A stretch of DNA of 64,000 bases from Bacteroidia bacterium (GCA_022760475.1 JALEFZ010000049.1:1-64000), one strand, 5' to 3'. Shown: positions 1 to 64,000, counted from the first letter of the stretch. Notes: a model not told the origin generated them from the sequence alone. Numbers and translations are program-made.

Positions 1-1
1 A

Positions 2-1927
2 CTGGGAAGGCAGGAAAATGCCTTGAGGGAAGCCAGGAGTATATTGAACTCAATCCCTCGCAGCAAGCGTCAGGACTATGCCATGATGTGTTACAATTAT
101 GCAGGGATTTTGGCTTTGGCAGGAAGATCCTCAGAAGCGATCCAGTACCTGAGACTTGCGCTTGATTATGGATATGCGGACTATGAATGGTTAATCAGAG
201 ACATCAACTTCGGTTCTTTGGTTAAAGATAGAGATTTTACCTACCTGCTTCGTCAATTTGGAATGACCTATATCGCAGGTAACAGAGCTCCTGAAGTAGT
301 TATCATCAATCAGAAAACCAATGATTTCCCACCAAACGGGAATTCTACCAAAATAAAAAGTGGCGCCTTGACCTTCATTGATGACAATGGCAATGGAAAG
401 TTGGAAACAGGTGAGAATGGATATATCACCTTCAAAATCATCAATGATGGACCTGGGACTGCTAGAGATGTTGAAGTAAGGGTAAGAGACCTTTCCGGCT
501 CATACGGACTTAACTTTGCCCGATACACCCTAATCGGAGACATCTACGCCAGAGATACCCGCGATGTGCGGATCAATATTCAGGCGACTGATGAGATGCT
601 GGATGGAAAAGCCAACTTCCAGCTGAGTGTCCAGGATGAGAATGGCTTTGGAACCAACACCATGGAAATCAAGGTTCCCCTGAGTACAGCAAAATCTCCG
701 GTACTGGAGGTAGTGGACCATCACTTTGCTTCTGACATGGGTGGCGTTATGCGCCCTGGTGTTCCGGCCATCCTGAAATTGGCCATCAAGAACCAGGGAC
801 AAGGTACTGCAAATGGTGTATTGCTTGACTTCCTTCTGCCAAAGGATGTGTACACCGCTGGCAATGACAAGTTTGACCTCGGCGATATTCGCCCTGGAGA
901 AAGCAGAATTGTAGACTTCGAGTTCTTTACAAGTAGAAAATATGAGTTAGAGTCTGTTGAACTTCAGGCTTTGATTAAAAATAGCGATAGAACCTACTCT
1001 CAAAAACAGACCTTCATCGTCAAGGTCAACCAGGAACTGGAAAGAAACGACCGGGTTGTGATACGAAATGATGACAGTCCCAAGAATCCCGACATTCCTA
1101 AAGGAGTAGAGCTGGTGTCTGATGTAGATGTAAACCTGCCAAGGACAGGAAATAAGAATCCAAACGCCATCGCCGTAGTGATTGGTAACAGGGATTACAA
1201 CAACCGTGATGTACCTTCGGTAGACTATGCACTGAATGATGCACTGGCAATGAAGAAGTACCTGGTAGAGTCGTATGGATTTGATCCCAACAACATCCTC
1301 TACCTTGAGAATGCAACTCAGGCGGACTTCAATGGTATTTTTGGTACCAAAGATGACCACAAAGCTAGGCTTTTCAACCTGGTTCGACCCAATGTCTCAG
1401 ATGTATTTGTGTTCTACAGTGGACATGGAGCACCTGACCTGGAAAGTGAGGAGGCCTTCTTTGTACCGGTGGATTGTGATCCTTCTTTGGTGAGATTCAA
1501 TGGATACGCCATCAATACGTTCTATGAAAACCTGGCAAAGATTCCTTACAAGAGCATTACAGTGGTGATTGATGCCTGCTTCAGTGGTGCTTCTGCCAAG
1601 GGAACCCTGATCCCGAGAGCTTCTCTGGTAAGGGTTAAATCCAAGCCGAGTACGATCCTGACCGATCCAAAAGCAGCGGTATTCACTTCAGCTACGGGAA
1701 CTCAGATTGCTTCCTGGTATCCTGAACAAAGCCACGGCTTGTTTACCTACTACTTTCTGAAAGGAATTCAGGGTGAGGCAAACAAAAACAGGGATCGCGT
1801 ACTGACTGTGTCTGAAATGAAGGCCTATATTGACAATGAGGTTCCTTATCAGGCCAGACGAATGAACAACAGGGTTCAAACCCCTGAGACTTACGGAAAA
1901 GACGATTCGGTAATCTTTGATTATTAA
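2..1927 (+). CDS. Caspase-like (C14) cysteine peptidase with TPR and CARDB-like domains, 5' partial
   Basis: The reading frame is open from base 2 and runs off the left edge, so the true start is outside the window; residues here are counted from a TTG at 23. Residues ~20-80 look like the end of a TPR/Sel1-like helical region. Two CARDB/Ig-like beta domains follow (~110-220 and ~228-335). The C-terminal caspase-hemoglobinase fold spans ~380-634: it opens with AIAVVIGNRDYNN, has the catalytic His468 in FYSGHG and the catalytic Cys519 in VVIDACFSG. The family cleaves proteins, often after basic residues. The beta domains suggest a secreted or envelope-anchored protein, but the signal peptide would lie upstream of the window. 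It is followed by three exported proteins on the same strand (LPP20-like, DUF4384, transglutaminase-like), which suggests a functional set. Both catalytic residues are intact. Confidence 0.9.
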   Translation: MGRQENALREARSILNSIPRSKRQDYAMMCYNYAGILALAGRSSEAIQYLRLALDYGYADYEWLIRDINFGSLVKDRDFTYLLRQFGMTYIAGNRAPEVVIINQKTNDFPPNGNSTKIKSGALTFIDDNGNGKLETGENGYITFKIINDGPGTARDVEVRVRDLSGSYGLNFARYTLIGDIYARDTRDVRINIQATDEMLDGKANFQLSVQDENGFGTNTMEIKVPLSTAKSPVLEVVDHHFASDMGGVMRPGVPAILKLAIKNQGQGTANGVLLDFLLPKDVYTAGNDKFDLGDIRPGESRIVDFEFFTSRKYELESVELQALIKNSDRTYSQKQTFIVKVNQELERNDRVVIRNDDSPKNPDIPKGVELVSDVDVNLPRTGNKNPNAIAVVIGNRDYNNRDVPSVDYALNDALAMKKYLVESYGFDPNNILYLENATQADFNGIFGTKDDHKARLFNLVRPNVSDVFVFYSGHGAPDLESEEAFFVPVDCDPSLVRFNGYAINTFYENLAKIPYKSITVVIDACFSGASAKGTLIPRASLVRVKSKPSTILTDPKAAVFTSATGTQIASWYPEQSHGLFTYYFLKGIQGEANKNRDRVLTVSEMKAYIDNEVPYQARRMNNRVQTPETYGKDDSVIFDY

Positions 1928-2054
1928 TTCAAACCGAATTTGCACATAAACTCGTTCTTTACCCAAAGCAGAATAAACTGTTTAATTCAAACATAGACTA
2001 TAGTTCGGAGGAAAAGCTCCAAAATTTTAATCAACGACAAATTCAATCAGGAAA

Positions 2055-2753
2055 ATGAAAAGAGTAATCACATTTCTTAGCGTTATTTTGACCCTGGCGA
2101 TCTTGGTACCTGTTCAGGCTCAGGATAAGGAAAACCCTAGAAAACTTCGCAAGGAAGCTGACAGGGTAGAGAAGGTAGCTATTAAGGATATCAAGAGCAG
2201 ATCTGTAAAAGAAGCCCGTAAAGAGGCCAAGCGCCTAAAAAAGCAAGGATATACGGTATTCCCAGGTGCACTGCCATTGGATAAGCAGCTTGAAAAAATC
2301 TGGATCAAGCAGTATGAAGAAAGCCCAAATGGTGCTGCCAAGTACCTGGTTGCAGATGGAAATGGCGTAGGCAAGACCCAGACTGCTTCTGAGATGCAAG
2401 CCATGGAAGCTGCCAAGCTACAGTTGGCGGGTCAGATCTCTAACGAAATCAACCAGATCATCGAATCTAAAATCGTAAACGACCAACTTGATCGTGAAAC
2501 TGGAAACTCTCTGTCCAAGTTCGTAGCCGGTGGTAAAAACTACATCGTTCAGAACCTGACCTATGTACGTCCTGGATTCAAGGTGTACCGCAACATGGGT
2601 AAAAGAGACATGGAAGTTTTCGTGAAGGTATATTACAATGCTGAAGAGGCTTTCGCAGCAGCTGAAAAGGCACTTGAAGCCAAGGCCCGTGCGGACCTCG
2701 AAGAGGAAGCAGATGTTTTGATCGACGAGATCAACCGTCTATTGGACCGCTAA
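2055..2753 (+). CDS. Exported LPP20-like protein of unknown function
   Basis: A 232-residue protein with a clear Sec signal peptide (residues 1-22, cleavage after VQAQ). A Lys/Arg-rich helical stretch (~27-75) precedes a segment with GNGVGKTQTASEMQAM and an Ala-rich helix (~100-140), the pattern of LPP20-type lipoprotein domains, in which a short glycine-containing strand leads into a long amphipathic helix. No lipobox cysteine is present, so it is probably periplasmic and soluble. The C-terminus (~195-232) is an acidic, Ala/Glu-rich coil. It lies 127 bp after the caspase-like gene and 188 bp before the DUF4384 gene. The exact role is unknown; LPP20-like proteins often accompany DUF4384 and caspase proteins, but that link is from family knowledge. 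Confidence 0.75.
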   Translation: MKRVITFLSVILTLAILVPVQAQDKENPRKLRKEADRVEKVAIKDIKSRSVKEARKEAKRLKKQGYTVFPGALPLDKQLEKIWIKQYEESPNGAAKYLVADGNGVGKTQTASEMQAMEAAKLQLAGQISNEINQIIESKIVNDQLDRETGNSLSKFVAGGKNYIVQNLTYVRPGFKVYRNMGKRDMEVFVKVYYNAEEAFAAAEKALEAKARADLEEEADVLIDEINRLLDR

Positions 2754-2774
2754 GCATTGCTTTAAACTAAACTT

Positions 2775-2844
2775 GAAAGGGAAATCGGGGCATGGTATTC
2801 GGGCGATTAGCCCAGGCTGTACCTCCTGTTTCCCTTCTTTTTTT
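2775..2844 (+). terminator. Candidate intrinsic terminator
   Basis: An 8-bp stem (AAGGGAAA at 2777-2784 with TTTCCCTT at 2829-2836) encloses a long loop that itself contains an AGCC/GGCT pairing, and is followed by a run of seven T. It lies 20 bp after the LPP20-like gene. The long loop makes it weaker than a classical terminator. Confidence 0.45.
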
Positions 2845-2941
2845 CAGGCTGGATATGTTAGACAGGGTTTAGGATATTCAGCTTTTTTCGAAATACCTTA
2901 GGTGTCTTGAATAAATACAACAAACAAATTCCCGATTAGTC

Positions 2942-3844
2942 ATGAATAAAATAATTACACTTATAGCCGTTCTGACTTGCTTGAGCCTTTCTGCACTTGC
3001 CCAAAAAGGCCCAAAGGTCAAGAAGTCCCAGGCAGAATACCAGATAAACCTCACCCAGTCAGAGTTCTCTGAAGCGGAAGCCTGTAAGAAATGTAAGGAG
3101 CTGGCCATGGTCAAAGCCATTGAAAAGCAGTTTGGAATAGTGGTGGTTCAGGGCAATACTACATTGATCAAGAATACCACAACAGGAGAGGAAACAGAAA
3201 CTACCCAGATTTTTAATACCATCGCTGAGACTTTTGTAAATGGAGAATGGATAGAAACCTTGGATGAAAGCTGCGAACGATTTGTTTATGAGGAAGAGTT
3301 TTGGGTTAAATGCTCTATCAAAGGAAAAGTCAGGGAATTGACTCAACCAAAAATTGAACTCAAAACCGCTACCTTGAAATGCCTTACTACAAATTGTATT
3401 TCGTCAGATTTTGAGGACGGGGATTCATTTTATATGTACCTTAAGAGTCCCGTAGATGGCTATGTGACCATCTTTATCAGTGATGCTACTACGGCTCAAC
3501 GCCTTTTGCCTTACGCAGAAATGCCAAAAGGCATGATGAATGCTGTGGAAGTAAAGGCTGATGAGGAATATATCCTTTTTTCATCTGCGAAGGACAAGCT
3601 GGACCTGAGAGGCTATGTAGATGAATATGAGCTATACGCAGAGAACGATGTAGACCAAAACAGGATCTATGTCATCTATAGCGAAAAGCCACTTATCAAG
3701 CCCATGCTGTCCAAAAGTGATGAAACGGAGTTTGAAATGCCGATGGAATTGAAATTCGAAGAACTCCAACGATGGATGGCCAAGCAGAAGAGGTACAACC
3801 CAGAAATGGTAGTTTTTCGTGCAGATATTTCAATTAAAAAATAA
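2942..3844 (+). CDS. Exported DUF4384 domain protein
   Basis: A 300-residue protein with a Sec signal peptide (1-20, cleavage after ALAQ). The N-terminal half (~30-130) has a CKKC motif and resembles the glycine-free part of LPP20/FlgT-like alpha-beta domains. The C-terminal half (~150-250) matches DUF4384: GDSFYMYLKSPVDGYVTIFI, then a stretch on LLPYAEMPKG. DUF4384 is a beta-rich domain found in exported proteins and often fused to caspase or serine/threonine kinase modules. Here it is a separate gene between the LPP20-like and transglutaminase-like genes, which supports joint action with the caspase-like protein. The biochemical function of the domain is not known. Confidence 0.75.
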   Translation: MNKIITLIAVLTCLSLSALAQKGPKVKKSQAEYQINLTQSEFSEAEACKKCKELAMVKAIEKQFGIVVVQGNTTLIKNTTTGEETETTQIFNTIAETFVNGEWIETLDESCERFVYEEEFWVKCSIKGKVRELTQPKIELKTATLKCLTTNCISSDFEDGDSFYMYLKSPVDGYVTIFISDATTAQRLLPYAEMPKGMMNAVEVKADEEYILFSSAKDKLDLRGYVDEYELYAENDVDQNRIYVIYSEKPLIKPMLSKSDETEFEMPMELKFEELQRWMAKQKRYNPEMVVFRADISIKK

Positions 3845-3882
3845 TAAGCCTTCGTATAGTTATATAAATTGAAAGATGGGAT

Positions 3883-3900
3883 TCAGCCCTTTGGGGCTGA
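3883..3900. other. Perfect 7-bp hairpin between genes
   Basis: TCAGCCC (3883-3889) pairs with GGGCTGA (3894-3900) around a TTTG loop, in the gap between the DUF4384 and transglutaminase-like genes. There is no T run directly after it, so it could be an mRNA processing or stability element rather than a terminator. Confidence 0.4.
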
Positions 3901-3992
3901 GCAACCCACAACAGTAAAGAATGTCATTTTTTAGGAGGAGGAGCCCCTAATATTCCTCTCCTGCCTTAGAAATCTACAATTGCCCAAAGAAT

Positions 3993-5534
3993 ATGAATCG
4001 CCTAAAAGTAAGTTTAATCCTGTGTCTAGCCTTGCTATCGACAGCCTATGCCCAAAATTGGGAGAAGAAACTGGAGGAGCAAGAAAAAAGAATCGAAGCA
4101 AAAACCAAGGCCCAGCAAGAGCGGGTCGATCTCCGATTTGCCAATCAACTCAAGCGAATATGGCTGCGAAGTGATTTAAAAGAAGGAGAACCCTTACCCA
4201 AAATCATCGAACCAGAAAATCCAAGGGTCTTTGATCCCAAGAAGGATAAAAAGGAGGAGGAAGTGCGCCTAAGGATTTTACCAACCGAAGAGGAGTTTAC
4301 GCCCAAGAGTAAGGATGAAAAGCCCACCCTAAGGATTGCTCCAGTAGAGGAGGTTGAAGAAGAAATTGTGATTGAAACCAAAGAGGAGGTTAAAGAGGAA
4401 ATTAACTTTCTGGGAGCGCAGGCAAATACCTCATACTTTGGTTCCAGTGTAAACTTTCGATATGACCCTGATATGAGATTCTCCCTGAATGGAAGAATCA
4501 CGGAATATAAAATTGGTGAGGCTTGGGAGCGATTGGAAAAGACCGAATATCAGCCCTTGCTTTATCAGATCACCAAGGAAGCCAGGAGAATGAGGCTGAA
4601 TGATTGGGGATTTTGTTTGCTGATAAATGCTGCATCCAAGAAGATTTATCCTTCTGACAAGAATGCTCAAACCATTTTTAACTGGTTCATCCTGTCAAAG
4701 TCTGGCTACATCAGTACGGTAAGTTATGAAAAGGACAGGGTTTTCTTATTGGTGCCTTCGAAGCAGGTAATGTACGGTAAGACCTACCTAAAGGGAAAAA
4801 CTCACAAGCTATATGCTGTTGACTTTGACGGAAATGACCCAAAGGTGAGGGCAGCCAAGGTATTTTCTCATAAATACCCTGAAACTGACAAAGTGCTGGA
4901 TCTGAGCATCAATGAAACTCCACGCCTGGGCAATGCGACCCAAAGGAAGGTCCTTAGCTTCAAATATGAAGGACAGGACTACAAAATTCCGGTGGAAGTC
5001 AACAAAAATGTCATCGACTTTTATGAAAACTATCCATTCCTGGATTTGAACTGGTATATGCGTACGCCACTTTCTCCTGAAGCACGCCGCTCGATGGTAA
5101 GTTCACTGAAGGAGATCATGCAAGAGCTTGAGCCACAAAAGAATCGCAGGACAAAAGAAGAGGAGCAGGTTCATTTCTTGTTGAGATTTGTTCAGAATGC
5201 ATTTGCGTATAAAACAGATGACCAGCAGTTTGGAGGGGAGAAGTATCTGTTTGCAGATGAGACCCTGTATTACCCTTACAGCGATTGTGAAGACCGCTCG
5301 GTACTGTTTTCTTACCTGGTTCGTGAGATTGTAGGACTTGAAGTTGTGGGATTGATGTACCCTGGACATGCAGCAACCGCTGTAAAATTCAATAGGAATG
5401 TTCCTGGAGATTACATCACCTATCGTGGGAAAAAGTTCACCATTTGTGATCCTACCTACGTCAATGCTACCTACGGAATGATCATTCCTGACGTAAGGGG
5501 AAGTGCAGCCAAGGTAGTTGACTTTTCGAGATAA
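3993..5534 (+). CDS. Exported transglutaminase-like cysteine protein
   Basis: A 513-residue protein with a signal peptide (MNRLKVSLILCLALLSTAYAQ, described here by its end after residue 20). A Glu/Lys-rich low-complexity region (~22-140) is followed by a conserved domain and, near the C-terminus, a transglutaminase/protease-like catalytic triad: Cys432 in SDCEDRS, His459 in YPGHAATAV and Asp486 in CDPTYV. The triad is complete and correctly spaced, so the enzyme is probably active in peptide-bond hydrolysis or cross-linking. The start ATG at 3993 directly precedes the signal peptide. It is the last plus-strand gene of the caspase-led set and converges with the DUF429 gene. Confidence 0.85.
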   Translation: MNRLKVSLILCLALLSTAYAQNWEKKLEEQEKRIEAKTKAQQERVDLRFANQLKRIWLRSDLKEGEPLPKIIEPENPRVFDPKKDKKEEEVRLRILPTEEEFTPKSKDEKPTLRIAPVEEVEEEIVIETKEEVKEEINFLGAQANTSYFGSSVNFRYDPDMRFSLNGRITEYKIGEAWERLEKTEYQPLLYQITKEARRMRLNDWGFCLLINAASKKIYPSDKNAQTIFNWFILSKSGYISTVSYEKDRVFLLVPSKQVMYGKTYLKGKTHKLYAVDFDGNDPKVRAAKVFSHKYPETDKVLDLSINETPRLGNATQRKVLSFKYEGQDYKIPVEVNKNVIDFYENYPFLDLNWYMRTPLSPEARRSMVSSLKEIMQELEPQKNRRTKEEEQVHFLLRFVQNAFAYKTDDQQFGGEKYLFADETLYYPYSDCEDRSVLFSYLVREIVGLEVVGLMYPGHAATAVKFNRNVPGDYITYRGKKFTICDPTYVNATYGMIIPDVRGSAAKVVDFSR

Positions 5535-5553
5535 GAAACCCAAGATTCATATG

Positions 5554-6291
5554 CTATGCCCTGTTTCCGTCTGGAGGCAGGGCATAAACTATTTCCATAG
5601 GTAGGCCTTCTGAATCAATTTGTGGATGAACAGGCAGACTTGCCAGGGGAAACTGTCCGGAAACAGCCAGGATCATGGCATCCAGGATGTCATCGCTGGC
5701 AAGGAACTTCCTTGGCCATTTTTTGAGTGCATATTCATGCTGAGTTTCTGCATCGGGCAGGTATTTCTGAATTACCTTTAGGCGAGCTTCTCTCCCTTCC
5801 GCTGTTTTTTTGGAGTGAATCATGGGAGATTGTCCATCCATTGCCCAAAAAGCCACTTCAGGATGACATTCTCTGACGATCCCAATGCTTGAAGGGTTGT
5901 GGCGCATCCACTGGTCTACTTCAGTGATTTTATCCCTGATGTTCCAGGTTTGCTTTGATAGCTTATTACCCATCAGTTCCAGGTTGACATGGCAGGCTTC
6001 TTCGTAGGAAGAGGCATAAAGCGAAGTGCGGCTTGGAATGGGGAATACACTTGAGCTACGATGGGGAGACAGTTTTTTTCTTGCTTCAAACTCACAAAGA
6101 CGCTTTTCCCGATGGGGCAATCCAATGGGAATATCTATGAGAATTCTGTGATTTGCCTGTACAAGCGAAGCAATCGAAGCGAAATTTGGAATTATGTCCA
6201 TCTGGATGGATTGGTCGACATTCAGTTTCACCACAAACCAGCCTGCCTTACATCCATCTATTCCTAAAAAAAGCTCCGGTTTATCTGCCAT
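5554..6291 (-). CDS. DUF429 family protein (predicted RNase H-fold nuclease)
   Basis: A 245-residue cytoplasmic protein beginning with the family signature GIDGCKAGW at residues 10-18, with a further DIPIGLP motif (~52-58) and ECHPEVAFW (~147-155). These are the hallmarks of DUF429, whose fold is predicted to be RNase H-like with acidic residues (Asp12 and the DIP aspartate) as metal ligands. The substrate is unknown. It starts 8 bp after the stop of the acetolactate decarboxylase-like gene and is likely cotranscribed with it and with the gene at 7027-7734, although no functional relationship is obvious. Confidence 0.85.
   Translation of the reverse strand: MADKPELFLGIDGCKAGWFVVKLNVDQSIQMDIIPNFASIASLVQANHRILIDIPIGLPHREKRLCEFEARKKLSPHRSSSVFPIPSRTSLYASSYEEACHVNLELMGNKLSKQTWNIRDKITEVDQWMRHNPSSIGIVRECHPEVAFWAMDGQSPMIHSKKTAEGREARLKVIQKYLPDAETQHEYALKKWPRKFLASDDILDAMILAVSGQFPLASLPVHPQIDSEGLPMEIVYALPPDGNRA
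5555..5586. terminator. Bidirectional hairpin between convergent genes
   Basis: A 9-bp perfect inverted repeat (5555-5563 with 5578-5586) lies just after the transglutaminase-like gene and overlaps the last codons of the DUF429 gene on the other strand. No strong T run follows on either strand. Confidence 0.35.
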
Positions 6292-6299
6292 TAAGTTGA

Positions 6300-7022
6300 T
6301 TATTGATCAACAGAAGAAATATAAAGGCTTACCTGACTTCCATCGAATTCCAGTTCATCCAGATGCCCCATTTGTTTCCTGTCCTTGGAGATCAGGTGCA
6401 TATGGATGTAGGAATCATGGTGGGTATATACTCCCTGGGACTCTTTGGAGAAGAATCCAAGGACATCCCCATCGACATTCCCTAACAAAAAACTTGTCTG
6501 GCCTTTGTGGACTTCTGCCATTGAACCAACAGGTGAACCGGTAGGAAGGTTTTGGACGTGCATGTCAACATGTCTCATTTTGCCAGTGAGTTTGAAGGCA
6601 AATGGAGCTTTTCTATTTGCAGATTTTTGGGTGAGGAGTTCTTCCAGGCCTTTATGGGTCAATTTTTCTTGTGGAAGAGAGACTTCCTCCCATTTTCTGA
6701 TATTGGCATAGACAAGGAAGGGCGCCCCAGAGTCCCACGATTCCGTTACGGTCATGCTTCCATGGCTATCTACCTTTGATACATATGGAATTCCATCCCA
6801 AATCATAAGTTCACCTTTCATAAAGGCATTGGGACCAATAGCATAAAGATTTTCCTTATCTACAATTTGCTCCAAAGCAACCGAAGGGCCAATGGCTCCC
6901 TGGATCATTTCGTGCATGCTTCCAGAAGCCTGGATAAGTTTATTTTGCTTGCTATCTAATGAGTTACAGGAAAATGTAAATACAGCAATGAGGATAAGGC
7001 TTGGGGAAATAAAAAATTTCAT
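6300..7022 (-). CDS. Acetolactate decarboxylase-family lipoprotein
   Basis: A 240-residue protein of the BudA/AlsD family, which decarboxylates 2-acetolactate to acetoin using zinc. The zinc ligands are visible as His207, His209 and His220 (H-x-H then ten residues then H), the spacing known for Bacillus AlsD. The GPNAFMKGELMIWDG segment (~63-77) and the FAFKLTG segment also fit the family. The N-terminus is a lipoprotein signal (hydrophobic residues 1-18, lipobox FSC with Cys19), so this homologue is predicted to be exported and lipid-anchored, unlike most Gram-negative members, which are cytoplasmic. No acetolactate synthase gene is nearby. It follows the secreted protein at 7027-7734 by 4 bp. 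Confidence 0.8.
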   Translation of the reverse strand: MKFFISPSLILIAVFTFSCNSLDSKQNKLIQASGSMHEMIQGAIGPSVALEQIVDKENLYAIGPNAFMKGELMIWDGIPYVSKVDSHGSMTVTESWDSGAPFLVYANIRKWEEVSLPQEKLTHKGLEELLTQKSANRKAPFAFKLTGKMRHVDMHVQNLPTGSPVGSMAEVHKGQTSFLLGNVDGDVLGFFSKESQGVYTHHDSYIHMHLISKDRKQMGHLDELEFDGSQVSLYISSVDQ

Positions 7023-7026
7023 TGTC

Positions 7027-7734
7027 TTAATTGTTGGAGCCTGAATCTACTTTAAGGTCTTCTCTTTTTTCGTTCACTAGCTCAAAATTCTTACCATTGA
7101 ATTTATATTCTCCTGAGACAGTAAAAAAATCCAGGTCTTCTTCTTCGTAATAGTCATAGAGGTAGGTAATGCGCTGGCTTTTGGGATGATACTTGAGCTC
7201 TGCTCTGGGCCTCTCTAATTCCACTAGATTTGATGTCATGACGTCCATTTCAAATCTAGCCTTCATTCCTTTTTCAAGCTCCAATAGCACAGTGCGGTAT
7301 CCCCAAACGGACTCCACACTTCTGATCCGCCCCCATTGCTGCCCAATGATCAGATAAAGTTTGGGTGCCATGTAAATGATTTTTTCTACATCAAAATCAA
7401 GGATATTCTCGTCCTGAAAATATATAGCGTCATCACTAGATGAGTTTTCATACCTGAGTTGGCTGAGGTGATAGGGATTACAATACGCGCCGCAAAACTC
7501 ACCTTCGAACTGGAATACTTTCAGTTTTTTGTCATCGGATTGAATGGAATTTTGTTCATGGTAGGAAAAGCTCCTGCCTTCATTTTCATATTTCTGAAGG
7601 GAGTCCAGCACTAGCTGCCCCAGCAGACTGTCTTCCATGTTCCCATAATTATTTTTGATGAAGACCTGGGAATCAAAGTCTTGTGCCATCAGGAGGCCTG
7701 GCAAGAGCAGGATTGGTAGTAGGTAATGTGTCAT
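7027..7734 (-). CDS. Exported hypothetical protein
   Basis: A 235-residue protein with a short signal peptide (residues 1-17, ending LLMAQ). The mature part is beta-rich and acidic, with a C-terminal stretch of consecutive strands (ITYLYDYYEEEDLDFFTV, EYKFNGKNFELV) reminiscent of periplasmic ligand-binding or beta-propeller fragments. I do not recognise the family. It is the first gene of a tight three-gene minus-strand unit with the acetolactate decarboxylase-like and DUF429 genes. Confidence 0.7.
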   Translation of the reverse strand: MTHYLLPILLLPGLLMAQDFDSQVFIKNNYGNMEDSLLGQLVLDSLQKYENEGRSFSYHEQNSIQSDDKKLKVFQFEGEFCGAYCNPYHLSQLRYENSSSDDAIYFQDENILDFDVEKIIYMAPKLYLIIGQQWGRIRSVESVWGYRTVLLELEKGMKARFEMDVMTSNLVELERPRAELKYHPKSQRITYLYDYYEEEDLDFFTVSGEYKFNGKNFELVNEKREDLKVDSGSNN

Positions 7735-7797
7735 TAAGGGATAAGTTATGACAAATAATGGGAAAAGTGTAGGCCTAAGGCCCTGATCAGTATTTCT

Positions 7798-8364
7798 TCA
7801 AACCGCAGTCATTAGCCCATAAATTACCAAAAAGCTCACCACCAGTCCCATTCCCAATATCAAACAAGCCTGAAAAAATGGATTTACGCCCAACAAGGAA
7901 AAGCTCATCTTTTTGTAATGGATTGCTGCAAGGAGCCCAAAAAAGGAGAGCAAAGCAGTTGAATAATATGGCAAAAAGAACAAATTGGCTGGAAAAGTCC
8001 GCAATCCCTCAGTGGCGAAGTAATAGTTTGTATCCACATGAAGAATAAACCTGCCAGCCATAACGGCTGATATGTGAATGATAAAAAATACGGCCAGATA
8101 AAGCCCACTCAATATATGAATCTGTTCGAAAAAATTCCTTTTTCCCTTGGTTCTACCCTTGAATAATCTCCATCCACTGTAGACCTGGCTCCCCACAGCC
8201 AGGAGCAGTAAGGTCTCCACAATGGGATTTCTGTACATATTCCTAAACATTTCCATCCAATGGATATGATTTTCAATCCCTCCCAGTACCATCAAATGAT
8301 TGAATATATGTGCCCCTACAAATAGGCTCATAAGCAGTCCTGAATAAAAATGAATCTTCCTCAT
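7798..8364 (-). CDS. Membrane protein with haem-ligand-like histidines
   Basis: About 188 residues with five or six predicted membrane helices. Conserved-looking histidines occur in helix 1 (GAHIFNHLMVL) and helix 3 (QIHILSGLYLAVFFIIHISAV), and a further AAIHYKK lies before the last helix; such paired histidines are typical of cytochrome b-type and succinate dehydrogenase-like membrane anchors, but I cannot assign a family. I chose the ATG at 8364 because the hydrophobic part starts directly after it; an ATG at 8403 would add 13 polar residues. It lies directly downstream of the Crp-family regulator on the same strand and may be its target. Confidence 0.7.
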   Translation of the reverse strand: MRKIHFYSGLLMSLFVGAHIFNHLMVLGGIENHIHWMEMFRNMYRNPIVETLLLLAVGSQVYSGWRLFKGRTKGKRNFFEQIHILSGLYLAVFFIIHISAVMAGRFILHVDTNYYFATEGLRTFPANLFFLPYYSTALLSFFGLLAAIHYKKMSFSLLGVNPFFQACLILGMGLVVSFLVIYGLMTAV

Positions 8365-8419
8365 GTTTTTTATCAAATGTAATGTCCTGCATATGAAGCT
8401 CATTTGATGTATGTCAAAT

Positions 8420-8995
8420 TCACTTTCCCGGCTTGCGAATTCTACTCAAAGTTTCGAGGGTGATGCCTAGGTATGAAGCAATGTGTGTGAGTGGGATTCT
8501 TTGGGTAATGTCAGGCCTTTCAGCCAGCAAGTTCTCGTATTTTTGTCGGGCATTTTCAAACTGCATGGACACGATGCGCCTTTGTAGGCTGAGCATGGTA
8601 CGGGTAATCACCTCTTTTTCCAAACGGTCAAATTCCCGATAGTTTTCAGCCAGCCTTTTTACATCTGCCTTACTGAGAGAAAGAATGAGGCTTTCTTCCT
8701 GACTTTGTATATAGTGCAAACTGGGTTGGTCAAGGAAAAAATTGCTTATCGGAACGATAAACTCCTTTTCAAAGGCAAACCAGTCTGTGATGTCCCTGCC
8801 ATCCTTGAGGTAGAATGCCCTGGCAGATCCCTGCTGGATATAGAATATCTTTTCAGGACTCTGCCCTTCTTGTACGATCATTTCTTCCTTGGCAAAAAAA
8901 TGTATTTGAGCACATGAAATAATTTCCTGAATGCACTCCATAGGAAGAGGAAGGTAGGATTGCGAAATATCTTTTATGATTTGATCTAATTCCAC
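8420..8995 (-). CDS. Crp/Fnr family transcriptional regulator
   Basis: A 191-residue protein with an N-terminal cyclic-nucleotide-binding-like beta barrel (~25-115: IVQEGQSPEKIFYIQQGSA) and a C-terminal winged helix-turn-helix (~150-190: LTHIASYLGITLETLSRIR). The Fnr cysteines are absent and the cAMP-contact residues are not obvious, so the effector is unknown. This short form is common in Bacteroidota, where such proteins usually control a neighbouring gene in response to small molecules or redox state. The closest candidate target is the membrane protein that follows within about 55 bp. Confidence 0.88.
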   Translation of the reverse strand: MELDQIIKDISQSYLPLPMECIQEIISCAQIHFFAKEEMIVQEGQSPEKIFYIQQGSARAFYLKDGRDITDWFAFEKEFIVPISNFFLDQPSLHYIQSQEESLILSLSKADVKRLAENYREFDRLEKEVITRTMLSLQRRIVSMQFENARQKYENLLAERPDITQRIPLTHIASYLGITLETLSRIRKPGK

Positions 8996-9020
8996 ACCTC
9001 AAGATAGTGAAGAATTGCCA

Positions 9021-9461
9021 TTAGGAAATGACCAGCCTGGCTAGTGGACGTTTGATTGTTCCATCCCAATTATTCCAATAAATGAGATAGTTCCCCCTTT
9101 TTAATTTCCTGAGGTATTGCCGTGGAATTACTATCTCTCCAGGACCTGAAAATGATGCTTTGGGTTTTCCTTTTGGGTTCACAACAGTTGCCAAACGAGA
9201 GGCAGTTGGGGTACAACCACCCCAAATAATTATCAGATCTCTTTCTGACTTATTCCAATTATTCAACTGGATTTCCTTTAATATACCGACAGAGGTTGTG
9301 ATGATACTGGAATTAAACAACAGAGAATCTCCAAGAAAAACATACCAATGGTCAATGGTATCTTTAGGGAGGCTGGCTTCGGGAAATGCGTGAGTGGCAT
9401 TAACCTGATTCGCTATAAGTATCATTAGGAAAGCACCTACAATTAACAGCCAGGGATTCAT
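9021..9461 (-). CDS. Small exported hypothetical protein
   Basis: A 146-residue protein with a signal peptide (residues 1-22, ending VNATHA). The mature part is beta-rich and carries a central WGGCTPTASRLA segment and a C-terminal LKRGNYLIYWNNWDGT segment. I recognise no family. The layout (short, single domain, exported) suggests a periplasmic or surface protein. It stands 59 bp from the next minus-strand gene upstream and could be cotranscribed with it. Confidence 0.65.
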   Translation of the reverse strand: MNPWLLIVGAFLMILIANQVNATHAFPEASLPKDTIDHWYVFLGDSLLFNSSIITTSVGILKEIQLNNWNKSERDLIIIWGGCTPTASRLATVVNPKGKPKASFSGPGEIVIPRQYLRKLKRGNYLIYWNNWDGTIKRPLARLVIS

Positions 9462-9520
9462 AACTTCAGTTTACATTAAGATGACTTTATTATGGTAATG
9501 GTTGTCCAAGCTATCTTTCC

Positions 9521-10378
9521 TTAATCCACATAATAATTCTCAACCTGGATGGGATCAAGAAATTCTACCTGTTCTATCCCATCACAATACCACTTCATCC
9601 AGCCAATAGGTTCTGACCACCGGTCGTTGCCAAATGGGCCATTGGTTTCAAGGAGTTTGTTGACTTGAATCCAGGGGTGCTTAAGTGCTACGATCGAATA
9701 TAGTTGATATCCGTTGGGTTTAGGTACCACAGCTGCAGTATCATTGGGGAATTTTCTCAGGGGATTAAGTTTGGGGTCTGAAGGGGCAAGGTGAATGGAA
9801 GATCCTGCAGAGGAGCGGGTCCATAACCATGCATAAAACCCCTTTTTCAAATATTTATTGCTGTCTGGCATAAGCCAGTAAGTAGGCGCATTTTCGTTCA
9901 ATGCAATCCCGACTGATCCATTTGCAATGGAACTGTCTCTCCAAATAACCGTGCCATCATCATACTCATTTGGTGGTTGGTACCATTTGAAATAGCCTTG
10001 GGCTTTACCGCTTACCAATACCCCGCGATAATAATTGGGGTCCCTACTCAGGATCACGGAATCGCCGCTTCCATCCGGATTTTGATACGCTGTGTATGGA
10101 AAGTGATTGTAAAGCAATTTTACATAGCCAATTCCTCTTCTTTTTTTGAATTCTACGGGATCAAAGACACAAAATTGTGGTTCTGGATCTTTGGGAAGGC
10201 TGTCCAGTTTTGTGGTATCCTTCGCAGAAGAGTCCTGAAGAGCTTGAGTGAGCTCTTTATTTTCAACTGACCCTTGACCTGAACCTTTCTTTTCCGTACA
10301 CGCAGAAAAGAATGCAAACAGTACCCCTAAGAGGATGGCTGTCAACTTCTTTGAAAGTATAATCTCCTTCGGCAACAT
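9521..10378 (-). CDS. Exported lipoprotein, unknown function
   Basis: A 285-residue lipoprotein: a basic N-terminus (KEIILSKKL), hydrophobic core and lipobox FFSAC, followed by a polar Ser/Lys/Asp-rich linker (~30-65). The mature part contains an SH3-like or cell-wall-binding-like stretch (YVKLLYNHFPYTAYQNPDGSG described by its position ~85-105) and C-terminal Trp-rich strands (WSEPIGWMKWYCDGI). No catalytic motif is evident. A TTG or internal start a few codons downstream would still keep the signal peptide, so the start is not certain. Confidence 0.65.
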   Translation of the reverse strand: MLPKEIILSKKLTAILLGVLFAFFSACTEKKGSGQGSVENKELTQALQDSSAKDTTKLDSLPKDPEPQFCVFDPVEFKKRRGIGYVKLLYNHFPYTAYQNPDGSGDSVILSRDPNYYRGVLVSGKAQGYFKWYQPPNEYDDGTVIWRDSSIANGSVGIALNENAPTYWLMPDSNKYLKKGFYAWLWTRSSAGSSIHLAPSDPKLNPLRKFPNDTAAVVPKPNGYQLYSIVALKHPWIQVNKLLETNGPFGNDRWSEPIGWMKWYCDGIEQVEFLDPIQVENYYVD

Positions 10379-10401
10379 ATTGCTAAAGATAAATTTCTCG
10401 C

Positions 10402-10635
10402 TTAAATCCCTTCCATACTTTTGAATTTTTTCTGAAAGCCTTGATGGCCAATGTTGGCCTTTAGGAAGTAAAAACCTGGAACAAGCTCACCATAGGGATT
10501 GTTAATGGCTGAATTGGCTGTTATTCTCTTTTGCATATGTTTTGTTATAGCCCGTCCATGGAGATCAATAATATAAAATTGGCAGTGTTCAAAGTTGTGA
10601 TCGGTAAATATATTAAAGCCAATGACCTTTAGGTG
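10402..10635 (-). pseudogene. Decayed T9SS C-terminal sorting-domain fragment
   Basis: On the minus strand an open stretch of 77 codons without a sensible start reads like a T9SS type A sorting domain: FYIIDLHGRAITK, then about 20 residues, then GELVPGFYFLKANIG and QGFQKKF before a TAA. This matches the usual order (strand, DLxGR turn, LxPGxYFL, basic end). A stop codon lies directly upstream in frame (10636-10638) and no gene body is visible above it, so this is likely the remnant of a lost T9SS cargo gene. It accounts for most of the 383-bp gap between 10378 and 10762. Confidence 0.5.
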
Positions 10636-10761
10636 TTAGAAAGGAAATGCCTTTCTCTAGGGAAAATATTTAAAATATCCCTACCCTAGTCGTAAGGTTA
10701 AAATGTTTTTATAGCCCAAAGCAGATTTTCCTCTATTCATATTCTTGGCTATTTTAGTAAA

Positions 10762-12762
10762 ATGAAGGAGTACCTAGCATATCTGTTCGTAGGCTGCACA
10801 TTTATAATTCTACTCACAGCCTGTAATTCTGTTGAAACTACCACAGATACCCATCAATTTTACCCCAGTTCCAAGCCTTGTACCCGTTGGTGGTGGTTTG
10901 CTACGGAGATCAAAGAGGTGGATATCAAGCATCAGTTGGACTGGGCAAAGAAAAACAACTTCGGAGGGGTAGAAATAGCCTGGGTCTATCCCTTGTACAG
11001 ATATCAATCCATGTATGCGAGGAAGTACAACCGTCATTACCCGAAGGACAGCACGGCACAAAAATGGCTCAGCCCCGAGTGGGCAGAGAAAGTGGCTTAT
11101 ACCAAGTCCTATGCCGATTCAATAGGCCTAGCCTGTGATTTTACCTTCGGTTCTGCCTGGCCGGTTGCAGGTAGCAACATTGGTAAAGAACATACCAGCA
11201 GGATCTACGGCGATAGCTCCTTCCGCCAACTCTTGACATTTGCCTGGACATGGCCGGATACCCAAATGGTGATCAACCACCTCGACAGCAACGCCTTCTA
11301 CAAATTTGCCGAACCAGTAGGAAATGCCCTTAAAGATGCCTTAAAGGGATCAAAATCTGCCTTCTTTACAGATTCATGGGAGATCAAGCTCAACTTTACC
11401 AATAAAATTTGGACCGAAGGTTTTGAAGATGCCTTCAAAAAGAAATTCGATTACGACATCATTCCTTATATGGAGCAAGGCCTGGATTCCTTCCCCGATG
11501 TGAGGTATGACTATATGATGCTTTTGGATGAATACGTTACCAATGGTTTTTATAAGCCTTATGTAAAAAAATGCCGTGAACTAGGAGCCTGGTCTCGGGT
11601 ACAATGCCTGGCTGCCCCTACGGATGTCATGAGCACCTATGCCTTGGTAGACATACCAGAGACCGAGGCCATGCTCAATAACCCCAATTATTCCAGAATA
11701 GTAAGTTCTGCAGCAGCCCTGGCTTCCAAACCTCTGGTCTCAAGTGAGACCTTTACTTGCATGTATGGCTTTCCCGCCACATATCTCAGGAAAGAGCAAA
11801 CTGCTGACCTGAAAATGGTGGCTGATGCTTTATTTGCCCATGGGGTAAATCAACATTTTTATCATGGCATGCCCTATAATCCCAAAGGAGTTGACAGCAT
11901 AGATTTTTTTGCCACAACCTATTTTGGCCCTGGGGGAAGCCTCGAAGCTGAACTCCCAGCCTTCAACGCATACATGGAAAAGGTATCTGGCATCATGCAA
12001 AGGGGAAAAACCTATTCTGATGTTGCGGTATATATTCCCTATGAAGATGGGGTCATGCAGGGGGCATATCCTCCTGAGCGAAGACGGGTTTGGGTTTGGG
12101 GGGAATACGAAATGCGCTACATTTATCCTCCTAAAGAGACAGAAGGCTACCATCCTCTTTGGATCAACAGGAAGTTTTTGGAGGAAGCTGAATATACCTC
12201 CGGCGAACTCAATGTGGGAGATGCGAGCTTTTCGAGCCTTTACATCGATGTCAAATATATGGACAAGAGGGCTTTGGAAAGGGTGTTAGCCCTGGCGAAA
12301 AAAGGGCTTCCCATTTGTTTGAAAAAAAGCCCCGCCCAGCCCGGAAAAGTAAAGTCTGACAGTTTTGAGTTGATGCTAAAGGAATTGACGGCATTGGATA
12401 ATGTTTCGGAGAACTTTAGCCGAACAGTTGCCCACAATCCCTTGATTAGCGGAGAACGACTTCCTGACTATTGGTGCAAGGTAGATGAAAAAGGTAACCA
12501 TTATTTATTCCTGGCTCAATTGCCTGCGAAAGATTTGAAGTATCCTGTCTACAGTGGGCAATCCTTTATGGATCAGATAGATACAGTTGAGCTGGATTTT
12601 TTTGTCAACGGATTTCATTTCAAGAAGGCCCTCGAGTTCAGGCCATATCAATCACTGATGCTTAAAATCGGCCATAGAGGAAAGGTCGAATTGATGGACA
12701 TCAACTACCGGCCCAAAGATCCTGTGGTCCGCCCCAAGGAAAAGCAGCGAATGTATTTTTAG
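10762..12762 (+). CDS. GH106-like glycoside hydrolase lipoprotein (alpha-L-rhamnosidase-type)
   Basis: A 666-residue lipoprotein (lipobox LLTAC, Cys20). After the signal, TRWWWFATEI (~41-50), NNFGGVEIAWVYPLY (~64-78), CDFTFGSAWPVAG (~129-141) and FFTDSWEI (~201-208) follow the order of GH106-like (alpha/beta)8 barrels; an SSETFTC segment (~332-338) supplies another candidate catalytic Glu. The family removes L-rhamnose from pectic rhamnogalacturonan and related glycans. At 666 residues it is shorter than classical GH106 enzymes, which carry extra C-terminal beta domains, so substrate assignment is tentative. A GH28-like gene is 3 kb downstream on the same strand, which supports pectin use. 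Outer-membrane or periplasmic location is expected. Confidence 0.78.
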   Translation: MKEYLAYLFVGCTFIILLTACNSVETTTDTHQFYPSSKPCTRWWWFATEIKEVDIKHQLDWAKKNNFGGVEIAWVYPLYRYQSMYARKYNRHYPKDSTAQKWLSPEWAEKVAYTKSYADSIGLACDFTFGSAWPVAGSNIGKEHTSRIYGDSSFRQLLTFAWTWPDTQMVINHLDSNAFYKFAEPVGNALKDALKGSKSAFFTDSWEIKLNFTNKIWTEGFEDAFKKKFDYDIIPYMEQGLDSFPDVRYDYMMLLDEYVTNGFYKPYVKKCRELGAWSRVQCLAAPTDVMSTYALVDIPETEAMLNNPNYSRIVSSAAALASKPLVSSETFTCMYGFPATYLRKEQTADLKMVADALFAHGVNQHFYHGMPYNPKGVDSIDFFATTYFGPGGSLEAELPAFNAYMEKVSGIMQRGKTYSDVAVYIPYEDGVMQGAYPPERRRVWVWGEYEMRYIYPPKETEGYHPLWINRKFLEEAEYTSGELNVGDASFSSLYIDVKYMDKRALERVLALAKKGLPICLKKSPAQPGKVKSDSFELMLKELTALDNVSENFSRTVAHNPLISGERLPDYWCKVDEKGNHYLFLAQLPAKDLKYPVYSGQSFMDQIDTVELDFFVNGFHFKKALEFRPYQSLMLKIGHRGKVELMDINYRPKDPVVRPKEKQRMYF

Positions 12763-12781
12763 GGTGGCTTTCAGAATATCT

Positions 12782-13777
12782 TCAATCTTCCTTCCATTCA
12801 CCTAAGGCCTTCATGCTATAATCAGGAAACAAGAGGAAAGACTGGCTGTCTTTGTCAACCAGAAATGCCAAGGCGGTAGGATTTTCCTCCTTGAAATGAT
12901 AAAATCGCTTGTTGCGTTCGGATTTCTCTTGTAATAGGTTACAGGAATCAAATTTCTTTTCTGTCAGGAGGCTACCATCATATTTCATGATGTTGAACAG
13001 GCCATGATTGACATCCTCTTCACTCTTGGCCACCTTGAAAATATTTACCCTTTCTCGTTTCAAGTTGTCAAATTCACCCATGAAGACATAGTCAAAGCCA
13101 GTTAGGAGTTTATCTGCCTCTAAATCCAGCAAAGCAAACTTGAATCTCCCCTCAATGAGCCTGGAAACACCCAAATACCTGCTCTTATCTGGTCCAAGGA
13201 GTGAAAAGTTGACAACAAAACCTGCCAAAGACTTATTGGTGAGGAGCTTCCCCTTTAGGTCTTTCAATTTGAGGTTATAACCCGCATCACATTCTACAAC
13301 CACCCCATCGTACAGTTTGATTTTAGGTGTCCAATTGAAGGCTTTGGGACTGAGTTTGCTGCCATCTGCATCCAAGAAATAGTATTTTTCTCCGGCAGCA
13401 TCTCGCGCCATAAACCAATATTTTCTTACTGGATCTGAGGCTGTCAACACACATCTCAAGTCTTCATACTGGAATGGAAGGACTGATTTGAAATTTTTAT
13501 CGAATAAGCCTTCAAGGCCATTTTCATTCTCCAATACCACGTAATCCACATGCCGACTTATCCTTTGGTATTTTGCAGGCAAGACCATCTTGCCATCCCG
13601 GTCGTACAAACCTTGTAGGTTCCCTTTATAGACCTTCCAAAGCCTGCGACCAAGATATACATCTTCAACTTTGTCATACTCTTTGCGTAACTCTGCGAGC
13701 TGAGCCTGGCAAGGTTGAATTCCAAAAATGATGAGAAGAGAAAAGAAAACAATTCTGAATAACTTGATGGTTTCCAT
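12782..13777 (-). CDS. Exported WG-repeat protein
   Basis: A 331-residue protein with a signal peptide (1-25, ending PCQAQ). It has at least two WG-like repeats: GLYDRDGKMVLPAKYQRI (~56-73) and GLFDKNFKSVLPFQYEDL (~86-103), each a beta hairpin followed by the LP-x-x-Y signature. Later parts (YYFLDADGSKLSPKAF, LFNIMKYDGSLLTEKKF) look like degenerate repeats. WG-repeat proteins are assumed to mediate binding, but no partner is evident. It converges with the GH106-like gene, leaving 19 bp between stops. Confidence 0.75.
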   Translation of the reverse strand: METIKLFRIVFFSLLIIFGIQPCQAQLAELRKEYDKVEDVYLGRRLWKVYKGNLQGLYDRDGKMVLPAKYQRISRHVDYVVLENENGLEGLFDKNFKSVLPFQYEDLRCVLTASDPVRKYWFMARDAAGEKYYFLDADGSKLSPKAFNWTPKIKLYDGVVVECDAGYNLKLKDLKGKLLTNKSLAGFVVNFSLLGPDKSRYLGVSRLIEGRFKFALLDLEADKLLTGFDYVFMGEFDNLKRERVNIFKVAKSEEDVNHGLFNIMKYDGSLLTEKKFDSCNLLQEKSERNKRFYHFKEENPTALAFLVDKDSQSFLLFPDYSMKALGEWKED

Positions 13778-13980
13778 AACTGATTTTTACCTACGGTTGA
13801 ACAACGATAAACAAAACTATACCTACTTTCAATTGATATATGAAGATTGAAATGCTTGGACAAGAAATAGGTTCAATGGATGGTTTTTTGGGGAAAAATA
13901 TTTTGGCCAGACTGAAAAAATCAATCTGGCCTAAGGTAATATTCAATAGTGCTTTCTTCCTATGTAAAGCTTGGAAAGAC

Positions 13981-15153
13981 TTATTCAATGATGAACTTGG
14001 TCATCCCTGAAGTTTTTCCATCGGAGATTCTCAACATGTACATGCCTCTGGAAAGCTTCGGAAGAGTTAACTTGGCCACCTGATCTCCTGCCTTTTCAGA
14101 TAAGACTTCTTCGTTAAGAATCTCCCTGCCTGAAAGGTCAATGATGGACAAATTCGCATAACCAGCATCGACCATGTAGTACTTGACCAGGAGTTTATCC
14201 GTCTGACTCAACCTGTTTGGGTTTAGCCACAATGGAATTTCATCTTTGCGAAACTCCATCATCCTGGCAGTCCCACAGCAAGGGATAAATGTACACTGAG
14301 AGGAGTTTGATACGTCTACTCTTTTGGTATACTCGGTACATATTTCAGGGGAAGAGGAATTACGTATTTTCAGGGTCACATCATATTTGGCACAGTTAGG
14401 GAAAGAGTATTGTAGGATGCGACCTTGACCAATAAATGTTCCATCAGGTCCACCCAGGTACCAAGTGTAGGCATTATTTGGAATACTTGGTCCCAAATCA
14501 GGAGCGATGAGTTCTCCGCTCAGGAAGTAGTTAATGGTACAGCCAAACATGCTACAGATGAAAGAAAAATCCTGGTCAAATTCGAATGGATCGGCAGGGT
14601 GGTTGTACGTAAACATGGTAGCCAGCGATTCGCAAGGTCCATAGCTGTCAGAATAAACCTCAACGTTTTGGTCATCAAAATAACCAGCCCAACAACCGTC
14701 AAATACATCATAAGAATGTCCGTTTGACCCTACGAATGGAGAAGGAAGAAATCCATCCACTAATTCAATATAAAGACTGTAAACAGAACCCTGGTTCAAA
14801 CTCCCAAGTGAAGATGCGGGGATGGTAATGTTGTATATTTGACTTCCTCCATTGGTGCCATTTTGAATGGTATAAAGAATTTGCATGGGTTGGGTAACCA
14901 AAGTTTGGTTGAATTGATCTTTGATCAGGAAGTTTCCTTCAAACCTAAAAAGGCAATTGATTGGAGAGGGGGCATTACAGTTAATTTGAACCGTACTAAG
15001 CCCAATATCAAACGTTAGGTCTCCGTTAGACTCAACTTCAGCACAGCCAAAACCTACGATTAGGTTTTGGCTGTTCGCCGGATTCAAGAAGGCTGAGCCC
15101 AAAATTAGGCATAGGATTAGCCCTCCCAACTTAATGGTGTTTAAAATTTTCAT
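13981..15153 (-). CDS. T9SS-sorted secreted protein
   Basis: A 390-residue protein with a signal peptide (about 1-28, ending PANSQ). The centre carries a PKD/Ig-like segment (~220-285: TWYLGGPDGTFIGQGRILQY, then CAKYDVTLKIRN) and several cysteines. The C-terminal 70 residues form a T9SS type A sorting domain: ANLSIIDLSGREI, then LPKLSRGMYMLRISDG and MTKFIIE at the very end. It is therefore predicted to be exported through the type IX system and either released or anchored on the cell surface. The function of the body is unknown. Confidence 0.82.
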   Translation of the reverse strand: MKILNTIKLGGLILCLILGSAFLNPANSQNLIVGFGCAEVESNGDLTFDIGLSTVQINCNAPSPINCLFRFEGNFLIKDQFNQTLVTQPMQILYTIQNGTNGGSQIYNITIPASSLGSLNQGSVYSLYIELVDGFLPSPFVGSNGHSYDVFDGCWAGYFDDQNVEVYSDSYGPCESLATMFTYNHPADPFEFDQDFSFICSMFGCTINYFLSGELIAPDLGPSIPNNAYTWYLGGPDGTFIGQGRILQYSFPNCAKYDVTLKIRNSSSPEICTEYTKRVDVSNSSQCTFIPCCGTARMMEFRKDEIPLWLNPNRLSQTDKLLVKYYMVDAGYANLSIIDLSGREILNEEVLSEKAGDQVAKLTLPKLSRGMYMLRISDGKTSGMTKFIIE

Positions 15154-15321
15154 AGAGTTAAATGTTATGGTTAATGTTAAATAATCAGACCAAATGCCAG
15201 TACTTCTATACTTGGGATACTTTCTTTTTAAGGAAAAATTTAAAATTGAAACATACTCCTATCAAATTATTAGTCGTGTCTATTAGGAATAATCTTGGCT
15301 GGATATTAGGGTAAGGGTTAA

Positions 15322-15535
15322 TTATTTAACCCAAGTTGCTATTTCTGCTACATGTTTTATTTGTCAAAAGACAAAGTTGTCATTTCGAGCTTAAGCGAGA
15401 ATTCTTCTCACTGTAAGGAATAGATCTCTCACTAAAGTTCGAGATGACTTGTCCCATTCAAAACGGCAGGTGGACTTGGATCGAAATGGCATTTACCCTT
15501 TGAGTGCTTTAGACTGGCAACTTGGCCTATTTATT
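15322..15535 (+). repeat. MITE-like intergenic repeat, copy 1 (internally shortened)
   Basis: Bounded by inverted ends: TTTAACCCAAGTTGC near 15326 on the plus strand, and the matching end GGCAACTTGG near 15517. The core holds a 21-bp imperfect inverted repeat (TCATTTCGAGCTTAAGCGAG at about 15379 with its partner around 15431-15451) and a conserved tail ATGGCATTTACCCTTTG (15485-15501). Copies 2 and 3 are at 28054 and 57803. Copy 1 lacks about 40 bp present between the left end and the core in the others. The rest of the 566-bp gap (15154-15719) is A/T-rich with no gene seen. Confidence 0.75.
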
Positions 15536-15719
15536 TTTCAATTAGTAAGTTTTCCATACAGGTCGAGGGTTGTATTTTTTATTATATTTTATTAAGTCTT
15601 TTGTCAGAAAACTTTGTAAATGGATAATGGTGGAAGGAGTTACTCTCTTTAAAATTCAACAAGCATTTGTATCCATTGATCTGTCAGTAAAAGGCCCCTT
15701 GAAAAATTTCCAATACCTT

Positions 15720-17222
15720 ATGAAATTTACAATTCTCTCGATCGTGGCTGTCCTTTTTTCAGGATCCATTGCCTTTGCCCAGGACTTTAACATCACAGAC
15801 TATGGAGCCAAAGGGGATGGAGTCTTTCTGAATACCACATTGATCCAGCAGGCCATCGATAAAGCCCATGAAAAGGGTGGGGGGAGGATAATTGTTCCAA
15901 AAGGGGAATTCGTATCCGGGACATTGGTATTGAAGTCCAACGTAAGCCTGCAGCTCGAAAAAGGTGCTGTATTATTAGGAAGCCTTGATCCTACCGATTA
16001 TCTCAAACTCAATCGTTGGAAGGGATTCATCATGGCTGATGGCCAATCGAATATCGGAATCACCGGCCAAGGAACCATCAACGGAAGGGGGAGACAGGTG
16101 GCCTTACACCTGGATAGCCTTTTTTATGCAGGTAAGCTGGACAGCTCTGATTACAATTTTGTGGAGAGGAGACCCAAGTATTATACCCGGCCTCAGTTGA
16201 TCGAGTTTGTGGGCTGCAAGGGAATAACGGTAAAGAATGTCCATCTTAAAAATGCTGCCTGTTGGGTTCAGACGCATCACGAGTGTGAAGACATCCTGAT
16301 TGACAGCGTTACAACCATCAGCGATGCCTACTGGAACAATGACGGCATTGACATTCAGGATTGTAAGCGGGTACGAATCACCAATTGCTTCGTTAATGCG
16401 GCAGATGATGGCATTTGCATCAAATCGCATACCCTGGATCATCATTGTGAGGATATTTACATCGCCAATTGTACGGTACGCTCAAGTGCAAGTGCTGTGA
16501 AGTTTGGAACCCGCTCCCATGGAGGTTTTCGCAATGTTGAAATCAGGAACATCAAAGTCTATGACACCTTCCGTTCGGCAATAGCCATTGAGTCAGTCGA
16601 TGGAGGCTTCCTGGAAGATGTGCTGATTGATGGGATTGAAGCTACGAATACAGCTAATGCCATCTTTGTAAGGTTGGGAGAAAGGTATACTGGTGGCAGG
16701 GGGGCTGGAACCATCAAGAATGTAACCATCAAGAATGTGAAAGTAGAAGTAGCCTTCGAACGCCCTGATTATAAATATCAGTTGCGCGGGCCTGCGCTGC
16801 CATTTTTTCACAACACCTTTCCTTCGTCCATTGTAGGGATTCCGGAGCATCCGGTTGAAAACCTAAGCCTGGAGAACATCGAAATTAAATATCCTGGAAG
16901 AGCCAATAAGGGTTTGGCCTACCTGCCTTTGTCGAGATTGGATGCCGTACCCGAATTGCCAAAGGCTTATCCGGAATTCTCTATGTTTGGAGAGTTACCT
17001 GCCTGGGGCTTTTATGTTCGCCATGTCGAGGGCTTGAGCATGAAAAATGTGGTTTTGAGCATTGATGATGCCGATTATCGCCCAGCCATGGTATTTGACG
17101 ATGTCAAAGGACTAAACATTTCAAAGCCTTCAATCCAAGGGGACTCCAAAAAAACAAAGGTCGTACTTAAAAATTGCCAGAAGACTGATTTGGGAAAACT
17201 TGGAGTTAAAATTGTGGAATAA
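15720..17222 (+). CDS. GH28-family glycoside hydrolase (polygalacturonase-like)
   Basis: I start at the ATG at 15720 because it gives a proper signal peptide (MKFTILSIVAV..., ending AFAQ at residue ~21); an upstream frame extension adds 50 residues without one. The 500-residue protein is a right-handed parallel beta helix of GH28: YGAKGDG near the N-terminus, then NNDGIDIQDC (variant of NTDGID), NAADDGICIKS (the catalytic DD pair) and GTRSHGG (variant of GHG). It should hydrolyse galacturonan or rhamnogalacturonan in the periplasm or outside the cell. It pairs with the GH106-like gene upstream. The SHG in place of GHG is common in bacterial non-classical GH28 members. Confidence 0.85.
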   Translation: MKFTILSIVAVLFSGSIAFAQDFNITDYGAKGDGVFLNTTLIQQAIDKAHEKGGGRIIVPKGEFVSGTLVLKSNVSLQLEKGAVLLGSLDPTDYLKLNRWKGFIMADGQSNIGITGQGTINGRGRQVALHLDSLFYAGKLDSSDYNFVERRPKYYTRPQLIEFVGCKGITVKNVHLKNAACWVQTHHECEDILIDSVTTISDAYWNNDGIDIQDCKRVRITNCFVNAADDGICIKSHTLDHHCEDIYIANCTVRSSASAVKFGTRSHGGFRNVEIRNIKVYDTFRSAIAIESVDGGFLEDVLIDGIEATNTANAIFVRLGERYTGGRGAGTIKNVTIKNVKVEVAFERPDYKYQLRGPALPFFHNTFPSSIVGIPEHPVENLSLENIEIKYPGRANKGLAYLPLSRLDAVPELPKAYPEFSMFGELPAWGFYVRHVEGLSMKNVVLSIDDADYRPAMVFDDVKGLNISKPSIQGDSKKTKVVLKNCQKTDLGKLGVKIVE

Positions 17223-17427
17223 GGAGAAAAAGGGTGATGAACATTAAAACACTTCTTGACGATAAAACCAGCAATGAAATTCTTGTATTGCTGAACCGCT
17301 TCCTTAGTTCCTTGAACGCAAAGACAAGCACCCTGCGACAAAATCCAGGACGCCCAATACCTTTATTTCAATTCTTTTATCTATTTTTAATGTCTGATGA
17401 TGTTCCACCCAAGCATTTAAATCCCAA

Positions 17428-18345
17428 ATGCATCGCTGCCTTTTTCCTTTAGTGATTGTCTTTTTCATGAGCTGTAAAGCTGAAAAACAGCCATTACCAG
17501 AGGGGAAAGGAGCACTTCTTTTGACTGATTTTGCTTCCTTCGAAGAATTCAAGCAAGTAGTGGATATCGAATATGGTCAGTATGTAGCAAGTACAAATCC
17601 AAGTATTTTTAGGCCATTTGTCCGCCTTCGACACCGTGGGGCAGGGAAAGAAGTGAGCAGTGTGCTTCGCAAAGGCATGAGTGAACATGACTTCAAGGAT
17701 GCAAAGAAAGGAGGTTTTTGGGCAAAAGTCTGGCTAGTGATCAATACTCCCTATGGATTATGGAAGAAAAATGATATCAAACGGGTCTATGCCCTGTCCA
17801 AACGTAGAGGGGCAGCATTTGGAGAAGGAGATGTAGCTTTTTACGACCTGGCACAAAACATGATGCTCAACATCGACCAGGTAGATAGAAAAAAACTGAC
17901 TTTCGAAGAACTAGGAGAAAAAGGCTTTATCAATACCTTCAACCATGTGACTGCCCAGGCTTTTGTAAGCAGTATTTTTACCGAAGATCTTGCTGATTAT
18001 ATTGCTGATACCCACGAACGAGCAAATATGGCGGAACTCATTTCAGGAGATTTTAGCGAAGCACAGATTGCAGATATGAAAACTGGTCCTACGGACAATT
18101 ATCTGGATATCATCAATAACGAATGGGGACAGGAGCTGGGAAAGAGACTTAGGAAGAAGTACAAGATCAACCGACGTACCCAGTGGACGCCCATGCTCCT
18201 GCGACAGTACCTCAACGAAGTCCAAAGCTATTACAGCTGGTGCTTTGATATCGGTTTCGAACCGTTTACAGATGAAGATGAAGTGGTGATTCGATTCAGT
18301 AAAAAAATTAATCGGGTTCTGAAAGAAGTTCCATCGGTCAATTGA
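17428..18345 (+). CDS. Lipoprotein with DUF6973-like domain
   Basis: A 305-residue lipoprotein (lipobox FFMSC, Cys13). The region ~165-245 carries NTFNHVTAQAF, then ADTHERAN and later DIINNEWGQELGKRL. The order N-x-x-H ... HE ... D-x-x-N-N-x-x-G is the pattern I associate with DUF6973, a helical domain with conserved His, Glu and Asp that may bind metal. Function is unknown. It converges with the pentapeptide-repeat gene, 7 bp between stops. The assignment is from motif recall and should be treated as moderate. Confidence 0.6.
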   Translation: MHRCLFPLVIVFFMSCKAEKQPLPEGKGALLLTDFASFEEFKQVVDIEYGQYVASTNPSIFRPFVRLRHRGAGKEVSSVLRKGMSEHDFKDAKKGGFWAKVWLVINTPYGLWKKNDIKRVYALSKRRGAAFGEGDVAFYDLAQNMMLNIDQVDRKKLTFEELGEKGFINTFNHVTAQAFVSSIFTEDLADYIADTHERANMAELISGDFSEAQIADMKTGPTDNYLDIINNEWGQELGKRLRKKYKINRRTQWTPMLLRQYLNEVQSYYSWCFDIGFEPFTDEDEVVIRFSKKINRVLKEVPSVN

Positions 18346-18352
18346 CTTGACC

Positions 18353-19390
18353 CTATTTTCCTTTGAGCAATAGCTGAAATCCTTTCCTCTTGCTTTTGAC
18401 TGGAGTAATATCGTACCTGGAACGAACATCTAAAGCTCCCTCTACCTGCCACGTATCAAGTTTGTCGAACCAATTTTCCTCTTCAAACTTCGCCTCCCTC
18501 AATAAAATCTCCCACATGTTCGCCTTTTCAAAGGTAGCGCGATCGATAAGGGTTACCCGCATGTCGAGTCTGTTGAGGTTTGCTCCGGTAAAATTGGCTT
18601 GGCTAAGGTCTGAGCCAAAGACATCGGCTCTTTCGAGTGAGGCTCCCTGGAAGAAGACAGCCTTCAGCGTGGAATAATGCAACAGGACGCAGCTCAATTC
18701 TGCTCCTCGAAATTTGGCATTGCTCATGTCTACACCTTTCATGATGGCACCATTGAGGAATGTATGGTCCATCTCCGCCCAGGCAAGATTAGCTCGATGA
18801 AATAGGCTTCCGCTAAAGTCTGCACTATCAGCCTTGATGCCCCAGAGGTTGCAAGACCGGAGGTCCGCATTTCTTATTTGTGTCCCTTCTAGACGTGCTG
18901 ACCTTAGGTTGGAGTTGACCAGCTTGATGCCATTAAGGTTGAGACCAGATAGATTGGCCCCTTCTAGCTCGGCGCCAGCAAAAGAGCATTTTTGCAGAAT
19001 TTGGCCCCAGGATGTAGGGGCTATATCCAGTTGAAGCAATTGTTGCAAAAGCTGTCCCCTTGCCTTGCTGTAAGAACCTGGCTTTTCCAGGTAGCTGATG
19101 GATTTCTCGCTAAAGGTCTCATTTAGCAATACAAGCTGTTGGATCGAACGCCCACTTAATTTTCTCTCATTGCTTTGAGCCATTTCCTGCTCGATCTTAT
19201 CTATCAACTGATAGACCAATTGGAGTTGTTGGTTATCTAGGTCAGATTTTTCTTTTCGCTCCTGATTTTGAAGCTGTACTTGTTGAAGTTCTTTTAGTTC
19301 ATGATTGGAAGAGGACGAATTGTAAATATTCAATCCCAGTAGGAAAATTACGATAAGGATCAGTACGAGAAACAATCTGCTTTGCTGCAT
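18353..19390 (-). CDS. Membrane-anchored pentapeptide-repeat protein
   Basis: A 345-residue protein. Residues 6-23 form a single membrane anchor, ~30-70 a Gln/Glu-rich coiled coil, ~85-125 a helical linker. Pentapeptide repeats of the A(D/N)LXX type fill ~130-290: FAGAELEGANLSGLNLNG, NADLRSCNLWG, ANFTGANLNRLD and others, giving a quadrilateral beta helix. Such proteins act as binding scaffolds; no DNA-gyrase-protecting signature can be claimed. The coiled coil suggests oligomerisation in the periplasm or cytoplasm. Confidence 0.85.
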   Translation of the reverse strand: MQQSRLFLVLILIVIFLLGLNIYNSSSSNHELKELQQVQLQNQERKEKSDLDNQQLQLVYQLIDKIEQEMAQSNERKLSGRSIQQLVLLNETFSEKSISYLEKPGSYSKARGQLLQQLLQLDIAPTSWGQILQKCSFAGAELEGANLSGLNLNGIKLVNSNLRSARLEGTQIRNADLRSCNLWGIKADSADFSGSLFHRANLAWAEMDHTFLNGAIMKGVDMSNAKFRGAELSCVLLHYSTLKAVFFQGASLERADVFGSDLSQANFTGANLNRLDMRVTLIDRATFEKANMWEILLREAKFEEENWFDKLDTWQVEGALDVRSRYDITPVKSKRKGFQLLLKGK

Positions 19391-19413
19391 GAATATGAGT
19401 TCCGATAGGAATT

Positions 19414-19480
19414 TGAACTTAGGTTCTTAAAGTACAACTGTAATCCAGAAGGATAAATCTCAAACAGTTTCTAAGTCCTT
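19414..19480 (+). repeat. Partial copy of a second dispersed intergenic element
   Basis: Very similar to 59367-59430: AGGTTCTTAA, then CAACTGTAA, then GATAAATCTCAAACAG and TTTCTAA in the same order and spacing. In this copy ACTTAG (about 19417) pairs with CTAAGT (about 19470) and AACTGT with ACAGTT, so the unit can fold as a hairpin. It lies between the pentapeptide-repeat gene and the DUF1330 gene. Confidence 0.55.
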
Positions 19481-19510
19481 GATCAATCAATCCTTAAATT
19501 TACAAACTTT

Positions 19511-19933
19511 TTAAAATGCTGTCTGAGACATGGGTAATAAGCGTGAGTCCTCCAAAGCTGCCGTTCTATGGCCTGCGATCTTGAGGTAGTTTGGGTTCTG
19601 GGCAAAAGCCATGAATACTTCCACTGATTCATATTGAACCATGATGACCATGTCCCATTTTTCTTCCTCAGGCCCTATTAAGAAAGCTTTGGCCGCACCG
19701 AAAAATAGCGGTTTGGCACCAGCTTCTTGAAGCAGGGGCGCGGTATGCTTCATGTACAATTCGTAGGCCTCCAGACCTGAGAGTTCTCCCTCCGGTTTGA
19801 GTTGTGGATATTGAGCGTAGTCAGCCTTGTCTTTAAACCTAAGCAGGTTTAGCATGACGATTTTTCCTTTGCCTTGGAATTGTTGGTAAAAAGCCTTCCC
19901 AGTTTCAGGATTGGGACTAATGTAATTTGGCAT
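19511..19933 (-). CDS. DUF1330 family protein
   Basis: 140 residues from the ATG at 19933 (an upstream in-frame start would add 16 residues that do not fit the family). The ferredoxin-like (dimeric alpha+beta barrel) fold is indicated by IVMLNLLRFKD (~22-32), then the ALGLEAYELYMKH-like helix, AKPLFFGAAKAFLIG, DMVIMVQYESVEVFMAF and a C-terminal HRTAALEDSRLLPM. DUF1330 proteins are small cytoplasmic proteins related to antibiotic biosynthesis monooxygenase-like barrels; the reaction is not established. Confidence 0.82.
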   Translation of the reverse strand: MPNYISPNPETGKAFYQQFQGKGKIVMLNLLRFKDKADYAQYPQLKPEGELSGLEAYELYMKHTAPLLQEAGAKPLFFGAAKAFLIGPEEEKWDMVIMVQYESVEVFMAFAQNPNYLKIAGHRTAALEDSRLLPMSQTAF

Positions 19934-20053
19934 GCCTGTCTTTTTCCAAAATCTACAATATCGCAGGCTTGATTCCAACAATAGCCTGGATGCTGAAAGT
20001 GGTAATTTTAGAGAAAATTCATTGTACGGCTTACTTGGGCAATCGTCAAGGAA

Positions 20054-20087
20054 TTAAAAAAGCCATCTCCAAAAAGAGATGGCTTTT
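20054..20087 (-). terminator. Intrinsic terminator of the plastocyanin/OB-repeat gene
   Basis: On the minus strand a perfect stem GCCATCTC / GAGATGGC with a six-base loop is followed by a run of six T. It lies 43 bp beyond the stop codon at 20130. On the plus strand the T run is shorter, so termination is expected mainly for the minus strand. Confidence 0.8.
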
Positions 20088-20129
20088 CATTTATCCTAAA
20101 AGCGATTCAAAAAAGATCGAATCGTTTCC

Positions 20130-22616
20130 TTATTTTCTGATTACAACTTTACGAACAGCTTTTCCTGCTGCAGTTTCTACCACAAGGTTGTAGATTCCCT
20201 CATTCAGGTCAGAAACATTTAGAGTCAATCTGCTTTGCTTTGCCTCCATTACTTTTACGCTGCGGCCCATCATGTCCAATAGCTGAACACGTTCCATTCT
20301 TGAATCTTCAAGTTCAACAACCAATAGATTTTGGGCTGGGTTAGGATATACACGAAGATCAAGTTCAAAGTTTGGCTCAGAGTTGGTTGCGATTATCACT
20401 ACGTCTGACTGCATACGTGGCAGCAATTGGTAGGCTTCGAGAAATGGGTTACTTGAATCAAATTGAGTGATTATACCTGTAATGTTCAGGCTGTCAGTCA
20501 AGGCAGGAGCTGGTAGCTCGTCTACATCTGTATCTCTATCCACACGTACAGTCAGTGTTACTGTACCATTGGTGAACTCTACATTTCCATTGTCTCCAGG
20601 AGCTGGCCATTGCACGGTATCTACGATAGAGAAGCCTTCTATGGTTACCAGGAAGGATTCGTTCTCTTCTCCAAAGCTGTTTACTACTTCAGGAGCTCTT
20701 AGGGTATTTCCTGAAGATACCAGCAAAATGGAATCAGGAATAATTTCGGTAAGTCCATTGAATTGAGCAATATTCCCAATTACATGTATGGAGTCTCCCA
20801 TGCTTACGGTATAACCTGAGACGTCATTGAAGTTGAATACATTGATGAAGCCGCTGGTATCAGCCATAAAGAAGGAGTATCCGGCATTTCCATCATAGTC
20901 CACAGAGTGTACCACCCCACGAAGTTCACATGTAACGTTCAAAGAGTCAGCCACACCATCCATGTCTTCACCATGAACTTCGGCAATGCTGTAAACAGGA
21001 GTTGCAGGCGGTGGAGGAGGTACAGTAGCTGGGGCAATGTCAGTGTGGAATCTAGGCAGGATCTGATATCCTTCCAGGAAGGGGGCATTTCCATCAAACT
21101 GGTTGATGATACCTGTAATGTTGTATACAACACCTGCCATAGGAGGAGCGTTTCCAAGGATATCTGTATCAGAATCAATCCTTACGATGATGGTGTCTGT
21201 ACCGTTGGTGAATTGAACATTGTCGCTGCTGGTAGGCCACTGGGCGATATCTACGATGCTATAACCTTCGATGGTTGCCAGGAAGCTCTCGTTGGACTCA
21301 CCAAATGAAGTAACTACGGTAGTATCAAAGGAATTTCCTTGGGAAATCAGTTCAATAGAATCAGGAATCAATTCTACCAATCCATTGAATTGGGCAATGG
21401 CCCCAACTGCATGGATAGAGTCTCCCAGAGTAACAGTATATGCAGAAACATCGTTGAAATTGAAGATGTTGATCGCTCCTGTATTGTCTGCTATGTAGAA
21501 AGAAATACCATTGTTTCCGTCATAATCTACGGAAGTAACCACCCCACGAAGCTCACAAGCTACGCCGAGAGAGTCTGCTACACCAGAAGTTGCATCTTCC
21601 TTATGCACTGTGGCAATGGGATATACAGGTAGACATTCTGAGTTTAACAGAACTACATCATCTACTGTACTGGGCAGCAACTGCCATCCTGTGTTGAATG
21701 GACTACCACTTCCATCAAACTGGGAAGCCGCACCTGAGAAGTTCAGGGTATCCGTAGGCCTTGGAGCTTGAAGGTTGTATCCAAACGACTCATCGTCAAG
21801 GCGCACGACGAAGGTATCGGTTCCGTTACTTACCTGTACATTGAATCCTGAACCTGAGTTGGTCCACTGAGTTGTATCAAGCAAGTATACTTTTTGGAGC
21901 TTGATGTAATTGCCTTCATTGGAGTCATCAATTGTTGTTGTGATTTCAGGCAAGCCAATGCTGTTTCCAGATGAAATCAAGGCGATGCTATCAGGAATGA
22001 TTTCAATCAGGCCATTGAACTGGTCGATGCTACCAACTACGTGGATGGAGTCCCCTACATTTACCTGATATCCTGATACATCATTGAAATTAAATACATT
22101 GATGCCACCAGTGTTGTCCTTCATGTAGAATTGAACTCCATTGCCACCACGAAAATCTTCGCTGTATACCAGACCACGAAGCTCACATGCTACACTTAGA
22201 GAGTCTGCGACTCCATTCATGTCTTCAGTGCTTACTGTGGCAATGTCATAAATGGGAGGAGCCATAGAGACTGCATTTACGGTGATGGTTGCTACCATTC
22301 CACCTCCTGCGTGGGGATCGCACTGATAGTTATAGGTTCCGGGAGTGTTGAAACGGAAACCATAAGTCCAACTTGAACTGGATGCTCCTCCATTGGAAAA
22401 TCCAACCGGGTTCATAGAATAAGTAGCCTGGCTACCATTTACATTGTGGAAGCCACCTGCATTTGTCCAGGTTACGCTGTCGCCCTGGTCAATCGTCAGG
22501 CTGGAAGGTGAGAAGGCTAAGCTGGCTCCACCCACAGAAACAGTGTGGTTGGTCTGGGCAAAAGCCGTACTAGACGCCAAAATGACAGATAAGATTGCGT
22601 AAAAGAATCTTTTCAT
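20130..22616 (-). CDS. Secreted plastocyanin-like protein with three OB-fold-type repeats and T9SS tail
   Basis: An 828-residue protein. Signal peptide 1-21. Residues ~22-112 are a cupredoxin domain with a complete type 1 copper set: His57 (GGFHNVNG), Cys99, His102 and Met107 (CDPHAGGGM). Three tandem units of about 180-200 residues follow, each opening with a (V/I)Y-x-IA-x-V line and containing ADSLxVxCELRG, then (I/N)VFNFNDVS and GDSIHxxGxIxQFNGLxEIIPDSI; these resemble OB-fold nucleic-acid-binding-like domains found in exported nucleases and DUF5689 proteins. Residues ~755-828 are a T9SS sorting domain (VYPNPAQNLLVVEL, MMGRSVKVM, LNEGIYNLVVE). It is thus a surface or released copper protein; the repeats may bind polysaccharide or DNA. 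No nuclease domain is present. Confidence 0.82.
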   Translation of the reverse strand: MKRFFYAILSVILASSTAFAQTNHTVSVGGASLAFSPSSLTIDQGDSVTWTNAGGFHNVNGSQATYSMNPVGFSNGGASSSSWTYGFRFNTPGTYNYQCDPHAGGGMVATITVNAVSMAPPIYDIATVSTEDMNGVADSLSVACELRGLVYSEDFRGGNGVQFYMKDNTGGINVFNFNDVSGYQVNVGDSIHVVGSIDQFNGLIEIIPDSIALISSGNSIGLPEITTTIDDSNEGNYIKLQKVYLLDTTQWTNSGSGFNVQVSNGTDTFVVRLDDESFGYNLQAPRPTDTLNFSGAASQFDGSGSPFNTGWQLLPSTVDDVVLLNSECLPVYPIATVHKEDATSGVADSLGVACELRGVVTSVDYDGNNGISFYIADNTGAINIFNFNDVSAYTVTLGDSIHAVGAIAQFNGLVELIPDSIELISQGNSFDTTVVTSFGESNESFLATIEGYSIVDIAQWPTSSDNVQFTNGTDTIIVRIDSDTDILGNAPPMAGVVYNITGIINQFDGNAPFLEGYQILPRFHTDIAPATVPPPPPATPVYSIAEVHGEDMDGVADSLNVTCELRGVVHSVDYDGNAGYSFFMADTSGFINVFNFNDVSGYTVSMGDSIHVIGNIAQFNGLTEIIPDSILLVSSGNTLRAPEVVNSFGEENESFLVTIEGFSIVDTVQWPAPGDNGNVEFTNGTVTLTVRVDRDTDVDELPAPALTDSLNITGIITQFDSSNPFLEAYQLLPRMQSDVVIIATNSEPNFELDLRVYPNPAQNLLVVELEDSRMERVQLLDMMGRSVKVMEAKQSRLTLNVSDLNEGIYNLVVETAAGKAVRKVVIRK

Positions 22617-22803
22617 GTGAAAAAGTTATTGCGTTGAAAAATGGTAATTGGCACGAATATAAGGGATCAAAAATTAAGGGAATATTAAAGTTGATGTGGC
22701 TAAGTCCTTGATTATAAAATGTATGGCAAAAAATAACCTTCAACTTTGGAAAAAGTTGAAGGAAACATATCTATTGTAAATAGAATAAATGTAAGAAGTA
22801 AGG

Positions 22804-23091
22804 TTAGCCCTTCATCCTTAATACATGGGGGCTTGTTTTGGGTACTCGTTCAATCATTTCTCTGGCTTCTAGGTCCAGTTTGACAGATACCAGATACCAG
22901 AGGATTTTGCCGTCAAAGCTGCTTTTTAATTCATCCAAAGCCAGGTCATTCAAGTCTTGATAGCTGATTTCTCCATAAGAACTGATGGTAGAGAGTATGA
23001 AGTCTTTCATCGCCTCATACCTCCGCTTCAAGATATTTACACCCTTTTTACCTTGTGGATGTAGGGTAAGGAATCTTTCTTCTTTTGTCAT
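22804..23091 (-). CDS. DUF6958-like small protein
   Basis: 95 residues from the ATG at 23091; a start at 23130 would add 13 residues. Sequence pattern: HPQGKKGVNILKRRYEAMKD (~8-27), ISYQDLNDLALDEL (~42-55), SFDGKILWYLVSVKLDLEAR (~57-76) and IERVPKTSPHVLRM at the end. This matches what I remember of the DUF6958 family, small cytoplasmic, possibly helix-turn-helix proteins of unknown role. No neighbouring gene explains it. Confidence 0.65.
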   Translation of the reverse strand: MTKEERFLTLHPQGKKGVNILKRRYEAMKDFILSTISSYGEISYQDLNDLALDELKSSFDGKILWYLVSVKLDLEAREMIERVPKTSPHVLRMKG

Positions 23092-23194
23092 ATGATAGTA
23101 TGTTGATGTATCTCCTTTACGGCAATTCATCACTTATTGATTCTGATTAGTTAAGGTCATATCACAATTCCGCAGGAAATACCATGTCTCAGGA

Positions 23195-23743
23195 TTAATT
23201 TTCTTTGAGGATGCGAATGTAATTCGACCATGGGCCAACATCCTCTCCATAGTGCTTTACAAAAACCCTTGATATCTGATACAAATGGCTCATGTCATGA
23301 ACAGTCCAGCTTGCAATTAACTGTCTTAGGTTGACCTCTCCCAAGTCAGGATGGATGCCCTTCAACTCCAACTCTTTGTCTCCCAGCTTCCATGATTTCA
23401 TGGTATCAATGTTTTGAATCCTAAGGCTTTCAAATTCATCTATGAGTTGCTGGATGCTTTTGCCTACAGAAGTCTTTTCCTGCGCAAAGCGATCAAATGG
23501 AACAAAAGTTTTGTCCTGAATTTCTTCGGATAGGATGATCCTTGCGCGGGGAATCCAGTCTGTCAGTTCTCCGTGGATGAGGTGTCCCATGATGTCAAAG
23601 ACACTCCAGGTGTTTGGACCTTCGTTGATGTGGTTCCAGTCAAATGGAAGGTCATAAAAGAGGCTTCGCATAGCCTTGGGAGTCCTTTCAAGGAGAGCAA
23701 TTGATTTATTTAGGTCGAAATTCATATGGTCTAATTGGAGCAA
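23195..23743 (-). CDS. DinB-family protein
   Basis: 182 residues (an alternative ATG at 23725 removes six). It has the four-helix DinB bundle with the metal-binding histidines visible as MGHLIHGE (~50-57) and VHDMSHLYQIS (~143-153), and the typical TWSVFDIMGHL line. DinB proteins are metal-dependent putative thiol transferases or hydrolases. It forms a minus-strand series of small genes and is separated by 33 bp from the stop of the next one upstream. Confidence 0.85.
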   Translation of the reverse strand: MLQLDHMNFDLNKSIALLERTPKAMRSLFYDLPFDWNHINEGPNTWSVFDIMGHLIHGELTDWIPRARIILSEEIQDKTFVPFDRFAQEKTSVGKSIQQLIDEFESLRIQNIDTMKSWKLGDKELELKGIHPDLGEVNLRQLIASWTVHDMSHLYQISRVFVKHYGEDVGPWSNYIRILKEN

Positions 23744-23776
23744 AACATCCTCTCAAAAATAGATTTAACCCTTGCA

Positions 23777-24631
23777 TTAAGCTAAATCTTCGTATCTGTG
23801 AATCAAATATATTTCCTCAGTATTTGGGCCAGAGCCATATACAGGATCATTGCCCCCCAGGGTAAATTGACTTTCTGCCACGATCATTTCGTTGCGGTCA
23901 TATTCCCATTTGTGGAAGGCAATTAACTGCCCTGTAAGGCTCAAGGTCTTTTGTTCGGTATTCCTGCCTCGCTCATCATACTTGTATTCCCTTTGGAAAT
24001 TTTGACCGGTTTCAAAGTTTCTATGCTTCACCAATATCAGGAAGTCTTTCTCATATTCGTAGGTAATTTCCTCTAGCAGAGAATCTCTGTGGTCATGATG
24101 TTGGAAGGAAACAGGTTTTAGGTTTGAGTCGAATTGGTCAAGGGTCGTATCAATCAAATTACCGTTTGGGTCGAAGGATTTAGACAAAACCTGTGTTCCA
24201 TCATCATTAGCTTCTGTGATTCCATATCCTACATACTCTCCGTGACTATAAAATTCTTCTTTATAATTTGGCAATACTCCTTCTTTTATAATTTTCTCAA
24301 CTTCCACTCCATCCTGTATGGTTCTTTTGGTAAACCCATTTTCATGAAGCTCCTTGATCACTTGTTCATATACCTCTCCATCGAATAAAAGACTTTGTTC
24401 AAAACCTCCTTCATTTGGATAGTATTTGAAGGTGATTTCCTGGGTAATTTCGCCATTCTCCAGACTTAACTCCCTGATCAATCTCCCCTGTTTGTCATAT
24501 TCGTTTTTGATTTCTTCAACTATGCCTGAGTGGTAGGCTTTGGAATGTAGGATGCGGCCGGCTCCATTTGTAATTTCTTCCCTGATGAGGATTTCTTTGT
24601 CGTATTCTTTTCGGTAGGTAATTTTTTTCAT
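23777..24631 (-). CDS. Hypothetical protein with YD-like repeats
   Basis: 284 residues, no signal peptide. It contains several short beta-hairpin units with the pattern (Y/F)-D-x-x-G-(R/N)-L: YDKQGRLIRELSLENGEI (~47-64), FDPNGNLIDTTLDQFD (~152-167), YDERGRNTEQKTLSLTGQL (~218-236). These resemble RHS/YD repeats as found in toxin-repeat-like Bacteroidota proteins, but there are too few for an RHS shell and no toxin domain. It could be cytoplasmic or exported by another route. I do not assign a function. Confidence 0.7.
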   Translation of the reverse strand: MKKITYRKEYDKEILIREEITNGAGRILHSKAYHSGIVEEIKNEYDKQGRLIRELSLENGEITQEITFKYYPNEGGFEQSLLFDGEVYEQVIKELHENGFTKRTIQDGVEVEKIIKEGVLPNYKEEFYSHGEYVGYGITEANDDGTQVLSKSFDPNGNLIDTTLDQFDSNLKPVSFQHHDHRDSLLEEITYEYEKDFLILVKHRNFETGQNFQREYKYDERGRNTEQKTLSLTGQLIAFHKWEYDRNEMIVAESQFTLGGNDPVYGSGPNTEEIYLIHRYEDLA

Positions 24632-24709
24632 GAATAATGTTTTCTAATGTGTTGTGAGAAGCGGGCTTCCTTCATCTTGAGATATAAGTCCAGGCCCGGG
24701 ATGAATCAC

Positions 24710-25336
24710 TCAGCCTTTTTCCAAAGCATCAATATTCATAGAGGCCAGTAAATGGACATTTTGGGTAATTTTCTTAATGTCCCAATTCCACCATTGGAGT
24801 TTCATCAAGCGTTCAATTGTATCTTCAGAAAAACGCTTTCGAATCTCTTTCGCAGGGTTTCCACCTACGATGGTATAGGGTTCCACATCCTTGGTTACGG
24901 TAGCATTGGTAGCAATGATGGCTCCATCGCCTATTTTAATACCAGCCATGATGGTCGCGTTGTAGCCGATCCATACATCATTCCCAATGATCAGATCACC
25001 CTTGTTTGGGTAGGATTTCCCCTTCATGGCATCTTCCCAGCCATTCCCAAAAATGGCAAATGGGTAAGTACTCATTGCTTCTGTGAGATGATTGGCTCCA
25101 TTCATGATGAATTTTACATCCGAAGCAATCATGCAAAACTTACCTATGACCAAACGATCCCCTGTAAAATCAAACAGGTACCTGACGTTTTTTTCGAAGT
25201 TTTCAACATTCTCAAAATCATCATAATAGGTATAGTCTCCCACGATGATTTGTGGGTTTTTGACTATATTTTTTAGGAAACAAAGCCTGTTGTAATGGGC
25301 AAGTGGAAAGGGGTTGTTTTTATCCGGGCCTGTCAT
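24710..25336 (-). CDS. Vat-family xenobiotic acetyltransferase-like protein
   Basis: 208 residues with a left-handed beta helix of hexapeptide repeats (LIIGNDVWIGYNATIMAGIK, GDGAIIATNATVTKDV). The PFPLAHYNRLCFLKN opening, the YYDDFENVENFEKNV segment, the NGANHLTEAMSTYPF segment with the probable catalytic His, and the end IVGGNPAKEIRKRF are those of the Vat/CatB xenobiotic acyltransferases. Members acetylate streptogramin A or chloramphenicol, but chromosomal homologues in environmental bacteria often have other substrates. I therefore do not claim resistance. Length is normal for the family. Confidence 0.87.
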   Translation of the reverse strand: MTGPDKNNPFPLAHYNRLCFLKNIVKNPQIIVGDYTYYDDFENVENFEKNVRYLFDFTGDRLVIGKFCMIASDVKFIMNGANHLTEAMSTYPFAIFGNGWEDAMKGKSYPNKGDLIIGNDVWIGYNATIMAGIKIGDGAIIATNATVTKDVEPYTIVGGNPAKEIRKRFSEDTIERLMKLQWWNWDIKKITQNVHLLASMNIDALEKG

Positions 25337-25380
25337 GATTGTTTGCTAAATGAGGTAACAGGATGATTTAAAATAGTTTC

Positions 25381-26013
25381 TTAGGCTTCTTTTACCTTAA
25401 AACGAAGTACGGTTTTAAGTTTTTCAGGTGCAGTCCTTCTAACGTCAGAAATGTAAATTTCTCTGTGAGTTTTGTGGCTTCGGATCAGGCCTTCTGCTTC
25501 AGTAAAGTCCTCCATTATTTTAAAACTGGCAGGTTCTTCATCATAGGGGCCCAAGTGAAGCATTTGCACACAATCTCCATCTGCTATGGTCTCAAAACGT
25601 ACTTTTTCAAGCAACTCATTGGATTTAGCCTTTTTTGTATGTTCGAGCATTTCCAAAGCAAATTCTTCCGTAACAAAGTCTGGTTGGCGGATCATCAGGG
25701 TAAAGGCAAACTCATCCTTATTGAAGTTCCCTTCCTGATACTCTTTTCGACCTTGTTCGGTGAAGTCCCAAACCCCTTCCAAAGGATAAACGGTATACTC
25801 AACATAATTTTTGGGAGCAAGCTTTTTCTTGGGGCTCATTCTGATCGCATAGGTAACCGAATAGAGGGCTGAAAGGTATTCACCAAATTTTTCACTGTTG
25901 GGATTCCCAGTACCGGAGATGGTATAAAACCCAAATTCAGGTATAGTAATTCTCTCAGGACGATTTTTGGGTAGGTAAAATGTCTTTTCCTTTTTGCGCC
26001 ATTCATGTTTCAT
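25381..26013 (-). CDS. GyrI-like small-molecule-binding domain protein
   Basis: 210 residues, stand-alone GyrI-like domain (two SHS2 modules). The opening KKEKTFYLPKNRPERITIPE, FYTISGTGNPNSEKFGEYL (~27-45), then EYTVYPLEGVWDF and a C-terminal MLHLGPYDEEPASFKIMEDF (~149-168) are typical of the family also annotated as YdeI/TipAS-like. A Glu in VLHLGPYD(E) is the usual ligand-binding or hydrolytic residue. Some members hydrolyse cyclopropanoids or bind drugs. It starts 45 bp after the preceding gene's end and could be cotranscribed with the acetyltransferase-like gene. Confidence 0.85.
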   Translation of the reverse strand: MKHEWRKKEKTFYLPKNRPERITIPEFGFYTISGTGNPNSEKFGEYLSALYSVTYAIRMSPKKKLAPKNYVEYTVYPLEGVWDFTEQGRKEYQEGNFNKDEFAFTLMIRQPDFVTEEFALEMLEHTKKAKSNELLEKVRFETIADGDCVQMLHLGPYDEEPASFKIMEDFTEAEGLIRSHKTHREIYISDVRRTAPEKLKTVLRFKVKEA

Positions 26014-26079
26014 ACCGTCAAAATAGGCAAATTACATATGAAGAAAAATGAGATTATTTGACAGGCTCTCTTGCATTTG

Positions 26080-26613
26080 TCATTCCCTTTGAAGTTTTGC
26101 ACGGAGAACCATCATTACCTCAAAACTCTGGATTGGAGGAATGGTATCAGTTACTATAATCGTATCGCCACTGGTTCGATAAGGTGGAGTGGGGGCTTGG
26201 GTGATTTCATATTCTAGGAATTCATCCTCCATGCAAATTGTTGAAGCCAGGTTGAAGCCCATGCCTCCAAAATGGGTGTATAGGCAGTTTCCATTCAGGT
26301 AAGTGTCCAATAGAATGTTGTTGTGCTCATCTATGGCATAATGCCCAAGGCTGTCATTGACACTCAGGATTGAGTAAGGCCTTCGATCGGGATTCAGAGA
26401 ATCTTTCTGATAGGTGATGATGTAATTCCAGTTGCTGTCAGTCGGGCTGATTTCCAGGGACATGGGGAAGCTGTCTACGATTTGATTGTTTCCCCAGATA
26501 TTTAATGTTCCTGTCCATTTTCCCTGCCAGGATTCTGGGAAGGTCTGGCCATGCATATGATGGATGGAAGTACAAAGGATTAAGAGGGAAATAAGGCGGA
26601 GTAGGAGTGGCAT
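26080..26613 (-). CDS. Exported hypothetical protein
   Basis: 177 residues with a signal peptide (1-22, ending HMHGQ). WQGKWTGTLNIWGN near the start of the mature part and alternating strands resemble a small lipocalin or START-like beta barrel. Two cysteines (Cys110, Cys126) could form a disulfide. I recognise no named family. It has no obvious functional partner. Confidence 0.65.
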   Translation of the reverse strand: MPLLLRLISLLILCTSIHHMHGQTFPESWQGKWTGTLNIWGNNQIVDSFPMSLEISPTDSNWNYIITYQKDSLNPDRRPYSILSVNDSLGHYAIDEHNNILLDTYLNGNCLYTHFGGMGFNLASTICMEDEFLEYEITQAPTPPYRTSGDTIIVTDTIPPIQSFEVMMVLRAKLQRE

Positions 26614-26643
26614 TGGATTGAGATTGATATATTTGAACTGAAG

Positions 26644-27405
26644 TTAGCCTTCATTCAAATATTTTCTGCCATTTTCCAGGTATCTTTTATAAAAATGAAG
26701 TTTACTGCTATAGGATTGAAGTTGCTTTTCCATTTCCAGATCCATGAATTCAGCCAGTTTTTCGAGGTAATTTAGGAGGGAAGGTTTGTGGTGGTAGTTG
26801 ATTTGGGCAAGCTCAATTTCTCTGGGCAATTGTTCCTGATAACCAAATCTATGAATATGGGTTCCCCTTTCCTGGTCTCGATTTATCATTTGAAATACAA
26901 GGTATTCACGGATGAGTTCAAGGAGTAAATGAAGGCCAATTAAGTGATCAGACCGCATGAATTTCTTGACACATTCATAAAAAAGGAACCAAATCTGATC
27001 GGCTTTTTGACTGATTTTTTTGGTTGTATCCGAATGGGGTTCGAAGGTGGGCAACTCTCCCCATAAAAGCTGGAAAGCTAGAGTAGGGCTTTTGATGGTA
27101 GAATGAAAGACTGAAATATCCAGTTTTTGAATGCCTGTATCTGTTGAAATTATGATCCGTAGGCTGAGTTTGTCAGGAGAAAGGTAAAGCTCTTTTGCTA
27201 TGGGTTCCCCCAATTTGGAAAGGGCTGCCAGGAAGTGATCTGCTTGAATCTCAGAAGCAGGGCTTACGCAGAGCAGGAGGTCGGTATCCGACCAAAAGTC
27301 TACATGTTCGGCTTGTAGTCGTGAGCCGACCAGAACTATGGATCTTACTTCCAACTTAGGCACTTCCAAAAAGAGTGGGGGGATTTCATTTAGCGGTATC
27401 AACAC
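26644..27405 (-). CDS. ANT(6)-like nucleotidyltransferase
   Basis: 253 residues with a Pol-beta-type nucleotidyltransferase core: VLVGSRLQAEHVDFWSDTDLLL (G-S then D-x-D; ~26-46) and a third acidic position in IQKLDISVFH (~95-104). A helical C-terminal half (~130-253) follows, as in AadK/ANT(6) enzymes. Chromosomal homologues are common and may have no role in aminoglycoside modification. It starts 3 bp after the stop of the membrane protein at 27409, so the two are an operon. Confidence 0.8.
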   Translation of the reverse strand: MLIPLNEIPPLFLEVPKLEVRSIVLVGSRLQAEHVDFWSDTDLLLCVSPASEIQADHFLAALSKLGEPIAKELYLSPDKLSLRIIISTDTGIQKLDISVFHSTIKSPTLAFQLLWGELPTFEPHSDTTKKISQKADQIWFLFYECVKKFMRSDHLIGLHLLLELIREYLVFQMINRDQERGTHIHRFGYQEQLPREIELAQINYHHKPSLLNYLEKLAEFMDLEMEKQLQSYSSKLHFYKRYLENGRKYLNEG

Positions 27406-27408
27406 AGT

Positions 27409-27921
27409 TTACTCATTAGCTTCAATCTCGGCTTCCCAAATCTTTTCGAAAAACTTGGTAGAATTATCTGCCTCAAAATTGAAGGCAATGGTTGCGAGGA
27501 GATATCCAAATAGCATCATGCCCAGGGGGGCGAGCGGAACTAAAAAGTGCACCTCTGCTTTAATGGCAGACCAAAGAAAGGCAAAAAAGGCAAGGCCTGT
27601 ACCTCCCATCCAGACAGCCATGAAGATGAGAACCAATTCATGTAGCTGCATTTTTACATGGATTTTACTGCCTTGGTTGGTAGGCTCTATGGTACCTTTG
27701 ATTTGGGGAATGAATGAATTTCTGCTGTGGATGATCCTGCTTACCTGAAAGTTTTCCTTCTTGATAAAGCCCTCATATGCCTTGTGGTCTTTTTTCCTGA
27801 ATAGATAACCCACAGGGCGAAGGGGCTTTTGAGCCTCAACATGTTCATTTAGGCGAATCCTGACCTCTTCATAAGAGAGTTTGGTGTTATAGGTAAGTTT
27901 CCTGACAGGCAGATAATTCAT
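27409..27921 (-). CDS. Two-helix membrane protein, hypothetical
   Basis: 170 residues. The N-terminal ~90 residues are soluble with beta strands (IKGTIEPTNQGSKIHVKMQL), followed by two membrane helices (~96-115 and ~124-146) and a short acidic C-terminus. The layout resembles small PH-like/bPH membrane proteins. It is the first gene of a two-gene unit with the nucleotidyltransferase. No specific family is assigned. Confidence 0.65.
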   Translation of the reverse strand: MNYLPVRKLTYNTKLSYEEVRIRLNEHVEAQKPLRPVGYLFRKKDHKAYEGFIKKENFQVSRIIHSRNSFIPQIKGTIEPTNQGSKIHVKMQLHELVLIFMAVWMGGTGLAFFAFLWSAIKAEVHFLVPLAPLGMMLFGYLLATIAFNFEADNSTKFFEKIWEAEIEANE

Positions 27922-28053
27922 GTACTCGATATTTCCTCTTTGTTGCTAAAGATCGGAAAAATGTAATTGAGGTTGAAAATTTCCAAGGGAAATTGTAATC
28001 CTGAAAACTGGATTAATTCCTTTCGGAGGCAAACATCAATAGCTTATTTTCTT

Positions 28054-28312
28054 TTAAATAACCCAAATTGCCAGTTGTGCTATATGCTTTTATTTGCTAA
28101 AGATAAAGCTGTCAATATCTGACAGCCTAAGATTTCAGTCCGGGGAACCTAAACTCTCATTTCGGTCTTAAGCGAGAAACCTACTTAGCCTACCAGATAG
28201 ATCTCTCACTAAGGTTCGAGAGGACATGTTCCATTCAAAACGAAAGCTAGGCATGAATCGAAATGGCATTTACCTTTTGGATACCCTTAACGGGTAAATT
28301 GGGTTAAATAAT
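28054..28312 (+). repeat. MITE-like intergenic repeat, copy 2 (full length)
   Basis: About 259 bp in the same orientation as copy 1, with ends TTAAATAACCCAAATTGCC (28054-28072) and the inverted end AATTGGGTTAAATAATAA (28298-28315). It shares ATGCTTTTATTTGC, CGGTCTTAAGCGAGAAA, AGATCTCTCACTAA, ATGGCATTTACC with the other copies. It fills most of the 441-bp gap between 27921 and 28363, where I see no gene. Confidence 0.75.
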
Positions 28313-28362
28313 AAAACTTAACCGGAGTCAATTAGATTTGTATAGATGCCCTATTAATAACA

Positions 28363-28881
28363 TTACTTGATCAATTTTATCATTAGTGTTGTTCTGCGAA
28401 AATTCCGGTTTTCATCCTCGTATTTATGGCCTGTTCTTTCCCAAATTTCGAGATATATTTTTCCTTTTTGCCCCCTTACCAGCTCTTTGTAGCTTTGATA
28501 AGCCTCAAATACTAAAAAGGCATCTTCTTCCCCTTGGTAATATTCCCCTTCATCGTTTTTTACATTGATTCCAGCCATGATATTTTTGCGGTATTCATGT
28601 TTGTGGAAAAATTTCCTCGCTTTATACCTTTTGTATTTAGTCCGATTTGTTGTAGTTCTCCAATAGGTAAACCCGTTTGGGAGAAAGACAATTGCTTTTG
28701 AAAATGGTTTATTCCAGGTAGTTTCTTCTTGCCAGTTTTTCAATTTGGGATGGTAAGTCCATTTTTTAAAGGCTTTTACGGCGTATTCACTTGAGCTGTC
28801 TACCTGAGAGAAAGAATGGCTTTGGAAGGATATTGTCAGAATACTTGAAACAAGGATAATTCTTAAAATTTTCTTTGTCAT
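28363..28881 (-). CDS. Exported hypothetical protein
   Basis: 172 residues from the ATG at 28881, which gives a signal peptide (MTKKILRIILVSSILTI..., ending SFSQ at residue ~26); the upstream extension has no such feature. The mature part is Lys/Tyr-rich (TYHPKLKNWQEE, NRTKYKRYKARKFFHK) with a probable single beta domain. No family is recognised. The stop is 50 bp from the repeat element. Confidence 0.65.
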   Translation of the reverse strand: MTKKILRIILVSSILTISFQSHSFSQVDSSSEYAVKAFKKWTYHPKLKNWQEETTWNKPFSKAIVFLPNGFTYWRTTTNRTKYKRYKARKFFHKHEYRKNIMAGINVKNDEGEYYQGEEDAFLVFEAYQSYKELVRGQKGKIYLEIWERTGHKYEDENRNFRRTTLMIKLIK

Positions 28882-29002
28882 CTCTGTAGAGATTTGGGTT
28901 TGAGATTCATTTTCAAATAAAGGAACAAAAGGAATAATGCCATGTGAAAAGTTGACGTTTCTAAGAAATTGAAATAACATTCAGCGTGGTTTTCTGGTAA
29001 TA

Positions 29003-29413
29003 TTACCTCTCCCAACGATCACTCTTCGAGATGAGTTCCTCCAACACCCCCAAATCCACCTGTTCGAGGCGTTTGATGTACAGGCATCCTTTTCCGCATC
29101 GATGCTCTCCGAGCTTTGCCAAGAGTTCATCTTCTTGATTGATGTCATACATCAGGTAAATGCTGAGATGGGCTTTTCCGGGCGAAAAGCCTGTATGGAA
29201 CCATTCATGTTCCTCCCCATTTTTACGCTTGTAGCTATACTTTCCAAAGCCTACGATGCTTTTACCCCAGATTTTGGGTTCCTTCCCTGTAATTTTTTCC
29301 ATGAGTTGGAGCAAGACTTTGCTGTCTGCTTTTCTCACTTTATTGGGAACAGCCTCGATGAATTCATTGACATCTTTATCGGTCTCGGCATTGACGAGTT
29401 TCTTTTTTGCCAT
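29003..29413 (-). CDS. DUF1801 domain protein
   Basis: 136 residues from the ATG at 29413; the upstream in-frame start adds 36 residues not found in the family. Motifs of DUF1801 (YdhG-like): DVNEFIEAVPNKVRKADSKVLLQLME, KIWGKSIVGFGKYSYK (~55-70), FSPGKAHLSIYLMYD (~80-94) and CGKGCLYIKRLEQVDLGVLEELI (~110-132). Small cytoplasmic fold of unknown biochemical role. The palindrome at 29486 lies 73 bp upstream. Confidence 0.85.
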   Translation of the reverse strand: MAKKKLVNAETDKDVNEFIEAVPNKVRKADSKVLLQLMEKITGKEPKIWGKSIVGFGKYSYKRKNGEEHEWFHTGFSPGKAHLSIYLMYDINQEDELLAKLGEHRCGKGCLYIKRLEQVDLGVLEELISKSDRWER

Positions 29414-29485
29414 GAGGAAATGGGGTTTAGATGGGGTATTTGGCTTTCCAAGCCTTGATTTGTTAGCCTTTTTGACATCTAGCCT

Positions 29486-29507
29486 TGTCAGGGTTATAAC
29501 CCTGACA
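29486..29507. promoter_or_regulatory. Perfect 22-bp palindrome
   Basis: TGTCAGGGTTA followed by its exact reverse complement, with a further CAGGGTTAAG directly after it. It lies upstream of the DUF1801 gene and 200 bp before the sigma factor gene. It may be an operator or the core of a dispersed palindromic repeat; similar CTGACAGGGTT palindromes recur in Bacteroidota genomes in my recollection. Confidence 0.5.
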
Positions 29508-29705
29508 GGGTTAAGGATCAAAATATAAATATTTTACCCCTATACCCTGTCGCCAGAGCTTTCCAGGAAAGAAATATCGATCCCCAACCTGGTCTAAATT
29601 TTAATCAAATAGCACTTATTTCCATTTAGCAAGCCCTACTAACCAACAACTTTCCCAAAAAAAACTATTTTTAGCATTACGTTTTACCTTAGTCCGGGAA
29701 CAAAG

Positions 29706-30305
29706 ATGAAAATGGCTAAAAGTTATTCTGATCAAGAGTTGATCGAACGCATCAAGGCAGGCGGCCATGCTTGTGAGGAAGCCATGGGCTTCATCTACAA
29801 GCAATACGTCGACGAAGTAGTAGCCTATCTGACCCGAAGGCAGTTTGATGGAGAGGAGGCAAGAGATGTAGTTCAGGATGCTGTGATCAATTTATTGATG
29901 GGAGTACAACAGGGTAAATTTTTAGGAAACAGTTCTTTAAAGACCTATCTCTATGCCATCAGCAAGAACCTGTGGCTCAGAAGACTGAGACGTAAAGGGA
30001 CTGAAGATGCCTACATCCAAAAACAGGACGAAACAGATGTAGACCATACTTCTCCTGAGGTGCTGATCATGGAAGAAGACCAAAGGTCTGGAGTGAGTGA
30101 GATCCTTGCCAAGCTCAAAGAAAGGTGCCGCGAAGTCCTTCTGATGTGGAGTCAAAAATACTCCATGAAGGAAATCGCCCAAACCCTCGGCTATAGCAAT
30201 GATCAGGTCGTACGCAATAAAAAGAATCATTGCATGAAAGAGCTGAAGGAAAAAGTACGTAACAATCCCCATATCAGACAGCTGATTCATGATTGGGTTA
30301 ATTAG
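29706..30305 (+). CDS. ECF-type RNA polymerase sigma factor
   Basis: 199 residues, sigma-70 family. Region 2 spans ~25-100 (FIYKQYVDEVVAYLTRR, EARDVVQDAVINLL, TYLYAISKNLWLRRLRR), and region 4 ~125-185 (KLKERCREVLLMWSQKYSMKEIAQTLGYSNDQVVRNKKNHCMKEL). Shorter linker than housekeeping sigma. It is followed after 8 bp by a membrane-anchored TPR protein with an N-terminal zinc-free anti-sigma-like segment, so a sigma/regulator pair is likely. The target promoters cannot be read from this window. Confidence 0.9.
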   Translation: MKMAKSYSDQELIERIKAGGHACEEAMGFIYKQYVDEVVAYLTRRQFDGEEARDVVQDAVINLLMGVQQGKFLGNSSLKTYLYAISKNLWLRRLRRKGTEDAYIQKQDETDVDHTSPEVLIMEEDQRSGVSEILAKLKERCREVLLMWSQKYSMKEIAQTLGYSNDQVVRNKKNHCMKELKEKVRNNPHIRQLIHDWVN

Positions 30306-30313
30306 GTAGCACA

Positions 30314-31024
30314 ATGGAAGACAAGACTTTTGAAAGAATAGAAGCCTATCTCTCCGGAGAATTGAGCCAGGAGGCAAAAACAGCCTTCGAAGCTAACATA
30401 CAGGCTGATCCCTCCCTTGCAGAAGAAGTGGCCCTCCAAAGGGATACCCACCAACTGCTTGCGCTGGGAAATCAATTGACATATAAAGACAAACTGAAAG
30501 CAATCGACTCAGAAATGAGGGCTAATGCCACAGTCCGTCCACTTTTTGGAAATGCCAGGATGTGGCTTGCCGCCGCCGCAGTATTGATCGCTGTGAGTGT
30601 CCTGCTGTGGAACCTATCCATACCAGGTGGCAATAGCTATATGAATGAATTCTCCGCATATCCGGATTTGACCTCCATGAGGAATGACACCCTCGATGAC
30701 CTCAAAACCGGGATGATCGCTTATTCAAATGAAAAATATGACATTGCTGAGAGCTATTTGAGTAAGTACCTGAATGAGAATCCAGATCAAGGCTTTGTAC
30801 ATTTTTACCTTGGGAATACCTACATGGCGCTCAATCAAGCTTCAAAAGCAGTTGATGAGTTCAGGCAGGTAGAAAGCCCCAAATGGAAACAGCCAGCTGA
30901 TTGGTACCTCGCATTAGCCTTGGGAGCAAGTGAGCAAAAAGAAGAAGCTCAGCAACTGTTGAAGCGAATCGCAAGCGACAATGATCACGCCTACAAAGAA
31001 CAGGCAGAGGAGCTGCTTAAATAA
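30314..31024 (+). CDS. Anti-sigma-like membrane protein with TPR domain
   Basis: 236 residues. The first ~60 residues (FERIEAYLSGELSQEAKTAFEAN) look like a short anti-sigma N-terminus, as in Bacteroidota sigma-interacting proteins. Residues ~77-96 form one membrane helix (WLAAAAVLIAVSVLLWNL). The periplasmic part (~135-236) holds TPRs: AIAYSNEKYDIAESYLSKYL-type units and FVHFYLGNTYMALNQASKAV (~155-175). It may sense and hold the upstream sigma factor; it has no ZAS cysteines. Operon with the sigma gene (8 bp gap). Confidence 0.75.
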   Translation: MEDKTFERIEAYLSGELSQEAKTAFEANIQADPSLAEEVALQRDTHQLLALGNQLTYKDKLKAIDSEMRANATVRPLFGNARMWLAAAAVLIAVSVLLWNLSIPGGNSYMNEFSAYPDLTSMRNDTLDDLKTGMIAYSNEKYDIAESYLSKYLNENPDQGFVHFYLGNTYMALNQASKAVDEFRQVESPKWKQPADWYLALALGASEQKEEAQQLLKRIASDNDHAYKEQAEELLK

Positions 31025-31035
31025 AAGATTGATTG

Positions 31036-31172
31036 TAAAGGCCAGTTTTTAGTAGTCGAAAAACCTCATTTCGGCATCCTTCGGGCTATATTTTCCAAAA
31101 TCCAGCATCAAAAAGCCTCGATGTAGTACCACTATATCTACCTTTTTATCTCTGGCTTTTAAAAACTGACTC
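31036..31172. repeat. Inverted-repeat-bounded element between convergent genes
   Basis: GCCAGTTTTTAGTA (31041-31054) is an imperfect inverted match of TTTTAAAAACTGAC (31157-31170). Read on the minus strand, the interior has a 40-codon stretch without a start that ends in a stop next to the left end. The element lies just beyond the stops of the TPR gene and the DUF2357 gene. It is probably a dispersed intergenic element or a relic of one; no other full copy is in the window. Confidence 0.4.
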
Positions 31173-31204
31173 TAAAAAATACCGAATTCAATATGCTCAA
31201 CTAC

Positions 31205-33265
31205 TTAACTGGCCTTTTTTATGATTTCTAAAATCTCTTCTGCAGATTTTGATTGCTCAATCGAAAATTCATTGCCCAGAAACCGAACAATGATTGTTTG
31301 ATCAAATGTTACCAAATACCGGATACCTTTCAATTTAAAAACAAGCCCATTTTTATCCCAGTAAGCATTTGAGTCTATTTTTACAGTTTCTTGCCACAAC
31401 CTAAGTCCAAGGTAACTTGGTGTCCAAAGCAGGTGAAGTAACCCATATCTCAACGCTGCATCTAGAGCTCCGATAGAACATTCTTCTGGTATTACTCCTT
31501 CTCCATTGAGGGCTATAAATTCATCTGTTTCCCAGCCACGCCTATTTTCATTCCAAAATCCTGTGATTCGATTATTCGTATCATTGGTTTTTATGTACTG
31601 GGAAAAACGCTCTATAGAGAGATGCTGTTCGCGTTTGTCATAATTAACCATTCGCTCAAATAGTGCTTCGCCAGGTGCATTCAATATTTCATCAAGCCAC
31701 TCTCGGAGTAATTCGTTGTTGGAATAGGAGGAGGGGTATAAAGGAATGGCACCAATGCCTTCTTTCCTTAATTGGAGAAATTGCTCCGAAGTCCTGAACT
31801 TTTCCTGTTCTCCTGGATAGGGAAAAAGAATGGCTCCACCAAGGGCTTTCTGAGCAATTGCCCCCTCTGGCAAGTGGATGAGTTGAGGAATCAAGGCATC
31901 TCGATAACGATGTAGTTGATTCAGTGCTTCGCGAGGAGCGACAAAACCACCATCCTTGTCTTGTGAAGTTGCCTTTACCTGAAACTTCATATCCATCAAG
32001 AAAATGAATGGAGTATTGAAATGCTTTCTGTTGATTTCCAGCCAAATATCAGGCTTTTGTTTCCCACTGGACGTAGAAACTTCCCTTTGATACCAAATAT
32101 CAATGGTGCTTTCTCCATCGGTCAATTCATAAGTGAAACGGATTTGTTGGCCATGTGATAACCTGCTTATTCCCTTGCCTTGTTCAAATTGAAGTAGATT
32201 TTGATAGCTGAGTTGACCAGCTGTCAGTTCACCTATAAGGGCTGCCACTTTAAGGAATGCCCATGACTCATACAACTGTGGAAGGTCTTTCAGGCTGTCT
32301 TTATTTTTCAACAAGAGTCGGACACTGCTTCGCTTCAGAAGGGGGAGGAAACACGCGTACCAGCGTCGATAAGCAATGGGAAGGTGATTAGGAACAGTTA
32401 AATGTTGGGCTGGACTTATCTCAGAGAAATTACGGTGAAGGAAGGAATCCAAAAATGATTTTAGCTTAATGTCCTGATAAATGTTGCCCAAACTACTTCT
32501 CAGTACTTTCAGGTTGTGTAACACCCATCTGTTCAAGTGGATGTTTCGACTTCTGGTCTTTTCGGCTGCCCAAATACGATTCTGATGGCTTTTTCTGAAT
32601 ACCTTTTGCCTAAATTGTTTGTTGGGTACATTCTTTAACCATTTATGAGAAAAATGCCATTCCTCCTCGATATGCTGTTCGAGAAAATGGGAAGCTTCAT
32701 AAAATTCATCTAAAGATTTTTCTTCGGAGACTTCTATTTTCCAGTCAATCTTAAACCAGGGAATGGACCTTTGATAGACATGAGAAAGAGGTTTGCTTAT
32801 AGACCTGCTAAGTCCCAGCATCCAGTTTTCCAACTCACTGACCATATGGTTTTGTTCTTTCTTATATGGCAGGTTGGGAGGAACTACCTCGGTCTGAAGG
32901 CCCCAGATTAACTCCTCATTCCCATCTATTAGAATGAGGTGCATTTCTCCTACCCATTGTTGGCTATTCCACTGCGCCATGAAAATTTTATCATTAAGGG
33001 CAGGGGTATTGAGAACGATGTCTTTTTGATTTCTGATCACAAACCGAAAGGGAGGCTTGGGCTTGTCTTTTCCCTTAATGAATATAAAATCAAAATCCTG
33101 ATGGGTGGCAAAAAAGGCATTTTGGCTGGAATGAAAACTATTTTTTTGGAGGGGAATACCTTCGACCTCAAATTTTATGTTTGATGCAAAAGAGGAAAGG
33201 CCCGCTTGTCTTGACCTGATGACAACCGAGCCTTTTTGGGGATCTCTAAATACGAGCTCCCGCAC
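31205..33265 (-). CDS. DUF2357 / PD-(D/E)XK (McrC-like) nuclease
   Basis: 686 residues. The N-terminal half (~1-300) is the DUF2357 part. A PD-(D/E)XK nuclease core spans ~325-465: Glu333 in LYESWAFLK, Asp406 in KPDIW, Asp425 and Lys427 in LMDMKF, then a Gln450-x-x-x-Tyr454-Arg segment (NQLHRYRDA), all intact. The C-terminal ~150 residues are a further domain with no clear assignment. Homologues usually work as the McrC partner of a McrB-type AAA+ GTPase in type IV restriction. No McrB is nearby. The GTG start at 33263-33265 shares a base with the cytochrome c stop, so the two are translationally coupled. Anti-phage function is inferred, not shown. Confidence 0.8.
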   Translation of the reverse strand: MRELVFRDPQKGSVVIRSRQAGLSSFASNIKFEVEGIPLQKNSFHSSQNAFFATHQDFDFIFIKGKDKPKPPFRFVIRNQKDIVLNTPALNDKIFMAQWNSQQWVGEMHLILIDGNEELIWGLQTEVVPPNLPYKKEQNHMVSELENWMLGLSRSISKPLSHVYQRSIPWFKIDWKIEVSEEKSLDEFYEASHFLEQHIEEEWHFSHKWLKNVPNKQFRQKVFRKSHQNRIWAAEKTRSRNIHLNRWVLHNLKVLRSSLGNIYQDIKLKSFLDSFLHRNFSEISPAQHLTVPNHLPIAYRRWYACFLPLLKRSSVRLLLKNKDSLKDLPQLYESWAFLKVAALIGELTAGQLSYQNLLQFEQGKGISRLSHGQQIRFTYELTDGESTIDIWYQREVSTSSGKQKPDIWLEINRKHFNTPFIFLMDMKFQVKATSQDKDGGFVAPREALNQLHRYRDALIPQLIHLPEGAIAQKALGGAILFPYPGEQEKFRTSEQFLQLRKEGIGAIPLYPSSYSNNELLREWLDEILNAPGEALFERMVNYDKREQHLSIERFSQYIKTNDTNNRITGFWNENRRGWETDEFIALNGEGVIPEECSIGALDAALRYGLLHLLWTPSYLGLRLWQETVKIDSNAYWDKNGLVFKLKGIRYLVTFDQTIIVRFLGNEFSIEQSKSAEEILEIIKKAS

Positions 33266-33915
33266 TATTTCTTACGAATATTTTTGTTGATGAAGGCAAT
33301 TACAGCAGCGATTCCTGCTTCGTCATAACCGGGTACATCCTTATAGGCAGGCATGGCGTTTTTGCCATTCTGGATAAGGTTGGTCATTTCTGCCTCGCTA
33401 AGCTGGGATTCCTGGAGGTTCTTTGCCCCCGATTTCGCCAGGTTTCCTTGCTCACCATGACAAACTACGCAGTTTCTGGAATAGAGTGCCTGACCATGGG
33501 CAATGAGGTCATACCCTTCAGCAGTTGGGTCTGTGATTTCTTGTGCCAATGGAGTTTCTTCTACGCCAACTTTATTCATCTCGGCAAGGCCGTAGGCACC
33601 CACGATCAACAATACCGACAAGACGGCCAGTAGCTTATTTTCCCTCCTGAAGCCGATGACAGCTACTGGAATAGAAGCCAATACAAGCGCAATCTTAATG
33701 ATGAGCATGGTATTGATCTGAGCTACATTGATCAACAACCCAATACCTGTTGCCAGAAACAGGAAACTGATGATCATTTCAGGGATGCGAGTAGCCTTTG
33801 TTAATTTTTGAAGTCCTTCTTTCCTATTCAATAAAAGCATGACAGCCTTGATCAGATAAAGGACCAGGAAAAGAATTACTGCTAGCCTGTGTGTGTGGAG
33901 GAGACCTGTATACAT
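33265..33915 (-). CDS. Membrane-anchored cytochrome c (SirB-like membrane part)
   Basis: 216 residues. Four membrane helices (~8-115: VILFLVLYLIKAVMLLL, ISFLFLATGIGLLINV, MLIIKIALVLASIPVAVI, LLAVLSVLLIVGAYGLA) resemble SirB/DUF420-like modules. The C-terminal ~135-210 is a class I cytochrome c domain with CVVCHG (haem C-x-x-C-H) and NAMPAY (axial Met). It would transfer electrons at the periplasmic face of the inner membrane. It is directly upstream of, and overlaps by one base, the DUF2357 nuclease gene. Confidence 0.85.
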   Translation of the reverse strand: MYTGLLHTHRLAVILFLVLYLIKAVMLLLNRKEGLQKLTKATRIPEMIISFLFLATGIGLLINVAQINTMLIIKIALVLASIPVAVIGFRRENKLLAVLSVLLIVGAYGLAEMNKVGVEETPLAQEITDPTAEGYDLIAHGQALYSRNCVVCHGEQGNLAKSGAKNLQESQLSEAEMTNLIQNGKNAMPAYKDVPGYDEAGIAAVIAFINKNIRKK

Positions 33916-34062
33916 AAGTTTTTTCTAAGTTGTTTCAGACTTTTGTGAGACCTTTAATCTTTATCTCGTCTTCAAAAATAACATTTCCCAATAAAATACT
34001 CAGTGGAATTGGTATTTTCGTGGGTCAATTCCTTTTTTTTCTGAAAACCGAACTGCTTAAAC

Positions 34063-34875
34063 ATGGATCTTAGTGTATTTTTAACTGCTGATGGCTTGAT
34101 AAGTTTGTTTACCCTCACGATGATGGAAATTATCCTGGGGATTGACAATATCGTGTTTATCTCGATTGTAGCAGGAAAACTTCCAGAAAGCCAGCAGGCT
34201 AGGGCAAGGACACTTGGATTGACCATGGCACTGGTTTTCAGGATATTGTTGCTGCTTTCCATCAACTGGATTGTAGGCCTTACCTATACCGTTATCAATC
34301 CGCTTGAATTGCTTGGCCTTGAACTTTCCAAACACATGATGGAGAGCTTTGCCTTGAGCTGGAGGGACTTGATCCTGATTGCAGGGGGAATCTTTTTGAT
34401 GACCAATACCATCAATGAGATGCACCACAAACTTGAAGGAGAGGATGAGTCAGGGGAGGAAGGCATCAAAGAAGGTTCTTTTTGGTCAATCGTAGCGCAG
34501 ATCATAGCCTTGGATATTGTATTCTCCTTTGATTCAATTTTGACGGCTGTAGGCCTGGTTGATCACATTGAAATCATGATTGCAGCGGTTATTATTTCCC
34601 TTGGAATCATGTTGGCAGCTTCGGGAGCTATCAGCAACTTCATCAACCGCCGCCCAACCATGAAAATGTTGGCCTTATCATTTTTGATGCTCATTGGCTT
34701 TATGTTAGTCGCCGAAGGCTTTGAACAACATATTGATAAAGGTTATATTTATTTCGCTATGGCATTTTCATTCATCGTGGAATTACTGAACAGCAGGATA
34801 AGAAAGGGCAAAAACATCGAACCTGTCCAACTGCGAGAAAGGTTCCGTGACGATGAGGACGAACAATCATCATAA
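34063..34875 (+). CDS. TerC-family membrane protein
   Basis: 270 residues with seven or so membrane helices. The signature acidic residues are in MMEIILGIDNIVFIS (~21-35) and ALDIVFSFDSILTAVGL (~150-166), and a loop with ESQQARARTLGLTMALV. TerC/Alx proteins transport or sense metals, in particular manganese efflux during metalation of exported proteins. No yybP-ykoY (manganese) riboswitch is visible in the 147-bp gap upstream. The next gene, a permease, starts 15 bp later. Confidence 0.9.
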   Translation: MDLSVFLTADGLISLFTLTMMEIILGIDNIVFISIVAGKLPESQQARARTLGLTMALVFRILLLLSINWIVGLTYTVINPLELLGLELSKHMMESFALSWRDLILIAGGIFLMTNTINEMHHKLEGEDESGEEGIKEGSFWSIVAQIIALDIVFSFDSILTAVGLVDHIEIMIAAVIISLGIMLAASGAISNFINRRPTMKMLALSFLMLIGFMLVAEGFEQHIDKGYIYFAMAFSFIVELLNSRIRKGKNIEPVQLRERFRDDEDEQSS

Positions 34876-34889
34876 ATCCGACTTAGCCA

Positions 34890-36251
34890 GTGGGGAAGTT
34901 TATCCTGAATAGAATTTTATTGATCTTCCCCACTTTGGGAGTCATTAGCTTACTGGCTTTCTTTATCAGCATAAACGGGCCACAGGACCCGGTTGAAGGG
35001 GTATTGCTTCAAGTGATAGAGGGAGAGGAACTGGACAAGATCAATAAAGACATCCAACATTTACTGGATGAACAAAATCTTGACAAGCCGAGCTTTTATT
35101 TTTCGATCCTGAGATTTGGGGGGCCAGATAGCCTACACAAAATTATTTTCCGGAAGGAAAGAAGATCTGCTGAAAAGTTCTACTACCGACATGGACATTG
35201 GAAGAAAATTAACCAGTTCAGAAGTCAACTAAGTTCTCTTAGAACTCAACTGCTACAAGAGGGAAATGGCGAAGCCTACCAAATCCTCAGTTCTGTCCTC
35301 ACAAGCCCAGACCTTACTGAAAGTCAAATTACTAAGAGTTTTGAGGTGGTCGGTGCAGATTTGACAAAAGAATTAAAAACAGAAGTAGAACAATTAGAAG
35401 TTCTCTCCAAAGAGATCCTGTCCCTCAAGCCTGAATGGTACTCTTTTTTCCCATACCCCAAATGGCATGGCTTTGATAATCGTTATCACATTTGGTTGTC
35501 AAAAGCTGTTAGGTTTGATTTTGGTAAATCACAGGTCAGCAAGCAGCCAGTTACCCAAAATTGGGGGAAATTTATCAGCATGACCCTTCGCTTTACCTTG
35601 TTGGCTGTCATACTTGCCTACTTACTATCTATCCTAATAGGGGCTTGGATGGCATTGAATGAGGGTAAAATTCAGGAGCGTTTCATGAACGCTGTTTTGG
35701 TTGTGATTGACGCCATGCCTTCCTTCTGGCTCGGAACATTGCTGCTTATTTTTCTGGCAAATCCCCATTATTGTGATTGTTTTGACGCAAGTTATTTGCC
35801 GGGCGATCCCGATTTTTTCCGTGAATTGGCCAGTATGGTCATGCCACTGATCACCTATACCTTGGGGATTTTGGTTGCGCTTAGCCGCTTGATGAAGAGT
35901 TCCATGCTCAAGGTGCTGGGGGAGGATTATATCCGTACTGCCAGGGCAAAAGGCCTATCCCTACCCAAAGTTATTGTTAGGCATGGACTTCGTAATGCAA
36001 TTATTCCCATGCTTGGATCAGTAGCATCCATCCTGGTTTGGATGTTGAGTGGATCTGTGGTTATAGAACGGATTTTCTCTATTCCAGGCCTTGGAGAGCG
36101 CATAATGATTGGGGTAGAAAGTGGAGATGTCCCGGTGATTTTGACCGTCTTTGTTTTTGCAGGTTTATTTACTGCCTTGGGTTATTTTTTAATGGATTTG
36201 TTAATCATGTGGGCAGATCCACGAATCAGGATTGGAGGTAAGGGTGAATAG
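34890..36251 (+). CDS. Dpp/Opp-type ABC transporter permease (B subunit) with large insert
   Basis: 453 residues from a GTG start. N-terminal first helix (NRILLIFPTLGVISLLAFF), then a periplasmic insert of about 190 residues (~35-225, rich in Lys and Ser) before the second helix (FTLLAVILAYLLSILIGAW). The typical permease region follows with VIDAMPSFWLG, and the EAA-type loop ARAKGLSLPKVIVRHGLRNAIIPML (~350-374). The insert makes it longer than the usual 300-340 residues of DppB; such inserts are found in Bacteroidota. No ATPase or binding protein is encoded in this window. The next permease overlaps this gene by eight bases (GTGAATAG). Confidence 0.87.
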   Translation: MGKFILNRILLIFPTLGVISLLAFFISINGPQDPVEGVLLQVIEGEELDKINKDIQHLLDEQNLDKPSFYFSILRFGGPDSLHKIIFRKERRSAEKFYYRHGHWKKINQFRSQLSSLRTQLLQEGNGEAYQILSSVLTSPDLTESQITKSFEVVGADLTKELKTEVEQLEVLSKEILSLKPEWYSFFPYPKWHGFDNRYHIWLSKAVRFDFGKSQVSKQPVTQNWGKFISMTLRFTLLAVILAYLLSILIGAWMALNEGKIQERFMNAVLVVIDAMPSFWLGTLLLIFLANPHYCDCFDASYLPGDPDFFRELASMVMPLITYTLGILVALSRLMKSSMLKVLGEDYIRTARAKGLSLPKVIVRHGLRNAIIPMLGSVASILVWMLSGSVVIERIFSIPGLGERIMIGVESGDVPVILTVFVFAGLFTALGYFLMDLLIMWADPRIRIGGKGE

Positions 36252-37278
36252 AATTCTCAAAAATTGGTCTTTGATTCTTTTTGCCATAATCCTGGCTATA
36301 TCTACAGCAAGGCTCGTTGGAGGGCCTTTAGAGAAATTTCAATATCCAGGCCATTTGGCACCGGGTAGTTTTGATGGAGAGGGGAATTTTTTTCCGTTGG
36401 GGACAAGCATGGATGGTAAAGACATGCTGGAAGCCATTTTATACGGAGCCGGATATTCAATTTGGTTGGGACTGCTAACGAGCATTTTCATTGGTATTTT
36501 GGGGATGAGTGTAGGCGTTTTTCTTGGATATCAAGGACAAAAACAACTGGATTTTGGCTTATTTGGCTTGATAAGTTGGGTTATAGGACTTGTTTTAGGC
36601 TGGTTTTATGGCTTTGGCCTAAGGAAATACATCATCAGGGAGGCCGCAGAGGAGGGAATACTTTACGGTTTGTTGGAGACTTTTTGGGGACTAGTAATTC
36701 TGGTTTTGTTGGTCTTTTTATTTTCCAAACTTGGGAAATGGTTGGATCAAAGGTTTAAATCTTCATTTCGGATAAAGGTAGGGGAGGGGATTATTTGGCT
36801 GCTTCAATTGTTGGATTCCCTGCCAAGCATTATCCTGATTCTGAGTTTGATGGCAATTTTCAGAGAAAGAAGTCTTATTCTTGTTATGAGCTTATTGGCG
36901 CTCACTTCATGGTCTCAATTGGCTCTCCTGACAAGGGGTATGGTCCTAAAAGAAATACAGTTGCCCTATATTGAAGCTGCTAAAATGTTGGGAATGAGGG
37001 ATATCAGGATAATCCTAAATCATATACTTCCAAACATTATTTCTGCTGTTGCAGTTGTTATGGCTCTTCTTATTGGCAGAATCATAATCATGGAATCTGC
37101 CTTAGGCTTTTTAGAACTGATCGAAGGACATGATGGAATTGGGGGAATGCTAAGTGTAGCTCGGAAACATTCATTTTACCCCTGGTTGGGTCAATATCCA
37201 GGCTTGATGCTTGCGATAATTTTGATTTTAATTTATTTGATAGGTGAAAGCTTTAAGGTGTTTGGTGAAGGGAAATAA
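36244..37278 (+). CDS. Dpp/Opp-type ABC transporter permease (C subunit)
   Basis: 344 residues from the GTG at 36244, chosen because GGAGG (36234-36238) is five bases upstream, an unusually good ribosome binding site; a TTG at 36232 is also in frame. Membrane protein with an N-terminal helix, GTSMDGKDMLEAILYGA (typical DppC start of the permease region), and the EAA loop EAAKMLGMRDIRIILNHILPNIISA (~241-265). Extra hydrophobic material (~100-175) is inserted between the first helices, as in its partner. It forms the heterodimeric permease with the product of the overlapping upstream gene. Confidence 0.87.
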   Translation: MNRILKNWSLILFAIILAISTARLVGGPLEKFQYPGHLAPGSFDGEGNFFPLGTSMDGKDMLEAILYGAGYSIWLGLLTSIFIGILGMSVGVFLGYQGQKQLDFGLFGLISWVIGLVLGWFYGFGLRKYIIREAAEEGILYGLLETFWGLVILVLLVFLFSKLGKWLDQRFKSSFRIKVGEGIIWLLQLLDSLPSIILILSLMAIFRERSLILVMSLLALTSWSQLALLTRGMVLKEIQLPYIEAAKMLGMRDIRIILNHILPNIISAVAVVMALLIGRIIIMESALGFLELIEGHDGIGGMLSVARKHSFYPWLGQYPGLMLAIILILIYLIGESFKVFGEGK

Positions 37279-37505
37279 TATTTTAGTGTTGTGTTTTTTA
37301 TGAATAATACATTATTTGTATTAAATATTAGTCGCTGATAATCAGTTATTTAAAATGTTATACAGGCATTAATAATTGATTTTTTTCCTGTTAACGCCCA
37401 ATATTCACCTTTCATACGTCAACATTGATTATTGAAGAAATCATTCCTTAATAATTGCATAAAATTTGTTCTTTTTGATTAGTTTAATGTAGGAAAATAG
37501 CTTTT

Positions 37506-38489
37506 GTGAAATTTGCCTTTCAAGAATATTGGATTTGGATGTTGGGGATTCCTGTAAGTTTGGGAATCATGTTTCTCGTTTATAAGCGTGTAGGCCAAAT
37601 CATTCAGACCTGGTTCAGCTCCGATCAATATGCCCGCAGTTACCCTTTCCTTAAGTTTATTCTGCGAGGAAGTTCATTTGCCCTTTTATTTATAGCCCTC
37701 TTAGGTCCCTACTCCGAAACCAGGGAAGAGCAGGTCAGCATCATGGGGCGTGAGGTTTACATCATCCTGGATGTTTCGGCGAGTATGAATGCTACCGACA
37801 TTCACCCTTCCAGGCTGAGTAAGGCAAAGCAAGAGATCAAAAAGCTGGTGGATCATCTCAAGGGAGACAAGATTGGATTGATAGTCTATACTGAGCACCC
37901 TTATAATCAGTGTCCCCTTACGCAGGATCACGAGGCGGTGAAGCTTTTTATTGATATGGCCCAGACCGATCAATATCAGCAAACAGGGACACAACTGAGA
38001 TCTGCCCTGGTCATGGCCTTGGATCGATTTCAGAACACACAGAAAGATGCAAGTCAAATCAGCCGTGCCATTGTACTTATCTCTGATGGAGAGGATTATG
38101 GCGATAGCTACACCTCCCTGTTTCACAGATTAAAAGATCAGAACATCAAGGTCTTTCCAGTGGGAATCGGAACTGCTGCTGGGGCACCAGTTCCAGTAGC
38201 TCCCAATAGCAGGGACTACAAACGGATGAAAGACAAGTCTGTGATCATTTCCCGTCTGGTAGATGATGACTTGAGGAGATTTGCCAATGAGTTTGGGACT
38301 ACCTATGTCCGCCTGGACAATGACCTTAAGAACCTCGATGAGTTGATCTCACAAATTTACTCCATGACAGCTACTCCTCTTGAGGTTAGCATTGAGCAGG
38401 TAGCCAACAACAGGTTTCAATTTTTCCTGTTTGCTGCTATTATTTTGTTGTTTGCAAGTATGATTGTAATGCCCATTAGAAAGGTTTAG
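37506..38489 (+). CDS. VWA-domain membrane protein (BatB/BatA-like)
   Basis: 327 residues. Two N-terminal helices (~9-25 and ~52-70), then a von Willebrand A domain (~80-285) with an intact MIDAS: DVSASMN (D-x-S-x-S), the Thr in QQTGTQLRSAL, and LISDGED. A C-terminal helix (~300-322) completes the Bat layout. Bat proteins are part of an aerotolerance/membrane-proteolysis module, normally with MoxR ATPase, BatA, DUF58 and BatC/D/E. Here only the BatB- and BatC-like genes are present; the start codon is GTG at 37506. Confidence 0.85.
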   Translation: MKFAFQEYWIWMLGIPVSLGIMFLVYKRVGQIIQTWFSSDQYARSYPFLKFILRGSSFALLFIALLGPYSETREEQVSIMGREVYIILDVSASMNATDIHPSRLSKAKQEIKKLVDHLKGDKIGLIVYTEHPYNQCPLTQDHEAVKLFIDMAQTDQYQQTGTQLRSALVMALDRFQNTQKDASQISRAIVLISDGEDYGDSYTSLFHRLKDQNIKVFPVGIGTAAGAPVPVAPNSRDYKRMKDKSVIISRLVDDDLRRFANEFGTTYVRLDNDLKNLDELISQIYSMTATPLEVSIEQVANNRFQFFLFAAIILLFASMIVMPIRKV

Positions 38490-38492
38490 GAT

Positions 38493-39182
38493 ATGAAGAG
38501 TTGGATGATCATAGCGACAGTGTTTACGGGTTTCGTTTCAGGAAATGGATCCCTGCGATCTGCATGGGATTTTTACCAGGATGAAGAATATGGGAAAAGC
38601 ATTGCATCCTATATAGAGGCATTGAAACACTATCCTGAAGAATCAACTCGAATCTACTATAATTTGGGCCTATGTTTCCTCGAACTGGATTCTCTAGGGC
38701 AGGCCGTTAATTTTTTCCAACGCAGTTCCGGAGGGAAAGACCTGGCCACCGCTTCCATGGCCTCTAATCAGATGGGGGTGATCATGGTAAATTTGTACCG
38801 CAACAAGGATGCACTTGGACATTTTCGAAAGGCTTTGGTACAAAACCCTGACAATGAAGTAGCTCGATATAATTATGAATTATTGAAAAGAAGATTGGGG
38901 AGCGATACCAATAGCAACAATTCTCAACGGGAGGATGAAGAGCCCGAATCTCAAAATCCATTAACTGAAGAGGAGCTGAACCAATTGTTGGATGACATCA
39001 ACAGAATTCCTATTTCTATTGGAGGCAATGATTTTCTGGCACCTCAAAGCCTGGATAGCATTCCTTTGCCTCTGGCCAAACGCTTGCTCGAGGAGCGTAG
39101 GCGCGCGGAAACGCAATTTTTGCAGCAGAAGAAGAAGAAACTCATCCGAAAATCCAGTGAGGACAACAACCCTGACTGGTAA
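38493..39182 (+). CDS. TPR protein (BatC-like)
   Basis: 229 residues, start 3 bp after the BatB-like gene. Signal sequence (1-20, WMIIATVFTGFVSGNGS). Three TPR units: AWDFYQDEEYGKSIASYIEALKHYP (~24-48), IYYNLGLCFLELDSLGQAVNFFQRS (~53-77) and MVNLYRNKDALGHFRKALVQNPDN (~93-116). The polar C-terminal third (SNNSQREDEEPESQ) is as in BatC proteins. Likely periplasmic partner of the VWA protein. Confidence 0.8.
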   Translation: MKSWMIIATVFTGFVSGNGSLRSAWDFYQDEEYGKSIASYIEALKHYPEESTRIYYNLGLCFLELDSLGQAVNFFQRSSGGKDLATASMASNQMGVIMVNLYRNKDALGHFRKALVQNPDNEVARYNYELLKRRLGSDTNSNNSQREDEEPESQNPLTEEELNQLLDDINRIPISIGGNDFLAPQSLDSIPLPLAKRLLEERRRAETQFLQQKKKKLIRKSSEDNNPDW

Positions 39183-39215
39183 GCTATTTATCCACATTTA
39201 CTTGTGGTCTACCCC

Positions 39216-39247
39216 TTTCCATAATCGGAGACTTTGTCCTATCTTTG
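39216..39247 (+). promoter_or_regulatory. Candidate Bacteroidota promoter for dnaX
   Basis: TATCTTTG (39240-39247) matches the -7 consensus TAnnTTTG; TTTC at 39216-39219 is a near match of the -33 TTTG with 20 bases between. The dnaX ATG is at 39252, so a transcript from here would have almost no leader. Confidence 0.4.
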
Positions 39248-39251
39248 CTTT

Positions 39252-40391
39252 ATGAGCGATTACATTGTATCGGCCAGGAAGTATAGACCAGGAACTTTTG
39301 CATCAGTTGTGGGCCAGTCGCATGTAACCCAGACCTTGAAGAGTGCTATTCTGATGAATCAATTGGCGCATGCCTTTTTATTCTCTGGGCCAAGAGGAGT
39401 TGGAAAAACTACATGTGCAAGGATCCTGGCGAAAGCCATCAACTGCCTCAATTTGCAGGAGGATGGTGAGCCGTGCAACAACTGCGAGTCTTGCAATGCT
39501 TACAATGAAGGAAAATCGTTCAATATCCATGAGCTAGATGCTGCTTCCAACAACTCTGTGGATGACATCCGAAACCTGATCGAGCAGACGCGCTATGTAC
39601 CTGCTAGTGGAGGTAGAAGCGTCTACATCATCGATGAGGTCCATATGCTTTCTCAGGCTGCTTTCAATGCCTTTTTGAAGACACTGGAAGAGCCGCCGCC
39701 ACATGTACTTTTTATATTGGCCACCACAGAAAAGCATAAAATTCTTCCTACTATCCTAAGTCGCTGCCAAAAATTTGATTTCAGGAGAATTCGGGTTGAT
39801 GACATTGCCGGACATTTGGAATACATTTCAAAGGAAGAAAATGTCGATTATGAGTATGCTGCCTTGCAGCAAATCGCTCTAAAGGCTGACGGAGCCTTGC
39901 GCGATGCCCTGAGTATTTATGACCAATTGGTAAGTTATACCTCGCAAAAACTCACCTTTGAGCATGTGCTGGAAAACCTCAACATCCTGGACTATGAGTT
40001 TTATTTCAGGGCTGTTGACATGATTCAGCAACAAAACCACTCCCAACTATTGCTGGATCTTGATGCAATCATCAGTAAGGGTTTTGAAGCGAAGGATTTC
40101 ATAGTAGGGCTAACTGAGCATTTTAGAAACTTGCTGATCTGCCAATCTCCTGAGACGGTCAAACTGCTTGAAACCTCGGAGAATGTAAAACAGAAATACC
40201 TGGAACAGAGCGCACAAATGCCGCCTACCTTTTTGCTCAACGCTTTTAACCTCTGTGCAGAATCTGAGAGACAGACAAAAATAGCCACCCATCCAAGACT
40301 GGCTGTAGAATTGGCCCTTGTCAAACTGGCGCATTTGGCCAGTGCCATTCGAGTTGCGCAAGCCCCAGTGGCTGAAAAAAAAAATCCTTAA
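39252..40391 (+). CDS. dnaX: DNA polymerase III gamma subunit (frame-0 product of dnaX)
   Basis: 379 residues from the ATG at 39252 (an upstream TTG adds six residues but the family starts at MSDYIVSARKYRP). Clamp-loader ATPase: Walker A SGPRGVGKTT (~44-53), four zinc cysteines (CLNLQEDGEPCNNCESC), Walker B VYIIDEVH, sensor 1 ATTEK, SRC motif LSRCQKFDF, then domain III (~240-365). Frame 0 ends in TAA at 40389-40391, two codons after a run of ten A, which gives the short gamma form. The long form tau needs a shift to the -1 frame at that run. It loads the sliding clamp. Confidence 0.92.
   Translation: MSDYIVSARKYRPGTFASVVGQSHVTQTLKSAILMNQLAHAFLFSGPRGVGKTTCARILAKAINCLNLQEDGEPCNNCESCNAYNEGKSFNIHELDAASNNSVDDIRNLIEQTRYVPASGGRSVYIIDEVHMLSQAAFNAFLKTLEEPPPHVLFILATTEKHKILPTILSRCQKFDFRRIRVDDIAGHLEYISKEENVDYEYAALQQIALKADGALRDALSIYDQLVSYTSQKLTFEHVLENLNILDYEFYFRAVDMIQQQNHSQLLLDLDAIISKGFEAKDFIVGLTEHFRNLLICQSPETVKLLETSENVKQKYLEQSAQMPPTFLLNAFNLCAESERQTKIATHPRLAVELALVKLAHLASAIRVAQAPVAEKKNP
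40375..40384 (+). promoter_or_regulatory. dnaX: Programmed frameshift / slippage site in dnaX (A10)
   Basis: Ten consecutive A at the end of the ATPase/domain III part. Frame 0 reads K K N P stop right after; the -1 frame continues without a stop through the tau domain to 41041. Analogous sites are E. coli A AAA AAG (ribosomal -1 shift) and Thermus thermophilus A9 (RNA polymerase slippage). No strong downstream stem or upstream Shine-Dalgarno-like stimulator is visible, which favours slippage. Confidence 0.75.
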
Positions 40392-41041
40392 ACCAGGGTA
40401 AAGCTCCTTCCGTTGCCGAGCAGAATGAGTCCAAGGATAAGCCCGCACCATCCCATATTTCTGAGAAAGTAAACATTCCTCCTCAACAGCTTCAGGCATC
40501 CAATGCCCAGGCACCAGTTCGCAGGCGGAAGAGAACTGGAAATTCCAATTCGGTTAAACTTTCGGATAACCAAAATGAGATGAATGCTTTGCTCCAGCAA
40601 AAACTGGAAAAAGCAAAAGCAGAAAAAGAAAAGAAAGATGAATTAATTGTCTACGAAATCAACCCCAATAGCCAGGTTGATCAAACACTATTTTCCAAAG
40701 CAATAGAAGATTATTGTGTGGGATTGAAGTCCCAAAATAAAATGAATCTGGTTTCTATTTTGACCAAGGGAAAGTCAAACTTTGTCAATAACGAGTGGAA
40801 CTTCGTGGTTGAAAATGACATTGAAATGGGTTGGCTGGAGAAGGAAAAGGAACTGCTGCCCTTTTTGAGAAAAGCTACTGGAACCAAAGACTTATACCTA
40901 AAGTGCAAGGTAGAAGAGACTTACAAGAATGCCCGTGATAAAATACCTTATACTGACGAGGATAAGTTGACTGCTATGGGGGAGAAAAATCCTGGATTAA
41001 AAGAGTTGCAAAGAATATTCAAAACAAGAATAGTCTATTGA
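40385..41041 (+). CDS. dnaX: DNA polymerase III tau C-terminal extension (read after -1 shift)
   Basis: The frame from 40385 is open to the stop at 41041; joined to the gamma part by a -1 shift (or one added A) it gives tau of 596 residues. A Pro/Ala/Gln/Lys linker (~380-450: VAEQNESKDKPAP...) leads to a conserved C-terminal domain (VDQTLFSKAIEDYCVGL, SILTKGKSNFVNNEW, WLEKEKELLPFLRKATG), the position where tau binds the polymerase and DnaB helicase. A free-standing start inside this frame (ATG at 40580) exists but would cut the linker; I consider it not a gene of its own. Confidence 0.78.
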   Translation, partial: SLNQGKAPSVAEQNESKDKPAPSHISEKVNIPPQQLQASNAQAPVRRRKRTGNSNSVKLSDNQNEMNALLQQKLEKAKAEKEKKDELIVYEINPNSQVDQTLFSKAIEDYCVGLKSQNKMNLVSILTKGKSNFVNNEWNFVVENDIEMGWLEKEKELLPFLRKATGTKDLYLKCKVEETYKNARDKIPYTDEDKLTAMGEKNPGLKELQRIFKTRIVY

Positions 41042-41346
41042 TTAAAGTTTTTTAATTATATAACTTTCAATAGTTGCGTTTCACAAATAAAATTGTTTGT
41101 TTTAAAATATAATATGCTGTGAAGTTATTTTCGATAGTGTAACTGTTAACTTCTTTGTAGAGTTGGTATATAAGCTTTCGGAAAAGGTTATGTGCTTATG
41201 GATTCATTAGAAATAAAAATTCCCAAAGCCAAACAATGTAAAAGTATTATTTTGGAATATTTATAGAAAATTTTCCTTAATATTATTCCAACTTATAGTA
41301 TATTACCAACCCAAACTTATTCAACCCATTCTAAATAGCCAGTAGT
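41042..41346. other. A/T-rich intergenic stretch without gene
   Basis: 305 bp between dnaX and the MarR gene. A/T-rich, with several TATA-like runs (TATAATATGC near 41107, TTGGTATATAAGC near 41163) but no clear -33/-7 pair and no open frame of note. It probably holds the marR promoter. Confidence 0.4.
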
Positions 41347-41799
41347 ATGCATGATAATCAAGACCTGAAGGCAGACCGACTCGATAGACTAGAGCAAAGT
41401 CTTTTTCAGTTAACTGATGTTATTCAAAAGCATCAGGAGATTGTGCAAAAGAGGTTTAAAGTATCGGCGGTTGAAATTGATATTCTAAGACTTCTGGATC
41501 TTGAGGGAGAAAAGAAGATGAAGGATATAGGAGAGCGCGTGAGAGTAAAGTTGAGTAACCTGACCAACATCATTGACCGTCTGGAAACTCAAAAGCTTGT
41601 AAAGCGCGTAAACTCTAAAACCGATCGCCGTTCAATCTTTGTTCACATTTCTACCAAAGGAAAGAAATTGTTGACAGATTACTCTGAGTTTTTGCGCGAA
41701 CTGTCGACTCGTATGAGACAAGCTATTCAGGAGGATGAGTTCAGCATTTTGGTAAATGGTCTGGAAAAGATTTCTAATGTAAATCTTCCTGACTATTGA
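41347..41799 (+). CDS. MarR-family transcriptional regulator
   Basis: 150 residues, helical with a central winged helix (~38-105): EIDILRLLDLEGEKKMKDIGERVRVKLSNLTNIIDRLETQKLVKRVNSKTDRRSIFVHI, which contains the recognition helix and the DRR wing. Typical MarR length and fold; forms dimers that bind palindromic operators. It stands alone, with its own terminator. No adjacent target gene is obvious. Confidence 0.9.
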   Translation: MHDNQDLKADRLDRLEQSLFQLTDVIQKHQEIVQKRFKVSAVEIDILRLLDLEGEKKMKDIGERVRVKLSNLTNIIDRLETQKLVKRVNSKTDRRSIFVHISTKGKKLLTDYSEFLRELSTRMRQAIQEDEFSILVNGLEKISNVNLPDY

Positions 41800-41826
41800 G
41801 CTGAGATCTCCGCACCAAACAAGGCT

Positions 41827-41858
41827 AAAAGTGTAACCTAATCGGTTACACTTTTTTT
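41827..41858 (+). terminator. Intrinsic terminator after the MarR gene
   Basis: Stem AAGTGTAACC / GGTTACACTT with a five-base loop (TAATC), followed by seven T. It sits 28 bp after the MarR stop. Confidence 0.85.
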
Positions 41859-41970
41859 GTTTTCAGCCTGGAAGATCCAATTTATTTCTGTGCAAAAAGA
41901 TCCCTTTTGGGCTAATCCGGCTTGATTTTCTATTTTTTCTTAACAATGCCTTAAAAAAACAGCATTAGTT

Positions 41971-42001
41971 TTTGCCAAATTAAAAAAGCGTTTTACCTTT
42001 G
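41971..42001 (+). promoter_or_regulatory. Bacteroidota promoter of tRNA-Ser
   Basis: TTTG (41971-41974), 19 bases, TACCTTTG (41994-42001). Both boxes match the -33/-7 consensus (TTTG / TAnnTTTG). The mature tRNA begins at 42006, so the start of transcription should fall at or within a few bases of the tRNA 5' end. Confidence 0.75.
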
Positions 42002-42005
42002 CGCC

Positions 42006-42090
42006 GGAGGTGTGGCAGAGTGGTCGAATGCACTGGTCTTGAAAACCAGCATACCGAGAGGTATCGGGGGTTCGAATCCCTCCGCCTCCG
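42006..42090 (+). tRNA. tRNA-Ser (anticodon UGA)
   Basis: 85-nt class II tRNA. Acceptor GGAGGTG (42006-42012) pairs with CGCCTCC (42083-42089), discriminator G at 42090. Anticodon arm CTGGT-CTTGAAA-ACCAG with anticodon TGA; long variable arm ATACCGAGAGGTAT; T arm GGGGG-TTCGAAT-CCCTC. The 3' CCA is not encoded (CAA follows) and must be added. Confidence 0.96.
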
Positions 42091-42112
42091 CAAACGACCC
42101 ACACAAATTGGG

Positions 42113-42148
42113 ATTGCCCTGATTCATTGAATCAGGGCAATTTTTTTT
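42113..42148 (+). terminator. Intrinsic terminator of tRNA-Ser
   Basis: A perfect 13-bp stem (42113-42125 with 42129-42141) with a three-base loop, followed by eight T. It ends 58 bp after the tRNA. Confidence 0.9.
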
Positions 42149-42292
42149 ATGGCTAATGATATCTTTTAAGATACCAATTAGAATCTGTATCGTATAAGAT
42201 AAAGGAGGCTAAGAGGTAAACTTTGGGTAGGGCATAGAAGGGCTGATCCACCAAGACTGGTTTTAGTAGCCGTAAGTTTGTACCTAAATGAA

Positions 42293-42910
42293 CTAGCCCA
42301 AGACCTTCAAAAGGTGATCTCCAATCACCTCAATGGCTTTCTCCATGTGCACATTATTGGGCACAATCAGATCGCTCTGAAAGCGCTGAGGCTCTACAAA
42401 CTGCCTGTACATCGGTGCGACAAATTTTTCGTAATCCCTTAGCGTCTCATCAAATGAATAAGCCCGTTCTACAAGGTCTCTTTTGAGCCTGCGGGATATT
42501 TTGACATGTTCCTCAGCCTCTACAAAGACTTTGAAGTCAATGAGGTCGCGAACCTTGGGACGATGATAGATGAATAAGCCTTCAAGAATGATGATGGGAT
42601 TAGGCTTGTAAAGGAGGTAGTGGGGTTTGTCTACTTTGACATTGAAGGTATATTCTTCCACAGAAACAGACTGCCCTGAGATCAGCAACTCAAGGCTTTC
42701 CTCCATATCCTTAAGGTTCAGTGAGTCCGGATGGTCATAATTCACCAATCCATCTTCATTTTTAATCTGTTCCTCTATTTTTTTATAGTAATTGTCCTGG
42801 GAAATGAAGGTCAACTTATCTTTGGGAAGCAATTCCATAAGTCTTCTAAGGAGGTAGGTTTTTCCCGAACCGGAACCTCCGCAAATACCCAAAATATACG
42901 GTTTGTTCAT
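42293..42910 (-). CDS. udk: Uridine kinase
   Basis: 205 residues. Phosphorylates uridine and cytidine in pyrimidine salvage. P-loop GGSGSGKT (~10-17), then DNYYKK (~40-45), YDHPDSL (~58-64), IILEGLFIY (~106-114) and the Arg-rich lid RRLKRDLVER (~140-149). Length fits the family. Its ATG overlaps the rdgB stop by four bases (ATGA), so the two form an operon that couples nucleotide salvage with nucleotide-pool cleaning. Confidence 0.93.
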   Translation of the reverse strand: MNKPYILGICGGSGSGKTYLLRRLMELLPKDKLTFISQDNYYKKIEEQIKNEDGLVNYDHPDSLNLKDMEESLELLISGQSVSVEEYTFNVKVDKPHYLLYKPNPIIILEGLFIYHRPKVRDLIDFKVFVEAEEHVKISRRLKRDLVERAYSFDETLRDYEKFVAPMYRQFVEPQRFQSDLIVPNNVHMEKAIEVIGDHLLKVLG

Positions 42911-43494
42911 GAGGAGAGCTGCATCAAGTAGTGAGCGAATTTTCTGATGGCGCGGCCACGATGTGAAATGTCATTTTTATACTCAGGTGGCATTTCTGCA
43001 AAGGTTTCTTCGGATTCTTCCGGTTGGAATACAGGGTCATAGCCAAAGCCTGCTTGCCCGCGTGGCTCAATGGTGATCTTTCCTTTAATTTCTCCTTCGA
43101 AAAAGCGGGTTTGTTCACCATCATAGAAAGCAATAACAGTCCTGAAGCAGGCATCTCTATTTTCCTTGCCCTCCATTTCCTGAAGGAGTTTCTCCACATT
43201 ATCCGAATAAGACGCATGTTCACCTGCATACCTGGCAGAATAGACTCCAGGTCTGCCATCAAGTGCTGCCACCTCCAGACCGGTATCATCAGCGAAGGTG
43301 GGAACACCGCTCACCTTGAAATAGGCTTTGGCCTTGAGTTCTGCATTGCCGTGGAGGGTATCCTCAGTCTCCTCGACATCCATGTCAATCCCCAGGTCTC
43401 TGAGGCTTGATACTGTATAGGTATTGCCTACTATGGCCTGGATTTCTTCTAGTTTGTGAAGATTATTGGTGCCAAACAGGAGCTTTGTTATCAT
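42907..43494 (-). CDS. rdgB: Non-canonical purine NTP pyrophosphatase (RdgB/HAM1)
   Basis: 195 residues. Hydrolyses ITP, dITP and XTP to the monophosphates, preventing misincorporation. Motifs: LFGTNNLHKLEEI (~5-17), FADDTGLEVAALDGRPGVYSARYAG (~68-92), GFGYDPVF (~151-158), and the end SHRGRAIRKF (~177-186). All family signatures are present. First gene of the rdgB-udk pair. Confidence 0.95.
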   Translation of the reverse strand: MITKLLFGTNNLHKLEEIQAIVGNTYTVSSLRDLGIDMDVEETEDTLHGNAELKAKAYFKVSGVPTFADDTGLEVAALDGRPGVYSARYAGEHASYSDNVEKLLQEMEGKENRDACFRTVIAFYDGEQTRFFEGEIKGKITIEPRGQAGFGYDPVFQPEESEETFAEMPPEYKNDISHRGRAIRKFAHYLMQLSS

Positions 43495-43552
43495 CAGAAT
43501 TTAGTTCTCTTGATGAGCAAATTACTTGAATACTAACGTACTGTCAAGAATT

Positions 43553-44161
43553 TTATTCCATAGATGCTTGCACCCGTTGGAGCAATCGGGACATGGCCTT
43601 TGCATAACGATCATCATTCATGATCAATGACATGGGAGCTGCTGGGTACAGAAGTTTACCCCTCCAGGTAGTTGGACTAGGAAGCCTTTCAGGAAAAGAT
43701 AAAAAAAGTATCCCCTGACTTACAGGCATGTCCGAAAAATTCCAGCCCTGCTTGCCATCTTCTACGATACCAAATCCAATTTTGGAGGTATCTATCCCGG
43801 CATCTACAAGCAAATTTTTGAGGTTGGCCATGGCTTCACGATCAGCAAATTCAGATTTTAGGACGATCAAGGCCAAAGAACTATTGGGCTTGAGTTTCCA
43901 GTTGCTCGTAGGCCCTACACCCAGGTATTTTTCATAAGGATTTATTTCCTCCTTGGAGGGAATTGATTCTGCTGTGACTTTTAGGGGAGGAGATTCCACC
44001 TTGGCAACTTCAACTTTAGGCTCTTCTTTCTGTTCTTCAGGAGCTTTTGCAATGGTTTCGCTTACTTGTTCCTGGGAATGAGCAGACACTGCTTCTTCCA
44101 CTAGAAAAAAGGTATTGCCATAAAGTTTTTTTACGTCTGCTGAAGTGAATTCCATATCCAA
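43553..44161 (-). CDS. Hypothetical cytoplasmic protein with Glu-rich linker
   Basis: 202 residues (or 200 from a second ATG two codons later). After a short N-terminal domain (FTSADVKKLYGNTFFLVEE) a Glu/Lys/Val-rich linker (~32-75) joins a C-terminal alpha/beta domain (~85-200: NSSLALIVLKSEFADREAMANLKNLLVDAG, then ILFLSFPERLPSPTTWRGK). The layout, a short peptide joined by a flexible linker to a compact domain, resembles a DNA polymerase III psi-like accessory protein, but this is a guess. It precedes rdgB on the same strand by 59 bp. Confidence 0.6.
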   Translation of the reverse strand: MDMEFTSADVKKLYGNTFFLVEEAVSAHSQEQVSETIAKAPEEQKEEPKVEVAKVESPPLKVTAESIPSKEEINPYEKYLGVGPTSNWKLKPNSSLALIVLKSEFADREAMANLKNLLVDAGIDTSKIGFGIVEDGKQGWNFSDMPVSQGILFLSFPERLPSPTTWRGKLLYPAAPMSLIMNDDRYAKAMSRLLQRVQASME

Positions 44162-44308
44162 ATATCATATTCTATCCAGACAAGCCAAAGATGGCTTTTC
44201 CACAATAGCTGCTCATACCCTATAAGATCGATGGTAATGGAAGTAAAGGCAAAGCCTCTGAAATCAAAAGATTAGGCCTATATTTATCCAAAAGAAAACA
44301 CCCAAGTC

Positions 44309-44821
44309 ATGAGCTTAAAAAAGCGTTATCAATTAAAAGAAAAAGGATTTACTCTTACAGATAAATATATCATCAGGGATCAGACAGGAAATGATGCCTA
44401 CGAAGTAAAAGGCAAGTTTTTCTCCTTTGGTGATAAGTTGAGTTTTAGAAGCAATTTTACAGACCAGGAGTTATTTGTTATAGACCAAAGAAAGCTAAGC
44501 CTTAGGCCCAATTATCGCATTCTCAAAGATGGGAAACTATTGGCTGAGCTAACAAAAGAGTTTGGTTGGGGAAAAAAGACATTTGAGGTTGATGTGCCTG
44601 GCCCCAACGATTTTGTCATCAATGGGAATTTTTGGGATCGAGAGTTTATTTTCAAACGAAAAAGAGAGGTCGTCGCTACTGTTTCAAAGAAATTTTGGTC
44701 TCTAAATGATGTGTATGGAATTGAGATTGATGCAGAAGAAGATCAAGAACTCATTCTGGCTTGTGTGGTGATCATTGACCTTATCATGGAAAAGGGTAGG
44801 GTAGCTGATAATGATGAATAA
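44309..44821 (+). CDS. LURP-one-related (LOR) family protein
   Basis: 170 residues, cytoplasmic. Strands in the order of the tubby-like LOR beta barrel: RYQLKEKGFTLTDKYIIRDQTGNDAYEVKGKFFSFGDKLSFR, then LRPNYRILKDGKLLAELTKEF, FEVDVPGPNDFVINGNFWDREFIFKR, a central helix near the C-terminus (ELILACVVIIDLI). The family (YxjI-like) is of unknown function, possibly lipid- or small-molecule-binding. It stands alone, divergent from the gene at 43553. Confidence 0.8.
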   Translation: MSLKKRYQLKEKGFTLTDKYIIRDQTGNDAYEVKGKFFSFGDKLSFRSNFTDQELFVIDQRKLSLRPNYRILKDGKLLAELTKEFGWGKKTFEVDVPGPNDFVINGNFWDREFIFKRKREVVATVSKKFWSLNDVYGIEIDAEEDQELILACVVIIDLIMEKGRVADNDE

Positions 44822-44875
44822 GTCAGGATCAGTCTGAATCTATAGGTCTTGCCATTTTTTTGATTGTTTGTAGTT

Positions 44876-46135
44876 CTAAAAAAGGTCTCCAAGTGCCTGT
44901 ACAAACCTGTCAAGCTCGACCAGGCTTGTATACACATTTGGCGTAGCCCTGACACCCTCTATCCCATCCCATTTTACAGGCGATGTGTGAATACGATGTC
45001 TGGAAAATAATAACCTGGCCGTCTCATCGTAGCTTTGGCCCTCTATCGAAAAGTTGGTAATGACCCCACCAAACTGAGGATCCATGCTGCTGTGCAACTT
45101 AAAGAAAGGCAACTTTGTGGCTTTTTCTACCCAGTACTCTTTTAAGTATTGAAGGCGCTCATGTTTTCTCTTTGTACCAATGAGCTCGTGGAATTCAATG
45201 GCTTGGCCAATTGCCACTTCTGCATGGGTAGGCCTGCTCCCAAGATTCTCAAACTTCAGAATGCTTGTATCCCGAGGGTTTTCTGTAGGAAAAAGAGGCC
45301 AGAGATCGACAATATGTTCCTCTTTGACATACAACATCCCCGTCCCAAATGGAGCCCCTAGCCATTTGTGCAAAGCGGTACCGGCATAATCAACCCCCAG
45401 TTCTGAAAAAGAAAATTCCAACTGGGCAAAGGACTGAGCGGCATCAAGGATTACCCTGATTCCCTTTTGATGGGCAGCTTCTGTAATCTCTTTTACAGGT
45501 AAAATTTGTCCTGTCCAGTTGATCATATGAGTGAGGTGGACAATTTTGGTCTTCGGACCAAAGGCGGAGGTGTAGGACTTGATCAGGTATTCTTTATCTT
45601 CAGAAGGGAGTTTGAGATCTACCCATTTTAGAATTATTCCTTCTCTAGCAGCTCTTTGGTTCCACGCATGGATCATCAAGGGGTAATCCTGTTTGCAGAG
45701 CACCACTTCATCACCCGCTTTGAGGGTTAGGCCAAAAATAATGGTATCAAGGGCTTCAGTGGCATTTCTATGAATTGCAATTTCATTTACATGGACACTG
45801 GCCATTTTGGCCAGGTTTTCCCTTACTCTATTTCTATCCTTGCCCAGGACTCGCCACATATTGAAACTGGGAACTTCATTGGAAAATTCCAGGTAGCGAA
45901 TTTCAGCCTCCTGTACCCTTCTAACTTGTGGACTTAGGCCTGCATTGTTCAGGTTAATGATTGAGGGAGAAATATGGTAGGCTTGTCGAATTAACTTCCA
46001 AAAGTCTTCGTCCTGATGGGGGGCTGTTTCGTGGGAATGGCTCCTAATCTTATCCAAGAGTTCGTGACTCAACTGAAGATTTAATAATGTCATGGCTGCC
46101 ATTGAACCCTTTTGCATGAAAAATCTGCGGTTCAT
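44876..46135 (-). CDS. Class V aminotransferase-fold PLP enzyme with Tat-like signal
   Basis: 419 residues. The N-terminus NRRFFMQKGSMAAMTLL fits a twin-arginine signal (RRxFxxK followed by a hydrophobic stretch), so the enzyme is probably exported folded with its cofactor. The PLP fold: NLNNAGLSPQV (~61-71), RNATEALDTIIFGL (~123-136), DAAQSF (~231-236), and the PLP lysine Lys257 in ALHKWLGAPFGTG. It resembles isopenicillin N epimerase-like and selenocysteine lyase/cysteine desulfurase-like enzymes; the true substrate is unknown. Confidence 0.8.
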   Translation of the reverse strand: MNRRFFMQKGSMAAMTLLNLQLSHELLDKIRSHSHETAPHQDEDFWKLIRQAYHISPSIINLNNAGLSPQVRRVQEAEIRYLEFSNEVPSFNMWRVLGKDRNRVRENLAKMASVHVNEIAIHRNATEALDTIIFGLTLKAGDEVVLCKQDYPLMIHAWNQRAAREGIILKWVDLKLPSEDKEYLIKSYTSAFGPKTKIVHLTHMINWTGQILPVKEITEAAHQKGIRVILDAAQSFAQLEFSFSELGVDYAGTALHKWLGAPFGTGMLYVKEEHIVDLWPLFPTENPRDTSILKFENLGSRPTHAEVAIGQAIEFHELIGTKRKHERLQYLKEYWVEKATKLPFFKLHSSMDPQFGGVITNFSIEGQSYDETARLLFSRHRIHTSPVKWDGIEGVRATPNVYTSLVELDRFVQALGDLF

Positions 46136-46289
46136 GTTTCCAAGTTAAACTAATCTTTAAATAAAGTCGGATTTTTTTGATCATTCATTTAATAAATATT
46201 TTTAATAAACGTGAGAAATTGATGATCTGACAACATGGGTATGCTTTGGTGCTTTATATTTGAGTCATAATAAAATAATCACCGCAATC

Positions 46290-46898
46290 ATGTCTACCAA
46301 GCTCATTATCAGTTCGATCTTGTCCTTAGCTCTTATTTTTGAGCTGTGTCAATCTTGCCATCTTTTATCTTCAAAAGATGAGTTGGGCTTTATTGCCCAT
46401 GTAGGTCGTGCTAATGATAATCAGTCTGGCTGTCGCGATTGCCTCGCCATGCAAATTGCCAAATGGCAGGATGATGAAGCATTCCGAGATTGCCTGGAAG
46501 AAGCCTTGAAACCGCAGGGCATGGTAGCATTAAAATCCATCAAAAATTGTGGCAATAATTGGCTAATACATTGCCTGAATAAAGGAAACCGTTCAAATGA
46601 TCTCCAGGCTGAAGTAGGTAAACTTGGCCTGGCCCTGCATCTGCCTTATAGATCCAAACTGAATTTTTGGACATACAATCGACCGATGGAACTTGTTCCT
46701 AACATCAATTCCTTTAAAAAAGAGCAGTCTTTAAAGACTTATTTTATAAATGGTGAGCTTCAGAAAACAAGTAAAAATATCCTGATGAGCAGAGCCTTCC
46801 TATTCTTGCTGGATCTGGATAGCCTAAATGAGATCAATAAAGGAATTACAGGGGTAGAAAATGCCAATGACAAATTGAGCCAGCACTTACCAAGGTAA
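46290..46898 (+). CDS. Exported hypothetical protein, Cys-rich
   Basis: 202 residues from the ATG at 46290, which begins the signal peptide (MSTKLIISSILSLALIF, ending CQSC near residue 22); a TTG at 46260 adds ten polar residues. A lipobox-like LCQSC is possible, so it may be a lipoprotein. The mature part has conserved-looking cysteine pairs (GCRDC, FRDC, NCG, HC) and a C-terminal helix-rich part. A -7-like TATATTTG lies at 46255-46262. No family recognised. Confidence 0.6.
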   Translation: MSTKLIISSILSLALIFELCQSCHLLSSKDELGFIAHVGRANDNQSGCRDCLAMQIAKWQDDEAFRDCLEEALKPQGMVALKSIKNCGNNWLIHCLNKGNRSNDLQAEVGKLGLALHLPYRSKLNFWTYNRPMELVPNINSFKKEQSLKTYFINGELQKTSKNILMSRAFLFLLDLDSLNEINKGITGVENANDKLSQHLPR

Positions 46899-47001
46899 CT
46901 TTTTCTTTATGGGTAAAAAGCCTTCCAGTCTTATCGGGGATTGTTATACACTAAAGGTAAGCTGGAATGGCTTTAGCTCTACGCTAGTTTTGGTTGTACT
47001 T

Positions 47002-47035
47002 CAGGGAAATGGAAACATTTCCCTGTGCCTTTTTT
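47002..47035 (+). terminator. Intrinsic terminator with GAAA tetraloop
   Basis: Perfect 10-bp stem CAGGGAAATG / CATTTCCCTG (47002-47011 and 47016-47025) with a GAAA loop, followed by TGCC and a run of six T. It terminates the plus-strand gene ending at 46898; a second inverted repeat (AAAGCC...GGCTTT) lies between. Confidence 0.75.
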
Positions 47036-47092
47036 GAGAAAATGAGGAAGCAGCATGGCCACTTCCTCACTTCAACTACAAATAGAATACAC

Positions 47093-50000
47093 CTAATTCA
47101 CTGTTGTTTTTACTTTTCCTTTAGATAACCATTGATAAAGAATGGGAACAATCAAGAGGGTAAGCAAGGTAGAAGATATCATCCCGCCTATAATTGTCCA
47201 ACAAAGTGGTGCCCATAGGTTCGAACCTGAAATCGTCAGAGGTAACAAACCTGAAATGGTGGTAATCGTCGTCAATAAAATTGGATTGAAACGAGTCTCT
47301 GCTGCCTTTCTTAAAGCCTCGCCCATAGGCATTCCTTGCTCAATCAATTGATTGGTATAGTCCACCAGTATAATGGAGGTATTAACCACTATGCCCACCA
47401 GGCTTGTAAATCCGATGAAAGCGAAGAAAGAGAAAGAGTATCCAGTGAGGAACAAGCCTACAATCGAACCACTAAACGCAAGGGGAATCGCTGAAATCAC
47501 AATGAAAGGCTGGGCAAAGGACCTGAATTGTAGAATCAAAACTGCAAAGATTCCGAAAATGGCGATCAGAAGCATCTGTCCCAATGAGCCAAAGGATTCT
47601 TGTTGAGTCTCGAATTCCCCTGCCACATAGTAATCATAGCCATCGGGCCAGTCCATTTGCTTGAGTTGCTCGATGATTCGCAGGGTAATTTCGGTTGAGT
47701 TATAGCCATCCTTCAAGTCTGCGGTTACTGTGTTTGCTCTTTGAAGGTCAAAATGGTCAATCTGGGCTGCTGATGATTCGAACTCCACATTTACCAGTTG
47801 TTGTAAAGGGACCTGGGCACCTGAAAATGAAGTCAATGAAACCCTGTCAAGGTCTGATATGGCTACTTTTTTATCCCAATTCAGCCTGGCTACCATTTCA
47901 TACTCTTTTCCACCTTTTGTATTCAAGCTACCCAACTCATTTCCCGCAATTGCAGTCCTGACGGCCATATCTATATCTACCAACTGCACACCCATCATAC
48001 CTGCCTTGTCTCGATTGATTTCAGTTCTTAGGTTGGTGAGCCCAAGCGATAAAGGGTTGTCCATGTTAATGGTCCCCTCCTCCGCAGCAATAATCCCCTC
48101 TACCTGCTCAGAGAGCTTTCTTAAAACGTCGAGGTCATCTCCAAGGACTTTTATGGCGATAGGCGCTTCATACGGAGGACCATTTTTCAACTCCCTGACT
48201 GAAATCTTCGCGCCTGGATAAGTCGAAAAAGTTTCTCGTAACTCATCTATTAAGGCATAAAAACTCTTTTCTTCCCATTTTTGGAGGTTAACTATCAATT
48301 GGGAATGGTTCTTCTTGAAGTTTTTGGGAATAATATTGTAATAAATTTGTGGATTGCCATGCCCAACATTTGAAATATAACTCTGAACCATAGAAGAAGA
48401 ATCCAAAACGGTCTCTACAAATAGAGCTGCCCTATTGGTCTGAGCCAGATCTGAACCCCTTGGGGTGTCGATGTCCACCAGGAGCAAGGGTTTGTCGGCA
48501 GTTGGGAAGAAACTGACTCCGACATAGGGAAACAAAGCCACGCTTCCACCTAGAGTGGCCAAAGCGAGGGTGATAACCAACCAGGGACGTTTCAAGGAGA
48601 ATTCCAACATGGGACGATAGAGATTTTTGACTACATTTTTCAAAAATGACTCAACTCTTCCCAACTGCCCTTCTTCTTTGGCCTTCATCAAGCGAGACCC
48701 CAACAAAGGCGTAAGCACCAAGGCAAGCACAAGTGAGGCTAGCAAACTGTAAATCACTGTAAGTGGCAAGGTCTGGATGAATTGCCCTACACCACCACCC
48801 AACTGGGTAACTGGTAGAAAGGCCAGAACCGTGGTGACCGTCGAACTCACAATCGCCCATCCTACTTCCTGAGTTCCCTTGACAGCGGCATCCTTCACTG
48901 AGAAGCCCTCACCGAGGTAGCGGTTGATATTTTCAATCACCACAATACCATTGTCTACCAATAGTCCCAAGGCAATCACCAGCCCTGCAATAGAGATTTG
49001 TTGCAATCCAAAGCCAGTTATGTCCAGGGCGGTTACCGCAATTAAAATTGAGGTTGGAATCACTGTCATGATGATCAGTGAATTCCTGATTCCCAAGAAG
49101 ATCATGATGATCAACCCTACCAGGAGGATTCCCTGAAGGAGGTTTCCGAAGAATTCATTGATTCTGCTTTCCACAGCCGGTGCCTGGACAAATGCCTGAG
49201 CTAGTTCCATATTGGGGGCCAGGCCTTCCTTGAATTTATTGATTGCCTTGTCCAATTCCTTGGTCAGTTGCAGGATGTTAACCCCCTTTTTCTGAGTTAG
49301 GGAAATAAATATGGCCTCCTTGCCATTGAAACGGCCTACATAGGTTTCATCCTCATAATCCATGTAGACATCAGCAATATCCTTGAGGAATACCATTCCC
49401 CTGCCGTCAGAACTGATGATGGTATTTTTTAATTGCTCAATGGATTTGTAGCCTCCGCTGGTCTTGACAGTAAAGTTTTGCCCATTTGCCGAGATCTCGC
49501 CCCCAGGAATGTTGGCGTTATTGGCCTGGATGATACCTGTAAGTTGGTTGAGGCCAATGTTATAGCGGGCCATTTTTTCCATATCAATGGCAATTCGGAC
49601 TTCTTCTTCCGGATAGGCCTCAATGGCAACATTTCGAACTCCGTTGACCCTGGTGAGTTTATCTTCTAGCTTTTCAGCTGTCTCAACCAATTCTGCGTAC
49701 TTTGCTCCCTCTGAGATCAGGGCCAATTGAAGGATTTTCACATCCTGTGGGGAGATCTGCCTGACATCCAGTCGGATAAGTCCATCAGGGAGGTCATTCC
49801 TGACCTGGTTTACTTTAGACTGTACTTCATCGAATTGTTCGTCTATATCCAGACCAAACTCTCCATCTATTCTGATCACTGCCAGGCCTTCTTCAATGGT
49901 GGTGGTTACCTGGTCAATGTTTTCAACTTCGTTGATGACCTCTTCAATAGGTTCAACCACAAGTTCTTCCATGTCCTCAGGACTTGTCCCTGGGTATACC

Positions 50001-50146
50001 CCGACGATGGAGTAGGTAGGGAAATCCAGAGCTGGATCTTCTGATCTGGGCATGTTCAGGAAGGAAAGTGTTCCTGAAATCAAGACCAGGAGGAGCAACA
50101 CCAGTACAAACTGGTAGTTTTGTATGGCTAATTTTGGTAATTGCAT
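47093..50146 (-). CDS. RND efflux transporter, inner-membrane permease
   Basis: 1017 residues, full-length AcrB/MexB-type HAE-family pump. N-terminal helix and SGTLSFLNMPRSEDPALDFP, porter domain, GLVIALGLLVDNGIVVIENI (~388-407, the paired acidic residues of the proton relay region), helices to the C-terminus with GIVVNTSIILVDYTNQLIEQGM (~918-939) and PILLTTITTISGLLPLTI. It expels amphiphilic compounds with proton-motive force. Last gene of the operon 52632 to 47093, 11 bp behind the adaptor gene. Confidence 0.95.
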   Translation of the reverse strand: MQLPKLAIQNYQFVLVLLLLVLISGTLSFLNMPRSEDPALDFPTYSIVGVYPGTSPEDMEELVVEPIEEVINEVENIDQVTTTIEEGLAVIRIDGEFGLDIDEQFDEVQSKVNQVRNDLPDGLIRLDVRQISPQDVKILQLALISEGAKYAELVETAEKLEDKLTRVNGVRNVAIEAYPEEEVRIAIDMEKMARYNIGLNQLTGIIQANNANIPGGEISANGQNFTVKTSGGYKSIEQLKNTIISSDGRGMVFLKDIADVYMDYEDETYVGRFNGKEAIFISLTQKKGVNILQLTKELDKAINKFKEGLAPNMELAQAFVQAPAVESRINEFFGNLLQGILLVGLIIMIFLGIRNSLIIMTVIPTSILIAVTALDITGFGLQQISIAGLVIALGLLVDNGIVVIENINRYLGEGFSVKDAAVKGTQEVGWAIVSSTVTTVLAFLPVTQLGGGVGQFIQTLPLTVIYSLLASLVLALVLTPLLGSRLMKAKEEGQLGRVESFLKNVVKNLYRPMLEFSLKRPWLVITLALATLGGSVALFPYVGVSFFPTADKPLLLVDIDTPRGSDLAQTNRAALFVETVLDSSSMVQSYISNVGHGNPQIYYNIIPKNFKKNHSQLIVNLQKWEEKSFYALIDELRETFSTYPGAKISVRELKNGPPYEAPIAIKVLGDDLDVLRKLSEQVEGIIAAEEGTINMDNPLSLGLTNLRTEINRDKAGMMGVQLVDIDMAVRTAIAGNELGSLNTKGGKEYEMVARLNWDKKVAISDLDRVSLTSFSGAQVPLQQLVNVEFESSAAQIDHFDLQRANTVTADLKDGYNSTEITLRIIEQLKQMDWPDGYDYYVAGEFETQQESFGSLGQMLLIAIFGIFAVLILQFRSFAQPFIVISAIPLAFSGSIVGLFLTGYSFSFFAFIGFTSLVGIVVNTSIILVDYTNQLIEQGMPMGEALRKAAETRFNPILLTTITTISGLLPLTISGSNLWAPLCWTIIGGMISSTLLTLLIVPILYQWLSKGKVKTTVN

Positions 50147-50157
50147 GGTCTTGGAAT

Positions 50158-51240
50158 TTATTTTTGACTAAGGGTACGAACTTTTTCTTTGTGCACTTTT
50201 ACTTTGGAATCAGGGTTCAGGTACTTGGCTCCATCAGAGACGATTTGTGTCTTTCCCAGTAATTGTTCACCGGATACGACCATAAAACTGTCTCCCAATT
50301 CATAGTTTTTTAGGTTCAACGGAATAACATTTTCTCCGGTAGAATCCAGGGCATATACCAGTGCGGCTTCTTGATTGGCTTCTACCAAGGCACTAAGTGG
50401 CACTTGAACCTTGTTATTTCTTGCCTCAGGGTAAAGGCTGACCTTGCCCACAAAACCATTCTTAAGGGGAAATCCTTTTGAATCAATGGATAACTCGATT
50501 TCATAGGTGCCATTTTGTGGATTGGCACCTGCAGCGATTTCGCTAACCCTTGCTTTAAAGTTTTCTCCTGGGTAAGCGTCAAAGCGAACCATTGCCTCAT
50601 CGTTCATGACGACCTTCACCACGTCTTTATCTGAGAGGCCGATTCGGATTACTTTTGCTTGGTCTTCTGTAGCTAGAAAATACACGGGACTTCCTGGCCC
50701 TACGATTTCACCTCTTTCTGCAAATTGTTGGAGGATACGGCCGCTGGAAGGTGCATAGATTTCTGCGTACTTTCTGTTAAATTCAGCGATTTCCAGATTT
50801 GCCTGGGCTACTTCCTTGGCAGTACTCAAATCTTGAACCTGCTCAAGAGTAGCTACAGTATCCCTGTATAACTTGTCAACCCGCTGGAGGTCTCTGTTTG
50901 CCTTTTCCAAGCCTGCTTTAGCCTGAATGACCTGGGCATCAATTTCCTTGCTATTTAGCCTTGCGAGAAGCTGTCCTTTTTTGACATAAGAACCCTCTCT
51001 TACAAAGACTTCCTGGATAACCCCTCCAATTTTAAATGAGAGTTTAACCTCTTTTTTAGATCCCACAATTCCACTGCTTTTGATTGCAATCCCCTTCTGG
51101 TAAGGGATAACTGGTACCACGGAGACCGGAATAGCCTTTTCTTTTATGGCTGTGGTTGACTCTGCTTTTTGTTCGGGGGCGCATGAGTTTGCCATCGCGA
51201 GGGTAGCAAGAGACAGGGTAATGATTTGGTATTTTTTCAT
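50158..51240 (-). CDS. RND periplasmic adaptor (membrane fusion) protein
   Basis: 360 residues, lipoprotein (signal ...LAMANSC, Cys20). Barrel-sandwich hybrid (lipoyl-like) domain halves at ~60-90 (VKLSFKIGGVIQEVFVREGSYVKKGQLLARL) and ~160-190 (IYAPSSGRILQQFAERGEIVG), joined by an alpha hairpin (~93-150), followed by the beta-barrel domain (IGLSDKDVVKVVMND...). It links the inner-membrane pump with the TolC channel. Second gene of the three-gene efflux operon. Confidence 0.93.
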   Translation of the reverse strand: MKKYQIITLSLATLAMANSCAPEQKAESTTAIKEKAIPVSVVPVIPYQKGIAIKSSGIVGSKKEVKLSFKIGGVIQEVFVREGSYVKKGQLLARLNSKEIDAQVIQAKAGLEKANRDLQRVDKLYRDTVATLEQVQDLSTAKEVAQANLEIAEFNRKYAEIYAPSSGRILQQFAERGEIVGPGSPVYFLATEDQAKVIRIGLSDKDVVKVVMNDEAMVRFDAYPGENFKARVSEIAAGANPQNGTYEIELSIDSKGFPLKNGFVGKVSLYPEARNNKVQVPLSALVEANQEAALVYALDSTGENVIPLNLKNYELGDSFMVVSGEQLLGKTQIVSDGAKYLNPDSKVKVHKEKVRTLSQK

Positions 51241-51267
51241 TGTGATATTTTGTCGAAAGGATGGTGT

Positions 51268-52632
51268 TTATCTGTATTTACCGCTAGCGTAGGACAGTTC
51301 GGCGACTTTGGATAAGTATTCAAAGTGGCTAAGATTCAGGTCCAACCTCGCACGGGTTAATTGATTTTGGGCTTGAAGAAATTCAAGGAATGAAGCCTGT
51401 TGATTCAGGTATTTCTTGTTCAGAATGCGGTAACTTTCTTTAGCGCTTGTAAGAGCAAGCCTGGAGGATTTTTCTTTGCTGGCAGCCGCTTTAGTCGCGT
51501 AGAATGATTGGCGAAGTTGAAGTTCGATTTGCTTTTTGACCTCATCTTTTTGATTGAAAAGCTGCTGCTGGTCAAGGATGGCCTGCTGCTTTCTCGCAGA
51601 ATTTTGTCCTGCCTTGAAAAGGTCCCAGTTTAAAGAAAAGCCTGCCAGGAAGTAAGCCTGGTTGTCCCCAAGATTATAACCGAAGCCCTGAAAACCTGCA
51701 TCTAAGGCAGCTCCTACTTTAGGAAGGTTCGCATATTGATGCCTCCGTATGTTCCATTCATTTGCCTCCTGTGCCTTGGTTAATTGATCTATTTCAGGGC
51801 GAACAGCCACAGCCTGGGCAGTTAACTCTTCCAAACTTCCATTGATACTCAATGACAACAAGAGCGAGTCTGTTTCAATGGCCTCTTCAAGTGGACGGTT
51901 TAGCAAAAAGTTGAAGTAGGCTTGAGCCCCTTGCCTGCTCTCCTCCAGTGAAGCCTTTTGCTGTTCAACGTCGCTCAATTCAAAATCCGTTTGGAGGATG
52001 ACCTCTTTGGTGGCTTTTTGACTGTTGACCAACTTTTGGTTTACCCGCTTGACCTCCTGCAGGAGGATTCGGGTGTCTTCCAGAATTTCGATGGCTTCCA
52101 TGCTCTGGAGATAGCCCAGGTAGGCAGTTTGAATTTCCTTGATCAACTCCAGGCGATATACCTCCTGGCTTACCCGTTCTACTTCTATCAATGCCTTTTG
52201 GGCTTTGTAGTTAAAATAGATGTCTGTATTGAACAAAGGCTGGGTGAGGGTAGTCTTGGTATCGTGGAAATTATTGGGAAGGAATTGAATGTCCTCGTTT
52301 TCCAGATTGGTAGGGAAACTTTGAGACTCTGTTAATTGATTCAAAGTGGCATAAACGGGGTTGAAAAGGTCTCCTATTGGAAATTCAATCAATCGGCCAC
52401 CGCTTGCGAGGGTATAACTTGCATTGAAGGCAAGTGATGGAAAAAACAGCCCCTTGGCTTCTTTTAGCGCATAAAGGCTTTTTTCGTAACTCAATGCTTT
52501 GCGCTTCAAGGCAAGGTTTTTATCCAGGCCTTCAGCTACATAGCTTTCAAGTATGGATTCTTGCCCTGGCAGCCCCATGGGAGCCCCTACAAGGGCAAGT
52601 AATAACCATAAATGCAGTTTTAAATTAGTCAT
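51268..52632 (-). CDS. TolC-family outer-membrane efflux channel
   Basis: 454 residues with a signal peptide (ending PGQ, ~24). Long alternating coiled-coil helices (~180-240, ~360-440) and the beta-strand parts typical of OEP repeats: LAFNASYTLASGGRLIEF, PKVGAALDAGFQGFGYNLGDNQAYFLAGFSLNWDLF, and the C-terminal QNQLTRARLDLNLSHFEYLSKVAEL. Trimeric exit duct for the RND pump. First gene of the operon; operator-like palindromes lie in the 139-bp gap upstream. Confidence 0.92.
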   Translation of the reverse strand: MTNLKLHLWLLLALVGAPMGLPGQESILESYVAEGLDKNLALKRKALSYEKSLYALKEAKGLFFPSLAFNASYTLASGGRLIEFPIGDLFNPVYATLNQLTESQSFPTNLENEDIQFLPNNFHDTKTTLTQPLFNTDIYFNYKAQKALIEVERVSQEVYRLELIKEIQTAYLGYLQSMEAIEILEDTRILLQEVKRVNQKLVNSQKATKEVILQTDFELSDVEQQKASLEESRQGAQAYFNFLLNRPLEEAIETDSLLLSLSINGSLEELTAQAVAVRPEIDQLTKAQEANEWNIRRHQYANLPKVGAALDAGFQGFGYNLGDNQAYFLAGFSLNWDLFKAGQNSARKQQAILDQQQLFNQKDEVKKQIELQLRQSFYATKAAASKEKSSRLALTSAKESYRILNKKYLNQQASFLEFLQAQNQLTRARLDLNLSHFEYLSKVAELSYASGKYR

Positions 52633-52673
52633 TGGAATGGATGAATTAATATTAGCTTAACAATATTTATTTC

Positions 52674-52688
52674 TTGAACACTGTTCAA
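52674..52688. promoter_or_regulatory. TetR operator 1 (upstream of the efflux operon)
   Basis: Perfect 15-bp palindrome TTGAACA-C-TGTTCAA, 42 bp upstream of the tolC-type start. Same core as the sites in front of the TetR gene. Confidence 0.75.
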
Positions 52689-52739
52689 TCATCTTGAAAA
52701 AAAAGAGGCCAAATATGACATCTGTACGATATTTAATTT

Positions 52740-52754
52740 TTGAACGGTGTTCAA
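52740..52754. promoter_or_regulatory. TetR operator 2 (upstream of the efflux operon)
   Basis: TTGAACGGTGTTCAA, one mismatch from a perfect palindrome, 52 bp from operator 1. Confidence 0.65.
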
Positions 52755-52771
52755 TGACTGTCCAAAAAAAA

Positions 52772-53383
52772 TTAGCCCTTCCTCAACATCTCAATCACAT
52801 AGTTCATGGTATCATTCAGAAGATGATCGTGATATTCTTCGGGAAACATCTTCATATGCCTATGCAACTTCAAGGTCACGATGCCATGAGCAAGCCCGTA
52901 TGAAATCATGACGATTTGCATGACGTCTTTATTGGGGAAATATTCTTTTTCTACACAATCAGTTACCGTATCAACCAGATATTTGAAAGTAAGAGCAGCA
53001 CATTCCCAGATATCTTCATCCTCTATGGTTCCCATTGGAGAATTGTCTACAAACATCAAGTTGTAAGCCTCCGGATTCTCAAATGCAAAGCGCATATAAG
53101 CCGTGCCCATGCTCTGCAACCTCTCTAATGGATCTTCTATTGACTGAAGTGCATCAAATCTGGCATTCAGCAAATTAAAGAACTCAGCATGAAGGGCATA
53201 GAAGATTTCATCCTTGTTCTTAAAATGAAGATATATGCTTCCAGGACTGTATTCTATCTCCCTTGCAATGTTCCTGATAGATGTTTTTTCAAAGCCATCC
53301 TTCACAAACATTTTCATCGCAGCGTCCAGTATCAACCGGCGCATCTCTTTTCTTTCTCGTTCTTTTCGTTCTGCGATTCCCAT
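52772..53383 (-). CDS. TetR/AcrR-family regulator of the efflux operon
   Basis: 203 residues from the ATG at 53383; upstream in-frame codons reach into operator 3 and do not fit the family. N-terminal HTH: RRLILDAAMKMFVKDGFEKTSIRNIAREIEYSPGSIYLHFKNKDEIFYAL (~15-64), the classical TetR DNA-binding domain. The C-terminal ligand domain has AYNLMFVDNSPMG and IVTLKLHRHMKMFPE. Encoded directly upstream of the efflux genes on the same strand. Palindromes in front of it (27-73 bp upstream) and of the efflux operon have the same core, so it probably represses itself and the pump. Confidence 0.9.
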   Translation of the reverse strand: MGIAERKERERKEMRRLILDAAMKMFVKDGFEKTSIRNIAREIEYSPGSIYLHFKNKDEIFYALHAEFFNLLNARFDALQSIEDPLERLQSMGTAYMRFAFENPEAYNLMFVDNSPMGTIEDEDIWECAALTFKYLVDTVTDCVEKEYFPNKDVMQIVMISYGLAHGIVTLKLHRHMKMFPEEYHDHLLNDTMNYVIEMLRKG

Positions 53384-53409
53384 ATCTTTTGCAATAGTAA
53401 CGAAATTTT

Positions 53410-53424
53410 CTGAACAGTGTTCAG
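53410..53424. promoter_or_regulatory. TetR operator 3 (upstream of tetR)
   Basis: Perfect palindrome CTGAACA-G-TGTTCAG, 27 bp upstream of the regulator's start. Confidence 0.75.
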
Positions 53425-53440
53425 GAAAATGGGATATTTT

Positions 53441-53455
53441 TTGAACACTGTTCAG
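53441..53455. promoter_or_regulatory. TetR operator 4 (upstream of tetR)
   Basis: TTGAACACTGTTCAG, 31 bp (about three helical turns) from operator 3, so the two lie on the same face of the DNA. Confidence 0.7.
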
Positions 53456-53475
53456 AAAATCCTGATTATTCCATA

Positions 53476-54990
53476 TCAATAGGTTGTGAATTTCCTTCCA
53501 AAATAGACCCAATTGATCTTATTCCACTCTTTGTTCAGCAAATTATCCTGCAACCAAAGGGCTTGTTTGATCGTGGTCATCCCCTTGCCATTAATGCGTA
53601 CAGGGTAATAGAAGTAATCTAACTCCTGTATCCATTCTGAAATTAGTTTGCCATTGTACTTGATTCCTAGTTCGTCCAGGTCTTTTATTTTCACACTCCA
53701 TAATCCTTCATCTGGAGCCATTCCATGGGGATCATTTCCAACAATTCCCAATGCTTCAGGGATAAAGGAGGTTTTCCCAGACTCATGAACCAACTTTCCA
53801 AAGAAGGTACATTTATCTGTCAAAATTGAAGAAGGTGCAAATTCTCCTTCATATTGGGTAAGAAGCATGTTGGAATCCAGTTCAAATACTTTTTTCATTC
53901 TTTTTATTTCGGTCTGGATTCTCTCAGGGCTAAATGGAGGTTCTGATTCAGGCTGAAATGGATGGTAAACTGGAATTTTCCCCCGCTCTCCCAGGAAATA
54001 AATGCTGTCCATCATTTGAGATAGAAAATTTTTGGTGGCCTTATATTGATTGGGGCTAAAGCTAAGGGAATCATCAGGAGTCATCTGGGTAGTTTCCAAG
54101 TCTAGGTAAAAGGAAACATCATTCATGGTCATTTTGTCCCTATTATGGTGGTCAAGGGTTATTTCTATCATGTATAATTCATAAGAAATCTCCTCCAGGA
54201 TGTATTCAACTTCCTCCTCAGAGGTGTGGGCAAGCGAGGTTTCGAAACCTCGAATGCTTTGGTATTTCCAATTTCCCGTCTCAGCATCCCTGATGTTGAT
54301 TAGACTGGCCCTGAACATTCGATCGTAGATAACTTTTTCTGCACTCGCTTCCAGGTAGCCCGGTACATCTCTTTGAAGCAACAAGTCGAGGGGAAGTTTT
54401 TCATTCTGGATGTCCAGATAAATCAGGGTACTGGAATTATTTTCTGCACTCCAATCATCTAATTGTAGGAGGAGGAGCTCCTGGTAAAAGAGTTTGTCTC
54501 TGCTCTTCAGGTCCCAACTTTCACGCAGTCCAAGTTTGATGTCAAAGACGTCCAGGTTTTCGAGGAGGATTGTATCTTCAATTTCTCGGGTTTTTGCCTC
54601 TGGGGATAAACGATAATTGTTGTCAGTCGGACTGTTTACAGGAAAAGGAATATCTGCGATATCAAACCTTTCTTCCAAGTAAGGCGAGCTCCTGGTAAAA
54701 AAATCGCGGAGGGCATGAGGGTGTAGCTTTGCTGTTAAGTCTTCATCCAGGTAGAATGAAATTTTTCCATTACGGTAAGACTGAATCAAAGATTCCCAAA
54801 AGGCTTGATTAGCTCGTGGATCGAAAGTGTATCCATACCCAAAATGCATATTGGGTTTTAAAGGATTTAACTTTAGCCAAACCTGATGCCTGTCTTTGAA
54901 TTTGGAATTGCTTTTTTGGGCATGAACAAGGGAAAAACCCAGACTTAAAAATAAGAGCTGAGTTATCAAGATATAAACTGTTTTTTTCAT
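53476..54990 (-). CDS. Exported protein, possibly GldN-like
   Basis: 504 residues with a signal peptide (ending VHAQ, ~25). It contains two segments that resemble the gliding/T9SS protein GldN: WESLIQSYRNGKISFYLDEDLTAKL (~65-90, compare the SGKITVY-type turn) and FDIKLGLRESWDLKSRDKLFYQELLLLQL (~150-178, compare the ...E-x-W-x-x-D... strand). The second half (~230-504) repeats a similar layout with EYILEEISYELYMIEITLD. Similarity is remote and I do not rename the gene. It could be an auxiliary T9SS or envelope protein. Confidence 0.6.
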   Translation of the reverse strand: MKKTVYILITQLLFLSLGFSLVHAQKSNSKFKDRHQVWLKLNPLKPNMHFGYGYTFDPRANQAFWESLIQSYRNGKISFYLDEDLTAKLHPHALRDFFTRSSPYLEERFDIADIPFPVNSPTDNNYRLSPEAKTREIEDTILLENLDVFDIKLGLRESWDLKSRDKLFYQELLLLQLDDWSAENNSSTLIYLDIQNEKLPLDLLLQRDVPGYLEASAEKVIYDRMFRASLINIRDAETGNWKYQSIRGFETSLAHTSEEEVEYILEEISYELYMIEITLDHHNRDKMTMNDVSFYLDLETTQMTPDDSLSFSPNQYKATKNFLSQMMDSIYFLGERGKIPVYHPFQPESEPPFSPERIQTEIKRMKKVFELDSNMLLTQYEGEFAPSSILTDKCTFFGKLVHESGKTSFIPEALGIVGNDPHGMAPDEGLWSVKIKDLDELGIKYNGKLISEWIQELDYFYYPVRINGKGMTTIKQALWLQDNLLNKEWNKINWVYFGRKFTTY

Positions 54991-55211
54991 TTTATATGTT
55001 TTTGTTCAGTAGATCGGGTTGAGAAGCCGAACCTGATTTCATTCTACTTTTATGGTCGTAATTTAGGACTTGTGATAACCAGAGCAGAATTTAAGAGGAA
55101 AAAATAAGCCGATTAGGTGGGGGAATATTGGCTGATTCTCAATAAGGAAATTGAAAGTCATGATCGAAATCGGTACTTTAAATGAATTAAATCAAGCCTA
55201 ATTTCATTGCT

Positions 55212-55751
55212 ATGAAGTACCTAATACCCCTCGCCATTATTTCAATCTTTTTGGCTGCTTGCCAGCCTGTTGAGGAGGAAGAAGTAATCATTGAACTCTC
55301 TTTCAAGAGCGATTTCGCTCCTGCTTGGGAAAGGTCAAAAATCTACACCCTGGCCCTGGCTGATTCCATGCCTGAGGAGTTATATAGCTACAAGCCTAGC
55401 AAAGACGTTTTCTCTTTCGGCAAACAATTAACCCACTGTATTGACTTTGCCACAGGACAATTGGTAGGAAATGGCCTTGCCAACGAGAGTCCTTTCAAAG
55501 GAAGAGATTGGGAAAGCCACAGCAAAGCTGAAATCAGGGCAGCCCTGGCGGAGATGTATGCTTGGGTTGATTCACTTTCGGAGGCTTTGCCTGATAGCGT
55601 ACTGGAAAAGGAAATAGACTATTTTGGCCAAACAGCTCCAGCCTGGAGGGTAATCGAAGCCATAGAAAACCATACCATACACCACAGGGGGCAGGCATTG
55701 GTGTACATGCGAATGAATGGAATTACACCTCCCGGCTACGCAGGATGGTAG
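55212..55751 (+). CDS. DinB-family lipoprotein
   Basis: 179 residues. Lipoprotein signal (MKYLIPLAIISIFLAAC, Cys17), then the DinB four-helix bundle. Metal histidines: FGKQLTHCIDFATG (~76-89) and ENHTIHHRGQALVYMRMNGITPPGYAGW described by its end (~150-179). The HHRGQ...PPGYAGW tail is characteristic of this subfamily. Exported DinB proteins of this kind are common in Bacteroidota, function unknown. Confidence 0.85.
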   Translation: MKYLIPLAIISIFLAACQPVEEEEVIIELSFKSDFAPAWERSKIYTLALADSMPEELYSYKPSKDVFSFGKQLTHCIDFATGQLVGNGLANESPFKGRDWESHSKAEIRAALAEMYAWVDSLSEALPDSVLEKEIDYFGQTAPAWRVIEAIENHTIHHRGQALVYMRMNGITPPGYAGW

Positions 55752-55761
55752 GTATCAGCTG

Positions 55762-56619
55762 TTATAGCAACAAAATAGGGGTTTGCCTGAATTCTACTGC
55801 GAGTGAATATCCCACAGAATGCATGGCCAATTGGGTGTCATCCTTGGTATTCATAACTAGAAGGTCTGTGGCATGCTCTGAAAGCAAGTCCCGGTAGGCA
55901 GAGATTAGATGTCCGAATTTAATGTAGGTCTCCACCTGGAGTTCTGGCCTTTTTTCCTTCAATACTTCCTGTACAGATTGAGCATAATGAATTGGATCAG
56001 CCAGTAATTGCTCCTTTAATTTTGTTTGTGCTACCTCCGTGGAGATGTCCGGAATCTTTGAGATGGCCTCCATGTAATAATCAAAGGTATCTTCATCTTC
56101 GATATGGACAAGGACCAGAGGCGCCTCTTTTACTGTGAATTTCAGCGCAAAATTAACCAATCGATTGTCCTCGATCAGATGCTCAGTAGCTACGAGTACT
56201 GCCCCCTCTTCCTTCAGAATGTTGTCCATGCTGAATAATTTCGGATGGGGAGTTACCAATAAGGGATAGCTGGTATCTTGCGAAAGCAGGTCTACATATG
56301 AACCAAGGCTTTTGTCAGGGCTGATGTCCTGCGCAAACAGCATCCTATAGGTAATCAACAAATCAGGTTTTTTGGACTTGATTCGCTCCTTCATCATTGG
56401 CCATGGGGAGTAATCATCCTTAGCCCAGATGTCAATATGGTAGGTATCCTTCCGAATGGTGGCTTGCAAGTAAGCCTGGATTTTTTTTCCGTACTCCTCA
56501 GCTTTATCTTTTTCCAGGTCAGTGATGACCAGGACATTGTTAATTTCAATGGGATTGTACTCAAAGCGATGCCTCAAGGCACGTCTAAATACCGATTCGA
56601 ATGAGCTTAAGTCGGACAT
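55762..56619 (-). CDS. Universal stress protein-like, two Usp-type halves
   Basis: 285 residues. Rossmann-like UspA halves: NNVLVITDLEKDKAEEYGKKIQAYL (~27-51) with KKPDLLITYRM, then APLVLVHIEDEDTFDYYMEAI (~165-186) ending SEHATDLLVMNTKDD (~250-263). The ATP-binding G-x2-G-x9-GS motif is not evident, so it may be a non-ATP-binding type. Stress-related cytoplasmic protein; 29 bp downstream of the DoxX gene stop on the same strand. Confidence 0.75.
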   Translation of the reverse strand: MSDLSSFESVFRRALRHRFEYNPIEINNVLVITDLEKDKAEEYGKKIQAYLQATIRKDTYHIDIWAKDDYSPWPMMKERIKSKKPDLLITYRMLFAQDISPDKSLGSYVDLLSQDTSYPLLVTPHPKLFSMDNILKEEGAVLVATEHLIEDNRLVNFALKFTVKEAPLVLVHIEDEDTFDYYMEAISKIPDISTEVAQTKLKEQLLADPIHYAQSVQEVLKEKRPELQVETYIKFGHLISAYRDLLSEHATDLLVMNTKDDTQLAMHSVGYSLAVEFRQTPILLL

Positions 56620-56648
56620 GAAGGATAATTTTCGATGAAAAAATAAAC

Positions 56649-57062
56649 CTACGCGCTGGGAGTTCTGTCTAGCAGTTCATCAACAGAAAACTTACCGCTT
56701 CCCAAAACAAAAATGGTCAAGAAGGGCATAAGATACATCATTGCCAATTCACGGCCATTGCCACCTACCCATGGAGTACCAGATTTCACAATAAATACAA
56801 CTATGAGAAAGAAAAGGATCATTGGCACAACAAAAAGTCTTGTACGGAATCCAATGGCTATCATGGCTGCACATATCACCTCTACAAATACTGCTATTCC
56901 AAGATTGAGTTTTGCAGGAAGGCCAAACAGGGTTGAAAACTTAATCTCTCCACCTTCGATAAACTTCATCAGTTTTGGCCATCCGTGGCCAAGCATCATG
57001 TACAATCCGAAACCTACACGAAGAATCAATGAAGCGAGATTTATGTTAAAAGGTCCTCTCAT
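56649..57062 (-). CDS. DoxX-family membrane protein
   Basis: 137 residues from the ATG at 57062 (an upstream start adds ten). Four membrane helices with family motifs ASLILRVGFGLYMMLGHGWPKL (~8-29), LGIAVFVEVICAAMIAIG (~50-67) and LAMMYLMPFLTIFVLG (~106-121). DoxX proteins relate to quinol oxidase subunits or redox homeostasis; function here is unknown. It lies between Bcp and the Usp-like gene, a possible oxidative-stress unit. Confidence 0.87.
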   Translation of the reverse strand: MRGPFNINLASLILRVGFGLYMMLGHGWPKLMKFIEGGEIKFSTLFGLPAKLNLGIAVFVEVICAAMIAIGFRTRLFVVPMILFFLIVVFIVKSGTPWVGGNGRELAMMYLMPFLTIFVLGSGKFSVDELLDRTPSA

Positions 57063-57090
57063 AGTTAGAAATTTGCCCGAAAATAAAAAC

Positions 57091-57122
57091 AAAAAAAGGA
57101 CTGCAGAAAATTTTTGCAGTCC
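57091..57122 (-). terminator. Intrinsic terminator of bcp
   Basis: On the minus strand, stem GGACTGCA / TGCAGTCC with a 9-base loop followed by seven T. It lies 35 bp beyond the bcp stop and upstream of the DoxX gene start. Confidence 0.8.
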
Positions 57123-57156
57123 ATTTTCAATTATTCTTGTAATATTTTATGATTTG

Positions 57157-57630
57157 CTAGGCAACTACTCCCAATAGTCTAAGGATTTGGTTGGCATGGT
57201 CTTTAGAAATTACCTTTTCTATCACATGGGTCACCTTCCCTTCTTCATCCAGCAAAAAGGTAGTCCTTAGTAGGCCCATATACGTTTTGCCGTACATGCT
57301 TTTCTCTCCCCAGGCACCAAATGCCTCTGTCAGTTGGTGCTCAGGATCAGACCACAGGTCAAAATTCAAGCTCTGCTTATTGATGAAATTGGTCAAAGAC
57401 CTTGGCTTGTCAGGGCTCACCCCTACGATGGCATATCCCAGATCTCTCAACTTGTCGTATCCGTCCCTTAGGCTACAAGCTTCTTTGGTGCAAGAGGGAG
57501 TGTTTGCTTTTGGGTAAAAATAAACAATGACCTTCTGTCCTTTCAGTTGTCCAAGGGAGACTTCTTCACCACCTTGGTTTTGTAAAACAATGTCCTGAGG
57601 AGCTAGTGAGCCAATTTCCAAAAATGCCAT
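57157..57630 (-). CDS. bcp: Thioredoxin-dependent thiol peroxidase (peroxiredoxin Q/Bcp)
   Basis: 157 residues. Reduces hydrogen peroxide and organic hydroperoxides, then is regenerated by thioredoxin. VIVYFYPKANTPSCTKEACSLRD (~34-56) holds the peroxidatic Cys47 and resolving Cys52 (C-x4-C, typical of the Q group); the usual PxxxTPGCTxE reads NTPSCTKE here. Arg and Trp positions of the active site are present. Own terminator follows. Confidence 0.93.
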   Translation of the reverse strand: MAFLEIGSLAPQDIVLQNQGGEEVSLGQLKGQKVIVYFYPKANTPSCTKEACSLRDGYDKLRDLGYAIVGVSPDKPRSLTNFINKQSLNFDLWSDPEHQLTEAFGAWGEKSMYGKTYMGLLRTTFLLDEEGKVTHVIEKVISKDHANQILRLLGVVA

Positions 57631-57802
57631 ATATACTTTTTTTTTATGAACAGATGTTTGGCCAAATTGTTATGAGCGATTTCTTTCTCTGGACTAGAGA
57701 TGTGTAGGGGATAATGTGAGAAAAAGTTAATTTTTGGGTGTAACTAATTGTTTATCAGTAGTTTTTTTGCGGAAAATTTACAACTGATTGTTTGGTGAAA
57801 TT

Positions 57803-58062
57803 TATTTAGTTAACCCAAGTTGCCAGTTTAAGGTACCCAAAGGGTAAATGCCATTTCAATCCATGCCCAGCTGTCGCTTCGAATGGAACAAGTCATCTCG
57901 AACTTTAGTTAGAGATCTATTCAATAGGGTGAGTAGATTTCTCGCTTAAGCTCAAACATGACAGCCTGGCTTGCTCGGACTGGCACCTTAGGTTTTCTGG
58001 TTATGACAAACTTGTCACTAAGCAAATAAAAGCATGTAGGACAACTGTTCACTTGGGTAAAG
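57803..58062 (-). repeat. MITE-like intergenic repeat, copy 3 (full length, inverted)
   Basis: About 260 bp in the opposite orientation to copies 1 and 2. Ends TTAACCCAAGTTGCCAGTTT (57810-57829) and the inverted ACTGTTCACTTGGGTAAAG (58045-58063). The core GAGATCTATTCAATAGGG, TTTCTCGCTTAAGC and GGTAAATGCCATTTCAATCC are the reverse complement of the other copies. It occupies most of the 577-bp gap 57631-58207; no gene is seen there. Confidence 0.75.
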
Positions 58063-58207
58063 TAGTGTAATGATTTTTGTCATCTTTTGTGTAAAGGTAT
58101 GATTATCAGTTGTATGGATAGGGGCGCATATGATAACCTGAAATGACAATTTGGAGTAAATTAAATATATACTTTGCAAATCGTATACTTTTCAAACAGC
58201 CAACCTT

Positions 58208-59263
58208 ATGAAGAAACACTTAATTGTATTCCTTGGTCTTTTGCTGCCCAGCCTTTGCGCAATTGGACAAATTAATAACAATCCTCGAGAACCCATTTAT
58301 CCATCTGATTTGAGGGATGAGATAGTGCGAAAATTTACTTCTATCGCATTCACCCAGGAGCAAAGGAAATTGATTGAAGGCAGGACTTTTAATTTCAAAT
58401 TTGACACAGAAAAGTCTGGTCAGGCGGTTTTGCTTGAAGTCGTAGGACTAAATGATTCAGCTCTAATTACTTTATTTAAAAACAAAGCCAAAAGCCTGAC
58501 CCCATTTGATTTGGCTGCAAGAAACTTTATACCGGTAAGGTCAAAGTTCTCCATTAAAGTTTTTTTTCAACGTGCTGGTAGTAGTGAAGGCTGGTTTGGC
58601 CTTACTCCTGAATATGATTTTTTCGAAAATGATGTAGAAGATTTTAAGGAAATCAAAAAATCAGGTGCAAGAGCTGATTTTCTTTTGAGTGGAGTAGGGA
58701 TTCAACCTTTAGGTACACCCATGGAGCATTTGACATTTGGTGGTGGATTCAGGGGGGAATTATCTGGAACAAGCAGAAAGGGTTTTACTTTCGGAGGACA
58801 GATGGTTCTAGCCCAAAACAACATTCAACGCAATTATCCGGAATTTTCAAGTAATCGATCCGCGGCAGTTGCTAATTCATTCTTGGGTGGAATATTTTTG
58901 GGCAAGCGATATAATAACTTCAATTATCAATTTGACTTGTCTCTTGCTGAGCAGGATTTAACACAAAGAAGGTCAAGTGTAGGTCGCAGCGATCCAAGTG
59001 TAGAACGTTTTGTCGGGTGGAGCATCGGAGCATCAATCAATCTTTTTCAGCAGCTTGGAAAAGAGGTTGTTCCCCTGAATCATGATCCCCTTGTAGGTGA
59101 AATCCCTGATTATCCCCAGCTTGCAGCCCATAAGTTTAATGTCAATTTGGGAATCAGATACATCCATTATCCAGTTCCAAGTGCACGTGGTATAACCGCT
59201 GAAATCGGGATTGGATATAGGCTTACATATTATGGGGTTTCTGCTTACAAACTAAAAGATTAA
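58208..59263 (+). CDS. Exported hypothetical protein, paralogue 1
   Basis: 351 residues with a signal peptide (ending CAIGQ, ~22). Two parts: an N-terminal TonB-C-like alpha/beta domain (~30-125: GRTFNFKFDTEKSGQAVLLEVVGLND, FIPVRSKFSIKVFFQ) and a C-terminal beta-barrel-like outer-membrane or porin-type domain (~130-350) with GLTPEYDFFENDVEDFKEIKKSGARADFLLSG and a final aromatic-rich strand (LTYYGVSAYKL). Same domain order as the next gene, so a tandem duplication. Function unknown. Confidence 0.7.
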   Translation: MKKHLIVFLGLLLPSLCAIGQINNNPREPIYPSDLRDEIVRKFTSIAFTQEQRKLIEGRTFNFKFDTEKSGQAVLLEVVGLNDSALITLFKNKAKSLTPFDLAARNFIPVRSKFSIKVFFQRAGSSEGWFGLTPEYDFFENDVEDFKEIKKSGARADFLLSGVGIQPLGTPMEHLTFGGGFRGELSGTSRKGFTFGGQMVLAQNNIQRNYPEFSSNRSAAVANSFLGGIFLGKRYNNFNYQFDLSLAEQDLTQRRSSVGRSDPSVERFVGWSIGASINLFQQLGKEVVPLNHDPLVGEIPDYPQLAAHKFNVNLGIRYIHYPVPSARGITAEIGIGYRLTYYGVSAYKLKD

Positions 59264-59430
59264 GAGGCTGTTTGAATTTATAATTATCATTTTACGGGTA
59301 GGATTTTAAGGTTCTGTGGAAGTGATTTTTTTGAGTTTTAGTGGGGCTAAAGCGACAAAAAATTATAGACTCAGGTTCTTAATAGTCAACTGTAAACGAT
59401 AAGAATAAATCTTAAACAGAGTTTCTAATT
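59264..59430 (+). repeat. Second dispersed element, full copy with inverted ends
   Basis: Begins directly after the TAA of the upstream gene. The end GAGGCTGTTTGAATTTAT (59264-59281) is the inverted, imperfect match of ATAAATCTTAAACAGAGTTTC (59405-59425 region). The right part (59367-59430) matches 19414-19480. Likely a small mobile or structured element. It occupies most of the 207-bp gap up to the next gene. Confidence 0.55.
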
Positions 59431-59476
59431 ATTTTTCCTCTCTCATTTCAAATTCAAACAGTACAACCAATTGAAT

Positions 59477-60568
59477 ATGAAAAGAATTATTCAGCTATTT
59501 TTACTCCTGATTGTCCTTGGAAGCTATTTGCAAGCACAGGTCAGGGAGGATTATCAAAAGTATGCCAGGCCTTCGGTAGATGAAAATATCATTTCTGCCC
59601 GATTCAAATTGATACCCTTTTCCAAGGCAGAAATGGTACACCTTCAAGGTTCTATAGTTAGCCTGACATTTGATCTGGACGAGAAAGGAAAAGCTAGCCT
59701 AAGAGAAGTTGTTGGGGTCAGAAAGTCTCCTTCAGATCCCAGCCTGAAAAAAGGCATCATAGAAAAGTTCAGAGCAAAAACGCTAGAGTTAAATAATTTT
59801 CAGCCTAAAATTGAGGAATGGTTACCCGTGAAATCCACCTATACCATGGACATACGCTTCCCAAGGCCGCGCAAGGAAACTAACTGGTATGGCTTGAAAT
59901 GGGAGGATCAGTTTTACCGTCGATATGGTACAGGAAAACAAAATACTGTGGATGATTTCGAGTATATAAAAAAATCAAGAAGGAGGGGGGATATTGCCAT
60001 TGGCATGGTTGGAAATCGTGTGCTTGGTTCTGCTTCGGATAATTTACTTATGGGCGGAGGTTTTAGGATGGATTTCACGATAGGTACCACAGGTGGGAAC
60101 TACCTGGGTATATTTGGGAATTTGATTGATAACAACTTCGTAAGGGACTACGATGAGTTTACAGGCTCTCAAAGCTTCTCTCTTGCAAGAACATCTACAA
60201 CTGGCCTCACAGGAGGAAGGTGGTTTAATAACATGAGTGTACAGCTGGAGGTTGGATTTGCTAGTCAGACACTCATTGATAGAAGTAAGGATGCGGCTGA
60301 AGAGGAAAGTTCGCTGGATCTTGATGGATGGACATCAGGCGTGGTGGTCAATTATCCAATTAAGATAGGGAAAGAATCTATTGGCATAGATGATGGTTGG
60401 ACAAATGACCCGCCATCTTTAACACAAATTTATGCCAATGTCCATCTTGGGGTCAGGTATATGGACTTTTCATTGGATGAAGCCAGCGGTTTTACTGTTG
60501 AGTTGGGCTTGAGCCTTAGAATTGGAATGTTTGGAATTCAGTCATACCAGCTGAAGGCGAGAAAATAA
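59477..60568 (+). CDS. Exported hypothetical protein, paralogue 2
   Basis: 363 residues from the ATG at 59477. Signal peptide ending SYLQAQ (~22). It mirrors the upstream paralogue: TonB-C-like domain (~35-130: SIVSLTFDLDEKGKASLREVVGV, WLPVKSTYTMDIRF) then a beta-barrel-like part (GLKWEDQFYRRYGT..., MGGGFRMDFTIGTTGGNYLGIFG, and a final LRIGMFGIQSYQL). Cell-envelope location is likely. Clearly diverged from paralogue 1, so the duplication is old. Confidence 0.7.
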   Translation: MKRIIQLFLLLIVLGSYLQAQVREDYQKYARPSVDENIISARFKLIPFSKAEMVHLQGSIVSLTFDLDEKGKASLREVVGVRKSPSDPSLKKGIIEKFRAKTLELNNFQPKIEEWLPVKSTYTMDIRFPRPRKETNWYGLKWEDQFYRRYGTGKQNTVDDFEYIKKSRRRGDIAIGMVGNRVLGSASDNLLMGGGFRMDFTIGTTGGNYLGIFGNLIDNNFVRDYDEFTGSQSFSLARTSTTGLTGGRWFNNMSVQLEVGFASQTLIDRSKDAAEEESSLDLDGWTSGVVVNYPIKIGKESIGIDDGWTNDPPSLTQIYANVHLGVRYMDFSLDEASGFTVELGLSLRIGMFGIQSYQLKARK

Positions 60569-60574
60569 AGAAAA

Positions 60575-60607
60575 CCCTTCCTAGGTCAAAAGCTTACCCA
60601 GGAAGGG
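60575..60607. terminator. Bidirectional terminator
   Basis: Stem CCCTTCCT / AGGAAGGG with a 17-base loop between the convergent stops at 60568 and 60631; short T runs on both sides (CTTTAT on plus, TTTTCTTT on minus). Confidence 0.65.
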
Positions 60608-60630
60608 CTTTATATTTGATAAGAAAGACT

Positions 60631-63072
60631 TTAGAAATGTCCCCCACAGCCAATGGGCGAACCATCCGGTATCCTGACTGCCTTCGGCATGACATAACTT
60701 GCAGGCTCCATCCTGAACTGCCTGATTTGTTCCATCAGGTATTGCTGATGTGCCCTGGCATCGCTGTCTCCCGCAGGTAATTCCTTGCTGAAGGAAATCT
60801 CCAGTTGCCTGATTTTTCGCATGGCTGCTGCAGATACATCTTGTGAAATTCCTTTGTCGCCAGCGAGGTTCATAAGGTGAGCCAGGCTTCTTTTCTGCAC
60901 GATTCGTGAGATGGCATCGTGGTAAGCCTTTCTTTCTCCTGCGCTTTGGGCATCGCCTACACCCCATACCTTGTCGAAGACATCCCCGATCGGCATGTGT
61001 CCTCCATCCATGACATGCTGTTCATATATCCGCGCCAGACGTTGTGGATGGAATATCAGGCTCAAGCTATGCTCGATGCTTGATGAAGCAGCAGCAAGGG
61101 GATCAAATGCCCTCCCGGTATGGCTTGAAAAGTATTCCCGACCCTTGGAATAGCCAATTGGCGCAGGCGGAATCAAGTCTAGGATGTCCTGCGGAATTGC
61201 CAGGAATGATGGTTCCAGTGTGGACAGCAGGAGATCCAATGCTTCATTTTGTGTGGCTGCATCTACCACTTTGGATGCAGGCAGCTTGTCCCCACGAACT
61301 TTGTAATAGTATTCTACTCCTCCAAGTACTTTGGACACAGCGGCTACCTGGTATCTATGTCCCATGTAAAGGGGAACCAGAACCCTTTCCAGTTCTGTCA
61401 TAGGGGTATGGAGTGGGATATTGTCTTCAGAAAAATTATCTAGGGCTTGCTTCCTTAGCTCAGAAATCCTTCTGAATTCCTCCAAGGCAGATTCGCCATT
61501 GTCCCAAAGATGGGCCAGGGGATGGGCACTTCCGTTGTCTCTGGCTCCATCATCTGAGATGTAAAGCAGCCCCATGTCGATGGTTTTATTGATGATTTTT
61601 CCCAATTCTTCCTGTTCATCACGTCCTTCTGGAAAATCTTGGTAGCCAAAAATGACAGCTCTTTTGTCCCATTCACCGATTCCTGTATCATAGGCCCTAT
61701 TAAAGTTCATTTTTCCTGAAGCCCTACTTTCGATATAAGGATGAGGATAGTCCATAACCGAAGCCCTCTCGTTGACGGAGGCAGCAAAATTGTGTGCCAA
61801 GCCGATGGTATGGCCTACTTCATGAGCTGAAAGCTGACGAAGCCTCGCCAAAGCCATTTCTTCCATTCTTGGATCGGGCTTTTTACCATTCTTGTAGGCA
61901 TCTATCAGCCCTTGAGCAATCAGGAAATCCTGTCTTACCCGCAACGAGCCTAGTAACACATGACCCTTGATGATTTCACCAGTTCTGGGATCAACAACTG
62001 ACGAACCATAAGACCATCCCCTGGTGGAGCGATGTACCCAGTTGATCATATTATATCGAACATCCATGGGATCTGCATCTTCAGGGAGGATTTTGACCTG
62101 GAAAGCATCGATGTAGCCCGCTGCTTCAAAAGCCTGGTTCCACCAACTGGCACCTTCCAGCAAGGCCGACCTGATAGGCTCCGGAGTGCCTCTATCCAGG
62201 TAATAGATAATGGGCTCAACGGCTTCGCTCCTTCTCGCTCTCGGATTTTTCTTTTCCAGTCTATGCCTTACAATAAATTTTTTAGTCAAAGATTGGTTAA
62301 TAGGTGTAGCATAATCCTGGTAATCTATGCCAAAGTAGCCCGACCTTTGATCCATGACCCTGGGGGTATACTTATTGTCTGGCAGTTCTACAAAAGAATG
62401 ATGCATGCGCAGGGTGAAGGAATTAGAAGTAGGGGTGACGGACATGAGATTTCTTCCTTCTGCATTTCCCGTAAAAGTGATAAATGCATCGAATTCTGAG
62501 TTTTTGGGGAATGCCTTGCACATTTCCTTATTGATGGCTGAGCGGCTCTTATCGACCCTGAAATTACCTTGCCTGCTGCCTTGCAAGCGTCGAGCAACAC
62601 CATGGGCATCTCTCAGAAAAAAGTCAGTGATATCTACCAATACTTTTTCATTTTCCTGAGCTACTGCCTGAAAGCCCCACAGGATAGATGAAGAAAACGC
62701 TTCCGCTACAGATTTGGCTTCTTCGGGATTGTCGCTGACGGCTCTGTAGTCAAGGTTGGGTTGGATCAACATCACCTTTGGGCCTGACCTGAAAAACCTT
62801 ACAAGACGGGTACTCCCGAGTTGTTTTCTATCCAGGCCAATGTCATTAGAACCCAATCCTGCTGACAAACCATTTACGTACAGAAAGTCCTTGTTTAGTT
62901 CCTCAATCTCCAGGTATAGTTTCCCTCTTGCTTCGTCCCAATAAAAGGTAAAAAAGCCTTCTTGTTTTTCAAAACCTGAGGTTTTAGAGGCTATATCTGG
63001 CAGGTCTTGGGCAAATATAGGACTGACGCCCAATAGACTTATTAGAAACGTTATATATGATATTATTTTCAT
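60631..63072 (-). CDS. Exported zinc-dependent metalloprotease (DUF5117/DUF5118 family)
   Basis: 813 residues with a signal peptide (1-21, ending IFAQ). N-terminal DUF5118/DUF5117 parts (~25-270), then the metzincin-like catalytic domain with SAHEVGHTIGLAHNF: His417, Glu418, His421 and His427 form a complete HExxHxxGxxH zinc site. The C-terminal ~300 residues form the helical DUF4953-like part. Large secreted or periplasmic peptidase, substrates unknown. It is divergent from a second family member at 63248. Confidence 0.9.
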   Translation of the reverse strand: MKIISYITFLISLLGVSPIFAQDLPDIASKTSGFEKQEGFFTFYWDEARGKLYLEIEELNKDFLYVNGLSAGLGSNDIGLDRKQLGSTRLVRFFRSGPKVMLIQPNLDYRAVSDNPEEAKSVAEAFSSSILWGFQAVAQENEKVLVDITDFFLRDAHGVARRLQGSRQGNFRVDKSRSAINKEMCKAFPKNSEFDAFITFTGNAEGRNLMSVTPTSNSFTLRMHHSFVELPDNKYTPRVMDQRSGYFGIDYQDYATPINQSLTKKFIVRHRLEKKNPRARRSEAVEPIIYYLDRGTPEPIRSALLEGASWWNQAFEAAGYIDAFQVKILPEDADPMDVRYNMINWVHRSTRGWSYGSSVVDPRTGEIIKGHVLLGSLRVRQDFLIAQGLIDAYKNGKKPDPRMEEMALARLRQLSAHEVGHTIGLAHNFAASVNERASVMDYPHPYIESRASGKMNFNRAYDTGIGEWDKRAVIFGYQDFPEGRDEQEELGKIINKTIDMGLLYISDDGARDNGSAHPLAHLWDNGESALEEFRRISELRKQALDNFSEDNIPLHTPMTELERVLVPLYMGHRYQVAAVSKVLGGVEYYYKVRGDKLPASKVVDAATQNEALDLLLSTLEPSFLAIPQDILDLIPPAPIGYSKGREYFSSHTGRAFDPLAAASSSIEHSLSLIFHPQRLARIYEQHVMDGGHMPIGDVFDKVWGVGDAQSAGERKAYHDAISRIVQKRSLAHLMNLAGDKGISQDVSAAAMRKIRQLEISFSKELPAGDSDARAHQQYLMEQIRQFRMEPASYVMPKAVRIPDGSPIGCGGHF

Positions 63073-63247
63073 AATGAGAGATAGTTCTAAAAATAAATTA
63101 GATGGAGAATGGAGATTTCCTAAAAAAGGAAAAAGTTTGTCAGATAAATCCTGTAGTTCATAGAATTCTGAATACCCTTGATCGGAATTCCCTTACAGAA
63201 TTTCATAACTTACAATCTAATTTTTGCAAAATCTAACTAAACTACAA

Positions 63248-64000
63248 ATGAAGCAGCTTACTTATATTTCTTTTTTCATGGGTCTGTTGGGACTATTCTT
63301 CAGTTCAGCTTTTGCACAGGGACCACCCAAGGGAAAGGGAGGCTTTGGTAAAGCAGATACCATCATGGCCTTCCAGAAGTTCAAGAAAAAAGATATGCTT
63401 GTAGATGAAGGTTTCTTTACTTCATACAAGGACAAGGATAAGTATTACTTCGAAATTCCTGAAAAACTTCTAGGTAGGGAAATTCTGATTGTTAGCCGTA
63501 TCTCAGGTATTGTTGATGGACTCTCTTTTGGTGGTGCAGGAATGAAGTCCAGACCTCAGCAGGTATTGCGCTGGGAAAAAATGGAAAACAAGCTGCTATT
63601 GAGATCGGTGCTTCACAACAATGTTGCAAGCATGGAAAAGCCCATTTACCAGTCTGTACGCAACAATAATTTTGAGCCAATTGTAGCTGTTTTTAAGATC
63701 AAGGCACGTAATGCTGATAGTACTGGATTCATCATTCAGGTAAATAGCCTTTTTGAGAAGGATGTACCCATGATTGGCGCTTTGAATGATGGCCAGCGCA
63801 AGCGCTTCAAAGTGAAGGGGCTTGATCCATCCAGGTCAATGATTACCTCTATAAGATCTTTCCCTGAAAATGTCGAGGTGCGCCACATCCTTACTTATAG
63901 AGCAGGAGAATTGCCTTCCCGTTCGCCAGTGGATGTACTCTCCTTGGAAATGAATCAGTCCATCATTTTGCTTCCTGAAAATCCTATGCGACCAAGAATC
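63248..64000 (+). CDS. Exported zinc-dependent metalloprotease, second copy, 3' partial
   Basis: The frame is open from the ATG at 63248 to the right edge (251 codons), so only the N-terminal third is visible. Signal peptide ends SAFAQ (~24), followed by a Gly/Lys-rich linker (PPKGKGGFGK) and the DUF5118/DUF5117 opening: FFTSYKDKDKYYFEIPEKLLGREILIVSRIS (~55-85), then VLRWEKMENKLLLRSV (~105-120). The zinc site lies beyond the edge. Start chosen because it is the first ATG and gives a good signal peptide. Divergent to the family member at 60631 with about 175 bp between starts. Confidence 0.85.
   Translation, partial: MKQLTYISFFMGLLGLFFSSAFAQGPPKGKGGFGKADTIMAFQKFKKKDMLVDEGFFTSYKDKDKYYFEIPEKLLGREILIVSRISGIVDGLSFGGAGMKSRPQQVLRWEKMENKLLLRSVLHNNVASMEKPIYQSVRNNNFEPIVAVFKIKARNADSTGFIIQVNSLFEKDVPMIGALNDGQRKRFKVKGLDPSRSMITSIRSFPENVEVRHILTYRAGELPSRSPVDVLSLEMNQSIILLPENPMRPRI

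Follow-up and report, generated by a model that had tools for sequence, protein, structure and literature searches.

Gene content and setting of the locus

The window, by which we mean the whole stretch of DNA analysed, spans the initial 64 kb of contig C6 in a genome (G000) of 6.86 Mb and 96 contigs. Four ORFs lie on the plus strand at its start (2–1927, 2055–2753, 2942–3844, and 3993–5534), and the four consecutive plus-strand genes proposed in an initial annotation are all present at these positions. They encode a caspase, an LPP20-like (LPP) protein, a DUF4384-like protein, and a transglutaminase-like enzyme (TG), with the following features:

2–1927, plus strand: orthocaspase (C14), truncated at the 5′ end by the contig edge, with a TPR end, CARDB-like Ig domains, and a C-terminal caspase domain (residues 390–615)
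1424–1426, plus strand: codon of the caspase catalytic His475 (SGHG)
1577–1579, plus strand: codon of the caspase catalytic Cys526 (DACFSG)
2055–2753, plus strand: LPP20-like exported protein, 232 aa, predicted SHS2/dodecin-like fold, long basic N-terminal helix (residues 28–63)
2777–2844, plus strand: terminator-like hairpin with T-run (−27 kcal/mol), directly 3′ of the LPP gene
2942–3844, plus strand: DUF4384-like exported protein, 300 aa, N-domain (residues 26–132) and C-terminal beta-sandwich overlapping the DUF4384 profile (157–250)
3993–5534, plus strand: TG-like exported enzyme, 513 aa, with a Pro-rich spacer between a conserved N-terminal helix (Trp57 invariant) and the C-terminal catalytic domain
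5286–5288, plus strand: codon of the TG catalytic Cys432 (DCEDR)
5367–5369, plus strand: codon of the TG catalytic His459
5448–5450, plus strand: codon of the TG catalytic Asp486 (DPT)
5555–5586, no strand assigned: strong hairpin (−24.4 kcal/mol, z = −4.6) between the TG gene and a convergent DUF429 gene

Because base 1 of the window is also base 1 of contig C6, the caspase ORF lacks its 5′ end. We searched the same genome with the N-terminus of a relative and recovered the first 177 residues of the caspase from one end of contig C74 (G000:C74:3-533, minus strand), where a signal peptide precedes TPR-like sequence; since the gene is split between the two contigs, their ends are presumably adjacent. 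A regulator had been considered upstream, but none was found there on contig C74; the gene that precedes this piece is of acyl-CoA synthetase type and has the same orientation. Downstream of the set are convergent genes for DUF429 and an acetolactate decarboxylase-like protein, and neither an integrase nor defence genes were seen next to it. The alpha-acetolactate decarboxylase-like protein (6300–7022, minus strand; E = 7.5e-22) carries a lipoprotein-like signal (FTFSCNS), which is odd for an enzyme that is normally cytoplasmic.

A promoter/terminator consensus scan returned nothing above chance. The hairpin at 5555–5586 is likely the end of a unit. Given the terminator-like hairpin after the LPP gene, a tight single operon in the window species was dropped; strong and mutually unrelated hairpins also follow the LPP gene in three relatives of the same family (L070, L051, and L071). 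The set in this family is probably organised as two transcription units (caspase–LPP and DUF4384–TG), or as a single unit with partial read-through. Genes of the set overlap in other lineages.

Two thiol enzymes and their predicted export

The caspase matched Pfam Peptidase_C14 well above the cut-off (E = 8.6e-16, 58.8 bits vs. 21.4), with CARDB (Pfam) preceding the caspase domain and TPR_END found by NCBIfam. His475 and Cys526 are invariant in an alignment of 17 caspase sequences, which together with the Peptidase_C14 match bears out the caspase fold with intact His/Cys dyad that had been claimed. Also invariant in this alignment are Asp413 and Asp524, which we take to be equivalent to the metacaspase S1 residues and from which we infer an acidic S1 pocket accommodating a basic P1 residue. 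The catalytic residues are kept in relatives with rare exceptions, among them an apparent pseudo-caspase (L099 13249–15183) in which Gln and Gly replace the dyad residues and which overlaps an intact caspase by 4 bp.

The front ends of the caspases vary, with TPR and CARDB in the window's family and WD40 or other domains elsewhere. The partners do not change with them, and this contrast suggests that each lineage has its own signal or target, which the front end would read. The window's own genome has 11 caspase genes, and the copy on contig C83 is without TPR, CARDB, and WD40. A comparison of the whole-length caspase profile with PDB sequences was set aside, the result being swamped by WD40.

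The Pfam transglutaminase profile (PF01841) did not reach its cut-off on the TG (E = 0.066, 13.9 bits vs. 23). The earlier claim of an intact triad nevertheless stands, because Cys432, His459, and Asp486 are invariant in an alignment of 14 TG sequences that includes Bacteroidales. The Bacteroidales TGs have a long C-terminal extension that is absent from the window TG; a match of the TG profile to CylK was due to this extension and was rejected.

Signal peptides were predicted by a simple heuristic (an untrained predictor) in most members of all four protein families. Such N-termini agree with the initial annotation of all four products as exported or envelope proteins, and we are highly confident that the set is located in the envelope. 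The NCBIfam T9SS C-terminal sorting domain matched none of the four proteins.

The LPP20-like and DUF4384-like proteins

The name of the LPP20-like protein is upheld by fold and not by sequence profile. Pfam LPP20 did not match even at E = 1, and no convincing Pfam family was found. The AlphaFold model, built from an alignment of the window protein and fetched relatives, is confident (mean pLDDT 91), and its seven best structural matches are all Helicobacter Tip-alpha, HP1454, or Lpp20 (Z 6.5–7.5), with Foldseek probabilities of 0.97–0.98 for Tip-alpha and HP1454. Fold matches for this protein and the DUF4384-like one are modest (Foldseek E = 0.005–0.02, Z 7–7.5), in the range where the tool warns of a common arrangement. 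The signal peptide of the window LPP20-like protein is a plain one that ends in VQAQ; a lipobox is absent from it and present in few relatives. ORFs antisense to its gene were discarded as shadows.

In the long basic helix, Lys or Arg occupies positions 49, 52, 56, 59, and 63 in 92–100% of 50 sequences, and these positions fall on one face of the helix, which is modelled as ordered and not as an exposed loop. Gln115 and Gln144 are conserved as well. The modelled basic face could bind an acidic surface or could itself serve as a substrate.

The profile match of the DUF4384-like protein lies below the Pfam threshold: DUF4384 (PF14326) matched the window protein at E = 0.0015 and 19 bits against a cut-off of 27, and a relative (L058) at 24.2 bits. 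Its AlphaFold model, obtained in the same way, has a mean pLDDT of 90. The best Foldseek match of the N-domain is 9hmf_A (probability 0.99, E = 5e-3, rmsd 8.1), a periplasmic scaffold chain of the Campylobacter flagellar motor, and the predicted order of elements (strand-helix-hairpin-strand-strand) is that described for FlgP. The SHS2 fold is common to FlgP, Lpp20, dodecin, and FlgT, and in FlgP the hairpin insert forms rings (PMC12222027). A second list of structural matches for the DUF4384-like model contained mixed beta-sandwiches (Z ≤ 8.1) and named no family. Sequence similarity to solved structures was undetectable for either protein, and a profile comparison of the two aligned only the signal peptides and the helix and so gave no support for a common sequence ancestry. 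Taken at the level of the models, the matches of both proteins to ring- or disc-forming proteins are suggestive.

A second type of DUF4384 protein, of about 500 aa, adjoins or lies near caspases in three scan loci (L090, L097, and L108) and at G005:C1:7.436M, G012:C170, and G000:C79, and represents a further recurrent DUF4384–caspase neighbourhood.

Recurrence of the gene set

Seven further genomes of the family, spread over six other genera, keep the caspase, LPP20-like, DUF4384-like, and TG genes in this order on a single strand (in this count G006 is cut inside the TG by a contig end, and the contigs of G001 and G006 are short). The LPP20-like and DUF4384-like proteins were found in the identical 12 of 100 genomes searched. 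The window's own genome holds a second trio without a TG, again in the order caspase, LPP20-like, DUF4384-like (G000:C83:26584-29184; L057 6582–9788).

A scan with the LPP alignment, using one genome per species, returned 51 loci, by title from Bacteroidota and Chlorobiota. Two loci (L089 and L091) carrying the LPP–DUF4384 pair are titled as the alphaproteobacteria Thalassobius/Thalassovita; they branch among Bacteroidota, which casts doubt on the titles or bins, and mislabelling or contamination of these MAGs is probable. Of 56 LPP genes, 44 had a DUF4384-like gene within 8 kb, 41 a caspase, 19 a TG, and 12 all three; these counts are lower bounds because many contigs are short. From caspase density in the family (103 matches in ~83 Mb), a caspase would be expected near about 1 of the 56, a guide value only, as it ignores shared ancestry.

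Gene orders in the scan loci are rearranged, mostly on the same strand with short gaps. In 38 cases LPP lies ahead of DUF4384 on the same strand, against one reversal, and the two overlap (−4 bp) in eight; DUF4384/caspase, DUF4384/TG, and caspase/TG pairs also overlap or abut. Bacteroidales show the order LPP, DUF4384, two more proteins, caspase, TG (L100, L102, L103, and L082). One locus (L056) has a caspase–TG pair without the LPP20-like and DUF4384-like genes, four (L061, L077, L083, and L113) have LPP/DUF4384 pairs without a nearby caspase, and TGs and caspases are also found alone, apart from the set. On the LPP tree, TG partnership falls in separate supported clades, forcing at least five changes, and several clades are without TG. 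Distance matrices of the protein families correlate weakly to moderately (Spearman 0.28–0.77).

The distribution of the set is patchy (29 of 395 genomes of the class). Many members of a single genus with small genomes (g60) have the set, and it is usually single-copy; a phylum-wide sample searched with the DUF4384-like profile gave one weak match outside, so that the set is rare in the sampled Bacteroidota.

Two further neighbours recur. An FGE-sulfatase protein (by Pfam on one member) lies directly before the caspase in several Bacteroidales loci (L107 312–1442, L109 3635–4756, L110 6007–7146, L112 5998–7062, and L098 14786–15802), and a subtilase of about 1300 aa lies upstream of the LPP gene in one locus group (L074 5038–8916, L075 3700–7602, and L092 5065–8958).

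The initial annotation would have been refuted by related genomes in which the four genes are apart or vary at random; the set withstood this test, with the order conserved within the family and the same protein families together across Bacteroidota in rearranged orders. Because these families recur together across distant Bacteroidota, they probably form one functional envelope module, and that the four genes belong to a single such module is, in our judgement, very probable. A loose neighbourhood of separately acting envelope genes kept close, for example by shared expression, would fit the terminator-like hairpin inside the set and the solitary TGs and caspases (11 caspase genes in the window's own genome), but we consider it very unlikely given adjacency that recurs after rearrangement, overlapping stop and start codons, and perfect co-occurrence of LPP and DUF4384.

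Discussion

Our best explanation, which we hold tentatively and at close to an even chance, is a proteolysis module of four proteins acting outside the cytoplasm, in the periplasm or at the outer-membrane face. The specific arrangement of a scaffold pair with a gated protease is put forward a little more cautiously still. The LPP20-like and DUF4384-like proteins, both with predicted SHS2-type folds of ring- or disc-forming envelope proteins, would assemble a scaffold, and the caspase would dock on it through its swappable repeat region (TPR and CARDB here, WD40 in relatives), which would also gate it. Once active, the caspase would cut after Arg or Lys. The TG, tethered by its N-terminal helix and Pro-rich arm, would be the other thiol enzyme at that site, where it would process envelope proteins or cross-link them. 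The most likely role of the module appears to be to mature or remodel a surface structure in a regulated way, and not suicide. More speculatively, and rather improbably at present, a ring- or disc-like SHS2-fold platform in the Bacteroidota envelope may recruit and activate the orthocaspase, which with the TG would cleave surface proteins and cross-link them, in an extracytoplasmic arrangement resembling an apoptosome.

The same folds would also suit a simpler arrangement, in which the real product is a FlgP-like ring or disc assembly at the surface, with the caspase and TG only constitutive enzymes that trim or cross-link the scaffold without sensing or gating. LPP–DUF4384 pairs can exist without enzymes nearby, and the basic face and Gln115/Gln144 of the LPP20-like protein could serve as sites for an Arg/Lys-specific caspase or for the TG. 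However, the basic helix is predicted to be ordered rather than an exposed loop, and the swapping of TPR/CARDB for WD40 on the caspase points to regulation; we regard this arrangement as unlikely, if worth keeping in view.

A conflict or regulated cell-death module, responding to phage or competitors from the envelope, is less probable again. Conflict systems typically feature caspases and TPR/WD40 and FGE-sulfatase domains (PMC7159879), an FGE-sulfatase protein adjoins the caspase in several Bacteroidales loci, and the distribution is patchy. The generic PADLOC caspase model matched the caspase (E = 2e-7), but PADLOC gave no match for the TG or DUF4384-like protein and only PD-T4-6 at 15 bits for the LPP20-like protein, a weak match likely due to chance, and no complete known anti-phage system matched the four. 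Described caspase conflict systems are cytosolic, whereas the window set is exported. Its presence in many g60 members, and usually as a single copy, looks like a retained function, and neither integrase nor defence genes were seen next to the window set.

Caspase conflict systems (PMC7159879) and TPR-CHAT/Craspase, which work in the cytosol, have NTPase or CRISPR partners that the window set is without. They resemble the gating proposed here in that they likewise involve a repeat-domain-gated clan CD protease. With prokaryotic orthocaspases and metacaspases (MEROPS C14), the window caspase shares the caspase domain, the His/Cys dyad, and the DACxSG motif (PMC3501461). The 2012 survey of these proteins found TPR and WD40 to be the commonest partner domains, noted some Bacteroidota rich in copies (28 in Haliscomenobacter), and mentioned N-terminal signal-like helices, and its operon section names no such gene set (PMC3501461); unlike the surveyed orthocaspases, the window caspase is exported and lies in a conserved set with SHS2-fold and TG-like proteins.

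The partners likewise have known counterparts. The models of the LPP20-like protein and the DUF4384-like N-domain suggest an SHS2-type fold like that of H. pylori Lpp20, Tip-alpha, and HP1454 and Campylobacter FlgP, but the window LPP20-like protein differs from Lpp20 and FlgP in lacking a Pfam LPP20 match, a lipobox, and a flagellar context. The DUF4384-like protein resembles PF14326 proteins through its weak profile match, the 500-aa type in the same genomes being near caspases too, and departs from them as a sub-cut-off, separate, unfused protein with an SHS2-like N-domain. The TG has the Cys-His-Asp triad of the transglutaminase-like cysteine protease superfamily (PF01841) in the expected order, with its own N-terminal helix and Pro-rich spacer and a score below the family cut-off. 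In the literature searched, with subscription journals mostly outside, we found no paper treating LPP20 and DUF4384 together and no description of an exported caspase set of this kind, and within that scope the suggestion of an undescribed system holds: the components come from known superfamilies, and their combination and location appear undescribed.

The function of bacterial caspases is largely open, and nearly all work has dealt with cytosolic ones. An exported caspase with fixed partners and natural variants (with or without TG, and with TPR/CARDB or WD40) makes the question of function directly testable. If the proposed scaffold is real, the SHS2/FlgP–Lpp20 fold would gain a role as a protease platform, beyond flagella and Helicobacter antigens.
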